From positions 62,637,554 to 62,701,553 of the forward strand of contig OX485803.1 in assembly GCA_950295325.1 (NCBI GenBank): a stretch of DNA of 64,000 bases, written 5' to 3'. The DNA is from Polytrichum commune. Its lineage: Eukaryota; Streptophyta; Polytrichopsida; Polytrichales; Polytrichaceae. A program made the translations under genes and the position numbers. The notes under the pieces are model-generated. The model made no database searches, had not been told where the DNA came from, and saw only the letters and a program-made list of their open reading frames with translations. Positions 1-64,000 of this stretch are shown here, piece after piece (the stretch's first letter is position 1; each line of letters opens with the position of its first letter).

Positions 1-109
1 TCCAATTTTTTTTACCATTTTTGACAGATTCTAGAATATTCCAAATATATTCCTGCCTATTTTTTAAAAACCTTATTTTAGTCTGTCAAGTTTGCTATTT
101 TTATTTCTT

Positions 110-712
110 CTACGCTCTCCGCTCTCCAAATCTCCGCTCTCCGCTCTCCGCTCTACGCTCACATAGGAGTGTCGTCCCAAGTGCCAGTTCCGTGTCCTTA
201 GACTCCGATGGCGATTCCTCCTCCTTTAAGGTGGGTGGAGCTAAGGTAGCAACCGCCCCATCCTTAAGGGCTGAAATGAGCTCAATCCGCGCCTCCCAAT
301 ACTGCTCCACCTCCCGAAGTTGTCGCTGATGACCCTCTGTCCAGCGTTCATAAGTTTGGAGTGCCTCATACTCCAAATGTTGAGGCAGAAGTTCAAAGGC
401 ATACCAATCATTGAAATTGGAAGACCTTTGGCGTTTCTCCTTAATCCAGGTACGAAACCGGAGTTTCCAATTGGGCAAGGAAATGCCCCCAGCTCGACCT
501 GAAAACCGATCACGCACTGAATTGTGGCGATCGTCCTCCATTTCGTCGAACGTGCCGACACTCCAAATCCGAAGCCTACTAGTAGTGTCCAACGCCGAAA
601 TAGGCTCAAAAGCCTCGTTGGTATCTACCTCTGGCTCAATATTTGTGGTGTGCACGTCCTCCAAATAATCTGGTGATGGAGATCGATAATATCGGCTCCT
701 AGTTTGCACCAT
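110..712 (-). CDS. Gag-like N-terminal fragment of an LTR retrotransposon
   Basis: An open frame of 200 codons starts at an ATG (MVQTRSRYY) just downstream, on the minus strand, of a long LTR-like sequence. An acidic N-terminus is followed by a helical region with aromatic and charged residues (FRTWIKEK, then ELLPQHLEYEALQTYERW), which resembles the capsid-type region of Ty3/gypsy gag proteins. No zinc knuckle, protease or polymerase is visible because the element leaves the window at position 1. The last 20 codons run into a short repeat (gctctccgctctacgctc type), so the true C-terminus may be altered. The family call rests on general composition, position and length only; an uncharacterised plant protein is possible. 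Confidence 0.4.
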   Translation of the reverse strand: MVQTRSRYYRSPSPDYLEDVHTTNIEPEVDTNEAFEPISALDTTSRLRIWSVGTFDEMEDDRHNSVRDRFSGRAGGISLPNWKLRFRTWIKEKRQRSSNFNDWYAFELLPQHLEYEALQTYERWTEGHQRQLREVEQYWEARIELISALKDGAVATLAPPTLKEEESPSESKDTELALGTTLLCERRAESGERRFGERRA

Positions 713-879
713 AAAATAATCACTTGAGTACCTGCAACTATCTACAAGGTAATGGCAACCTGCACCTGTTGTAGGCTATCTAAATGGCAATCCCTTGCCA
801 AATGCCAAGTGTTTATGCCCCCAGAATTCCAAAATTGTGCAAAGGTTTGAGATTGGTAATTAAAATGGAAAATCAGCGT

Positions 880-1320
880 TGAAAAGGCTCATTTCCAAGG
901 TGATTATGGACTCCAATCAACAAATTAAGTGCACCAATGGACTCCTAGGAAGATTTCACACAAATTAGGCTCAAATTTCACTCCGTTCGGAGTTAATTTG
1001 CTCCCAAAAACAAAAATCAGCGTTGAAATTAATAATTTCAGCAATGATTTTGAATTCCAATCAACAATCCAATTACACCATTGGATTCCTTGGCAAATTT
1101 CACACAAGATAGGCTCAAATTTCACTCCGTTCGGAGTTAATTTGCTCCCAAAAACAAAAATCAGCGTTGAAATTAATAATTTCAGCAATGATTTTGAATT
1201 CCAATCAACAATCCAATTACACCATTGGATTCCTTGGCAAATTTCACACAAGATAGGCTCAAATTTCACTCCAATCGGAGCTAGTATGCCCCCAAATTTG
1301 AACCTCAAAGTTTGTGAGAA
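880..1320. repeat. 144-bp tandem repeat, about three copies
   Basis: The string aggctcaaatttcactcc recurs at 967, 1111 and 1255, giving a period of exactly 144 bp. The first and last copies are diverged and the middle is nearly identical. Because 144 is a multiple of three, long ORFs run through it on both strands. Those are products of the repeat, not genes. Confidence 0.9.
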
Positions 1321-1455
1321 TTGGATGCCAAGTTTGAAAGGTGAAAGTAAAAATGTGAAGAAAAAAAAAAAAAAAAAGGTGAAAATAATTGTTTTATTAT
1401 TATTATTATTATTTAAATCAAAAATCAAAAATCAAAATTTAAAAAAAAAAAAACA

Positions 1456-1479
1456 AAGGTAAGCTTAAAAGCTTACCTT
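1456..1479. repeat. Perfect 11-bp inverted repeat with 2-bp spacer
   Basis: aaggtaagctt is followed after two bases by its exact reverse complement. It sits between an A-rich tract and a GC-rich block inside the putative LTR and could form a small stem-loop. Confidence 0.7.
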
Positions 1480-1496
1480 AAGTATCAAGCCAGCCA

Positions 1497-1680
1497 GACT
1501 TGGCTGGCGTCCGCCCGCCCGTGGGGCCCGGCCGACGCCCGCCCGCCTGGCCCGCTCTGCTGCGCCTGGGCCTGGCCTGCGCACGCCCGCCCCGGCCCGG
1601 TTGCGCCGCCGGAGTGTCCAGAACCGGAGCTCCAGGAGCTCCAGGGGGGTCCGGTGAGCTCCGGATCCGTCCGGAGCTCA
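1497..1680. other. GC-rich island inside the putative LTR
   Basis: About 180 bp are strongly GC-rich (repeated cgcccgcccg, ggcctgg and ggagctccag words) in an otherwise AT-rich sequence. ORFs of 60-110 codons cross it in several frames, as expected from high GC. A promoter-like or methylation-target role in the LTR is possible but not shown. Confidence 0.7.
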
Positions 1681-2456
1681 AAAAAAATTAAAATTAAATC
1701 GGATTTTGAATTTGGTTTGTGTTTGTGTTTAAAAAAATTAAACTTTGCTTCCACAATTTTCAAGCAAGACAAATATGACTTGAGAATCTTGAGACCAAAT
1801 GGAATCTCAAGATTCAAGCATCAACAATTGAAGAAAACACAAAGAGACAACAAAAGAAAAATGGGAAGATTTCTCTCAAAATCTTCTTGAGGGTTGCAAG
1901 AAATGACAAACTAAGCTTTCAAACACTTGTATCACTCATTTGCTCTCATAACTGGGCCATTCTAGCTCAGAAATACAACCAAAAATGAAAAATTTGAGCC
2001 ATTGTTGTCAAGTATGAGGGTTTCTCTCTCCAAGCTTAAGAAACTAAAATGTCTTCTTACAAAGCTTAAGAAACTCTGAAATTCACACACAAGAGTCAAG
2101 CTATCTCTCACTCCACGAAGGGAGAATCCAAGAGTGCAAGTGGTGGAGAAAGAATGCAAAGGCTTTACTCATAATCTACTACACCATAGCCATGAGAAAG
2201 CAACAACAAGCTCTCTCTCTCTCTCAAAACACACTCACAAGACTTGACTTGACAACAATGGCAAGTCAAGAGGCCTTCCTCTCCATACAACCCCAATCCT
2301 ATGTGGAGTTCATCCATGGAGTGGATGAACAACTAACTAGGACTCCCAATGGAGTCCGTTACTCATCCCAACACACATGGACTCCCAATGGAGTCCATTT
2401 ACTCCTAAATTGACGTAACTTAGCCCCCGATGTCACCTCACGTGACAATGTCGACA

Positions 2457-2929
2457 TAAATATTTATATATTTCACATTTTCATTCGTAGGTTTATATTT
2501 ACGGATGTGGAATCCAAACTATTTAATATTGCATATTATGTTAATTTGTAAATTCTAATAAACATTGTCAATTTATTTTAAGTATTGTTGCAATTGGGAT
2601 GTGCCATTCAATTCAACCACAATAGGCCAAGAGCTTTATGTTTCGGATGCGCATCCAAGAGTCAATACATATAAAATTAGATGGCTATTTATGGATTCAT
2701 TACTTTTGTTCAACACAATCCCAAAAAAACCAAATAATCGTGTAATTGTGTCATTTGATTCTCATCCCCATACTTACTATATTTAGTAAAATATAGTTCC
2801 ATCGCATATGGATTTCTAAAACATTATGATGTAATTGTTCCCGATGTTCCCTACGTTCACAATATTCACATCTGAAACTATGGGTCCAATTTATTTTGAG
2901 ACTTTCCAAAGTCTCCAAATAACGAATAT
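2457..2929. other. No recognisable feature
   Basis: AT-rich sequence between the putative LTR and the tandem duplication. A 73-codon open frame at 2565-2786 has no recognisable domain and no flanking splice or promoter context. Confidence 0.5.
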
Positions 2930-4584
2930 AGTGTTATGGGTAGCTATTAAGACTTCCAATTTTCTTAATATGGGTAGGGAACGACCGTTATCATGCATAC
3001 ACTAGCTAATATGTAGAGGGACCCTTGGGATTTTGAACCTAAACCTTCAAACAAATTGCATGATGATGTCCTCACCAACTAACCCATAAACCCTTTGGAT
3101 ATGAAACAACCCACCAATTGCTTAACAAAGCCATCACTTTCCACCTACAATTATAGTTTACAGATTTGATTGGTGATTCTCAAGATGAAATCCATTCCTG
3201 GAATGAGATGATTCTAGCTTGCAAGCAAAGTGGCTCTTTGTTCCTGAATGCTATTTGATCACCAGATTCTAGACATTTAAATTGATCATTTTCATTTATT
3301 TTTGGTTTTATCTCGACAAATTTTGCCTTCTATATTTCGGATATTTGGATACCAATTTCTGATAAAAATTACAAACCCTTCAAATCAGGAATCTAGATGA
3401 TTTCCAATGACAAATACGTGGCAACATCAGTGAAGGATTGCGATGGTTCATGAAGGGTTGCGATGGCTTGTGAAAGGTTGGGATGGCTTGTGAAAGGTTG
3501 GGATTGTTTGGGTGGACAACATCTACAACAATTATAAGAGCTTCCAAAACACATAAATCAAATTTGAATTATACAATTCATCACTAGAATTTGATGTTGG
3601 AATCTATGGAACAACACAATTTAATAATAAATTTCTTACTTGAAGAAAACTTGTCTATTACAACCATCTGCTGTCACTTGGCCACTGTGACTCATGGTGA
3701 GAAAATGCGTAAATAAATAATTTTGGTTGTCAACCGGAGGTTTTTTATTGCAATTTTTAGACAAAAGGTATTGAAAATTATCTAGTTATAAACCAATAAT
3801 ATGATTTATTTATGCATTTTCTTACTATGAGTTGCAATGGCCAAGTCGCAACGGATAGTGGTGATGGGCAAGTTTTCTTCTAATGTCTTTAATAATTGAA
3901 ACAATAATGTTGGGACAAGTCACAGTTCATAGTGTAGTTCTAATTCATACATGGAGCTCTTGTCTTCTACAAGTGGGAATGTCTATAGGAGGGTCTACTT
4001 GAATAGGTTTATCTTGCTGCTTATTCTACAAGTTCCTTTTGTATCCATTTTTCTTATATTTACTAAATTATATTATTGTATATTTATTTAATATTTTCCT
4101 GCATGTGAAAGGTTGTCAGATCCATCCTGGTTAGATGCACAAAAAAGCCTCACATCGTCAACCTCTTAATGGTCACTAACACTAAAGGTGATTGTGATTG
4201 TGGTTATGGTTGTCTTGTAGTTGTGGTTTACCTTCTTTAGTTCGATTTCATGGAAAATGAAGAATAAATACTAAGCACGTTCACTTGACCTTCCTCTACC
4301 CCATCAACCCCATTACTTTGCGTGATTAACCACCTTTGTGGTAGCACTTTGGTTATACATTCTCATGTAGCATCACTAGAGGCTTTGAGGGTTTGGGGAG
4401 AGAATTGAGGATGCAACCAAAGTTTGAACATTGCAATCCAAAGTTAAGAATGATCATAATCACCCAAATTCCTTATTGCTTCTAAGAATTAAACCAATGG
4501 TAGAGTGTAATTTAAAAGATTCACTCCACCATCAACCTTGGTCCACAACCACAAGGATTTGCACATGAGAAGTGTAAATGAAAA

Positions 4585-4622
4585 AATAAAAATAAAAATA
4601 AAAATAAAAATAAAAATAAAAA
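4585..4622. repeat. Microsatellite (aaaaat)n
   Basis: Six or so copies of the hexamer aaaaat in a row. Confidence 0.9.
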
Positions 4623-5384
4623 TACTTGTGGTAGAGTATTGTGGTCAATTACAACTACGACAACCTTTGTAGTGTAAACAAACCTTCAACATCCAGGGAG
4701 AAAATCAAGGTGACAACCATTGTTGGTCTAGTACCATCTTCTTTTGATACCATTCAAGTAACTCTAAGGAGGATTTTGTAAATTTTGATACCACTAGGGC
4801 ATGGGTCTTTGATGGCAATTTTATTTTCAATTACATTTAGGTCTGTATATTATGCTAGACCTTCATAACTTGGCCATATTCACCTAGTATCAATATGGTT
4901 TGGAATAATATTCACCCAAATAATAATTCAGGCATGTACAAAGATACTCCCACATTGACTGCCCACCAAATATCAAATTATATTTGACATGTATTATTAT
5001 TTGATACCCACATGTAGGTTCTTTGATACCATTATTGGTGTTGATTATTGATGCCACGTGTTGACTTATATGCCACACCAACACTTGTGACAATTACTCT
5101 AACATGACAATCCAATTCCAATAAAGATAATCCAACTTCAAAATCTTATCAAGATTTTGAATGCGAAATGCGAATGCAAAGATCAATCCCAGCATCCACC
5201 ACAATGACAAGGAGTCAGTCCCTATTTCTGATTGAAAATTAGTCTACAACCCCGCCACAACCACGAATCTAGTAGATGTGCGTATATGACCATTCAAAGT
5301 TCACATGATACATGTGTACATGAATGGCATTATCGTGGCAGAGAGGTAACTCACATCATTGGAAAGCAACCATTCTGTAAACCC

Positions 5385-5760
5385 ATAACCTGATAGATCT
5401 TCCGGGATTCAAGGCAGTCCGGTGCATCAGGTAAACAATCCCGAGCCAAGAACTCATGTCAGTCGACCAATGCATGCAGCAAGGTACGTTGGTGCATATA
5501 TAGCGATGGACTGCACATGAGTTCTTAATCTGATGGATGAGTTTCACACAATTGCTGTACCAATGATGTCTGTAGTTGCCCCTTCAAGCGCCAACAACTA
5601 AGCCTACTAATATGCGTAGGACTTGCTCAGAGATGGTGATGAGTGCAGGGTTGCACAGAAAAAAATCTCATGCATGATCTTTGCACCAGGTCGAAGATGA
5701 TTCATATCCCATCAATGATAAATGACTATATTTCAAGGGTGGAAACTGTGTATCACGATT
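5385..5760 (+). repeat. Promoter-like module, copy A1
   Basis: About 375 bp that recur in diverged form at 6255-6640 in the same unit and twice in unit B. Shared words include gatcttccgggattca, gcagtccggtgcatca, gccccttcaagcg and accaggtc. Each copy is followed downstream by a TATA-like sequence and a short ORF starting MSF. The order suggests a duplicated upstream regulatory region rather than coding DNA, since indels are not in multiples of three. Confidence 0.55.
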
Positions 5761-6163
5761 CACTCACAGAGGTCTGCAGTCTTTAGAACTTAGTTTTGAG
5801 CTCCCAAATCATTTCTACAAGCATTTCTACTTGGAGTTATTTTCGCATGAGAAGTACTCTCAAGACTAACATTTCTAAGAAATTTTCTGTAAATTTCTAG
5901 ACATGAAATTCAACACCTAAGGGGTCTTGTTGGTGATCACTATTTAAGAAAAACAAGTGCTTCTAATTAGTCGAAAAAGGACATTTAAAAGCGCTAACCT
6001 TTTCTAATTTAGACACATCCAAATTGTATTAATGGATTCCCAAATGCCCTCTTTTCAACCATGTTGCTCCTCCTCGAGAAGTGACACACTTTCAACTTTA
6101 GTCATAAGTATCATAGTTGATTTAGAAAACAGCTGTTCTCAATGGGAGAGTTACCAGCCCGGG

Positions 6164-6170
6164 TATATAT
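6164..6170 (+). promoter_or_regulatory. TATA-like box (unit A, first promoter module)
   Basis: gggTATATATctgtgg lies 38 bp upstream of an ATG and is conserved in unit B. It fits a pol II core promoter, but no transcript evidence is available. Confidence 0.4.
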
Positions 6171-6207
6171 CTGTGGATTTCTTGAGTATATTAGTGTTAG
6201 TAGTGGA

Positions 6208-6240
6208 ATGGCTGTGTCGGCCATGTCATTTAGGTTGTGA
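6208..6240 (+). CDS. Short ORF MAVSAMSFRL (truncated copy)
   Basis: A ten-codon ORF just after the TATA-like box. The unit B copy is 17 codons long. Here a TGA replaces the Trp codon after MSFRL, so this copy is probably broken. The peptide is too short to assign a family. Confidence 0.25.
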   Translation: MAVSAMSFRL

Positions 6241-6254
6241 AAGAATGTAGGAAA

Positions 6255-6640
6255 GGCCTAACCTGTAAGTATTAGATCTTCTGGGATTCACGGCAGTCCG
6301 GTGCATCATGATGTGAGCGACCCTGAGCCAAGAATTCGTCAGTCGCCCAATGCATGAGCATGCAGCAAGCAACGTCGGTGCAACCATAGCGATGGAGCAC
6401 AGGCGAGTTGTAAATTAAATCTGATTAGTAAGTTTCACACAATTTCAGGCTCACCTTTGGTGTCTGTATCTGCCCCTTCAAGCGGTAGAAACGACGTCTG
6501 ATAATATGCATGGGACCCATTCAGAGACGTTGATGAGTACGGTCAGGCACTGAGGAAATCCGTTGTGCGATCTTCTCACCAGGTCCATGATGATGTACTA
6601 TAGAGACTCAGCAGCAACTACACTGAAGAGTGACTCTATA
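6255..6640 (+). repeat. Promoter-like module, copy A2
   Basis: A second, diverged copy of the 5385-5760 module, upstream of the TATA box at 6637 and of the two hairpins. Shared words include gggattcacggcagtccg, gagccaagaa, tgccccttcaagcg and caccaggtcca. Confidence 0.55.
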
Positions 6641-6643
6641 TAA
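6637..6643 (+). promoter_or_regulatory. TATA box upstream of the hairpin cluster (unit A)
   Basis: ctcTATATAAgtgggcc is a close match to a plant TATA box. A start of transcription about 30 bp downstream (near 6670) would place a short ORF and both hairpins in one transcript. The box is conserved in unit B at 14211-14217. Confidence 0.5.
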
Positions 6644-6690
6644 GTGGGCCTCCGGGGAGTAGTATCAGCAGTAGAGTGGCTGTGTCCGCC

Positions 6691-6732
6691 ATGTCGTTTA
6701 GCTTGTGGAAGATGTTTAGGAAACTTGGCTAG
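6691..6732 (+). CDS. Short ORF MSFSLWKMFRKLG in the putative leader
   Basis: Thirteen codons plus TAG, about 48 bp after the TATA box and about 150 bp before the first hairpin. The unit B copy is identical in translation. It shares the MSF[R/S]LWK start with the ORFs after the other TATA-like box. It may be an upstream peptide of a non-coding precursor (some plant pri-miRNAs encode such peptides). Chance and the shared duplication history are also reasonable explanations. Confidence 0.3.
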   Translation: MSFSLWKMFRKLG

Positions 6733-6883
6733 TTTGTCTCTGATGCAAGTGGAGGTGAAGGCAATATGATATTACTGGTTTGCGGAGCTCGCAGTTCACG
6801 TAAAGAGAGCAAAGTGTAGGCTACATTTTCAGGTGATCGGATCATGAGTGAGGGAGAGCTGAGTAATTTTCCACATATCAGGC

Positions 6884-7002
6884 TTAGGAAACGCTGCACT
6901 TTGCAACATGCACCGAAATAACCCAAATCATTTCACGCATTTTGTGTCAAAATGATGTGGATATTGGTTATTTCAGTGCTTGTTGGAAAGAACATGTTTC
7001 CT
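6884..7002 (+). ncRNA. Candidate miRNA-like hairpin A1
   Basis: The arm beginning aggaaac at 6886 folds back on the arm ending gtttcct near 7000. The central 25-nt stretch starting CTTTGCAACATGCACC pairs with the 3' arm ending in ggaaag at all but three positions. The stem then continues through aatcattt/aaatgat to a loop of about 16 nt. The length of about 119 nt suits a plant miRNA precursor. It matches no miRNA family I know. It lies downstream of a TATA box and is repeated three more times in the window with the fold kept. Confidence 0.5.
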
Positions 7003-7123
7003 GGTAGCGATGGTTACTTGGGGTTAGCCTGAATGGAATGTAGAGCAGAGTGTAGGTTACGAGGCTGACCGCATGGTCAGAGTGGGAATTAGAGCGGAGC
7101 AGTTGATTTTCCACATATCAGGC

Positions 7124-7239
7124 TTAGGAAACGCTGCTCTTTGCAGCACGTCCGAAAATGACCCCAGGCGGAATTACATACATTTGTGATGGTCGGGAAT
7201 GGTCATTTTGGGTCGTGCTGCAAAGAACATGTTTCCTGG
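7124..7239 (+). ncRNA. Candidate miRNA-like hairpin A2
   Basis: A paralogue of the 6884 hairpin. The 5' arm (CTTTGCAGCACG then tccgaaaatgacc) pairs with the 3' arm (ggtcattttgggtcgtgc then tgcaaag) at 23 of 25 positions, and outer aggaaac/gtttcct pairs close the stem. Compared with hairpin A1, several base pairs changed on both arms together (A-U to G-C in caaca/cagca and in ataacc/atgacc). This is what selection for the fold would leave. The loop is about 35 nt. Confidence 0.55.
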
Positions 7240-7735
7240 AGATGATGGTCACTCAGGGGTTCAGCTGAGCGAGCAAGCATGCTTTGCAGCGACGGTGCAA
7301 GCAACACTCCAGTCATGTCGTAACTGCTTTCTGTATGCGATTGCACACAGATTGATTGGCAGCGAGTTGCGATGTGGGCGATTTCAACATGTATGTCTCT
7401 CCAAGAACGGAGGAATCTCGATAAGCTCAAATGGTCACCGACATGAAGCAGGCAGGCCGACGTTGCTTTGCTGGGATTGGAGATCAAGCAGACCTCAGCT
7501 TGCCTTACCACTGCCGCAGTCCCGGTTCTGACTGACCTCTTCAGAATACTTAGTACTAGGAAACAATCATCCCTTCAGGAAGCTATCTAAAAGCTGAATA
7601 CTTCACAGAGAGAGGATGGGCAAGAGAGTGAGTGACGACGGAAAGTAGCTGCTGGAAGAAGAATTGTTCACAGAGGATGGTAAAGTGGGCTGCTTCGACA
7701 AAGGCTACTCATTGAGCGAATTGCATAGTTCCCAG

Positions 7736-8569
7736 TACTTGGTTACGTCTCTTGAGATTTAAAACAACTATAGTGTTGATACATTTTGAAAACTATGTTA
7801 CCTGAATCTACGAGATAATTTTAGTCCTTATATATTCTGAGTACATAAATCACTTTAAGTTCTCTTTACATTCTTTCCGATTTTTATCACTGACATGTTG
7901 ATCACTATCAGATTTTCTTAAAGTTTGTTATTTTAACTTGAAGGTGTATTCAATAAATTATCCACAAATTGTCAACACCTTGCCTAAAGGCTCATATATG
8001 AATCAATTGATTCTTAAAGTCAAGCAGTAGCTCATACTATGCACCTGTTGTACTACACTAAATATCACTCATATGGTATTTTATGTCATTGTGGTAACTT
8101 TTTGGATGACACTTATGAATAAAGTGAACAAACATTGTCATGGATGATTGAAATTTGGATGAAAAATGACTTGGTAAGTGACAGGAATTACAAACACTGT
8201 AATTCTATAATCCCTTGGAAAAAATTACAAGGAATGACAAATAACATTGGATTAACATTTAGTGTTGGTGACATTGTATTGTGGTTTACAATTAGTATTG
8301 AGCAAGACAATTAGAATTGGTGACATTAAATATCATATTTAAGTATTGTAAGAGTTTTATGTAATGCCATGGCCCATATCAACTACCCACTTCAACTGTT
8401 TTGCTTTCATTGTGTGGCAACTACAGTGGATGCAAATGACACAATGCCACGTGAGAAGTCACAAAGACTACTCTAATTGACTTGGCACACTAATTTTAAT
8501 GCCATACTATTTAGCAATACATTATTGTTGCCGGAGAATTATTGCATTCGTAGGTTGAAAGAAGGAATC
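7736..8569. other. No recognisable gene; diverged dispersed repeat
   Basis: AT-rich. The part 8350-8520 (words such as aattgacttggcacac and ttttaatgccata) has diverged relatives near 29490-29670 and 34585-34720, so it is an old dispersed repeat. No coding signal. Confidence 0.45.
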
Positions 8570-9151
8570 CTTGGGTACACAACTCCCATATTATACGTAA
8601 GGGGCATCAGCATTAAAATGGCTTAGAGGATGGCTTTTGTAAAAATTATATCAAACTATACAAAAATAAAAGGACCAAAAAGTTGGGTGAAGACCAAATT
8701 AAACAAAATGAGATGTAGAAAAAGTTGGGTTGTATATTTATTATAAAAAAATTCCACAGCGTATATAAAGAATTGAAACACCTATTTTCTTAACCTTGTA
8801 GAGTGTCTAATTTTAAAAGATCCACACGAATAGTTGCCTCAAATTAAAAATAAAAATCTTTGGCAGTGTTTTATTTATAAATAAAATAATTACTTTTCAT
8901 TAGAAACCCAAAAAATTGGGTAGTTTGGCCTTTGGTATATGTATTAAAATTTTCATATTATTAGGTATTTTTGCAATTATATGCTTCAAGGAATATTCAT
9001 TTCCTATATATAACTACATTTTTGGTTTCCTTGTTTAAAGAGCTACAAGAGTTTCATGCATTAAAACAATTATATCACTCAGGATTGAATTAAAAATGCA
9101 TTATAATTGAATATAATTAGGGTCATATAATACAAGAGTTGCATACCCGGG
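8570..9151. mobile_element. hAT-like MITE, TIR cccgggtacacaactcccat type (copy 1)
   Basis: 582 bp bounded by terminal inverted repeats (cttgggtacacaactccc on the left, complement of gttgcatacccggg on the right). It is flanked by a near-perfect 8-bp target duplication (aaggaatc at 8562 and aaggcatc at 9152). A relative in opposite orientation lies at 22270-22775. The interior is AT-rich and non-coding. An 8-bp duplication fits the hAT superfamily. Confidence 0.75.
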
Positions 9152-9949
9152 AAGGCATCACCTTGAAGAGCAACAAATGTATTCATAAACTACAATATGA
9201 TTCTAAGAACCTTGGCATTTGATAGTGCATACCTTTTCAAAAGCAAACACAAACCAAGTAGCAATAGAGTCTCTTTTCCAAGCATGTTGCCAATAAGATT
9301 AATTATATTTGTATTTGGATTGTTTGTCACTATAATTGTGTGTAAGTATGTATTTGTGATATTCAAAGAGAGGTTCTTGTGGGGTCCAATATTTGTGGTG
9401 AATTACGATGATGGTTAGAAAATATTGAAACCCTTGAAATTGGCTCAAGTTTTAGGATTTCTTATTCATCTGCTTTCCAAATGATCTACACACTCTTGGA
9501 AACCAAATCGGGGAATCCAAATGTTTGGGATTGCCTTTTGGGCCAACTCATAGATTCGATTTGTTAACATCTCTCAAACTATAAAACTTCAAATCAACCA
9601 ATACATGGGCATCTACAAAAAAAAACATATTATGTGCCCCCACTAGTCCTTCCTTCATTATATGCCCCACTATTTGGAATTGGCTGAGACTTGGCCCCAC
9701 TAAAGTGAAACATGGCCCCACATCTTAGCTTCGTGTACACAACCATCCATACATGCTAAAGAGGAGGAATCCAAATACACACTCAAAATAAAATTATCCA
9801 ACTTCCCAAACTTCAGGCCATGACAAAATCCCACACACTTGGAAAAACTTCGAACTGTTACTGTCACAATACAACCACCCAATCCCTCTCTAGTACTCTT
9901 ATCCTCAAACATTTGAAGATGGAAATCAAAACACACCACTCACAAAAAC
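9152..9949. other. No recognisable gene
   Basis: Contains a 73-codon ORF (9197-9418) with one hydrophobic, membrane-segment-like stretch, but no recognisable family and no promoter or splice context. Otherwise AT-rich spacer. Confidence 0.4.
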
Positions 9950-10052
9950 CCCAAAGGCACATAGGTTGCTATTGAGACTCAATTTCTTAATGAGGGTTGG
10001 GGAGCAAGTGTTTCATGCTTACAAGTCTAGCTATGCAGAGCCTCTCAGGGTT

Positions 10053-10400
10053 CTCGGGGGGGGGGGGGTAGTCATTGGTTGGAGTAGCAATATACGTGCG
10101 AACAAATGATAGGGTATTTTAAAAACATGGGGGCTAAAAATTATAAATGGACTTAAGAGTAATATAGGGTATCAAAAATGGCACTGGACATCTTTAAAGT
10201 ACTATAGGGTATGGAATAATAGGTCATTTGGAATTATAAGTAATGCAAGCCATTTTTCTATTAACCCAAAGTAGAAAATAACATAATGATAGCATGTGAA
10301 AAAAAATAAAAAAATTGAAAGTAATACCCCCCTATAAAATACTGGTTGTTCGCACCTATATCCTTAACTTTTTAACACACTGCCCCCACCCCCCCCCGAG
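10053..10400. mobile_element. hAT-like MITE with poly-G termini (copy 1)
   Basis: 348 bp starting ctcgggggggg and ending ccccccccgag, flanked by perfect 8-bp duplications tcagggtt (10045 and 10401). The interior carries tatagggtat-type words, and a copy in inverted orientation lies at 11154-11495. No coding capacity. Confidence 0.85.
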
Positions 10401-11153
10401 TCAGGGTTTCAAACCTAAAACTTCAAACAAACTGCACAACAATGTCCTCACCAAATAACCCACAAACTTGACAGGGAACAATATCATGCAAGCATAGTGG
10501 CTCTTCATTTGTGATGGCTATTGATCAATGGATCCTATACAAATGAATTTACCAAATTTTGCAATTGAATATGGTGACAACATTTATGTTCTTTTGGTTA
10601 TTTTAACATTAATAAGCTTTTATAGGAAATAACAACCCTTTGAATTAGGAATGTATATGGTTTGTGGCGGGTTCATGACATAATGAGTTCATGAAGGAAC
10701 ACAAACTTGGTTTGTGAAAGGTCGCGATGGCTCGTGGAAAGTTGCAACCGTTTGGGTGGACAACATAATATCCTAAGGCCTTGGATAGCACATCAATCAA
10801 TTTTGAATATAATTCATCCCTGGAATTCGATATTGAAATGTACAGAACAATAGTTTTTTTTCAACAATCCCTTTATATGCGAACCAATACTGTTGGGTCA
10901 AGTCAAAGTTCTTATTGCAGTTGTAACTTCTTATACATGAAGCTCTTACAATTTTATGCAACTGGGAATTTCTCTAATGGGGATTTGTTTGAATAAGTCT
11001 CTTCTTCTTCATCTTTTCTACTTAACATTTCTCTTTTTATTTTCAATTTTCTTTTGTTATTTATTTATTTCCTTCACGTGAAAGCTCGTAGAACCTTCTT
11101 GGTTAGGAACACATAAATGCCTCATATTTTTAATCACTCAAGGGTCGTTAACA

Positions 11154-11495
11154 CTCGGGGGGGGGGGGGGCAGTGTGTTAAAAAGGTAAGGATATAGGTG
11201 CGAACAACCACTATTTTATAGGGGGGTATTACTTTCAATTTTTTATTTTTTTTTCACATGCTATCATTATGTAAATTTCTACTTTGGGTTAATAGAAAAA
11301 TGGCTTGCATTACTTATAATTTCAAATTACCTATTATTCCATACCCTATAGTACTTTAAAGATGTCCAGTGCCATTTTTGATACCCTATATTACTCTTAA
11401 GCCCAATTATAAATTTTTGCTCCCATGTTTTTAAAATACCCTATCATTTGTTCGCACGTATATTGCTACTCCAACCAATGACTACCCCCCCCGAG
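11154..11495. mobile_element. hAT-like MITE with poly-G termini (copy 2, inverted)
   Basis: 342 bp starting ctcgggggggg and ending ccccccccgag, flanked by perfect 8-bp duplications cgttaaca (11146 and 11496). Its interior is the reverse complement of the 10053-10400 element with few differences, so the family was active recently relative to the unit duplication. Confidence 0.85.
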
Positions 11496-12801
11496 CGTTA
11501 ACACTAAAGATGGTTGTGGTTGTGTTGTAGTTGGTTTGCCTTCTTTAGTTTTCTTTTCATAGAAAATTCATGATAATTGCCAAACCCAATCACTTGAGCA
11601 TCCTCTACATCAATATGAACTCCACTACTCCCAGGTGTGGGAAACCACCCTTGGGGTTTGTCATTATTAATTCATTCTTGTGTAGTATCACTAGAGGACT
11701 AGTCTTGTCACCTCAAAGGGTTGTGGAGGAAATTGAGAGTTCTACCATAGTTTTACACCACCATCCACCACAACAACAATGATTCGCAATGTACGAGTGT
11801 GAACAAAAGTAGTTTTCATTATTGTGGAGGTTATCCACAAATATAGCCACCTTGTAGTGTGTACTATAAACAACCCATCAAAGGTCCATTATTGGATTAG
11901 TATCATATATTTTAAAAACCATTCGGGTAAATTTAATGGAGAGTTTTGTTAAATTTGAGGTATTGTTTGGATATTAAGGATAATTTTATATATTTCTAAG
12001 CTTATAATGCCCTTTGGATCTCTATGTCATGCTACAACCTTCATACATGGGTAGAATTTAATAGATATCAATATGGCATAAAGAATGTGTTGGCCGAAGT
12101 AATGACTCGGGTATACATACAACTAACAATGTTTGAGTAGTTTTACAATTTGGATACCACTCCGGTAGATTCTTGTAAGCCACTCTTCATACTATGGATT
12201 AACATCATGCATTCATCTACATACTTAGTCCAACATTGATGTATGCGCAACCGCCATTCCAATTTCCTACTAGTTGTATTTTTATAATTTATTTTTAGGG
12301 GAAAAGAGGGATAAGGTGCATTTATGATAATCAGTATCACAATCAATCTTACTTGCCCAACTACAATACAAGGTGTCGTTGAGGACGATGGTGATGGTGA
12401 CAACAAATTGTCTCTTGGTTTTTTTTGTTTGTAGTCACGATGTGGCACTAGGAAAGAACATCAAGACCAAAGAAAGCAAAAAGCTTTGTAGCAAGCAACT
12501 ACGCTTAAACAAACTTCCAAGTAGAATCCATGGGTATTTTTTATCTTCACTCCACATAATATACCAATAGCAGACACAATGATATTATATTACATTTGAG
12601 GTCAAATCCACTCTCCAACTCGACGAGTCTCCAACTACACCTCATGATAGTGTAAATAAAAATAAATCCAAGGATATGGCTGAAACGTGGGCCATGACCA
12701 CAAATCTAGTAGCTGTGCATACATGACCATTCAAAGTTCACATGACGCATGTGTACATGAATGGCATTATCGTGGCAGACAGGAAATTCACATCATTGAA
12801 A

Positions 12802-12990
12802 AGCAATCACCCTGTAAACCCATAACCTGATAGATCTTCCGGGATTTAAGGAAGTCCGGTGCATAGCAATCACTCTGCAAACCCATAACCTGTTAGATCT
12901 TCCGGGATTCAAGGTAGACCAGTGCATAGCAATCACACTGCCAACCCATAACCTGCTAGATCTTCCAGGATTCAAGGTAGTCCGGTGCAT
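12802..12990. repeat. 63-bp tandem repeat, three copies
   Basis: agcaatcac recurs at 12802, 12865 and 12928, a period of 63 bp ending at 12990. Unit A has only one copy at the matching place (near 5363-5430), so the expansion followed the duplication. The period is divisible by three and creates a spurious ORF on the minus strand. Confidence 0.85.
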
Positions 12991-13727
12991 GAGGTAATCA
13001 ATTGCAAGCCAAGAACTCATGTTAGTCGACCAATGCATGCAGCAAGGTACGTTGGTGCATATATAGCGATGGACTGCACATGAGTTCTTAATCTGATGGA
13101 TGAGTTTCACACAATTGCTGTACCAATGGTGTCTGTAGCTGCCCCTTCAAGCGCCAACAACTAAGCCTACTAATATGCGTAGGACTTGCTCAGAGATGGT
13201 GATGAGTGCAGGGTTGCACAGAAAAAATCTCATGCATGATCTTTGCACCAGGTCGAAGATGATTCATATCCCATCAATGATAAATGACTATATTTCAAGG
13301 GTAGAAACTGTCTGTATCACGATTCACTCACAGAGGTCTGCAGTCTTTAGAACCTGGTTTTGAGCTCTCAAATCATTCCTACAAGCATTTCTACTTGGAG
13401 TTGTTTTTGCATGAGAAGTACTCTCAAGACTAACATTTCTAAGAAATTTTCTGTAAATTTCTAGACATGAAATTCAACACCTAAGGGGTCTTGTTGGTGA
13501 TCACTATTTAAGAAAAACAAGTGCTTCTAATTAGTCGAAAAAGGACATTTAAAAGCGCTAACCTTTTCTAATTTAGACACATCCAAATTGTATTAATGGA
13601 TTCCCAAATGCCCTCTTTTCAACCATGTTGCTCCTCCTCGAGAAGTGACAAACTTTCAACTTTAGTCAGAAGTATCATAGTTGATTTAGAAAACAGCTGT
13701 TCTCAATGGGAGAGTTACCAGCTCGGG

Positions 13728-13734
13728 TATATAT
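13728..13734 (+). promoter_or_regulatory. TATA-like box (unit B, first promoter module)
   Basis: Counterpart of 6164-6170 in the same context (gctcgggTATATATctgtgg). Confidence 0.4.
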
Positions 13735-13777
13735 CTGTGGATTTCTTGAGGAGTATATCAGTAGTGTTAGTAGTGGA

Positions 13778-13831
13778 ATGGCTGTGTCGGCCATGTCATT
13801 CAGGTTGTGGAAGAATGTAGGAAAGGCCTAA
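13778..13831 (+). CDS. Short ORF MAVSAMSFRLWKNVGKA
   Basis: Seventeen codons plus TAA, 44 bp after the TATA-like box. The unit A copy is cut by a TGA. It is related at MSF[R/S]LWK to the ORFs at 6691 and 14265. A consensus-like donor (cctgtaagtat) follows nearby, so it could also be the first exon of something longer that I cannot trace. Confidence 0.3.
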   Translation: MAVSAMSFRLWKNVGKA

Positions 13832-14210
13832 CCTGTAAGTATTAGATCTTCTGGGATTCACGGCAGTCCGGTGCATCATGATGTGAGCGACCCTGAGCCA
13901 AGAATTCGTCAGTCTCTCACCCAGTGCATGACCATGCAGCAAGCAACGTCGGTGCAAATATAGCGATGGAGCACAAGCGAGTTGTAAATTAAATCTGATT
14001 AGTAAGTTTCACACAATTTCAGGCTCACCTTTGGTGTCTGTATCTGCCCCTTCAAGCGGTAGAAACTACACCTGATAATATGCATGGGACTCATTCAGAG
14101 ACGTTGATGAGTGCGGTCAGGCACTGAGGAAATCCGTTACTGTGCGATCTTCTCACCAGGTCCATGATGATGTATTATAGAGACTCAGCAGCAACACTGA
14201 AGAGTGACTC

Positions 14211-14217
14211 TATATAA
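14211..14217 (+). promoter_or_regulatory. TATA box upstream of the hairpin cluster (unit B)
   Basis: Identical context to 6637-6643 (gactcTATATAAgtgggcc). Confidence 0.5.
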
Positions 14218-14264
14218 GTGGGCCTCCGGGGAGTAGTATCAGCAGTAGAGTGGCTGTGTCCGCC

Positions 14265-14306
14265 ATGTCGTTTAGCTTGTGGAAGATGTTTAGGAAACTT
14301 GGCTAG
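14265..14306 (+). CDS. Short ORF MSFSLWKMFRKLG (unit B)
   Basis: Same 13-residue translation as the unit A copy at 6691. Position relative to the TATA box and hairpins is conserved. Confidence 0.3.
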   Translation: MSFSLWKMFRKLG

Positions 14307-14457
14307 TTTGTCTCTGATGCAAGTGGAGGTGAAGGCAATATGATATTGCTGGTTTGCGGAGCTCGCAGTTCACGTAAAGAGAGCAAAGTGTAGGCTACAT
14401 TTTCAGGTGATCGGATCATGAGTGGGGGAGAGCTGAGTAATTTTCCACATATCAGGC

Positions 14458-14578
14458 TTAGGAAACGTTGCACTTTGCAACATGCACCGAAATAACCCAA
14501 ATCATTTCACGCATTTTGTGTCAAAATGATGTGGATATTGGTTATTTCAGTGCGTGTTGGAAAGAACATGTTTCCTGG
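14458..14578 (+). ncRNA. Candidate miRNA-like hairpin B1
   Basis: Counterpart of hairpin A1. A change on the 3' arm (gtgcttg in A1, gtgcgtg here) turns a U-U mismatch opposite the 5' arm into a G-U pair, so the fold is kept or slightly improved. Confidence 0.5.
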
Positions 14579-14697
14579 TAGTGATGGTTACTTGGGGTTA
14601 GCCTGGATGGAACGTAGAGCAGAGTGTAGGTTACGAGGCTGACCGCATGGTCAGAGTGGGAATTAGAGCGGAGCAGTTGATTTTCCACATATCAGGC

Positions 14698-14813
14698 TTA
14701 GGAAACGCTGCTCTTTGCAGCACATCCGAAAATGACCCCAGGCGGACTTACATACATTTGTGATGGTCGGGAATGGTCATTTTGGGTCGTGCTGCAAAGA
14801 ACATGTTTCCTGG
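14698..14813 (+). ncRNA. Candidate miRNA-like hairpin B2
   Basis: Counterpart of hairpin A2 with the same arms (CTTTGCAGCACA then tccgaaaatgacc; ggtcattttgggtcgtgctg). Loop and stem length are unchanged. Confidence 0.55.
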
Positions 14814-15235
14814 TGATGATGGTCACTCAGGGGTTCAGCTGAGCAAGCATGCTTTGCAGCGACGGTGCAAGCAACACTCCAGTCATGTCGTAACTGCTTT
14901 CTGTATGCGATTGCACACAGATTGATTGGCAGCGAGTTGCGATGTGGGCGATTTCAACATGTATGTCTCTCCAAGAACGGAGGAATCTCAATAAGCTCAA
15001 ACGGTCACCGACATGAAGCAGGCAGGGCGACGTTGCTTTGCTGGGATTGGAGATCATGCAGACCTCCGTTACCTTATCTTGCCTTACCCCTGAGATCATT
15101 TCAGTCTGTGATCTACGAGATTCGCCCACTAAGGAATAAAACTTGTATAGGTACTTAGCCTTGTCGACAAAGCATCTAACTTTTCCATGGTCCCTGAACA
15201 GCTCTTCTTCCACCAGCTACTTACGTACCCAACGT

Positions 15236-15867
15236 CAGTCAGTCACTCATGATGCCCCCATTCAGCCGTGAAATTGCTGGGGTTTATGTTGAGAAATAGA
15301 TGGTAGCCCACCACTTTCACACTATTACAGTGGAGAGATGCCGACAGATCATGGTGGCAGAAGTGGCCGGGTGGTGTGATGAGCTGATCATGCAGGAACT
15401 GTAAGTGGCGGTGGGTTCTTGCCGTTCATTGAGTAGGAATAAAGTGCTGTTGATGTGTCGGGACATCCGGTGGGTCGTCGGTGCCCAAGAGGCCGGTGGC
15501 ACATCGCAACGCACACATCCCTCCCTCCACTTGCATTTCTTCGTGGCTATGGCGCCGATTCCCCCCCCCCCCCATCTACAACGATTTGTCAAGGATTTGT
15601 CTTTATTGTGTGGGTTGGCATCATTGGAGTTATAAAAAGTTGTTTCGATAATTTTTACATTCCACATCATTCTTTACTCACACAACATAAATTGCTACAC
15701 TGATTATCCCAATGAGTGTGCGAGGTATCAATCCTGAAACACACACTATTTTGTCAAGACTCAAAATTAATTAGTGAGGGTTGAAATTCTTATTGAGGAA
15801 TACTAAAGTCATGAATACATGCTTATTTATCATACATTTCAAGAATATTAGTGCATGCTTTACAATG
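15236..15867. other. No recognisable gene; poly-C run
   Basis: Contains a C run near 15558-15572 and overlapping ORFs on both strands with no recognisable domain. Confidence 0.4.
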
Positions 15868-17262
15868 CCTAGTGTACATAGATGGCCCTTCATCCCACCC
15901 ATCAAAAACGCCGAAGGACAAATAGAGGGTAATACAACAGGATCAGGAGTTTATAGCCCCAATAACAACATCCGAATAGCACAGTGACTCCTAGGCTACC
16001 AAAACATCCTACGCGTTAAACTTAACACAATATTCATTGCCATCAAAATCATACAAACCACCCAAATAGACATGCACATGTTTATAGACACCCTAAATAG
16101 CATATGTACTTAATCAGCAATCACATACAACATCCGACATCACAACACCATCACCCCAACAAACTACTAATAGCAACATTGTACACCGGATATATTGGAC
16201 CCCACACACAATTCACATCCACAAAGTACGCGCGCACTCAAGCATAATTGGAAATGAAATAGCTGACACACTAGCCAACGAAGGAACACTTATAGAAAAA
16301 TCAACCACCACCCCACACATACACACATCGCACACTACCCCGTATTGGCTAGCAAGCTGCCCAACGGCCACACATGATGGAGCCATCCGTGATCTACACA
16401 CATTCATTACAAAAGAACACAGAATCCGTGAAACTGGAATAGCCAAAACCAAATTCCTCTACGTGGACAAGTGGTTATCAAACACTCAAATAAATCAAAA
16501 ATTATCCAACCATTTTTAGAAAAATGAGAATGTGACAGATGCCCAAATCACCCAAACCTTAAAATTTAGAGTCGCTCAATACATGGGTAACCACATGAAA
16601 AATATCTTATGGCCCCTCACATTCCAAAGCCCCAACTGCACATTGTGTCATCGCAACGACAGAGACACATGGCCCCACCTCCTATCAACATGTGAACACC
16701 CATTCTTAAAAGGCCTAAGAATCGTAAGACACAATAAAGCGGTACATCTCATTACCCAGACATTACAAGCCAACAAAACCACCCAGTTCTTCACACTGAC
16801 CAATGCAGGCTGCCTTATTAACACACCACTCGAACAAACAATCCCAGAGTGGCTCCGTAAATGCACATGCACACATACCAATGCCAAGCCAAATCAAGAT
16901 GGCATATCCTATGCATAATTGGAGCCCCACACCAAAGACAAACACCTAGATCACCTTCCCCCACACCCAGAGTTCAACTCATTGAATTTACAGATTGTCA
17001 TGATAGATTCCCCGACCAAGCCCTCACACATAAACACATCAAATACAACTCCCTAAATAACACCATACAAAATCAAGGATGGCAAACCAACCCCTTCATC
17101 ACCATCACAACCAGAGTGAGAGGGGCTATACATGAGCACTCCATTAACAAACTAACCAATCTGAAAATCCCAAAATCCACCATTAAAACTCTCATGAAAA
17201 ACATTCACCAGAATGCCATCAAATATCTCACGTACCTTGTCCTAAACAAAAGAACTTGACAA
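15868..17262 (+). mobile_element. LINE-like element, 3' fragment (RNase H remnant and zinc-binding tail)
   Basis: The plus strand is A- and C-rich like the LINE at 45050-49085. At 15868 the region resembles its RNase H start (YIDG, then GVYSPN), but frameshifts and stops break it. The frame at 16532-16915 is open and carries a Cys-Cys-His-Cys motif (CTLCHRNDRDTWPHLLSTC), typical of the C-terminal region of plant LINE polyproteins. Coding-like sequence continues in another frame to about 17259. Non-functional, 5'-truncated copy. Confidence 0.7.
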
Positions 17263-17276
17263 TAAACAAACACATG

Positions 17277-18120
17277 TCTAGCCATAGCTAGGCTAGCCCA
17301 TATTTTCTAAGGCCTTGATCTAGCCATAGCTGGGCTAGCCCATATTTTTTGAGGCCTCGATCTAGCCATAACTGGGCTAGCCCATATTTTGGGAGGCCTC
17401 GATCTAGCCATAGCTGGGCTAACCCATGTTTTTCGGGTACCATTTTTAGCCATATAGCTGGACTAGCTGACCTAATAAATTAATTCATGTAGCTCATATA
17501 ATGAATTCAAGGAGACATTGTCTCATCAATACAATTATATTTCATATCAGTCAAAATCACTCATCGTCATCAATATCTAAAACATGTTGCTCATCATTCT
17601 CTACCAACAAATTGTCATCATCCTCTATCTGCAACTCCTCATCGAAAATAGGGCGTTTGGGAATGTGATTCTTCCAATCGGAATTATCCAACAAGATCAA
17701 CTTTTCAGGATCGTATGGCATTAGATGTTTGTTCAACCTCAACATCATTGATGCCTCTGCAAATCCGTTCCGGTTGCACTTGGAAGCACTTGGATATGGA
17801 CAGATGATCTCAACCCTAAAAAATTTATGGTACTGGTAGGGATGACATGGCTAGGCCTTAGCTTGAGCCAATTGAGTTACATGACTTATTTTTAGCTAGC
17901 TAATAACTAGCTGGGCTAGCCCATATTATATGAGTCCTCGATCTAGCCATAGCTGGACTAGCCCATATTTTTTGAGGCCTCGATCTAGCCATAGCTAGGC
18001 TAGCCCATAATTTTTCAAGCCGCGATCTAGCCATAGCTGGGCTAGCCCATTTTTTTCGAGAACCGTTTTCAGCCATAACTGTTAGCTATTAGGTTAGCCG
18101 CTAGCCCAAAAAGTCCGTGG
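17277..18120. mobile_element. Unclassified element flanked by clusters of a ctagccatagctgggctag repeat
   Basis: Four copies of tctagccatagctgggctag (spacing about 50 bp) lie at 17277-17470 and a similar cluster at 17883-18120. Arrays of short motifs at both ends resemble subterminal repeats of hAT or CACTA elements. Between them a minus-strand ORF (17557-17748, beginning MMLRLNKHLMPYDPEK and ending in an acidic tail) may be the C-terminal remnant of an element protein; its family is not recognised. Exact termini and target duplication were not found. Confidence 0.4.
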
Positions 18121-18304
18121 GCTAGCGGCTGTACAAGGTCTGAACGGTTTCTAGATCTTTTGGTGGCACTAATTTCATAGTAAAAATATTTAGTATCACC
18201 TTTACTAATTTTCCACAAGCACTATGAACCCTCCCTCACTAATTGGGATAATCATTGTAGATTACATACTCGTCATGCCCTTATGATAGATTCACCTCCT
18301 TCCC

Positions 18305-18955
18305 ACAGGCTGGAACCAATGATCGGGGAAATTTTTGGGCATAATCGGTTGAGATCCTAGTGTTTGCAAGTCCAACCGGTTACATGTTGACATCCTTCAG
18401 TTTTTCTATATTAATTTGAGGTATATTCCATAAATTCCTCTAAAGTGATTGGTGATTCTCCTGAAGTCTTGAACTTCAACCGGTTCATCTGTAACTAACT
18501 GCCAGTTCTCCCCGATCATAGGTTGGAACTTTCTGAAATGCACCCTATTTTTAATCCAATACAAATACCATGACCTATGATGTGGACCTTTGATATTGAA
18601 TATTGTGGCCGGGCAAATAATAATGCGCACCCATGATTTGACCGGAGCATGCAAAAAACCTTCGAGGTGTGGCCCACACTATTTAACATAGTATTTCATA
18701 AGTGCAGCAGTGAATGAGGAGATATAGTGGGAACCACTGCTTGGGGAGAATCGGCGGTCAGTTACAGATGAACCGGTTGAAGTTCAAGATTTCAGGAGAA
18801 TTACTATCATGTTAGAGGAATCTATAGAGGATTACCCCTCAAATGAATGAAAGCAAGAACGGAAGCTGTCAACATGTAACCGGCTGGATTTAGAATCACT
18901 AGGATCTTCACCAACTGTTTCCAAAAACTTCCCAGGCAGTGTTCCTTGCTTGTTA
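18305..18955. repeat. Foldback element with arms of about 220 bp
   Basis: The arm 18305-18530 is the diverged reverse complement of 18725-18950. Shared words are gatgaaccggttgaagttca, tttcaggagaat and caacatgtaaccgg. A third copy of one arm lies at 35690-35930. No coding capacity. Confidence 0.65.
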
Positions 18956-19249
18956 CTAATCTAGAATAATCTCCTTGGAATCCTGACGTAGCTACAAAAA
19001 GAGTTGTACGCTTTTCACATTTATCTCTAATCATTGAATCAGATGCCTACTCTCATAAATTCCTAAATGATGTTAATCAAGAAATAAAGGATCTATTTTT
19101 TTAATTAAAATAAAACAAAATACTAATTGTCCTTTTCGATGGAATTCAAAAACTAATTTGATTTTATATATTATAAATTAAAGAAGTTATCATGCATCAA
19201 AAAGTGTGTTACGTGATATTGTATATGTAATTTTGATGTTCATGAACAG
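18956..19249. other. Remnant of laccase intron sequence
   Basis: AT-rich sequence leading into the acceptor (catgaacag) of the laccase pseudogene's first remaining exon. Upstream exons 1-5 are absent from this region. Confidence 0.5.
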
Positions 19250-19729
19250 GTAAATATTATTTTGGAATTAGCGAGTGGAGGCCAGTTGCTACGGTTATAT
19301 ACCCAACATTGCCACTCTCCATGGGAGTGATAGAGTATTCCAGCTCCTCGTCCACATCGAACTCAACCCCAACAAGCCCTACATGGCCCGATATTCACAA
19401 CAACGAATTGTCACATGCATTTTCGGCCCAAATCCTTGGCTTGAGCACGTACAAACTTCCGCTCAAAATGGACCGCGATTTCTTCTTTGTTGTGGGCTTA
19501 ACCAACATTGTGTGCACCCGCGAGGAGAGGTGCGAGAGCACAGGCGGCACAAAACTAGGGACAGCCATCAACAACGTCACGTTCGAGAACCCGAAAAACA
19601 CCTCAATTCTACATGCCTACTACTACCACAAGAACGAAAATAAAGTGGATCGAGCTCGAGTGTATACCACCAACTTCCCCACTTATCCGCCAAAAATCGT
19701 CAATTTCACGGCGCCTGGAAATGTATTAG

Positions 19730-19958
19730 GTAATCGTTTGATTGGAACCGGTTATCGGTGCAGAACCGGTTCTACACCAATAACCGGTTCCAATCAAACG
19801 ATTACTAGACGTAACCGGTTGGCCGCTTTGTTGAGCCGCGCAGGTGACCTAAACAGTGGGTCACCTGTCGTATATCATCGAGGTTATCGTCTGCAAACCT
19901 GTGTGCTCTGAGCCAATCGTGTAGTGCCACCTCGGCGAAACAAAGCGGCCAACCGGTT
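19730..19958. mobile_element. Composite palindromic insertion in laccase pseudogene exon 6
   Basis: Two palindromes are side by side. The first (19730-19806) begins gtaatcgtttgattgg and ends with its complement around an inner aaccggtt-rich loop. The second (19812-19960) has inverted termini taaccggttggccgctttg. The insert is flanked by imperfect 9-bp repeats (atgtattag at 19721, atgtgttgg at 19959), so the exon resumes as AYNVTNHRG. The 9-bp duplication would fit a Mutator-like MITE. Two nested insertions are an alternative. Confidence 0.6.
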
Positions 19959-20460
19959 ATGTGTTGGCGTACAATGTCACCAACCACCGAGGGACCAAAG
20001 TGATTGAACTGAAATACAATCAAATTGTGCAAATTGTTCTGCAAAATGTGGACGAAGATGGGTTGGACGATGATCACCGGATGCACTTGCACGGCCACAA
20101 TTTCTACGTTGTTGGCCGAGGATTCGGTAACTATAATGCCACATCCGACCCTAAAGAAGGGATCCACCATTGCGAAACACCATCAGACTTCCCAATGGAG
20201 GATGGGTCGCCGTCCGTTTTTTGGCTAACAATCCAGGTGAGTCCAAATCATGCACATAAAAGTTAAAGTCTTTGAGTCATTTCCTTGGTTTAAATTATGT
20301 GTTGGTTTCAGGTATGCCTACCTTACACTAAGCGTCGGATTAGTGGGACAATTCAATTGGTTTGCCATGTCAATGAGATTGGTCCTCATGACTTGTCATG
20401 TCTATGAGCACCAAGTATCATATGACACTCTCTCTAGTTGCCACCCAGTGATTGTAAGGC

Positions 20461-20512
20461 AATAATGTGGGCTGATGATGAATAATGTGGGCTGATGATG
20501 AATAATGTGGGC
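20461..20512. repeat. 20-bp tandem repeat (aataatgtgggctgatgatg), 2.6 copies
   Basis: Direct repeats in the intron of the laccase pseudogene. Confidence 0.9.
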
Positions 20513-20678
20513 CACACCAAGGGTCAGTCTACTTGGGGTCCCAAGTCCTAAGTCTTAGTTCACTTGAGGTCAATCCATGCAATGTCAACCATTGAGAGCA
20601 TGGACATTGGGACTTACCACTTCACATGGGGTCCCAATTCCTAAGTCCCAAATATGACATGCATGCATGCATGGCAAC

Positions 20679-21518
20679 CACGGGGAGGTCACTCCATTGT
20701 AAAGTTGAACAACCACGTGCAAACACTTTACATGTAAAATATCCTACTTTTTACATAAAGCATCACCAAAATGGGTCAAACATTTATCAAAAAAAATTCA
20801 TGAGTAGATATACACGGTACCTTTTACATACTAGTAAAAATTGGTAACTAAATTTGATGATTTGTTTTTTTCATAAAACATATTGTTTCTTATTGAAATG
20901 AAGCACAATTGAACTAAAAAAACTACTACAAAAAATGAAGATGACTTAAAATTTCAAAAAAGTATACAAAAGATACTATCATTGGTTATGTATATGTAGA
21001 AAAAATATCATAAATTTTAAAATGATCTATGGCATGTAATATAGGGGTGGCAAACTTTGTTCGCACGTGGTGTTCAACTTGACAATGGAGCGACCTCCCC
21101 ACACGAGTAGATCACTCCATTGTCAAGTTGAACACCACGTGCGGCCAAAAAAAATCTTCTTTTGGTAAGTTGCACCACCAAAATGGGTCAAAATTTTATC
21201 AAATTTTTTTCATGAGTAGATATACAAAGTACCTATGACATAGTTAAAAGTGGTAACTAAATTTGATGATTTGTTTTTTTCATAAAATATACCATTTCTA
21301 ACTAGAATGACACATAATTGAACTAAAACAATTACTAAAAAATTTAAAGATGACTAAAATCAAAAAAGTATACAAAAGATACTATCAATGGTTATGTATA
21401 TGTAGAAAAAATATCATAAATTTTAAAATTATATATGGCATGTAATATAGGGGTAGCAAATTTTGTCCGCACGTGGTGTCAACTTGACAATGTAGTGACC
21501 TCCCCGTGCCTCCCCATG
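20679..21518. mobile_element. Dimer of a hAT-like MITE (TIR cacggggaggtcactcca type)
   Basis: Two copies of a MITE of about 420 bp lie head to tail between perfect 8-bp target duplications atggcaac (20671 and 21519). Only the outer ends carry the duplication, so the dimer appears to have moved as one unit or arisen in place. Each copy has an AT-rich interior and inverted ends containing gtggtgttcaacttgacaat. A single copy sits in intron 1 of the intact laccase (28728-29111). Confidence 0.8.
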
Positions 21519-22269
21519 ATGGCAACACTTTCTGAAGGTGAGGCTTGGGACTTGTGTTGAGAATTGGGTCAAGCAAAAAAATTGACCCAACTTCCAACAC
21601 AAGTCCCAAGAAACTTTCTCATAAAATAATCAAGATCTAACTTTAATGGATATAAACCATACCTTAAAGATAATTTCTTGAGGCTCAAAAGTTGGGACTT
21701 TGTCTCCATGTTGGGACTTGTTGACATGAGTGGGACTTGAGACTTGGGATCCCATGTGAACCAACCCTGAAGCACACTTTTAGTGTAGTGAACTCAAGAT
21801 AGATGACAACCAACTAGGGGTGCATCTTGTGAATGAGACGTTGCTTCACCCTTCAAAGGAATAGACTATGCCCATGTGTAAGTCCAATACGGGTTTAGAA
21901 AGCTAAGTTATGGGCCAAGTGTTCATTACTCATGTCGGAGGTGGTTTCTTTGGTTGTGTACTTGACTCGCTAGCAAGTCTCCACAAGTAAGAACAATTTT
22001 TGCCAGCATGAAAGCAAGGTTCATCTTTTTTTTTATTTACCAAGACTTTAGGAGGAGATGAGAGTAAAAAAAAGAGAAGCAAACATAGTGTGAATATGCC
22101 CCCCCACGTTTGACATAACTTTGTTGGTTTTGGCAGGAGTTTGGTTATTCCATTGTCATGTTGAGAGACACTCGTCGTGGGGCATGATGATGGCCTTCAT
22201 TGTGAGAAATGGGAAGAAAAAGGGACAAAGATTGCCACACCCTAAACATCCCTCGCCCAAATGTTTTTA

Positions 22270-22775
22270 CCCGGGTACGCAACTCCCATATTATATGGTC
22301 TTGATTATAATCACTTATAATGCGTTTTAGTCCAATATTGAGTGATACAATTTGTTTTAATGTAGGAAACTCTTGTAGCCCTTCTAACAAGGAATCCAAA
22401 AATGTAATTATATATAGGAAATGAATATATTTTGAAGCATATAATTGCATTAAAAACCTAATTATATGAATTTTTTTAATACATGTACCATAGGTCAAAC
22501 TACCCAACTTTTTGGACTTTTTAATAAAAATTTAACATTGTGAATGAATTATAGTTTTAATGGGAGGCAACTATTCGTGGCTTATAATTTTAATGGGAGG
22601 CTTAATAAATATGCAACCCAACTTTTTTTTCATCTCATTTATTTAATTTGGTCTTCACCCAACTTTTTGATCATTTTAATTTGATATAATTTGATATAAT
22701 TTTTACAAAAGCCGTCCTCTAAGCCGTTTTAAGTACGATGCCCCCTGCGTATAATATGGGAGTTGTGTACCCGGG
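22270..22775. mobile_element. hAT-like MITE (cccgggtac family, copy 2) at the laccase stop region
   Basis: 506 bp with termini cccgggtacgcaactcccat and its complement, flanked by perfect 8-bp duplications tgttttta (22262 and 22776). It splits the last codons of the laccase pseudogene; without it the reading would have ended a few codons later at a TGA near 22796. Inverted relative to the copy at 8570-9151. Confidence 0.9.
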
Positions 22776-22810
22776 TGTTTTTATGACCAAAATCCTTGAA
22801 GAAGCCTAGC

Positions 22811-23307
22811 TAACTCCAAATGTTGCACCAGAGGACCGGCACAATGTTGTTCCTTCAAGCATTCTCCATCATCTCCATTCAACATTCATTTTGTATGATT
22901 TTTTTGAGGACTTCAAGCCTAATTGATCCATGTCTGCACAAATCTGCTTCTGGTCAGGTATTCCTATTGCAACATCAGATTTTAGTAGCTTATTTTCCAC
23001 CCACAAGGGCCTTATAGCATCCAAATTGAGGAAATTCATTATACTTGTGCTAACAGACATGCGGCCATGACATTGCCAAAAGACGTGTCAACCATCGGTT
23101 TAGAGTTCAATATCAAATTGATAAATCAATTCCATGCAATAAAAATGAGCAACTGTGCTTCTTTGCTTTCTCATGATACAAATGTGCACAACATTGAGTG
23201 AAGATATATATACTGGATCCTTGTCAACTCCAATCTTTCTGTGGGCTCTATACAAGCTTTCTCTATCAAGACAGTAATTTGGTGCAGGAAATTGAGGGGA
23301 GCTCAAA
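22811..23307. other. No recognisable feature
   Basis: AT-rich spacer after the laccase pseudogene with only short ORFs on both strands. Confidence 0.45.
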
Positions 23308-23695
23308 CTACACTAAATAGGTAGATTAGTGTTAGAGCCAATAGTTACCCAAAACACTAAATGTCACTTGAAAGTAAAATTAGTGTTACAATTTCCTTTG
23401 TCTTTATTTTGCATTGTCAAAGTTGAGTTCCATTAAGTTTAAATTTTGTAATATCAAATTCCTAGCATGTTACATTTTCTATGAGGCTCACATATTCTAC
23501 CTCCAATTCTTCACTTGAAGATCTACAAAAATGTCATCTAACACTAAATGCGCTTTTGTAAATATTCAAAGTTACTAATTGGTACAAATAGTGTTAGAGT
23601 TGACATTTAGTGTTCTAACACTATGAAGACAATTGACATTTAGCGTTTCCGTCGACTATTAGTGTTTCTAACACTAATCTACCTATTTAGTGTAG
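23308..23695. mobile_element. MITE with perfect 29-bp TIRs (ctacactaaataggtaga type)
   Basis: The first 29 bp (23308-23336) are the exact reverse complement of the last 29 (23667-23695). The ends read TA/cactaaat and atttagtg/TA, so a TA target duplication (mariner/Stowaway-like) is possible. A 3-bp duplication as in CACTA elements is not seen. The interior repeats acactaaatg-type words. A diverged relative is suspected at about 59541-59790. Confidence 0.75.
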
Positions 23696-24329
23696 TAGAA
23701 CAAAGTGTAATTTGCTCAAGTTGTTGACTCACCTGAACACACGAATGAACACCTACACACATTGAGAGCTTAACCAGGATGAGATTCAGGCTCCAGAAAA
23801 CTAACAAGCACAGTAGAATTTATGTCTATTGCAAAATTCCAGCATAATATATGATGGATTCAAGGAGCACCTAAAACCAAACCACCTGCAGGCACTCCAG
23901 ATTAATAAATTTATTAAGTTATAGATTTTCACTTCACCGCTCATGAATTTTTGCTTGCCGCTCATGAGTTTTTGCTCACCGCTCATACCATAGCGTCATT
24001 GTATTTGTATCGGTTACAGGTGAATTTGGAAACAATTTCATTACATTTTCTAAACGCAACTTTGTTTTTTGTTGTTTTGTACTTGGGAACACCAATGTAC
24101 ACAAAATGGATTATTTATAAATGAATATTAATCCCCTAGGTTGGCATTGCAAGAATGATTGCACATGGACACGGTAATGTCAAGTTTGCTCATTATGCTT
24201 TCAATTTGTATTGGTGGATTCAAACCACACGATAGGGTCATTTGCAAGGCTTTTACGTGATTTGGATAAACCACCATCTTATTCTTCAACATTGTTATTG
24301 TTGAACCCTAAACACGGGGTCAACACCTC
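23696..24329. other. No gene recognised; short repeat at 23925-23992
   Basis: Three copies of a 22-bp word (tttttgctcaccgctcatga type) occur at 23925-23992. The remainder is AT-rich spacer, possibly including decayed upstream sequence of the DUF7869-like pseudogene. Confidence 0.45.
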
Positions 24330-25646
24330 TATATGAAGCGGTGTTGGATGGAAAAGATGTCTGCTTGCATTCATTGCTGGAGCCACCTAGTGAACTTGTG
24401 ATTGCCATGAATTTGCCCCCAACTATATGTGTCCAATTGGACAATTGTGCAAAAAGACAATAAAAGTAGATATGTTTTTGCGTATTGATCGTTGTTGGTT
24501 GCAAAAGGTATTTTCAAGGAGATGTTTGTGTCATTTTTTTTGGTAGGCCACATGCACGATGATATTGATGCATCTTTTGGGCGGTGGAGCATGAAGTTGT
24601 GAGAGGAGCATTTTCCAACAATCCCACTATTGATGAAGTCGTACATGAATTTGGAGAATGTTTTTGTCATCCCCCATATAAACGAAAAGGTGCCCGACTT
24701 CAAGACATGTATAAAACCGTATATACGAAATGAAGCTCACCGATTGATCGGACATACGAAGGCACAACAATTACAGTTCTACATGCATAACGATGGTGTC
24801 TACAGCATGCAATACAAGTTGTTGTGCACGACACAAGACTGGAGCCCGCCGGAGGGTCTCCTTGTATGGCGCATTGATACGAATGGAAGGATGACGTTGC
24901 TGGATATGGAACCTAAGTCTTATAAACCAATACCTATGAAGAATTTTGAGGATATTGTAAAAAACATATCATGCTTCATACAATACTGGGAGAGTTTGAG
25001 GGTAGCGGATGTTGGTGAATCATGTTGGCATCGTTACAGGAGTTGGATATAGTATTGGACACGTGTTTGCACCACCTTGGCAAACCTTCACCAAGATACC
25101 CCCCTTACTTTGAGGCACGGATTTTGGTCACAAATTTGTGTCAATGTACAAACTTCGAAGGCTAGCCTTGTTGAAAATGGAGAGGTTCGTGAGGAGTTTG
25201 ATGTGGACGACCATTACGTCGAATCTGTTAATAATCATCCCCCACCATCTTTCCATATTGCAATGGATTGTCATGAAGGTTATATGCTCATTTTGCATCC
25301 TAGAGTTGAGACATATGCAAAGCTAGTATGGGTGGCAAAAGCTTTGTCCAGACCAAATTTTGCAACTTCTAGCCCTCATTTTCGACAAATTCATGTGGAA
25401 TACTACCAACCGACGGCACGGAATGAAGATGTGATTTGGCATTACACATGCTGGGATACAAACCATAACTTTTGGTGGAAGGTGGATTTTGTGAACAGTC
25501 CATGTTGGATATATACAAATTCCATATTCATAGCATGGAAACCACAAAAAAATCATAGTGGATCAATGTCTATCCCTCAAAAGTACATAACTTGTGCAGA
25601 AGACAACCTTGCTCAGATTACACAAGAAACAAACCACGTTGAATGA
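24330..25646 (+). pseudogene. DUF7869-type gene fragment, broken
   Basis: Read across frames, the sequence gives SELVIAMNLPPTICVQLDNC, then LLVAKGIFKE, then LVGHMHDDIDASFGRWS, then KAQQLQFYMHNDGVYSMQYK. The LDNC and GH.H.DID motifs are those of the DUF7869 family, repetitive in many plant genomes and probably of mobile-element origin with an RNase H-like fold. Breaks include an extra A in the run near 24450, TGA near 24487, TGA at 24600 and TAG at 25050. The C-terminal 189 codons (to 25646) are otherwise open and rich in Trp and His. It is a relic; the family call is from memory of motifs. Confidence 0.6.
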
Positions 25647-25877
25647 GACGTTGGCAGGATTGTGTTATCATGAGTATAGTTTCATATATAACTGTAGTAG
25701 ACACATATTAGTCATATGTGTGCTCCTCAAAATTGGGGTAGAGTTTGGGTTGAACTTAGAAACGCTATATTGTTCGGGGTTGGATGAATATCCATATAGA
25801 ATATTTCATAACAAATGTGAATTTTATTTTGTTATTATGTTTGAGACTTAATTGTAGGGTTGAATAAATATGCATTT

Positions 25878-25986
25878 CAAGTGCTCTCCCCAATGTGCTT
25901 CTATTGGTAAAGTTGGTTTAAAGTGCTCTACCCCATGTGTTTTTGTTGATGACTTTGGTGTCAAGTGCTCTACCCAATGTGCTTAT
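25878..25986. repeat. 42-bp tandem repeat, about 2.6 copies
   Basis: caagtgctctccccaatgtg-type words recur at 25878, 25920 and 25962. Confidence 0.8.
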
Positions 25987-25990
25987 GTCA

Positions 25991-27604
25991 GCCAACCATT
26001 GATTTTGGGATACTAGGAGTGATAATATATTTGAGATTGTTGACAATATAGTTTCGAGTGAATTCATGTTGTTGTGGTCCATATATTAATTTGAGACAAG
26101 AGAAAGTGTCAAATTAACGAATATAGTGTTCATCATAGACCATGATATAACTTGTTACTTGGTAGAACAGGATGATGTTGGTACAAAAGTTTCAAATAGC
26201 AACACGGCACTCCAGAGGGTAACCTACACTAAATGGGTCAATTCAGTGTTGTGACAATTTTGTCTTACCGACATAAGTCTATCTATCGGATGTCCGAGGG
26301 GTTTGACCTGCAGGTGAGTCACAAGTCTAAGCGGACACTGCATTAAGTCAATTTGCAATTGTGAGTAGGGAATTCGGCATTCTGCATTCGGCATTCGGCA
26401 TCTCAGGGTCAGTGGAAATTTGTGCCGTGCTATTGCGGCAACTACACTACCTCAGGGTCTCCGATTTCAAACAGCCTGCCTGCCAGTCCTGTGCCCCACC
26501 AGCTAGCCCCATGACTTCAGATCAGTCAGATCCCTATCCCTATCTCTTAAAAGCTTCATCAATGCATGGTATCATATATATTCTACTTCCCATCATTGTG
26601 AGTCTCACAAACTCCCTCTGAGGTTTCCAAGAGTCGGTGACCTTGCAGGCTTGAGTGTAATATTTCAGTTGTTTTCGGGTCAGAGTAGACAAGGGCAAGG
26701 ACACTAATATATTTTATGCCCAAGCCTTTGAACCCACAGAACAGCCAATTGCAAGTTGTCTAAAACCGAAGGGTGCCTTGACAGTGAAGCCTAGCTCTCA
26801 GCTCTGATGAATTGGGAGCTCACAGTCGCCCCTGTATTCAACGTTGGAACTTGATCACTAGAGCTTCAAAGTTCGACTGAGAGTCTAGTAGGCTTGCAAG
26901 GGATTCGTGTTTGAAAAGGTTGGATTCGCTTGATATTTGATGGCATGTGAGTTTAAATGATTTGATGCGAACTGGGTGGACAGGCAGCTGGGTTTTTCGC
27001 ATCATTGGAGTCAGATGAAATCTTAACCCTGAATGTAAGTACATATCTGGAACATTGAGACCCATTTTGTTTTCTAGCAGCTTAGTTTGGTGCGAGTTCG
27101 TAACTGTGTACTAGAGGCGAATTCTCCACATTCTCTGCAATTTTATGCAGATGAAGATCCATCTTTGAAAGTGCGACTTTCCTTTGAGTGGATTTTGTAT
27201 TTAGCAGCTATGTACATACACAAACTTCGTAATAATTGAAGGTATTAATGATGAAGTTGAAATATTCAATCTTAGTCATCCTTTATGGTTGTGACTGGAT
27301 TCATCGTGATCTACCAATCGTATCTGTTGTCTGAAGTGGTATACTAGATCAGATTAGATGGAGTACCCACATGACCTATCTAGATGAAACTAGATCGCTA
27401 TAAACTTTTCAGCTATAATAGAAGTTGACCACTTCTCCATGCCTGCATTTCTAACATTTGCTTGACATGAATTGTAACTTTGATTGTGTCAGTAGGTGCC
27501 AAGCATCCTCCAATCCCACTTGAAGTTGCTGGTAGGAGTTAGTAGGGGAAATCAAACGTCTGAAACATTGAATTGATTTTTTTTGGACAAGAAGTGAATT
27601 ACAA
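25991..27604. other. Intergenic region and likely promoter of the intact laccase
   Basis: No coding sequence recognised. A possible TATA (gctaTATAAA-like, 27399-27404) lies about 200 bp before the laccase ATG and is only a weak candidate. Near 26370 a short gcattcggcattcggcatc repeat occurs. Confidence 0.35.
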
Positions 27605-30600
27605 ATGGCAAGCTTTCAACGACCGCCATTGATCATGGGCAGAGCATGGATGGTTCAGAATTGCGTTCTTGGGGTTTTCATTTTGATAGCACTTATCGCA
27701 ACACAGCCAGCATCAGCAAGGAGATCGCTCCTTGAATCGAAGGATTCGGCCAAGACACACCACCTCGACTGGACGGTAATTAATGACATTGGGCTTATAA
27801 TTTCTCCAGGTCCTAATTGATTGCAGTTCCCGTCTACAGATCCTTTTTCTTTTCTTTTTCTTCTTCTTTTTTGGGCACACATCGAATGCATTTGTATTGC
27901 AAAAGGTAAGCAGACTTCTTCGGATCCATTCTCAAGTCGCATGAATAACCTAGTGCACACAGAATGAACTCACTGGCAATCGGATGTCAAAAAAGATCTT
28001 TGTCATTTTACAAGTCCTTTGTGGGTCGTGCCAAGATGCCAACACGTATGGTGTTCCAACCGTTCAAGCGTTGCAGCGAGCCGGAAACAAAAACATTAGA
28101 TTGTTCGGACTTTTTGATGACCTCAGGATCCATACACAAAGAATTTAAGGCTGTCCTGGACGAAGAGTGCGGAAAGCGGTGGATATCATCGTGAGTGATA
28201 GAAAACTGTCGGAGGGGAGGAGCTTAATCCTACAAGTTGACTTGGTCAATAATATTTCATGTTTTCTAATTTACGGTTGTAATTCTCAACAACAGTCATA
28301 ACAAAACAAATTATCTGTAAACATAGAATTCATCACATGAACAAGTGAAGCTGCGTTGACTTGCATCCGTGTCCTAGATATTTATCAAAGTGTTTCTATC
28401 CTCTCTCGATTGGGTGAAAGGAAACATCATAAATTGTTGACTAATATATATTTCTACCCTGTTAAGCTGTTCATCACTTAGACATCTATACAAGACTTAG
28501 AGAGTAACTTACCATTGTTTGACCATTGTGATGAATGGACTTCTGAGTTGTTGACATTAGGTTTGACATAAGTTAGTAAGAAGTGGTGTTGACATTGACA
28601 CGCGGAGCCAGAGCGTGACAGTGTGAACTCTCAGAAGTCAAAATTTGATAAGTTAGAGTGAGTCTATGTGACATGTAGATTCAACAAGAAGTCTACATGG
28701 CACACGAATGATGGTATGCTTACTAGCCACGGGGAGGACACTCTATTGGAAACTTGAACAACCATGTGCGAACACGTTACATGTAAAAAATCCTACTTTT
28801 TACATAAAGCATCACCAAAATGGGTCAAACTTTTATCAATTTTTTTTCATGAGTAGATATACACGGAACCTATCACATAGTAAAAAAGGTATTAACTAAA
28901 TTTGATGATTTTTTTTTATAAAACATACCGTTTCTAATTAAAATGAAGATGACTAATAATTTCAAGAAAATATACAAAAGATACTATCAATGGTTGTGTA
29001 TATGTAGAAAAAAATTCATAAATTTCAAAATTATCTATGACATGTAATATAGTGGTAGCAAACTTTGTTTGCATGTGGTGTTCAACTTGACAATGGAGTG
29101 ACCTCCCCGTGTAACTAGTCATGTGAAATTGCACAATGTGTTACTAAGATGTGTTAATTAATTAATAATTGTGTTTATGGATTATTAATGTTGTGTGCTA
29201 TCACTTGTGTGCAGGTGAGTATGAAAAACATCACTAGAAACGCTGTCACAGTATACATTCCTGTAGTGAATGGTAAGTATCCAGGCCCCACAGTGCATAT
29301 CAACGAAGGAGATACCGTGATCGCCAAGGTAACCAACAACATTGAGTACGAAGTTAGTATCCATTGGTAAGCTAACAAAATAATCTCCTCTTTGCCAAAC
29401 ATCATTTTTAGGTAGAACTATGTCTAGCACGAAATTTGGAGTTAAACTTTGGTGCTTGATGAGCTAGCTTTACTCGCAACTCTAAACATTTGACAAGTTA
29501 GTGTGGCCCACATTATTCATCATCAACCCACATTTATTGTCTTGTAGTTACTAGGTGACAACTAATGAGGGTGTCTTATGACTCTTGTTGCTACATGACA
29601 AGCGACTGTAAAAACCACTTTAATTAACATGGCACACCAATATTATGCCACACTAAATTAAGTGTCTAGTGAAGTGATAGTGAGAATTTATGAAGACTTG
29701 GACCAAGAATGAAGCCTAGTGGTCAATATATATTCCTACCTATTACTATATATTGGAGCTTATATTTGTTGTGGGTGTCTCTGTAGGCATGGAATCAGGC
29801 AATATTTGACAAATTGGGCAGATGGAGTGAGCCGCATCACACAATGCTCTTTGCTAAAAGGAGACTCATACACCTACGAATTTACGGTTGTAAACCAAAG
29901 CGGGACCGTGTTTTGGCACGCACATGTTAATTGGTTGCGAGCCACAGTTCATGGTGCCTTCATTGTCCACCCCAAAGCCACACCCCCTTACCCTACCCCT
30001 GCTGCGGAAATCCCTCTCCTACTTGGTAATAATTTCTCATATCATTGACCACTAAATTAATGCAAGTGATTATATAAAAGTGAATTGCCTTAATTATTAC
30101 ATTATCAAATACTTAATACACATTTGTTAATTAGTGAAAATAATGCATTAGTTTGGTAGTAAATTTAGTATGTGATTTGGAACTCTTGAAACTCAAATAC
30201 ATGCACTAAATTGACCACTTATCATGTGTAAATCACCAAGTTCACTAATTCCCGGGACAAATCATTATTTTATCATATTGAAATTGTTAGTACGTGTCTT
30301 TATTAAGTAGTTGTTGTTATTCTGTGTCATGCAGGAGAATGGTATGCGCACAATCCAGACACAATTGAAGCAACAGGCTTGGCAACAAGGGGCCCTGCAT
30401 TTGAAACACCTATTGCTTATGTTATAAATGGATTGACTGGTCCTTTATACAACGGCTCCAAAGGTACTAATATCAATATCTTTTAGGGCCCACTACCAAA
30501 ATATAAGTCCTAGATAATCATCCTACATCCGTGGAAAAATAATGCAATCTCTCATATTGACAAGTTTGCACATGATTTAGTGACATAAAACAAATTTCTA

Positions 30601-32655
30601 ATAACGCATGATAATTGTCCATGACTTGAATACTTGTAATGACCCTATCAACAAATTCTGTGTTGTCGTCTAGTATCAATGAAGTCAAGTTATGACTAAA
30701 TTGCACTTGGACCTTTTAAAAGTCTGCTCTCAATGACACTGACTTTATAGCTTTGTGATAATTTGAGATTGATATCTTTTGATGATGTTATTCATGTATC
30801 TAGTGTCTAAATTTAAAAGATTTTCATTTGCAGTGGGTGTGAAAATCGAAGTGACCCAAGGGAAAGATTACCTGCTTCAGCTTGTGAACACTGCACTCAT
30901 CAACAATTACTTCTTCACCATAGCAAACCACACAATGACGGTTGTCGCAATGGATGGAGAGTACGTAAAGCCATACACAACTTCTGTGGTTATGATTTTA
31001 CCTGGCCAGAGCATGGATGTGTTTATCAGTTGCACCTCTGCAATAGGTGAGGATATCGTACCTAATCCCAGGCTTTCGTATTCAATTTCCATAAAACTTG
31101 ACTTTATATCCCAGCCTAGCAATAAAACATCTAAAGACCAATTAAGAGAAACTCGTTTCCAATGACCAGATCACATTTATCTTGAAATGTTTGCATACAC
31201 TCTTTGAGTCTAGCCCTATTAAATTAACTGTGCCTGTGCTTTTGTGGTGTTCTCATCTACTAGGCAAATACTATTTCTCCATAAGTGAGTGGCGACCACT
31301 TGTTCAAATGTACCTTCCATTGTTACCGGCACTTGGACTTCTTGAATACAAGGGGGCAAAATCATCGGCAATTCCCGTTAATGCCACCCAACCTGATATT
31401 TATGACACCCCATTGTCGCATGCGTTTCAAGAAAGCCTTCGTGCCTCGTCCAATTATAGTATTCCAACGAAGGTGGACCGGGAGATCTTCTTGGTGGGAG
31501 CAGTCGCAAACATTAAATGTGACGCCCGAGAAAATTGTACCAAGAGCTACTATCCGGGCAATAAATTTGGGACAACCATCAACAATGTCACATTTGAGCT
31601 CCCGACCAAGAGCTCGATTTTGGAGTCGTACTACTACCACAACGGCGCGAACCGAGTGTACACAACTGATTTCCCGTCAAACCCAACAACGGTGGCCAAT
31701 ATAAACTTCACATCAAATACCTCTGTCCAGCAGTATAACACGACGACCCACCGGGGACCGAAAGTGATGACGTTGGAGTACAACCAAACAGTTCAAATTG
31801 TCCTTCAAGATGTTAATGTTTGGGGTTTGGATAACCACCCGTTCCACTTGCATGGACATGTTTTCTATGTGGTGGGGAGAGGGAATGGCAACTACAATGC
31901 AACCACCGATCCAAAGAATTTCAACTTGGTGGATCCTCAGGTGCTCAACACAGTTAGCCTTCCCAATGGTGGATGGGTTGCAATTCGCTTCGTCGCTAAC
32001 AATCCTGGTAAGCACCAAACCCTATCCCTACTTTTGTCAGTGTAGACATTCTTCACAACTATTGGGATAATTTGGCCATCTAATTCGGTTGTGCAAATCC
32101 CCCTCAAAAAGCCTCAACCTTGCACTCATCACAAATTGATAATATTGGTACTGTTTAAACCTCTCTTGGAGACCATCCTTGACAAGGGGTAATAAATTCA
32201 TGGTACATTGTATGGTGTTGTGATATTCCACCTCGGATTCACATACGAGTAGAAACAACGTCAATGACGAAGTGTCTCCAATTCATGCCAACCCATAAAT
32301 GGTCAATGTCATTTCTTTGATAACTTATGAAAATATGTAATTTGTTTACATTCATTGTGATAATTGGGCATGTCACATGATTGAATTCTAAGGAGATGGC
32401 CCTAAGTTGTTAGCCAATCATCAAGTTTGTGGATTTCAACAAGACTATTCTTAGTATTGCATTGCATTATACTGTAATTTATGGAATTGACACCAAATTT
32501 GCTTGGACTTGGCAGGAGTGTGGTTGTTCCATTGCCACATTGATAGGCACACATCATGGGGTATGATGACAGTCTTCATCGTGAAGGATGGAAAGACCAG
32601 TGGAACAAGGTTGCCTGCCCCTAAACATGGTTTGGTGCAATGCCATGATACTTGA
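27605..32655 (+). CDS. Laccase (multicopper oxidase), LAC14/LAC15 (TT10)-like copper motif, seven exons
   Basis: Exons: 27605-27775, 29215-29366, 29787-30025, 30335-30463, 30834-31046, 31264-32007, 32516-32655. All introns are GT-AG, phases agree, and the joined frame is 595 codons, the usual length for plant laccases. Residues 1-39 form a signal peptide (hydrophobic core, then QPASA), so the enzyme should be secreted to the cell wall, where laccases oxidise phenolics (lignin or flavonoid coupling) with O2. Four copper motifs are present: HWHG (split across exons 2 and 3), HAHVNW, HPFHLHGH and HCHIDRHTSWGM. The residue after the last WG is Met, the axial T1 copper ligand of ascorbate oxidases and the LAC14/15 group, where most plant laccases have Leu. 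N-glycosylation sites are frequent in exon 6. It is intact and probably functional. The broken copy at 19250 is its relative. Confidence 0.93.
28728..29111. mobile_element. hAT-like MITE (cacggggagg family) in laccase intron 1
   Basis: 384 bp with ends cacggggagg and cctccccgtg, flanked by imperfect 8-bp duplications (ttactagc and taactagt). Related to the dimer at 20679-21518. It lies about 100 bp before the exon 2 acceptor without disturbing it. Confidence 0.75.
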
Positions 32656-35600
32656 GGTGCATGAATGATTCTATAGTTTTGTTTTGTGATAGATCAAAAA
32701 ATAAATTCTACCATACTCGCGCGTGGAATTGATTCCTAGTATGAAATTTTGCCCATGATCAAAGGATCTTCAGATGCCACATGAACAACTCGTACTTCTT
32801 ACAAGACAAATTAGATGTCATTGCCATCTCCTCAGGCACAACATTTGCCAAATTGGTATTGAGAATTCATTGATGTACTATACGACAAAAAAATTCTTTA
32901 AAACCAAATAAAGATTTTGTCAACTATCTACTTGTTGGGGTAACATAATTTGAAGAACTCTGAATTCTGCAATGCATATTGTAATCTGATTGTTGCTGTT
33001 TGCAAGATGTCATTTGTATTGAATGTATCATGCAAATTTAATTAGCAACCTACGCCATTCTTTGGTCAATAAGGGAAATTTTAACAAAGGATAAGTTATC
33101 CAATGTACAGAGAAGCAAGTTAAACGTTGAAGTGAGGATGAAGAATAGAACTGTAGACTCTACTAGACTAGGTAGCCCAAAAACATAAGTTGAACTTCCC
33201 TCCTGTTTGCACTGCAGTCTCCACTTTTGTTGGAATTCCTGTCCCCTTTGTCTAAGAGTTCACAAACATTTCAAGCCACATGCAGTCAGGGCCACTTCAC
33301 ACATGAGACTGAGGACCCGTGACCATTGCACTTCAAGCACTCTCATTGGTGGAAAAGGAGGTCCAAGTTCACTTCACACTACGCTTGAGGGACCAACAGA
33401 GTAAGCGTACATGTGAAGGGACCAACAGTTTAAGCGTACATGTGGAGGTACGCTTAACACAAAACCGGGAGATCATGGCAATCCTAAATCTCCCAATTGT
33501 TGATTTATTATAATTTATCATGTGTGAGGATATTCTTAAACAGGTTGCAGAGTTAAACTGGTGCTTGCACAACAAACATCAAAGAGTGTCAAAGATGGTA
33601 GATCATTGATTGAAAACTTATCCATTCTTTCAAAAATAGATGTACATACATTAAATACCATAAATGTTGTAGTGTTGCAGTAGGTGACAATTTCACTATG
33701 GATATGTTATGGTTCTAAATTTGTTATAAGTATGATTGAGGTATGACTTCTTCGTTATGCTCATATAATTCAACATGTCATAGTGTTCACCCCAAACTCA
33801 AATGTTGCAAGTTTTGATTCCTTTCGTTAAAAATTCTTGCAAATTTGAGAAGAATAATTTATGGTAATAGACTTGAACAAGTCTTGCGGAAGAAGCGTAG
33901 AACCATTCACAGAAGCACAAAATTATCGAAGGGGAATACTCAAGAAATTTTCTTAATGCATTGCCACAATTGCATGCTTGTAGAGTATTGTTGCATGTTT
34001 GCTGAGAGCCACACTATTTGTGAAACCTGCATGCTCGCAGAGTACCAGTGCATGCCTGCTCAGAATCACGTTGTCCATGGACCCCACCTTGCGATGCCAC
34101 CTCGTTACTTTGGCACCGTTGAATAAAACCTGATGCATCAATGGTTCAGGAACACCCTGCTTTCTACCACACAAGCCTCATTTATAGCGTCTTAGTGATG
34201 AAGATGGCTTGGTCATTACCACTCTACATGTCAACTTGATATAAGTAGTTTTGAAGTTCTCCTTCTACTTTAGTGGTTTACCAAGTGACCAAATAGCAAG
34301 TCAATCCATTGACTACTATTTATGGTATTTCATCCTCTTTACATGGGACTTGACTCTCCACTTTCCTACAAGTGCTTGCCAACTTAGTTGACTCTCCAAT
34401 AACTTATGTAATTCAATTATTAAGACTATGTTAGTAAAGAGCTCTTATATGCCTACATGCGGTTAAAACAAGCCGCGGTTGAAAGAGACTGCAGTTAAAT
34501 ATCAAGGTGACAAGGTCAGTAAAGAGCTAACATAGTTGGTCTATTCATGTTGTTGGCTTTATGTTATGGCACTTAACACCTAATATACCGTGACCACACT
34601 ATTCATCTTCAACCCACAATATTTGTCTTGCAATCGTTGGGTGTCAACAACTAATCACTCTAATTGACATGGCACAACAATTTTAATGCTATAGTAAATC
34701 ACATATTTAGTATAGCAATAGATAGGTGTTAAGCCTTTGTAACAAGGGAGAGAAATTTTCAATCTATACAATGGCATCTTTTGCATCTTTGTGTTGGATA
34801 GGTTTTTTGATTGGAGGATAAGGATTGGAGCAGATTGTTAGAAACTATCACAAGCAATAATTCAAAGAGACCTTGTAACCATGAACATAAGTTGGAGTAT
34901 CAAGCTCAAATTATCTTATAAGCAACACTAGCCCCTTTTAATTTGTTATGGCGTGCTTGTGATTATCAATTTACCTAACACCTTGTTCAAGTAGGCCCGA
35001 GGCTTGAGTAAGAAAGAAAGCATATATATATGCAAACTTGTGCAATCACCAAAAGGGCTACATTCTGTATGCTTCTTTTTTCTTTGTTTAATCACAAATG
35101 AAATGATCTAATTTCATTGCATGAATTCTTACTAGGGCGACTTTGTTCACGTTGCCTTCCAAATATTGGAACTAATATAAGAAGATGCTCTACATATTCA
35201 CTAATGCGTTTCGACTATGTTAATATCAACTTATTGAACACAATAATCTGACAAATATGATAGTTTCTCTAAGTGAAAACTTAGAATGTCACAAAGTTGA
35301 CAAATGAATTGACATTAAATCTACTAGATTCCAGTAGTGATTCCAGAAAGAAGCAACATGGCAATGCAACTATCCTATTTACTGCGATGATCTTTGGACA
35401 ATCTTTATACACCCCAATGTCCTTCTACTTCCCTGCTCTTCTCAAAGTATGAAAAAACTGCATTCTATCATGTAACCCCATCACTGTACTTATCAATGTC
35501 AGCTAGTCTACTCAATCACGTACAATTATATTTCTATTAGTCAAGATACAATTCAAACACGGTATCACTGCTGCTCTCACTCACAAAATATGCCCCTCAT

Positions 35601-36984
35601 CTAACAACTTCTGATCTAACATTGCAGGGCCCACTCAACCATCTGTGTATCAACATGACAACCATCCATGTCTCTATCAGTTCCGGGTAAACCTCCTCAA
35701 TGAACAAGGAGAACCGACCGCTAGTTACAGATGAACTGGTTGAGTTTGAGAGATAACCAGTTGAAGTTCAAGGCTTCAGGAAAATTATGTATCATTTTAG
35801 AGGACTTTAGAGAACATGCCTCAAATTATTAAGAAAAAAACCAAGAGATGTCAACATGTAACCGGTTGGATTTGAAAACACGGGGATCTCGACCGAGTAT
35901 GCCCAAAATTCTCTCTAGACACTGAACTTCCCCCACAATAACTACGGGAACCTCACAGAGCAGCGTGTCTTGATCACATCCATCACTATATTCGTTAATT
36001 AGAGACTTTGGAAAGTCTCAAAATAAATGCAAATAGTTTGATATCCGGTCCAATTTCTTATTGTGATGACATGTATTTGTGCCAAATTGGTTAGTGTTGT
36101 CCACGCGAAACGCTTTATGAAGTCACATTGAGTATATATTTTTTGTTCTTCTTGTTCTTTATTTGAAAATCATGTCCTTAAATAATCTCAAAATCATGAA
36201 AAAGTCTCCAATTACCGAATATAGTCATACATTATAAAATGGAAGTTTTGTTGCAACTGTGTCGTCACTTGTATCTTGGCTTGTCTTATTTATTTCAAGC
36301 AATGCACTATTGTAGTGTTTTCATTTTTATATGAGAAAATGATCAATTTGATATAGTGTGGCCAATAGCAAATTTATGAAATGCATATAGCACCAAGTGG
36401 GAGTGGTTTTATGGCATTGATGCATAAGGTATGTGGGTGTTATTTGAATCATTTTTCATGTTCTCCAACTTCTACTAATTAAATTTACACAACCAATCAA
36501 TCTACGGATGATGATGATGTTGTTCTAAGTGATACCCTTGATGTCTTTGACATTCAAGATGTCTCTATACAATCTAGCCAACAAGTTTCTTAAGATGATA
36601 ATGATGTTACGCAACCCAATCTACTAGAAAACATGCTAGAGATGTCCTAACAAAAGAATTCATTTCCATTAAATCTTCATCCAAATCACAAAGATTTCTA
36701 GGTCCTGCAAAACATTTCCCTTCTACTTCCAACATTATCCATCGTGATGCTTAAATTCTTTGTCTTCAACTCATATCAAGGGATGACAATTATTTTTTTG
36801 GAGCTTAACCTCAATGATACAGTGGCCAATATGCAGAAGACTTTCAACGCCACCAAAAAATAGCCTTTGACATATCATGAAATGTCTTCATTTATTGATA
36901 TGATAACTTTTATATTTCTATGAATATCATATTCATCATCTCAAGTCTTCTTTGTATTCATTTTTATAACCATCTTTTGATGAA
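32656..36984. other. Long intergenic stretch without recognised genes
   Basis: Contains a dispersed repeat relative at 34585-34720 and a foldback-arm copy at 35690-35930. Short ORFs (for example 33845-34126, with repeated Cys/Met words) have no recognisable domain. From about 36490 decayed coding sequence may belong to the 5' part of the methyltransferase-like pseudogene. Confidence 0.45.
35690..35930. repeat. Third copy of the 18305-18955 foldback arm
   Basis: Shares gttacagatgaactggttga, aagttcaaggcttcagga and atgtcaacatgtaaccggtt with the arms at 18.3-18.9 kb. Only one arm is seen here. Confidence 0.6.
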
Positions 36985-38326
36985 TGATTTGCCCTTGTGC
37001 AAATTAGTCGTGGCCATAAGGCCTACTTTCATGAAAATCACGTGACTCAACCTTCTGTAGATCTTGTTATTGCAGACATATCCAAGGGTCTGCCAGTTCT
37101 TGAACTGTGTGATCCTAATTATGTGATTCCTCATTGGAATGCCAAAAATGTTGATTCCATTCAATTCATTTTTTATTTTGCAAGAAATATTTCCACAATG
37201 ATGAAGCCTTTTTGGTTTCTCAACCTCTTCAATCTATGAAGCTTTTTATGTCATATCTCAAATTGACTTGTCTCAAAAAAAAATTGTTCAGGATATTATG
37301 CTACAATGGAGTGATCTCACTCATCTAATTCTTTTCAATCAGAAGGTACTATATTCATTTTCACATCTTCGATCGTATTTTTCCTTCATTATTTCTATTT
37401 CATATCATACATAAATAATTCAATGTTTTTTTTGTAGACCCAATATTTTGTTGCCATTTAGCACATCCATGCCACTTCTAAAATGATGATATGAAATCTT
37501 TTTTTTCAACTTCATACTGACAAAGACCTTGTTAGAATTGATTTTAATCCTATTTTTGGTTTATTCATTCCAAATTTCATTGACAAAAATAATCTAACTA
37601 TGCTTTCTGATGGTGTTACTTCATGGAGAGGTGCTCGGGAGAAAAACTCCATATATATGCAAATGCTTATTGAAGCATGTTCTGCTTTGGGTAGTAGGAT
37701 AGTTGATTTGACTGTTGGAACATGTATCAATTTCTACAAACTGGTTTTCTCATATTTCCTTTCTCTTCAAATTTCTTTGCAATTTTTTTTCTCAAACATA
37801 CATCATATATTATACATCATTTTTCTTCAATCATTTTATAAAGTTTTTTTCTCACAGGTGCTGCACTTCATATGTGTCAAGCATCGGGTCAGCATTTCTT
37901 GGGGTTTGAGGAGGACATCAATTTATTCAATGATGTTCTTAAACCCTTGTTGGAAGGCCCATCTACACAGACGTGCAAAATCCTAAGAATGACAATGACA
38001 ATGACAATTATGAGGGTATTGAGCTCGATGAATTTTGTGCGTAAGTTAGTCAATAGCTTTATTTTTATTGTTTATTTCATTTTTTTGTTAATCATAATTT
38101 TTCACAAAAGTTGATTATAATTTCTTGTTTCCAGGACTATTTGTTATGCAACTTCTTCCTTTCACTCAGATTTGTGGTTGAGTCCCTCTCAATCTTTTAC
38201 ACTCCCCCCTCGGCAAGAAAATATGGCAAGAGCTTTAGCATCTAGACCTGATAAAGTTTACTACAATCAGATTAAATATGATGTTCGAGTTAAACAATAT
38301 CTTGATTTCTCCCCTCATGAGTGTTG
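36985..38326 (+). pseudogene. Beta-class (N6-adenine/N4-cytosine) DNA methyltransferase-like gene, decayed
   Basis: Probable exons are about 36997-37341, 37440-37720, 37859-38041 and 38134-38326. Exon 1 reads SVDLVIADISKGLPVLE, placed where beta-class methylases carry the catalytic DPPY (here DISK, so degenerate). Exon 2 ends SALGSRIVDLTVGT and exon 3 continues AALHMC..GQHFLGFEED, matching the AdoMet-binding motif I region (DPFxGxGT, then GRxxxGxE). Motif IV before motif I is the beta-class order (PF01555-like). Breaks: a frameshift near 37238, stops at the start of exon 2, and the Gly codon at the exon 2/3 join lost. Classification is by motif order; no such gene is commonly described in plants. 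Confidence 0.5.
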
Positions 38327-38965
38327 AAAATCAAGTACTTCTTCTTACAACACCAGTAATCATCAATAAATGAATGATATTTAGTCATCTAATATATATA
38401 TAGATTGTTAACGTGGTACTATATGCATTATACTTAACTTTATTTTGAATAATATGTACCTTTGGTTGTGTTTGGAAACACAACCTTATTTAAATAAAGA
38501 TTGCAATAGATATTATTTTCTTGTTTTTTTTATATGATCTTCTTGATGCTCAATGATTCATGTTGTTAAACTTTGCACATTCTTGAATTCAATTGACAAT
38601 GTATATTAATTCTCTTACTTCCTCTTTGGAATTTTATATGTGTGATTATCTTAATTTGATTGAATCTTCCTTGTTGTTATTACATCGTTATTGAAAATGA
38701 ATTTCCAACATGCATAGTTTGTGCATCATTGATATTGAAGGTGGTTTGCATATTTGAAATTCAGAGCCTTGTAATGTTGAGGAGAAAATTAGAGGTTATT
38801 TTTCAAAAGAATTCAAATGAATAATATTATGATTGCACGGTGATAGAGCACATTGTTGTAAATAAAATGTTTTGGGAGAGGATGCAAGAATCCACAGTAA
38901 TAGGCCCCCATAATGGTGCCTTGTAATAAAGCACGCTCACATAACATCGCTCTACGCTCTGGGCT
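38327..38965. other. No recognisable feature
   Basis: AT-rich spacer ending in short repeats (ctctacgctctgggct) that resemble words at 120-160 near the window start. Confidence 0.4.
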
Positions 38966-39211
38966 GGCTGGGGATTCGTGGCACTCACTAAAAATCATCC
39001 ATCCAAGATATCGTGGATGAAGTGGCTCCAATTAAAAAAGCCCCCCTATGGGGTTGAGGGCCGATTCATTCGAATGTGATGTCACTAGACTAATTCGGGG
39101 CCTTTGACTCTATTTCCGAAATCAAATTGCCCAAAAATAGCCATTTAGATGATTCCTGTGTTTTTTTCATCCACACGGATGATTTTTAGTGAGTGCCACG
39201 AATCCCCCGCC
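38966..39211. mobile_element. Mutator-like MITE (ggctggggattcgtggcact TIR)
   Basis: 246 bp. The first 35 bp and last 35 bp are inverted copies containing ggattcgtggcactcact. Perfect 9-bp target duplications ctctgggct flank it (38957 and 39212), as for Mutator-like elements. No coding capacity. Confidence 0.9.
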
Positions 39212-39710
39212 CTCTGGGCTCTAAGCTCTACGCTCACATCTTTGCATTCCTCTTTGTAGAGCAATGTGTCATGCCATATATGGTCGGACACTAAATGTTC
39301 GGACACTAAATGTACATCTTACTAAAAATACTGCAATATTAATCACCCTTGGAAAACATAACACCTTGAAACAATTATGATTTTGATGTCCACAACATCA
39401 ATGAAAAAATTGGAACAAATGTGTAATCAATCGAAGGAAAAATACCAATCCACAAACTTTCATTCTCTAACAAAATCATATTCAATGCTCTCAATCTCTA
39501 GATCCAATTTTAGTGTCATCCTCTTGTAGGCAATTGTCAATTTGTGTCTTGGAGGTAAATAGGCCTCACACAAATACCCCTCAACCACACATGGTGCACA
39601 AAACTCCCAAGGGTGGACTCTTCATACCATGTACAAACTAATGTGAGCGTGAGAAGAGGTATTAGCATTAGCATACATAGTATGCATAACGGAGAGGCAT
39701 TGATTTTCTC
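39212..39710. other. Spacer between two elements of the same TIR family
   Basis: AT-rich with no recognised gene; an ORF on the minus strand at 39537-39767 has no domain. Confidence 0.4.
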
Positions 39711-40013
39711 GGCCAGGGATTCGTGGCACTCATGTATTCTCATTAGTGAGAGTTCATTCATCTTCACACATGAGATGAACCACTTTAGACACTTTCATAC
39801 GTCGTCGGCTCCTTGTCTCAAGGGTTTCAAAAATACCAAATTTTAGTAGTTTTAAAAATCCTAGTCTAATCTAATACTTAAGGCACCAATATAAAGGGGT
39901 ATAGACATAAAAAAATAAATAATGCCTCATATAGAAGCAAGTGGGGGCATCATGTGTTGCCAACCTATCACTATTAATCCAGTTATTGTTAAGAAAAATT
40001 AACATGGGCGAAC

Positions 40014-40400
40014 GTTAAATACCCCCTCACTAACTTTTGGAGGTAACAAATCCGGGATGGGGCAACCCTCAGAAATTTTCTAAACCCGACCGAAAATTGT
40101 TGTCCGCCTTGCCCAACTTCGAAAAAAACATTGCCTTTGCATTCTTGAAGGCCGCTTGACTACAAATCCCATATTGAGTGCACTTCACCTTCAAGGTCTA
40201 AAATCCAATATATATGTGCACTTCCAATTAGCAAATAAGCAATTGATTGGGATTTCATTCCGGAAGTGAAATCATCAATGAAGCACGTAATTAACTTGGA
40301 GGTCAAAAACATCACAAAATCCTCATTAACATTGAGGTTATAATTTTATGACTTACCATTTCAAATTATATGTCATTCTAATGATAGATTAGTGCAAGTG
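40014..40400. repeat. Diverged single arm of the gacgttaaatacccccc element family
   Basis: Resembles the left arm of the element at 40972 (gaacgttaaataccccct, cccgaccgaaaattg, cccatattgagtgcactt and onward) but more diverged, with no matching right arm found. Confidence 0.6.
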
Positions 40401-41415
40401 TTCATAAGATGACAAAAATAAAACAATGAAGATAGAATATAAAATATAGAAAAAAAATTATATAAATATCAATTCTATTTTTTAGGTAATATAATATAAG
40501 GTATAAATAAATGATATGCTATTTGGAATTAGACTTGTGGGACAACGTTATGGATGGGGTATACTCAAAAAATCATAAGTTTCTGACAATAGCTTATCTA
40601 AATTATTGTAATAATTTATCCTCGTCACATGGTGTATATTAGTTATTTTAAAGTAAATTTTATTATATAATGATAATAACATTAATAATAATAATATTGA
40701 ATTTCTTTTTTTAGTTCACCAATTTATCATAAGGTGATATATATTATTTTGACATATTACAAATGTTTGATCAATCACACCCATGCAAAATAAATGAATT
40801 ATGAACAAAAAAAATGTTCATGACAACACATCATAATTATATATTGCACATGTTGATATCTTGCGATATTTATCAAAATAACCATGTGGAATTCAAAGCC
40901 ACATCATGGCCTTGGAAACAACTCATGGGAGGTTAGAAAATAGACTTAGAGCATCCAAGGCCATATCATTGAGGGGACGTTAAATATCCCCCCACAAACT
41001 TTTCGGGGGGGGGGAATATTCTATCAGGGACAGCTGCATGTCAACTTTTCTGCACCCGACCGAAAATTGCTCCCCGCCCGCCCGACTTCGAAAAAATTAT
41101 TGTACTTGCATTTTTGAAGGCTACTTGTCCATAAATCCCATATTGAGTGCACTTCATTTTCAAGGTCTCAAATCCAATATATATGTTCACTTCCATTGAG
41201 TAAATAAGCAATTGAATAGATTTCATTTTCAAAGTGAAACCGCCAATAAAGCATGTAATTAACTTGGAAGTCAAAAATATTACAAAATCCTCATTAGCAC
41301 TGAGGTTATAATCTTTGTCACTTACAATTGAAAAGGACTTTGTCATTCTAAAATGAAACTAAAATTAATTAAAAACTTAATATCTTAATATATATTATAT
41401 ATGTATTATATATTT

Positions 41416-42313
41416 AATACCTTCTACTATTACAAAGTTTTCATACGCATTTAAACTAGTTAAGTAAGATTGAATGCGTTAGTTGAAGTTAGTTGCATTC
41501 AATCTTATTTAACTAGTTTAAATGCGTATGAAAACTTTGTAATAGTTGAAGGTGGGGCCATTCACGGTTGGGGTACTACTTTTGGCCGTCTAACAGAAAA
41601 CGGACATTTTTGGATAACTTCACATGCTTGGTATGCTTAGATTTGTATTGTGAAGCATATTTTGGATCATACCTACATTTCATACTCCATATCGAGTACA
41701 CTAACAAAGTTAATTTAGAAGGAATAGGGTCATCTAAGATATCTTTTTGATTCCTTAAAGGACATTCAGGAGTGCTGTCTTAATTGTTCACCTTAGGATC
41801 AAGGAATGAAAAGGACAACAAGAATCAATCGAAACGATCCCAAATTTTTTCCTCACACTCATCGTTCAAGTGTGTACCAATAGAACCAAATATGTATTGA
41901 ATAGCAATTGCCCAACTTTACATGTGGCACCAAACATGTCCAAATATACATATACTCACGGCCACACGTAAAAGGAACGTCTAGTATTAGAATTGGACAA
42001 AAAAAATTATATGAATGGACACATGACACTTTTACCAAGGTACCAAGATACAGAACATGAAATAATTGACCACCAATGCACACCTAAATAGAAAAAAAAT
42101 GCCACTGATGTGGCCTAGGGTTTAGGGTTTAGGTTGATTATTAAATAATAATAAAAATCTTTCTTGATAAAGCTTATAAACTATCTACTTATTTATGTAA
42201 AATTTATTGATGAAATAATAGTAAATCATGATAAAAACCAAGATCAATGCGACAAAGTCCTTAAGTCTTTTGTCCCAAAAGTAGTATCCCAACCGTGAAT
42301 GGCCCCAGGTATT
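41416..42313. mobile_element. Palindromic MITE (aataccttctactattac), split by a later insertion
   Basis: A palindrome of about 140 bp (arms around gttagttgaagttagtt) whose right end gaaggt/attaaa is interrupted by the 753-bp element at 41554. A complete copy lies at 42377-42517. Confidence 0.7.
41554..42306. mobile_element. 753-bp element with TIR ggggccattcacggttgggg
   Basis: About 32 bp inverted termini (ggggccattcacggttgggg and onward; right end aaccgtgaatggcccc). Flanked by aggt at 41550 and 42307, a 4-bp target duplication inside the palindromic MITE. Innermost and therefore youngest layer of the nest. No coding capacity recognised. Confidence 0.75.
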
Positions 42314-42376
42314 AAAATTTTTATTTTTATTTTTATTTTTAAATATGATCTATAATCTAATATTTAATATATATTT

Positions 42377-42517
42377 AATACCTTCTACTATTACAAAGTT
42401 TTCCTACGTATTTAAACTAGTTAAGTAAGATTGAATGTGTTAGTTGAAGTTAGTTGCATTCAATCTTATTTAACTAGTTTAAATGCGTATGAAAACTTTG
42501 CAATAGTAGAAGGTATT
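42377..42517. mobile_element. Complete copy of the palindromic MITE
   Basis: Begins aataccttctactattac and ends with its complement. Nearly identical to the copy at 41416 apart from single-base changes. Confidence 0.8.
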
Positions 42518-42518
42518 G

Positions 42519-42549
<31 letters not shown>

Positions 42550-43159
42550 TATTTTTTTAAAGTTTTTAATTAATTTTAATTTCATTTTAGAATGACAAAG
42601 TCCTTTTCAATTGTAAGTGACAAAGATTATAACCTCAGTGCTAATGAGGATTTTGTAATATTTTTTACTTCCAAGTTAATTACATGCTTTATTGGCGGTT
42701 TCACTTTGAAAATGAAATCTATTCAATTGCTTATTTACTCAATGAAAGTGAACATATATATCGGATTTGAGATCTTGAAAATGAAGTGCACTCAATATGG
42801 GATTTATGGACAAGTAGCCTTAAAAAATGCAAGTACAATAGTTTTTTTGAAGTCGGGCGGGCGGGCAGCAGTTTTCGGTCGGGTGTAGAAAAGTTGACGG
42901 GTGGCTGCCCCTGACAAAATATTCCCCCCCCCCCCCCGAAAAGTTCGCGGGGGGGTATTTATTAACGTCCCCCATATCATTGCCCCTTGCCAACTAATTA
43001 ATATTTACAAAATAGCTATGAGGGAGAAAATAGGTCTTACATGCCAACTCGGAGGCGTTTCACTAAAGTAAGCTCCATCCGAGCTTCTTGATGGACTCAT
43101 CCGATTTTTGTTACCGGATGACTTTACTTGAGTGCCACGAATCCCCGGCCGATTTTCTC

Positions 43160-45049
43160 TAGTGTGTACATTTAAAAAGGTGATAAAGAGTTTTAAGTAA
43201 AGGTAGATGTACAAAAGGGTGCACTAAGGTTTACAGAGAAATTTAACAATAGATGTGTTAGTTTCATTCATTATTGTTACATGGTAATAGTCCTCGATGA
43301 CTACCCTATTCATTCTTGGTAGGGTTTGCATTAGGGTTCTAGGTATTAACAAATTGGAGGCTCTTGGAGTGCACATGGACTCCATTGACTTTTTCTTCCC
43401 ATATTAAGGCTAAGTTATTGTGCTCAAACTTTGTTTTGTTTGATGCAATCAGTGAATTAATTTGCGATGAATGACAAAATGTTCAATGACTTTTTGATTG
43501 GAAAATGAAAGTGGATTTTATATGCAATAAAGGCATATTCAATCCAAGATTTATAAATTTTATATGTACTGGAGGCATTTATCACACTAATTTGAAAAGC
43601 TCATATAAATACATGAGTCCATTTTCTAGCCTAATATAAGTATGTATACAATTGATTTCTCTAAAAAAATCTTATATATAGGGGGTTTTAATTTTATCGT
43701 GACCCACGCACGTCATTTAAGTTTCCACTAAAGAGTGCAAACTCCATGGAAAAATCCTATATTGGTTGCTTTTTAGTCTTAGCTATGAGGGCACGAGGAG
43801 CTTCATTAACAAAAACCGATGGTAAGGTAGATGAGTAGTAAGGGATTTGGGGATGGGACAAAAACTATCCAACATTCATTGCTTGGTAGATAAAACCATG
43901 AACATGTGTGAAAGCTACTTAACTAAAACCTACTCAAAAATCTCCGGAGCAAGTTCTTGTAGGTGCATTGGGATAGCCGGATGCCTCCCCTATAACCAAG
44001 GGAGCTTTACCCGGGTTTTAGGAAAGACTTTGGTTATTTGGTAAAGTCAAGTGGGGACGGGGCATAAGGGTGGGTTTTTATGTTGGCCGCTCGTCCAATA
44101 GATTCTAGTGGGAGTATGGACAAACTCATCCAAATGTAGATGGAATCTAGTGGGGTAGGGTTCGTATGTGCCAACTAGCTACTCTCAACTTCTCAAATCT
44201 AGGCCCACCTAATAACCTCCTCCTCCTCCAAGTTACTAGGATAAAATTCTAGACCATCGGTCTTCAAATCCTTTGATGACCGACACTTGTAAGTTTAAAA
44301 GTGCCTTTGTGGGTGCATGGAAGTCTAGCGGCCCATGGCTATCTACATTCTAATAAGCCATAAGAATATCGTTGGTTGATGGCGTGTGCTTATCTACATG
44401 AGAACACCTCCAACCCACTATTATCTAGAATCTAGTGGGCAAGTGACCTACATGGAAACTCACCTTGAATGCCATAAAACTTGTGCACTTCACCTTGTAC
44501 GATACCTAAAGCATCGGACTACCAATCAATCAACTTTCCTCTCATGAGAAGTCTAACTTGGTCTCCAAAGGTTGACATGACGTACAAGGTTGACATGACT
44601 CTACTCCAAGTCTCCAGATAGGGAAGCCACTACCCTATTTGTAACTTAAATCCCATTCAGGAGCCGTACGGAATGTTCATTCCTATACCCAAAAAAAATG
44701 TTTTAATAAAAATAAAAAATGAATAAAACGATTTTTGTTACTTAGCCATTCTCTAGACTTTCGGTGCAGGAGAAAATAAAAGGCCATAGTCTTCGTAGCC
44801 CTTCATGTTTTTTTTCCCACAAATTGAAAGCCCATCAGACTCTTCAAATTTCATTCTTATGGTCTAGGTATGCAACATCACAAGAATGATTAGGAAGGAC
44901 TGTGAGATCTTTGACACCTATGACTCAAGGCTGGACATACATAAGACTTATATAACCTCCTCTTAGCCTGATGATTCTCATAGTAAGTTAGATGCAAGTG
45001 TTTGAGATTTGAGAGTGTGAATCGATTGCTCATTAGTATAATACTAGCA
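43160..45049. other. No recognisable gene
   Basis: AT-rich spacer. A 65-codon ORF at 43847-44044 has no recognisable domain. Possibly decayed element sequence. Confidence 0.4.
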
Positions 45050-48000
45050 AACCCACCCCATCTTAAACGAAATCCGAAACCACCAAAATGTGCAAATCCC
45101 ACATCCACCTATAACAATCACCTCCCTAAACGAATGGATTGACGTCATAGCTGTTATAGCTAAAACTACCAATAAAGAAGCCAGGAAAATCATCACAAAA
45201 TACACTAAAGATTGTATTCTAAAAGCTGTATCAAAATACCGTCAAATGTATGAAAAAAACCCCAAGAAAATAAACAGGAAAGTCTTCAAACATTCCGAAA
45301 CCTCACCCCTCAACTCCATCACTGATAGACAAAATAATATCCTTACTAGCCCTGAAGATATTGCAAAAGAAATATATATTCAACAGTCCATTAGTAACCG
45401 CCCAACAGTACCCACATGCCACTATCAAAACACCCACCTACCGCACTGTACATATGACGTTAGGCAATATCCATGGCATGACTTAGAAGGATTCACAATT
45501 GACCAACGTGGAGAACCCGAAACCCCTCTACACACATACTTCGACCAAAAAACATACGACTTCTGCCTTAAAAACCTAAGAAATAACAAAGCCCCAGGCC
45601 CAGACAAAAAATCCCTAATTCAATTCTAAAAAATATGCCCCCACGTTTTTACAAATTATTCTTTCTATTTTTTAAACATTGCTACAAGCAAAAACAAATC
45701 CCCCCATCATGGAAAACTAGTCTAACAATTCTACTATATAAGAAAGGTGACCCATCACAACTTACTAACCATAAACCTATTGCACTAGCTAACACCATAT
45801 ATAAAATATATACAAGCACATTAACCTCCATCCTCTCTGCTTATGGTGAAAAACATCAAATATTGCATGACAGCCAAAAAAAATTCAGAGCAGAAAGAGG
45901 AACATCCAGACAACTTCAACTACTCATTGCAGCGTTAGAAGATGCAAGACTCACACACCAAGATATATATATTCTCTACATTGACTTCAAGAACGCTTTC
46001 GTCTCCATTAACCATCCAAGGTTTTTAGCAATAATAAAATATCTGGGATATCCAACCGACGCCATAAACCTCATTGGAAACATATACTCACAATCCTCCA
46101 CTATATTTCTAGGAGAACACTTCAGTAAAACCCTACATATTGTCATTCAAAGAGGTACAATACAAGGAGATACCCTCAGCCCATACCTATTTATAATATT
46201 TCTAGAACCCCTCCTTAGATGGCTACAACAAGGCGATTATGGATAGACCTTTGGAACATCCAAAGTTAAAATTTCATCCGCAGTATATACTGATGATCTA
46301 GCAGCAATTGCTAACAAATTAAAATTACTACAAACACAACTAAATAAACTAGACAAATTCAGCGAATGGGTAGGAATGGACTTCGGAATACCTAAATGCG
46401 CAGTGACCGGATGCCCTAATAAATCTAGAATGAATTCCATAACATTCAAAGCCTTGATCCAATCTACCAATATAAATTATAGAAATCAACCATTACCAGT
46501 TTTAGACCAACACGAACCATACACTTATCTTGGAATAAATCTTGCACCATCACTTAAATAGAAAACACAAATAGACACCACCACAACTAAAGTCATCAAA
46601 CAATGCCAAACTCTCATAGCATGCCCAGCCACTATGAAACAAAAAATCAACATGGCAGATACAGTCATACGTGCTGGAATAGCATATAGCTTCTACGCAG
46701 TACCATATTCTATCCCGGCTATTAAAAAAACTTGATAAAAAAATTATAGCACTCCACAAAACAATATGTGGACTACCAAAATGCACATCCAATATTGCTA
46801 CACAACTCCCACATGATCTATTCGGAATTGAAGCATTCTCATGACAAAATGCCTACTTGCGCTGTATCGGGGAACAACTACAAAACGCCCTCAATGATAA
46901 AAGGCGTCTTGGAAAAATCTACTATGGCTTAACACAATTTATACTTGCAAAATTTGGGGGCTCTAAAGAAATAACCCACATTAAATACCACCACTCTGTT
47001 AGATCACCTATCACTAGAACGTTATTCCTACTCAAACATGAAGCTGGAGTCCACCTAAAAAGTACCATAGATAGCTTCCTATTAAATTCATCCCCACTTG
47101 AAATTGTATGGATGAAAGAAGCACAAAATTTACAAGGCCTAAACTCCAACACTTCACTTAAACTACTACAAAAACTCCTATTACACAACACAATTAAATT
47201 ATAATAAATAACCCTGCCAAATGGTACTACCTTAATGAATCCGGATGACTTTAAAATATATCATTTCTATCCTACAAAACTCATCAAAAGTGCATTAAAC
47301 ATCGCCAATCAATTATTCTGTCACCCATCATGTCACCAAGAATGTCACCTGTCATGCCAACACCACTACCCCCCACGAACCCTAAAAAACGACTACATAA
47401 TAATAAGCCACACCATCCTCCCTCAACATCCAACCCCCCCCCCCCATACACCCCCGAACCCTCCCAACCCCCACCTACCCCGCTCCCAATAATATGCTTA
47501 AAAACCCCCGATAATTTCCCATACACATAATACTCGACCACAAACAACGACAATTCACCAATCCTAACGGGATTAAAAGAAAAGACACATCATACCTATG
47601 CCAATGGACTATGCCTAATAATAACACATACAACAAATGGCGAACCCAAAGATATTTATTCCCTTACTGCGATACCAATACCAATCATCACAACACCGAA
47701 CTACTTACCCAATACTATACGAAAAGACAACATAAACACTTCCCAAACATTATCAAGGCCTACTTCTCCAGATGACAACAAAGAGATACTAGATACGTTA
47801 CCCCTGCCACAATAATCCCACTAGCACATATTTCTATTAATGAATGTAATCCAAAAAGTGACATCGAAACAAATACTAACACTATCCAAACACAATTCGA
47901 CGTCGCTCATATATACGAAGACAATAGACGATACCTCATCACCATCCCAAAAACTAGACTATTGTGGCCATGGAAACAATACCAACAAGCAAAAAATACC

Positions 48001-49085
48001 CCACACGGCCTAGAACCACCTACCCAATCATTTGAAACTGAAATTGTTTGGCTATACCAAAGATACAAATACCGTATTCCAAAAAATAACCCACTTAAAC
48101 GTGCCCAATACACAATACCATCCCCAATACTGGATTTCCTAATAACATCATTCAATATCAATCACTCATACTTCTCATCCCCAGTTACATGCCCTACACA
48201 ATTCACCCAATTCTACTCACCATTCTCACGGGACAAAATATTTGGATCCCTAGGGAAAGCATTTGACCAAAAATAAAAGGGAATTGGTTATGCTCACCCC
48301 CACAATGCAACAGACTTACAACAAGCCATTCACTGGGCCCGCATTGCGGCCAAAAACGACCCAAATACAATCACTATACTCATTTCCCAAGATATTGACT
48401 GGTACCAAAATTACAACCCGTATACCGGCCCATTCCCGGATACACACATCATTGCCCACTTCGCCGCAGATACCATCACGTACGAAGAACCCATAATACC
48501 TCCTGAACTCAATATCACGAGGAAAGAATTATCAACACTACGAATATTCTGCATCCACCACCAAAACAACAACATTGGCATCCACGAACAAATGAGCCAA
48601 CTTACTGACATAGTAAATAATCTCCAAATATTACAAATTCACACACAAATTGCGCCACCCACCCCTCTAAATACCGCCGTCAATCCTAGCAAAAAATGGT
48701 CTAAATTAAACTATCCAAATACGCCCGCAAATAATAACATGCCTATCCCACAACTCCCAAACTACCAAACAAACTTACCACTAAAATTCCATCCTCAATT
48801 CAGCTACTATATTGATGGCTCCTTTATGAATCCCAAAGAAATCAACCCTGGAGTATGGAGAAGAGAAAGAGTTGGATATGGTATCTATAGCCCCAAGGGC
48901 CTCAATATCCCCAAAAGACTACATGGTCACCAAAACATATTACGAGCAGAAATGATAGCTATACACAAAACATTAAGAATCATCAACACACAATACCCTA
49001 ATGAACCCGCATACATATTTACCGATAGTCTAAACGTATTACACCTACTTACACTACTACAGAACACGTCTTTTACAACTGGGTT
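45050..49085 (+). mobile_element. Non-LTR retrotransposon (LINE) with reverse transcriptase and RNase H, decayed
   Basis: Across frames: a linker with NNKAPGPD (45590), the RT region with SWKTSLTILLYKKGDP, then KPIALANTIYKI, LYIDFKNAFVSI, GTIQGDTLSPYLF and YTDD (the catalytic box, usually YADD), then thumb. About 1.2 kb of unassigned coding-like sequence follows (47900-48600), then RNase H (YYIDGSF, ILRAEMIAIHKTL, FTDSLNVL). Stops at 45627 and 46244 and several frame changes make it non-functional. The plus strand is strongly A/C-rich, unlike its neighbours. The RNase H breaks off near 49085, where CACTA-type sequence begins. No endonuclease was seen; the 5' end is truncated. Confidence 0.85.
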
Positions 49086-50358
49086 TTTCAACTTCCACAA
49101 GTGAGAAAACTCGGACTTTACTAACGTGGAAAACGACCAGTCGCTTCAGACAAGCAGTAAAGTGTCGTCATAGTCATGTCGGACAGGGCGTTCCCAATGG
49201 AATCGTTCCCAATGGCAGTGAAGTTTGAGGTGCTCCAAGGCTTTACTACTTAAAGTAAATGTCCTCCTTTACTCCCCCTCGTCAATAATAGTACAATAAG
49301 ACACAAGTTTATATTACTAGGTCCAGTGGACTAGTGGTACTAGCACCAGTCATGTATGGTGATTGCACTTCACTACACAAAGTGAGAATATGTAAAATGC
49401 CAATACATACATTCCATTTTGGCCCTTAGCATTAAGAACGTGCTTGCAACAAATATCTTTTCACGTGGCGATAATTAGGTCAATTAATTCTCACACATTA
49501 CTGTCTCCCGTTATCGCGGACAACAAACCGGGGATTCACTAACGTTGCGTAGTAAGCGTCTGTAACTGCTAATAGTAAATATATACAATGAATGCTCATT
49601 TTTCTTACTACATATCGTAATATCCATTTCACTGAATTGAGTAATGTTTACATTAACCAAGTAATTTGTGCCTACGTTGTGAGGTCCTGTAGTTGTCGTT
49701 TGTAATTATTATGTATTACTAGTAATGAAGTGCATATAACTTTGCCAAGTGACATGTTTTGTAATGATAATTACTATCTTTACTGTATCAAGTAACAAGT
49801 GGTTCACTTCACACAGTGATACGCTTATGGAATGCACATTATATTGCCAATGGTCATACTAGGCAATTACTCTACGTGGTAAGCGTCTGTGACTATCCAG
49901 AGTGGACGAATATGGAAATGGCGTATATATCTTACTTGGCGTAGTCATAAATACTTTACTATGAAAGTATTGTGGACAACTAACCTTGGTGCTTTCCCTA
50001 CTTTGTGAGGTCATGTGGTTTACTTATGTATTTAAGGTTTATTACTAGTAGTGAAGTTCAAGTCCACTTAGCAGAGTGCCATGTTTATGATGCAAATGAT
50101 TTCGTTTACTGGATCTACTAACCAAGGATGACTCAACATAGTCATATGTTGAGAACATGCACAAATGTTATGCACAAACTGAGTTATGATGTTCAAAAAC
50201 CCAACTCATGTTCATATAATAGTGTATCATGAATGTTTCACAACTTGCTACTAACAATGGTAATCATTGAACTCCATAGGAGTAAATGTCTAAAAATCAG
50301 CATAGGTTTACATATCCACTTCACGCTCACGTAGCCGCACACAACCTTACACACTCAC
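49086..50358. mobile_element. CACTA-type end region with repeated short motifs
   Basis: Non-coding. Variants of gtagtaagcgtctgtaactg occur at 49548 and 49880, with relatives at 51128 and 52771, plus many tagtaatg, cttactac and cttcactgtg words. Short motif arrays of this type are typical subterminal or intronic sequence of CACTA elements. I could not identify the exact terminus. Confidence 0.5.
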
Positions 50359-50871
50359 TTGACCAAAGAATGAAATGGCCCTTCGCTTGGCCAATTGTAG
50401 TGACAGGAGGATCGTCTCCATTGAGAGGTTCAAGTAGGGGATAGTCGTCTTGATAGGACTCCGTAATTGTCAACGAAACATACATCTTGCCAATCACCTT
50501 TCCGTGCAACATACCACCCGCTACATTCTGAATAACACCCTTGGCAATATGCTTGGCCTTCGAATCCTCCTCTTCATAGCCACACAAGTATACCACATCC
50601 CCCATTGTTTGCACAATTGCGACAACCACAAGTTAGTGTTAAGAATATAATATTTTTTGGGTTGCGAGTGGTCCAATCATTGAATACTGCAATGTCCATA
50701 ACATGTGCTTACCAATTCATAAGTGGGCTGACTTTTCTTTGGAGCCTTCGTGGCAAGGGGGGGTTTATCACCCTGACGCTTATCCACCACTTCTTTGTCT
50801 CCTTCTTTCTCAATTTTCTTCGAGCCCTTTTTTAATGGGCTACACCTCAACTTGTCTGCAATGTTATTCAA
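50359..50871 (-). pseudogene. CACTA accessory gene, DUF8039-like exons
   Basis: Exon about 50871-50713 is Lys-rich (KGSKKIEKEGDKEVVDK) and ends at a GT donor. The exon from about 50620 to 50359 reads VIQNVAGGMLHGKVIGKMYV, then TTIGQAKGHFILW. This is the pattern of the DUF8039 domain found in plant CACTA-associated proteins (LHG near the start, TLGxAxGxFILWP at the end). The acceptor before it appears mutated (gtgcaa where gtgcag is expected). It follows the Transposase_24-like exons on the same strand and is probably part of the same gene. Confidence 0.55.
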
Positions 50872-51340
50872 CCATTTTAGCCTTACACTGAACCATTATT
50901 GCATTGGCAAACTGAATCAAATTCAAACACAGACCTAGTTTTAGCAAATGTAGCTGAGTCCTGGTTTAGGACATTTCTACAGCTCCATCTTGGTTTGCAC
51001 AACTTCCTACATAGATGTAGATATCTTGAAATCCACCTCTATTATCTAAACACTCCACGGCTTAGCTGATATCACATTACTGCATCTAGTAATGTAGGAC
51101 GACTATGTGGTAGGTCAATAACTGTACGTAGTAAGCTTCAATGACTACGGGTAGTAATAAAATAAAACTTTAAGGACATTATTGCATACTTGCTACAGCG
51201 ATACTTCACTGTGTATAGTTATGTTTACATAACTATATAAGTTAGCATAAAGACTCAACATAATCAAGTAAAGTTTTGATAAAGTGACCTTTCTGAATCA
51301 TTGGACCGGCCTCCAAAGTTAACTTCTCCACTTTGCTCAG

Positions 51341-52658
51341 TCATATGCGCTTTGGTTTAGGTCCCCTCTCAGTTTTCACATCCCCTTCGTGTGTCTTCAC
51401 ACCATCGTGAGATGTTGGCCTTCCAATTGATTGAACTGCCCCACTAGATACCTCTTGTGCCTGTGCATAACTCAACCACACACATGCCTAAGAGACAACT
51501 CAATTATTGGACACCAAACAAGGCTCTGAAATTATATTACAATGCACTTTGCGAATTGAACACATAGGTTGTGGAATGCCATAGTTCTCAAATTGCTCGC
51601 AAACTGAATTCATACCTGGTCTTGCTCCTCGTGTCCTGAGGATGCTTTTTGAGATCCGCAAGGGATCTCTGTACTCAACACAATAGGCTTCTCACCAGCA
51701 TTGCCAAAGTCAAGAACCTTGCTTACAGGGTCTCTGGACATAGAACGTGCAGTAGGAGACACACTCCTACGGGAGTTCTCCTTTCCTTTGTCATCATGAG
51801 GGGAAGGGGCTCCACGTGAGGGTCCACTCGCCATTCCTTCCACCGTGATGCCAAGCTTGGCCATCACGGCATCAAGCGAGGATTGCATTCTCATTTGCAT
51901 TATGTTTAATCGCTCATCTAATGCCCTCACCTCTGCCCTCACTTCCTCTATTCCAGAGTTGCTTGTGCGGCTTATATGCGGGGAAATACCAAATCCGCCT
52001 TCGTACTGGGCATCACTAACCCCCCCCCTTGACAAATTCGAAGACATCGGCCGGCCACCTCTCGATCGCGAGGTGTTCTTGTCCTTGACAAGCTCCACCT
52101 CCACCTCGTCCTAGCGGGGGTCCCTGTTCAGCTCCAAGGCCTGCACAATTGAATCACAAAGTCAAAAACCCAGGAACAATCAACGAAATTCAAATATTAC
52201 AGTGAGTTGCAAAACTAACTCAAGACTACTCACCAGCCGAGCTCGGACCTCCCCTTCGCTACGTCCAAAGGAAGAGACTTTTTTCACGCACTTCCTCGCC
52301 TCCCGCATCACATTTGCTTGCTCAATTTTGCGAGGATCGCGTGTCAGTTCAACCATGTTGAGCCAGTGGTCCAAGCGGATAGACTCAGGCCTGCATAAAC
52401 CTTTTGATATGCACATTTTCATCTGCGCTCTCTTACTTTTCAGCTGCTGACCTAGGTTAGATTTGAAAATTTCATACCTCAATACTCTCGTTTCTCCACA
52501 AGAGCCGCGATACTCCCAATTCTCCTTCATCCGTGTGAATACGTTATCGAGAGCTGTTTCGGACTGATCGTTCACGTTGTCCACGCTCCAGTCCAAATCG
52601 CTGGAGTAGCCTCGCAGCGCATTCAGCCACTGCGGCCTATAAACTCCACTGGGATTGC
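51341..52658 (-). pseudogene. CACTA accessory (TNPA-type) gene, Transposase_24-like exons
   Basis: Exons 52658-52234, 52140-51616 and 51460 to about 51341, with matching phases. The first carries a Trp- and Arg-rich region (RPQWLNALRGYSSDLDW, LDHWLNMVELT, ANVMREARKCV) typical of Transposase_24-like plant proteins. The second has a coiled-coil stretch (IEEVRAEVRALDERLNIMQM) and a Ser/Arg-rich tail. An in-frame TAG at 52113-52111 and a TGA at 51343 break it. Such accessory proteins bind element ends in characterised En/Spm systems. Divergent from the TNP2 gene at 61861. Confidence 0.6.
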
Positions 52659-53079
52659 CTACAAAAAATATTACGAATCAACAACAAACCTCCTTCAAAG
52701 TATAACAATATTCATATGTTATGCTGCATACAAATTACATTGTCACAAGTTGTAGTAAAAACTAACTCTACGTAGTAATCATCTGCGACTGCTAAGAGTG
52801 AATACATCTAGTAATGGGGTATATCTCTTACTTCATGGAGTGATAAACACCTTACTATGTCAAGTAATGTTGACAACAAGGTTTGGTATTACTACAAGTA
52901 GTGAGGTACATATCGAATTCGCTAAGTGTATAGAATGCAAATGAGTTCGGTTACTGTAACGAGTAACATGCATATTACTCAACTTAGTCGTATGGTTATA
53001 GCGATAGTTTTTGATGTTTGGATGCAATGACAAACATCTAAGGAACTTTGCATAAAATACTGGGTTGGCTATGGTTTAC

Positions 53080-54561
53080 CGTTATCGTCAAGATCGACAA
53101 CAAATCTTGGCTTTCCCTCCCGGGCTCTCTCATCGAATTCATCCCGGCATGCTTTATTCGCTGCCCTCCTCTTGGCCTTCATCTGCGAGTTGTGATTGGA
53201 AGTCCTTCGCATTGCAACTCCATCTTCTTCTTCGTCGCTGCTGTGCGCCCTCACGGAGTGGCGGCGTGATGTTAATGCCAACTCCCGTTTCATAATTAAC
53301 AATTTTTTTTTTCTATCTCTAAGGCTAGCTTGGCTGCACTACTATCCTTAGAAGGGTCTGGATCATCCCTCTGAGATTGCTTTCCTCGCACCCGGACATA
53401 GTCTCTCCCGTCCTCTACCAAGATTGGCTTGCTCCAATCGAAATCTTCTTCTTCGCCGTCCTCATCCTCTTCAGCCTCACGACGATCCTCCCAACCTTCC
53501 AAATCTTCAACAGGTCCTTTCCTCTTCCCTCTGCGAGGTGAGGCCATTTTCTTCTTCCTAAAAGTCCAGCTTCTAGGAAGTTCTCTCCTCTGCAAAAACA
53601 CCCAAACAATATTCTTATTGACTATACATTGTCACATCCAAGGGCACATAGAAATTCCCTACTGTGCATAGTTAAGGGGGTCAATTAGCATATAACTTTG
53701 CTTAGTAGAGTTCAACTATGTGTAGTAAGGTTCAACTGGACAAAGTAATGTGTACGACTAGACGCAGTGATATTCAATTCCAACTGACTACAACAACACC
53801 CACAACACTTATGAAGATTATGAATGCGTTCAATGCACGAAAGTGACTATCTTCAAGCATGCAATAATTAAAGTGACATATTCAGCCAGCGAATTAGATT
53901 ACTTACCGGTTTGCCTTGGGTTGCAATGGGTTTTCTGTGGTCTTCTTTTTCTTTTTCTTCTTCTTCTTCTTCTGATGATGATGATTCTACACTATAGTCT
54001 ATGTCCTTATCAATTTTATGCTCACTAGATACACCATCTTCCTTGCTACTCTCCCTTTCCTCTATATGCGTTGATACTAATGGTTTAGTTGACAACCTGG
54101 CACTCCTCCTGGGTGGCTGAAGGGAATCTGATACCGTAGTCCTGGCATCCTCGAAAGTATTAGCAAGGAGATCTTGCATTTTGGCTAGCAAAGACGAATT
54201 GATTGCGGGAAATTTGTGAACCTCTAAAAACAAAGTCTTCACGTCTTCATCGCTCAATGTTGCTATTTCTCTAAGTAAAATTTTCAGCTTAATCTCCATA
54301 ATATTTGGTTGACAGTTGGATAGCTGCGACAAATGAACTAGGGTGAGGGTTCGAATTTAAGGTTATAAATTTTAAGTGTAAACAGTTCTCAAAGTAGACT
54401 ACAATCTCAAGCATACCAACAAGGATGGAAGTTTACCTCTTCAAAATAGCTGCCGGTTGCACCGAAGCCGCCAATGCAAGAAGTCCCAAGGATTCCAACT
54501 TCCTTCTGTTCGCTTCAATCTTAGAACGCCTTAGTCGCTCGTATTCGGACTCCACTTCCAT
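53080..54561 (-). pseudogene. CACTA accessory gene, N-terminal exons
   Basis: Exon 54323-53907 (acceptor cag at 54326-54324, donor CCG/GTAAGT) encodes MEIKLKILLREI from 54299, then PPRRSARLS and an acidic Ser/Glu run. Exon 53589-53080 follows in phase (RRELPRSWTFRKKKMASPRR, then acidic and basic patches). It contains a frame change at a run of A near 53306, beyond which the frame reads RRHSVRAHSSDEEEDG and joins in phase to the exon at 52658. A separate exon at 54561-54437 (MEVESEYERLRRSKIEANRR) matches the start of many plant Transposase_24 proteins, but its phase does not fit. Nuclear-protein-like composition. Confidence 0.5.
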
Positions 54562-56602
54562 AAAATAAGCACACTACATATGATGGAGGACCAGATTGAA
54601 GTCTACTTCACACGAACTTCATTGCTTCTAATTCTACCTCCTGGCACTCACCACAAAAGATGCACCACATTACATATTGGAGACCAATGTAACTGGACCC
54701 TTAAAGATCAACATTCTAACCCAAGTCTTTCTATAAACCACTCAATTATAGGTGTCCAGTTAGGAAGAGTGACCATATAATGCCCACATACCTTAGTGAT
54801 GCAAGGCTGATATGTCACCGAACTGAAGCCATCATATCAACACCCAAGTGAGTAATGCAATCTAGAATCCCAAAAAAGTAGCAAACAGAAAGAAAGTAGA
54901 GACTTCTGCTGTCACTTGTGCTAGCTTAAACTTGTGCTTCCATGAGAGATTTCATTCAGGAAATAAACCACAACGATTCACACCTTGAATTTCCTCACCA
55001 TCTGCGACATGCAATGACTTACTTAATCTAATTTGCTACACATTCTTCAAGTCGCATTGTTCTTTGATGCAATGTGATTGAGTCAAAGTAGGTCATCTTC
55101 AGGTTCCAACAACCCAAGTGCTTGAACACTGAAAGGTGTACAGAAGTAGCACTGTGCTTCATCATATTAAGGACCCACTCACCTTTGTTGCCACAAACAT
55201 TCCCCATAAAGAGCCCCTTCTCTTATGGAACCAACAAAGAAAATCACATTTCCTAAAGACACAAAGCCCCATCCAGGACGGGTTTAAATGCTATCGAAAC
55301 TGATTATGTACATAAGATAACTATAAATTGATTATATACATAAGAAGGTGGTACGTTCATTTTTGTCAACAACACGATTTTAATAGAATTTTGCTTGATA
55401 TGATATTTAATATTTGTTTCACATATCAAACACGCACACGAAAAAGGAACATGACATCAAAAGAGGGATCCAGACAACATCATTCTTATGTGAGGATTCC
55501 AAAAATCTACAACAAAGACATGGTTAAAAGACTCACATGAAACTTTGTACTTTTTAATCAGATGCATAGGGGTTCATTTGAAATAAATCAAAACAGAGCA
55601 GAGCATCTATTTATCCATCAACCTGACAATTGACATCATAAGAGATGTACATGTTTGAGGATTCCCTTACCTCAAGCTTGCCACTTGAACCACGAGAGAG
55701 AGGATATGTTGTGATGATTGAGAAGCTAGTCTGCAATGTATAACTTAGTAGTTGTCAGCTCTCAACCAACCAAGTGCTACGAACAAAATTTCTTCGGATC
55801 AGGAAGCAATGCAATAATACGGTACCAAACATTTCCACTTTTTCCACAGCACGAGGATTCTCACAAAAAGATAAACTCAACATAACAACACATTACACTT
55901 GCAATCGCTTCAGGTGCCCAACAAGATTTTCATTTATTAATCAACTTTAATGATTAATAGATATTGTGACTTTAGCACATTTGTTTTTCAATTACAATAT
56001 TCTATCACCCATAAAACAAAATAAAATTAACAGTGGTGTACGTATACACTACCGTGAGTGGGAGCCCATTCTACCTTTTCTTGATCATGTTTTACCAAGC
56101 TTCTAGGTAAGGTTACTTCTTTTCGAAAGGTGGACTCCTTACTGTCATCCATATTAATATGTTTGAATCACAAAAAAGTGATGGATAAAGTGATCTGAGT
56201 GTTTATGTACATACAATATACAAGATTTTATTGATAACTATTCTTCCAAAATGCTTACTATGCTTGTTTGTAGCTCATGCTCTGAAATAGAAAGTTCAAC
56301 TGTATGGATGTGATCTGTGATTTTGTGTCAGCAAGTTTGCTTCATAAAAGTTTCGGAAATCAACCATGCACTGTACACTTTATGCATAATCTTGAAAATG
56401 CAGAATATATTTAAGACAAAGTAAGAGTAGAACCACCTGAGTTGACTATCTTCCAGCCATATTATTTCTATCAAAATTTTATCAGAATCTCTGTTGAAAA
56501 GTAATGTTTTGACTGCTTGCCTGCGTTCCATCAAGTAATGCGACTTTAGTATCTTCAACTGGCTGGTTCCTTTTAATCTTTGGAGGACCAGATATACAAA
56601 CC
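54562..56602. other. No recognised gene
   Basis: Lacks the tagtaatg-type CACTA motifs, so it may be host sequence on the 3' side of the IFT20-like gene. AT-rich with only short ORFs. Confidence 0.4.
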
Positions 56603-57344
56603 TTAAACTTGCAGGCTTGAATTTGACAGACGAGCAATAGTGATTTCTTGCTCTTGCTTCACCACTAGCAGTGATTCGTACTCAGCATTTAGCCTCTGCC
56701 TCGAAACACAAAATAACGAAGAGAGTGATTTTTCAGTTCATGTCCTTATGTCGCAGAACACCAACCTTGGAACAAAGGACTTCTCAATGCTTGAAAGTTG
56801 ATCAGAGGAGGATAACCACCCCTGCTTGAGGAGAATTACTTTGAAAAGAGTGTAAAGGGGAAACAACTGATTTACAGGGGAAAGTCGCCACCCCAGGGCA
56901 TGCATGAATCTCTGGACAAAATATTAAAAATCCAAAGCAATTACAGCATGGTGCAGAAGACATCACGGTATTTGATCAACTTGGTTGACTGCCACAACCT
57001 AGTTGATGTTAGTAAGGACATGACATAATAGGAGCATTGAGGATTGCTGACGAGGATATAACACACAACAATTTCTAAGTTCATCTACATTAGTGAGCAC
57101 ACATGGATGGCACGAGAGAGAATAACCCAATTCACGGAGAAGAAAATTCATATGTTGCAGCTTCAGGAATTTATACCTCCAGTTGCTCTTCTTTGTAAGC
57201 AATCAAGATTCTTTGATCTCGTAGCTTTGCAGACCTTGTTTCAATCTCTGCAGACACCAAGTTGCGCATTCCAACAGCAGAGAGTTTAGCAGTCTCTATC
57301 TGCTGCGCTTTTTCACTCACTTGATCCAGCAATTGCTTAACCAA
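56603..57344 (-). CDS. IFT20: Intraflagellar transport protein 20 (IFT20), last two coding exons
   Basis: Exon 57344-57177 (56 codons) and exon 56695-56603 (30 codons plus TAA) join in phase 0 with GT-AG borders. The joined product reads KAQQIETAKLSAVGMRNLVS, then KEEQLE, then RLNAEYESLLVVKQEQEI. This matches the C-terminal coiled coil of IFT20 (KxxAIGxRN and the AEYESL region). IFT20 is a small coiled-coil subunit of the IFT-B particle that builds cilia; in plants it is kept only where sperm have flagella. The N-terminal third (about 45-50 residues) should lie upstream but I could not identify those exons in 57345-59000. A possible 5' UTR exon with donor ctaag/gttag ends near 58912. No break is visible in the two exons. 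Confidence 0.72.
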
Positions 57345-59500
57345 CTGCCGCCATACCAAACATGGCCACAGAAAGGTCAAGGAACTTCAGGTCACTGAAG
57401 TGCAGACTCTCAAAAATGTTCAACACAAGCAGATTTGCTTTGGAAGACATGATTAAGGAGGGTTTGAATTATGGCAAAGCCATACGCAATCAGTCCAAAA
57501 ATGTAGACATTCAACATGACTTTTGGTTGGAGTTGGTTGTTTTTGCGTACAACACCTTCCATGTTTGGTAAGTTTGCAGTGCATCCTTGGAGGTAGTGTG
57601 GAGGTTTGAATGAAGAACATTCTATGCTCACAGGTGCCAAAATAGGTTGCTCTTCATTCAAACTCGAACACCACCTCCTCGCATGCATCAACAGTGGAGA
57701 TAAATTAATATTGTTGTATGCAAATCAACCAGTCTGAGATTTCTCGATTAACCTACATGCTCTACTGGTTCAAGCATATACAACATGGTGTATTGCATGG
57801 GAAGAACATTCAGACGCAATGGATAAAGCATTACAGGTGAGAAGGCAAGAAGCTTACAACCGTCCAGTTTTCCATAGAGCAGATACACCAAGGGCAAAGT
57901 CATCTAAGAGACTTCCCAAGTGAGAACAATAATGTCAGACCAATCCGCATTCCATATGGAAAATGCTGGAAATGTTGGAGGAGTTAGGGCTTGAATTTCC
58001 ACATGGCAGAAGAAATACCAGAGTGACATAAAAAAATGTAGACTGCAAAAGAGCAAAAAACATCACTGACCAAATTCGGAAGCACCGAGGATCACCTACC
58101 ATTGCCACACTGATTTGCACTTGATGCATTTACAACCAAGGAGTGAGAATGACCTCTACTTCCACTCAAGGTGGCAACCTAAAATGTAGACAGGATACGT
58201 AGCACGAGACGAGCGTAGGCACACATTAACATGAAGCATTCCAAGAACCACAATTGAATCTCACAATCGTGCTGTTGGCTCACGAGCAGATGCACTTTAG
58301 GCAACGTCATTATAGCATCCATAAATAATGTATGTACCTCGTACTCATACATTCCATGAATGATGAGTGCACATGAAGCAAGGGCTTAAGGTAATTCTAC
58401 ACTCAACGATCGGAACGAAAAAATTGGCAAGAGTCATCCACATCGCAGGTGTGTTGGCCATGACCGATTCAAAGAACGCATGCATTCCGTTAATGATATG
58501 TACACACGAGGCACGGGCTACAGATCGAACGATAGATGAAGGTAATTCTAAACTCAACGATCCGTAGATGACCCTAAACCCTAAGTGCGCCCAAAAGCAG
58601 AACATACAACACTCAGAAGTATGTCACTCCGAATTGTGGACCACTTGCGACCGGATGGAGTCCATCCCGAGTCCACAAATGCGGCCTTTTTCGGACTCTA
58701 CCAGATGAAGCCCACAACTTGCACTAATAGCTGCAGTTATTTGAACGACTTCGGTACACAATGAACCTTCAAACATCTAGTAACACCCAAATCAACAGTT
58801 TTAACAAAAAAACAATTCCCTCAACACAAGAACACAATGTCTTTTCAACCACCAACAGCCAACATGTGAGTAGGATGGAGTATCCAAGCAGGTGGAGACA
58901 TAACTAACCTTAGCAAGGTTGAGCACTCCCAGCGCTCAGAAGCGAGAAAAGATGGGTCTCGAGGCGCAGAAGACTGGAGTGCAGTGCAAAATTGTGTTTG
59001 CTGAAACCCTAAGTGCGATATGGATGGGATGAACGAGGAATCGTATTCATCCTCCCAGATACTTCACTACTATATACGCCACCACAACCACCAGTTTTGT
59101 TCTGATTGCACGAGCTTCAAGCACCACTTCAGGACAAACACCGAGAGCATCCGGGGATGAACGTGGAGGCTAAGGGCGAATCAGAGCGTGGAAGCATGCG
59201 TAGTTGAGGGAAAGGATAGAATTCCCACAGGCGTTTCACCCTGGTGTGGTCGACAAGGCCCTTCCCGTATTGGAGTTTTTCTGCAGAGCAACACTCGGGA
59301 GATACCCTAAACCAGCCAGTGAAAGGCCTCAGAAAGGTTACATCTGCTCCATCCTCATGTAGTTTCCTCACACAGAATAGGTGTAGCTCGGTAATTGTGG
59401 ATGCGTAAGTATTTACACTCAATCATTGCATATAGTTACTATGGTCCCTTGTTTGTCAAGTCAAATACAGCCGGAAGAGGAAGTTCATGAGGTGGATATG
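57345..59500. other. Upstream part of the IFT20-like gene and unassigned sequence
   Basis: The minus strand near 59000-58912 (tagggtttcagc, then a pyrimidine-rich leader and a GT donor) resembles a plant 5' UTR exon. ORFs here (for example 57362-57571 plus and 58345-58605 minus) have no recognisable domain. An imperfect direct repeat of about 130 bp (58345-58425 and 58478-58555, word ctcaacgatc) is present. Confidence 0.4.
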
Positions 59501-60357
59501 TGCCAACTTGACTTTTCTGCACCATCCGTAACTACCCCAAATATGGTATTTAGTGTTTGATACACTAAATACAAACTTAAACACTAAATATCACTAACCC
59601 CAAAAGAAATAAGCCCCATTAAATGTACAATCAAACCCTAAATATCAACTATGGCAATATGTGGAAGTTATGCACAAATTTGGTGTTAGTATGGACATGA
59701 CATAATAGGATGGTAAAAACACTAAATATAATCAGACACTATTTAACATATTTAGTGTGCATTGTTTTCTCGAATTAGTGTAGGTTCCCATTATATCATA
59801 CGGGTAAGTATGCTTATTTATTTGGGTGAGAAAAGATGCTCCCCGTAAAAGCTATACCAACACGTAACTCCAAGTAGTAGCCCCCACTAAGCCGACAATA
59901 CAATGTACTCCAAGTTGTCCTAGTATTGTGGGGTACATGTATTTGTTACCCGTAATGAACATGAATAAACATATGTACTGCAAGAGAAACATCTTCTCTC
60001 ATCTAAAATTCCTAATTTTTCTATCACCAACTCTCATTTATCTATGCGGGCACATCTACCTAATATCTAGGTTTTGCAATGACTTCCTAGTTTATATCTA
60101 CAAATTAAATCGCAAAATGGTAAGTATCTAATTAACTGATGAACTACTCTAATTATATGATTTTGGTTATTAAATTACATATAACTACATACAGTTGTTG
60201 TTCACTGTGTCAACTACATACAGTTATTACTCAAGTACATACAGTTATTACTTAACTACAGTTCTTGTTCACTGTGTCAAGTAATGATAATCACTACATC
60301 AAGTAACGCTGTCCGTTTTAAGTAACGAGATTTTATTTGCTGAAATATAGATTCAAA
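59501..60357. other. CACTA-type spacer upstream of the SET gene
   Basis: 59541-59790 contains acactaaat/atttagtgt words like the MITE at 23308. From about 60180 arrays of acatacagttattact and caagtaatgataatcact resemble the motif arrays of 49-53 kb, suggesting that the same element family starts again here. The promoter of the SET/TNP2 transcription unit should lie here. Confidence 0.4.
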
Positions 60358-61240
60358 ATGGATGGATCAGCAAGGCGCGCAATGTTGGACCTGGAGTTAT
60401 GGAACTTGGAGGAAAAAGAAGCAGACAGACAAAGATTGGTTAAGTATCGATGCCCTTGTAGTATGTGTGCAGGGGGAAAGGTATTGTCTAGGGCAACCAT
60501 ACGAAAACATCTTCGTCGATACAAACGAGATCCCGCATTCACGAAATCCATATTGGTAAGTGCTATATTTGCGTTCATCGAATTCTATTGTTTTGTAGTC
60601 CAATAACTTTAATTTTGATGTTGCAACGATTCCATTCGTGTAGGCACAAAGAAGACCTTTTGTTGAGGAAGCAGCTAAGGCGGCCATGGAAGAGTTTTTT
60701 AAAGAGATGACAACCCCCACACCGTTTCATGAAAATAATCTTTACACTAATGAGGAGCTGAAATTGATGAATTGGAGGGTTGACAAATTCGATGGGCAGT
60801 GGTGTGATGCTCCCATACCAAAGTTTAGTACTTTCAACTTTCATGATAGAAAGTGGGAAGTGAAAATTTCTGGGTTTTTGTTCATGGGCTGGGGTTTATT
60901 TGCAATGGATCCCGCAAAAGCAGGCGATATCCTTTTGCCATTTGTGGGGCCTCAATACACTCGGACAGAATACCGCAAGATGATCAGTCTTGTACCCCGC
61001 TTCAAAAGCTATGTCCTTAAAGCTGAGGATGACATTTACATCGACGGGAGAGTGGAGAGGGGCAATGTTGCAGGATTTATTAATAGCTCCATAGGGCGAG
61101 AGGAAATCGGCAATGTAGTGTGGGAGTATAGTTTGGCTCCAAAGCCTTGGAACAATGACGAATGGGATTTTGTTATGACCATTGCATCAAGGGATATAGA
61201 AGTAGGAGAAGAGTTGTTTGCATATTACTCCGTGAATTAA
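60358..61240 (+). CDS. CACTA-associated SET-domain protein (Cys/His N-module fused to SET)
   Basis: Exons 60358-60555 and 60644-61240 (gt/ag, phase 0) give 264 residues. ATG at 60358 is chosen because the frame upstream has no ATG. Residues about 35-65 form a Cys/His module (CPCSMC, then RKHLRRYKRDP) like the N-terminal transposase-associated module of TNP2 proteins. Residues about 140-264 are a SET domain with its marks in order: GWGLFA (AdoMet-binding), Tyr-containing YVLKAEDD, GNVAGFINSS (FINHS motif, second His replaced by Ser), then DIEVGEELFAYYS. SET proteins methylate lysines, often on histones. There is no stop or frameshift. It lies 620 bp upstream of the TNP2 exon on the same strand. 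A captured gene or a regular element gene are both possible. Confidence 0.78.
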
Positions 61241-61860
61241 AGTTGTGTTATTTTCTCTAAAATATGTCGATCACGCACTTCATTGCATATTTGAATATCA
61301 TCTTGCATTACTTGACCTAGTGAACCCCAACTAAATACACTTCAAAGGACCATAACAGAACGTGTGAAGACAATTTAACCATCTGGATTCCTCATAACTA
61401 TACAAGGTTACTTTGCCGTCCCATGCAATGCAATCTTATTGTAGACACACATACCCGCTGAAAGTAATAAGGCATGTTGTGTTGGAGTGCTTTACTTGAT
61501 GCAGTAATTTGCAATACTGGACACAGTGAACAAGTACTGAATGAAGTTGAAAGTGTCAGAAGAGAACATGTGGAAGTAATGGTTCCTCTGGATTTGTTGT
61601 AAACATACAAGGTTTTTGAATCACGAGAGGTAATGGAATCTTGTTCCTGATGCATTTACATGTTCAACACCAGGAGGCTTCCTGTGCTGGATAGTAAGAT
61701 GTAGCGTAACACATTACTTGTCGTAGTGAATATCAAAGTAATGCTTGTGAAAGGAATAGAAGAGAACATGTGCGCCAAATGTAACCCACTAGATTCAACA
61801 TGTCTCACATTGAGTTACTAAGAGTAAATGAGTTGTTTCTTGTTGTTGATGCACATACAG

Positions 61861-64000
61861 GAGGTCAACAACGACATCTACACTGCTAATCGTGACATAT
61901 GGAATGCGACACAAGAAGGGAGCTACATGACGGTAGAAGCAAACAATGATACGGGAAGAGATGTAGATGGAGATTTATTACAAGAAACAAATACAGAAGC
62001 AGTGGAAGATAGGAGGGAGGGAGTGGAGGTAGTTCGGATGGTGAACGAGTGTTTCAAGAGGTATGATGGATTGCCCGGACACGCAAACACCACATCACGC
62101 AATGAGGGCATGGAGGAAGAAGACAAAGGAAGACAACAAGACGAGGACGAGATGGCCAACATGGAAGTACCTTTACTTGAAGAGAGCAATGAAGAAAATG
62201 ACGATAGTATGGAGGAATTATTGAAAGAAGCGAGAACTCCGCTCTTCAAGGATAGCCCCACCAACCGCTTGCAAGCTATCCTAATGCTCCTCAATGTATG
62301 CAACATTTTTGGAGTACCAAACGCATGCGTGGACGAGTTGCTCAAGTTGCTTAAACATGATCTACTCCCCAGAAAGAACACTTGCCCTCCTTCACATTAC
62401 GAGGCCAAGAAATTGGTGAGGAAGTTGGGTTTAAGCTACAACACTATTCATGCGTGCAAGAATGGTCATTGCTTGTTCAGGAATGAATTGAAGGACGCGA
62501 AAGAGTGTCCCCAATGCAAAGAATCGCGGTATATTCCCGGTAGTGAGAGCATTCCTGTGAAAGTGTTGCGACATTTTCCTCTTATACCTCGGTTGCTCCG
62601 AATGTACCGTTGCAAACGCCTTGCCGAGCTTATGACGTGGCATGTGGAGGGAAAAAGCAATGACAACAAAGTGAGATCGATAGTGGATTCAAAGGCATGG
62701 AAACACGTGGACGCAAGGTGGCCGGACTTTGCGAAGGAGCCAAGAAACCTACGTTTGGCACTAGCTTTGGATGGTGTCAATCCATTTTCTAACCAGTCTT
62801 TAAGTCATTCAACATGGCCAGTGGTATTGTTAAACTACAATTTACCACCATGGCTAGTTACGAAACGGTTTTTTGTAATGTTAACCCTAATCATTCCCGG
62901 AAAAGAAAGTGTGAAAGAGGAGAATATCCATGTGTATTTAGCACCCCTTATAGAGGAGCTTCAAAGGTTGTGGAAAGGGGTGATGGCAACAGATGGATCT
63001 GTTTTGGAGAAGGCGAGTTTAAGTGAGGGGAGTATTTATTCCACAAACCCAAATTTCAACCTTCGTGCGATTCTTATGTGGAGCATACATGACTTTCCGG
63101 CGTATGGGTTGCTTGCCGGACAAGTAACGAAGGGGTATAGGGATTGTCCCCCATGTGGGCCACATGTATCAACGAGGAGGTCCAAGTTGTTGGGGAAGAA
63201 CATTTACCAAGGTCATCGTCGTTACTTGGCAATGCACCATCCGTATAGACGATTAAAAAATAGTTTTGATGGAGAAGAGGATCACCGAGGTCCCCCGCGG
63301 GTAATGTTTGCACATGATCAATTGCGGTTTGCAAAACAAAAAGGAGATTGGTTGGCAAGCTCGACCGAAAACAAAGAAGGAGACAAACTGGATCCAATCC
63401 ACGAGCATGGAGTGAAGAGAAAGAATGCACTCTTTGCATTACCATATTGGAAGGTACAAACTAGCGACTTTTGTTTTACTTTGAGAAGTAATGCATGTCT
63501 ATTAACAGTAAATACACTTTACCGTTAGCGGTAATGCATAATGACTGTAGAAAGTAAGGGTTCGCTTATAAATGCATTTTCATTAATACTCCAATACTTA
63601 TACAAGTAATGGTATAGTCATATCGGATAACTATTGTTTCAACACTTTGCAACAGTTTATTATATGGCATTTAACAGCCAGTGCACTTACCCAAATTTTG
63701 TGTGCACCAACAGGGCCTTCTTATACGCAATATGTTGGATGTAATGCAATGCGAGAAGAACATAACAGAAAGTCTTATGAAAACCATATTTGGGGAGAAG
63801 GATACACTAAAGGTTCGCATGGATTTACAGGAAGCCAACATACGGCCGCATTTGTGGCCCATACCGGGGAGAAAACCAGGAAGCCTCATTTTGCCACAAG
63901 CCCCATATGTGCTCACAAAGAACGAGAAGGAGGTATTTGTGGATGTTGTGCGGCAATTGAAAACTCCAACCCACTATGTGGGCCAATTGCGGAAAAGAGT
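61861..64000 (+). CDS. CACTA (En/Spm) TNP2-type transposase, partial at window end
   Basis: Exons 61861-63453 and 63714 to beyond 64000 are both in phase 0 (acceptors tacag and caacag; donor AAG/gtaca). An acidic N-terminal stretch comes first. Then come HACKNGHCLFRNELKDAKEC with PQC (Cys/His site), the Transposase_21 core (LALALDGVNPF, then HDFPAYG and GYRDCPPCG), and LPYWK joined to GLLIRNMLDVMQCEKN in exon 2. The open frame extends upstream to 61828 only through intron sequence. Its first exon is not directly upstream; the 60358-60555 exon fits by phase. No lesions are visible, so this may be a live transposase. Confidence 0.88.

Follow-up and report, generated by a model that had tools for sequence, protein, structure and literature searches.

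Is a SET gene found in front of a transposase a stray piece of host DNA, or a working part of the transposon that carries it? This question is raised by positions 60358–61240 of the stretch of Polytrichum commune DNA analyzed here (64,000 nucleotides; hereafter, the window), where a first-pass annotation placed a two-exon gene with a canonical intron, joining a Cys/His module to a SET domain. Those coordinates are right: open-frame and splice-site reading gives a 264-residue protein in which a CPCxxC/HLR module is followed by a SET domain. Exon 1 (60358–60555, plus strand) begins with the ATG at 60358, comprises 66 codons that include the CPCSMC...HLRRYKRDP module, and ends at a phase 0 donor. 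Intron 1 (60556–60643, plus strand) reads GTAAG...GTAG, with the GT donor at 60556 and the AG acceptor ending at 60643. The SET exon (60644–61240, plus strand) consists of 198 codons and a stop, and its SET domain, described at the outset as complete, matches positions 1–104 of the 105 positions of the Pfam SET profile (39.1 bits; cut-off, 22.4).

A TNP2 gene follows the SET exon on the same strand (PF02992, Transposase_21; 224.6 bits; cut-off, 28.6). A spacer or intron extends from the SET stop to the TNP2 acceptor CATACAG (61241–61860, plus strand). The first large TNP2 exon (61861–63453, plus strand) has a phase 0 acceptor and an end, at a GT donor, predicted by eye; the next TNP2 exon (63715–64000, plus strand), whose start was likewise predicted by eye, is cut by the window end, and the gene runs on into the adjoining sequence (L031).

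The gene lies inside a CACTA element, as the first-pass annotation had proposed. The complete element is 17,098 bp long (G000:C1:62686605-62703702); it occupies 49052–64000 of the window and extends a further 2,149 bases beyond it. Its terminal inverted repeats begin with CACTA, the 24-base 5′ repeat CACTACTACAGAACACGTCTTTTA (49052–49075, plus strand) being mirrored by its exact inverse, which ends the element at L031 position 2149. The target-site duplication TTA is found on the left at 49049–49051 and on the right directly after the element (L031 2150–2152). Joining of the flanks gives a clean empty site, with one frame that stays open across all 1,448 bases used and contains an RNase H domain (52.8 bits); the CACTA element was thus inserted in an apparent retroelement gene, and its borders are exact. 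This retroelement-like open frame is made up of the window flanks of 49049–49051 and L031 2150–3366.

The left arm of the element contains minus-strand open frames (51610–54353), probably belonging to one multi-exon gene, which have no Pfam match over the cut-off; a part of them (51810–53297, minus strand) is partly conserved in another copy (L018). Going by their place only, these frames are likely to be the TNPA counterpart. Another copy, 17,111 bp long, shares this gene and these ends (C1:14360080-14377190). More broadly, element repeats flank at least 13 of the 25 family-A SET copies (the window's own family; see below) on both sides within 40 kb and at least 4 of the 25 on one side, as counted from 100 of 175 repeat places. 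The widest of these repeat pairs, 28–39 kb apart, may hold nested insertions. Genome-wide, the element's ends also recur as many further pairs spaced by about 5 kb (for example, G000:C2:3737369-3742771), and these are probably non-autonomous relatives of the element.

A genome search with the SET exon gave 204 candidates, and the 150 that were scored, some of them pieces of one copy, fall into at least five families (A, B, C, D, and G), so that other CACTA copies with the SET exon do exist in this genome. Identity to the window SET exon is 75–98% among open full copies of family A, 53–55% in family B, 44–49% in families C and D, and 41% over part of the length in family G. PF00856 matches all 14 rows of an alignment over these five families (E up to 0.01; window row, 39.9 bits). 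Since this pair of exons occurs at many places in the genome, the joining of exon 1 to the SET exon is not due to chance. Among 70 near-full SET exons, hand-picked from the search matches, 46 have no stop and 24 have stops; in simulation, random substitution at 34% of sites left the frame open in 5 of 5000 trials. Not every copy has an intact exon 1: it was missed by a motif scan in three loci (L018, L022, L023) and is disrupted in a fourth (L004).

Family G (G000:C3:52944000-52950600; L098, L099) has a much longer SET exon of 325 residues with a proline-rich part, preceded by a CPCNDC exon and followed by TNP2; its three copies are 98–100% alike and are therefore probably recent. The Pfam SET search of the genome also returned matches far stronger than that of the transposon, probably host SET genes. 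In viral contigs, 46 stretches fit a pattern for SET-exon relatives and none was confirmed. As a separate observation, SAM_LFY has four matches in the genome (G000:C1:40569930 and three other places); flowering plants usually have a single LEAFY gene, and the number here is larger. These matches, together with what we take to be a LEAFY-type DNA-binding exon, are indicative of a land plant.

The question of how the SET exon is tied to the transposase depends on the origin of exon 1. The Cys/His module had been annotated as of the TNP2 type, and in profile comparison this is borne out, as the exon 1 profile aligns with the TNP2 N-terminal module of other CACTA elements in this genome (hhalign probability, 97.5%; E, 8.7e-12); in the Pfam search, however, exon 1 of the window is only a weak match to PF13963 (Transpos_assoc; 20.5 bits, under the cut-off of 27.7), and exon 1 of families B–F scores 20.6–24.2 bits against the same cut-off. 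In three distant CACTA elements (L093, L094, L097), a single open frame encodes both the module and TNP2, and the module within the TNP2 frame passes the PF13963 cut-off in both cases tested. Since exon 1 is homologous to a module inside TNP2 frames, this module appears to be the transposase's own N-terminus, which would place the SET exon in the first intron of TNP2. The first-pass annotation was therefore right that TNP2 comes next, but the SET exon does not seem to belong to a separate gene ahead of it, and exon 1 looks like TNP2's own first exon, a point that the annotation had missed.

Genome-wide positions of the three parts are consistent with this arrangement. A search with exon 1 gave 441 candidates, of which 150 were scored; for 99 of them, a SET match was scored no more than 3 kb downstream in the same orientation, and the other 51 have none in that range. 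Four of the lone exon 1 loci were read: three (L065, L066, L067) consist of the module exon and then TNP2, with no SET between them, and the other (L068), a degenerate copy, still shows remains of SET, which means that the 51 SET-less matches include some misses. Of 643 TNP2 candidates, 150 were scored; a scored SET match precedes 73 of these 150 domains in the same orientation at no more than 4.5 kb, with a start-to-start distance of 1.3–3.2 kb, and none of the 150 has a scored SET match that close but placed otherwise. No SET exon was seen by reading upstream of TNP2 in L075, L077, and L078 (as L093, L094, and L097) or in L082 and L083 (as L095 and L096). In one of these (L096 2–428; G000:C7:22668300-22670844), an open frame upstream of a family-C-like TNP2 without a visible SET exon contains what looks, by eye, like a PHD finger.

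The exon 1 donor is in phase 0, and so are the SET and TNP2 acceptors in families A, B, and G, with the result that exon 1 could join either SET or TNP2. The TNP2 acceptor as read in the SET-less families E and F is also in phase 0, and that of families C and D was not readable from sequence. Between subgroups A1 and A4, conservation is 0.86–0.89 in exon 1, 0.80–0.82 in SET, 0.79–0.80 in TNP2, and 0.69–0.76 in the intron; intron 1 is less conserved than both flanking exons, and the SET–TNP2 spacer is also less conserved and has many gaps. In the comparison of the window with another copy (L012), the SET and TNP2 exons are slightly better conserved than exon 1. A search for genomic copies of the spliced exon 1–SET or exon 1–TNP2 junction of family A found none, a result that is neutral for splicing. 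A shared first exon with two alternative continuations would be the simplest reading of these data, and the gene structure so proposed is held here with high confidence.

The history of the SET exon is less straightforward. In TNP2 trees, family D groups with the SET-less families E and F (99/96), and families A and B form a weak group (82/80) in only one of the two trees. The TNP2 tree needs two to three changes of SET presence and its deep forks are open, so one gain followed by losses and several gains both fit and cannot be told apart.

The preserved open frame had suggested selection from the outset, and the substitution pattern agrees. Of 60 fetched SET loci, 43 were retained as open copies, five having been left out beforehand and the rest for stops or failed reading. 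A codon model on 25 of these 43 gave an omega of 0.263 (lnL, −4495.2, as against −4611.7 at omega 1), a fit 116 log units better than the neutral one, although the use of open copies only favours a low dN/dS to some degree. Pairwise dN/dS of the SET exon is 0.16–0.21 between subgroups A1, A2, and A3 and subgroup A4, 0.32–0.61 among A1, A2, and A3, and 0.20–0.35 within A2, A4, B, and D. Subgroup A1, to which the window copy belongs, has an internal value of 0.92, from few changes, and family C one of 1.01. Between-family distances are saturated at synonymous sites. These values indicate that the SET exon has been under past purifying selection over its longer history, and that some fresh copies evolve neutrally or have too few changes to judge. 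Constraint over the longer history together with neutral-looking fresh copies is what is expected of a transposon gene that is selected while the element is active.

If the SET exon has been selected, is its product an enzyme? The nearest solved relatives by sequence are SET1, ASH1L, and MLL (E about 1e-5). The SET motifs had been described as preserved, which applies to Asn147 and Tyr195 (SET-exon numbering), the MGWGL motif, and several Trp residues, all invariant in 29 of 29 aligned exons. Asn147 and Tyr195 align to yeast SET1 residues and are both present in family G as well; we take them to be the AdoMet-side Asn of the NHxC motif and the catalytic-type Tyr, respectively. It does not apply to the NHxC His, which is Ser in 28 of the 29 exons, Asn in one, and His in none. 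In family G, the motif is GRG in place of MGWGL, and the residue after the Asn is Ser. In most SET enzymes the residue that follows this Asn is His, and it matters in SET7/9; PR/SET enzymes, including some active ones, are without it. Because the His is absent from every aligned exon, the protein may have little or no activity. No profile match was obtained for the Cys-rich pre-SET and post-SET regions of the SUV39 class, and no such Cys clusters occur in the 264 residues.

A structure model of the whole SET exon was set aside (mean pLDDT, 41.8) in favour of a model of the 142-residue SET core (pLDDT, 69.8), in which two of five models are good and the middle part is poor. With this core model, Foldseek finds SET and PR domains in loose superposition (TM about 0.4–0.5; rmsd, 9–12). 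In VIA-align, all of the best 50 matches listed are SET or PR domains (Z, 9.7–11.1), the best being SET8 (Z, 11.1; rmsd, 2.1; 84 aligned). The core is thus predicted to adopt a SET/PR-type fold, and the exon 1–SET product is somewhat more probably an enzyme than not one.

The explanation that best accounts for these observations, and that we regard as fairly probable as a whole, is that a CACTA (En/Spm) lineage has the SET exon as a permanent piece of its coding sequence, situated within TNP2 intron 1 and serving the element. A single promoter and a single first exon would give rise to two products through alternative splicing. Joining of exon 1 to the TNP2 exon would yield the transposase, whereas joining to the SET exon, used as an alternative last exon with its own stop, would yield a short protein composed of the transposase N-terminal module and a SET domain. 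Through the common module, the SET protein would be directed to the DNA or partners that the transposase also targets, where it would methylate histones (or TNP2 or TNPA) for the benefit of the element. This benefit would most likely be that the chromatin of the element is kept open by an active histone mark set near it. Plants silence transposons via histone and DNA marks, and few counter-strategies of transposons are known. Anti-silencing of the element by the SET protein is a possibility to which we give somewhat less than even weight. More tentatively still, the protein may be a self-guided histone methyltransferase, in which one splice-shared address tag serves both cutting and the deposition of an anti-silencing mark on the element's own copies. 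A CACTA lineage with a selected SET domain, linked to its transposase through an exon in common, would lend itself to testing whether transposons write histone marks for themselves, and would offer the design of a small, possibly sequence-directed methyltransferase.

Other readings of the same parts differ in what they make of the SET domain and of exon 1. The SET protein could be a regulator rather than an enzyme in use, competing or dimerizing with TNP2 to damp or time transposition, with the SET domain as a binding surface; the exon shared with the transposase and the absence of the NHxC His throughout the alignment would suit such a role, but a mere binding surface need not keep Asn147 and Tyr195, which are invariant even with family G included, and we consider this reading unlikely. 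Slightly less likely is an arrangement of two genes, in which exon 1 and SET form one and TNP2, lacking the module, uses a downstream ATG of its own. The SET exon does end in its own stop, internal ATGs do exist within the TNP2 exon, and the unread TNP2 acceptors of families C and D leave room for it; against this, the module exon still precedes TNP2 in relatives that have no SET, other CACTA elements have the module within the TNP2 frame, and the phases agree in A, B, and G.

It is very improbable that the SET exon is a piece of a host gene, picked up by accident and passively carried. Plant transposons often carry host fragments, and dN/dS is near 1 within A1 and C; yet the omega of 0.26 is far from neutrality, the same exon pair is present in families A–D and G, and the share of near-full copies that are open far exceeds what the simulation left open. 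The passive fragment was rejected on omega and on the number of open copies, and an isolated SET insertion in one element was rejected on the genome-wide SET-exon matches. Neither result that would have counted against the first-pass annotation, the absence of any further copy or neutral evolution, was obtained. The least credible reading takes the exon 1–SET product for a U-box type ubiquitin ligase fused to SET. PF04564 does exceed its cut-off of 21.4 in the spliced window protein (25.1 bits), in A4 (25.6 bits), and in B (28.2 bits), but the match starts only at profile position 15–16, families C and D stay under the cut-off (12.9–15.4), family E exon 1 joined to TNP2 has no match, and the exon 1 profile fits the TNP2 N-terminus, as described above. 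The U-box match at 60448–60706 grows when exon 1 is joined to SET, from 18.1 to 25.1 bits, and the family B score from 23.1 to 28.2.

The preferred reading, of a SET exon within a TNP2 intron, has partial counterparts in known systems. SETMAR of primates is a single host gene in which SET is fused to a mariner transposase; there, as here, SET is joined to transposase-derived sequence, but SETMAR is not a transposon's own replicated gene. Maize En/Spm has CACTA ends, a 3-bp duplication, and several products, TNPA and TNPD, made via alternative splicing of one transcript, and none of them contains SET. The element described here shares the ends and the 3-bp duplication; its alternative splicing is predicted, and SET is found only in it. 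The first-pass annotation knew of no described CACTA element with the present arrangement, and literature searches restricted to open-licence papers likewise brought up no CACTA/EnSpm element with SET.

VANC of the Arabidopsis VANDAL elements, which are a MuDR family (PMC12730594, in the part available), is an anti-silencing protein that induces loss of DNA methylation (PMC5735166, in the part available). Like the protein proposed here, VANC is an extra protein of a plant transposon directed against its own silencing and aimed at its own sequence; it acts through loss of DNA methylation, however, and the available part of the source names no SET domain for it (PMC5735166). TET/JBP genes are carried by fungal transposons, EnSpm families included (PMC12730594, same part). 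These elements resemble the present one in that a CACTA/EnSpm-type element carries an epigenetic enzyme, and they differ in that the enzyme is a DNA-modifying dioxygenase, the hosts are fungi, and a transposase intron is not mentioned for them in that part of the source (PMC12730594).

The closest parallel in content comes from Phytophthora, in which SET genes have been taken up by HarbingerS and MuDR transposons (Kojima and Jurka, 2014, as cited in the available part of PMC12730594). Both are cases of a SET gene of the histone-methyltransferase type borne by a cut-and-paste DNA transposon, and the pairing of a transposon with such a gene has therefore been described before. The Phytophthora systems, as far as that part of the source describes them, are Harbinger and MuDR elements in an oomycete, whereas the element of Polytrichum commune is a CACTA/TNP2 element, with PF02992 following the SET exon. 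The presence of SET genes in these unrelated oomycete transposons as well suggests that SET has been recruited repeatedly by mobile DNA.
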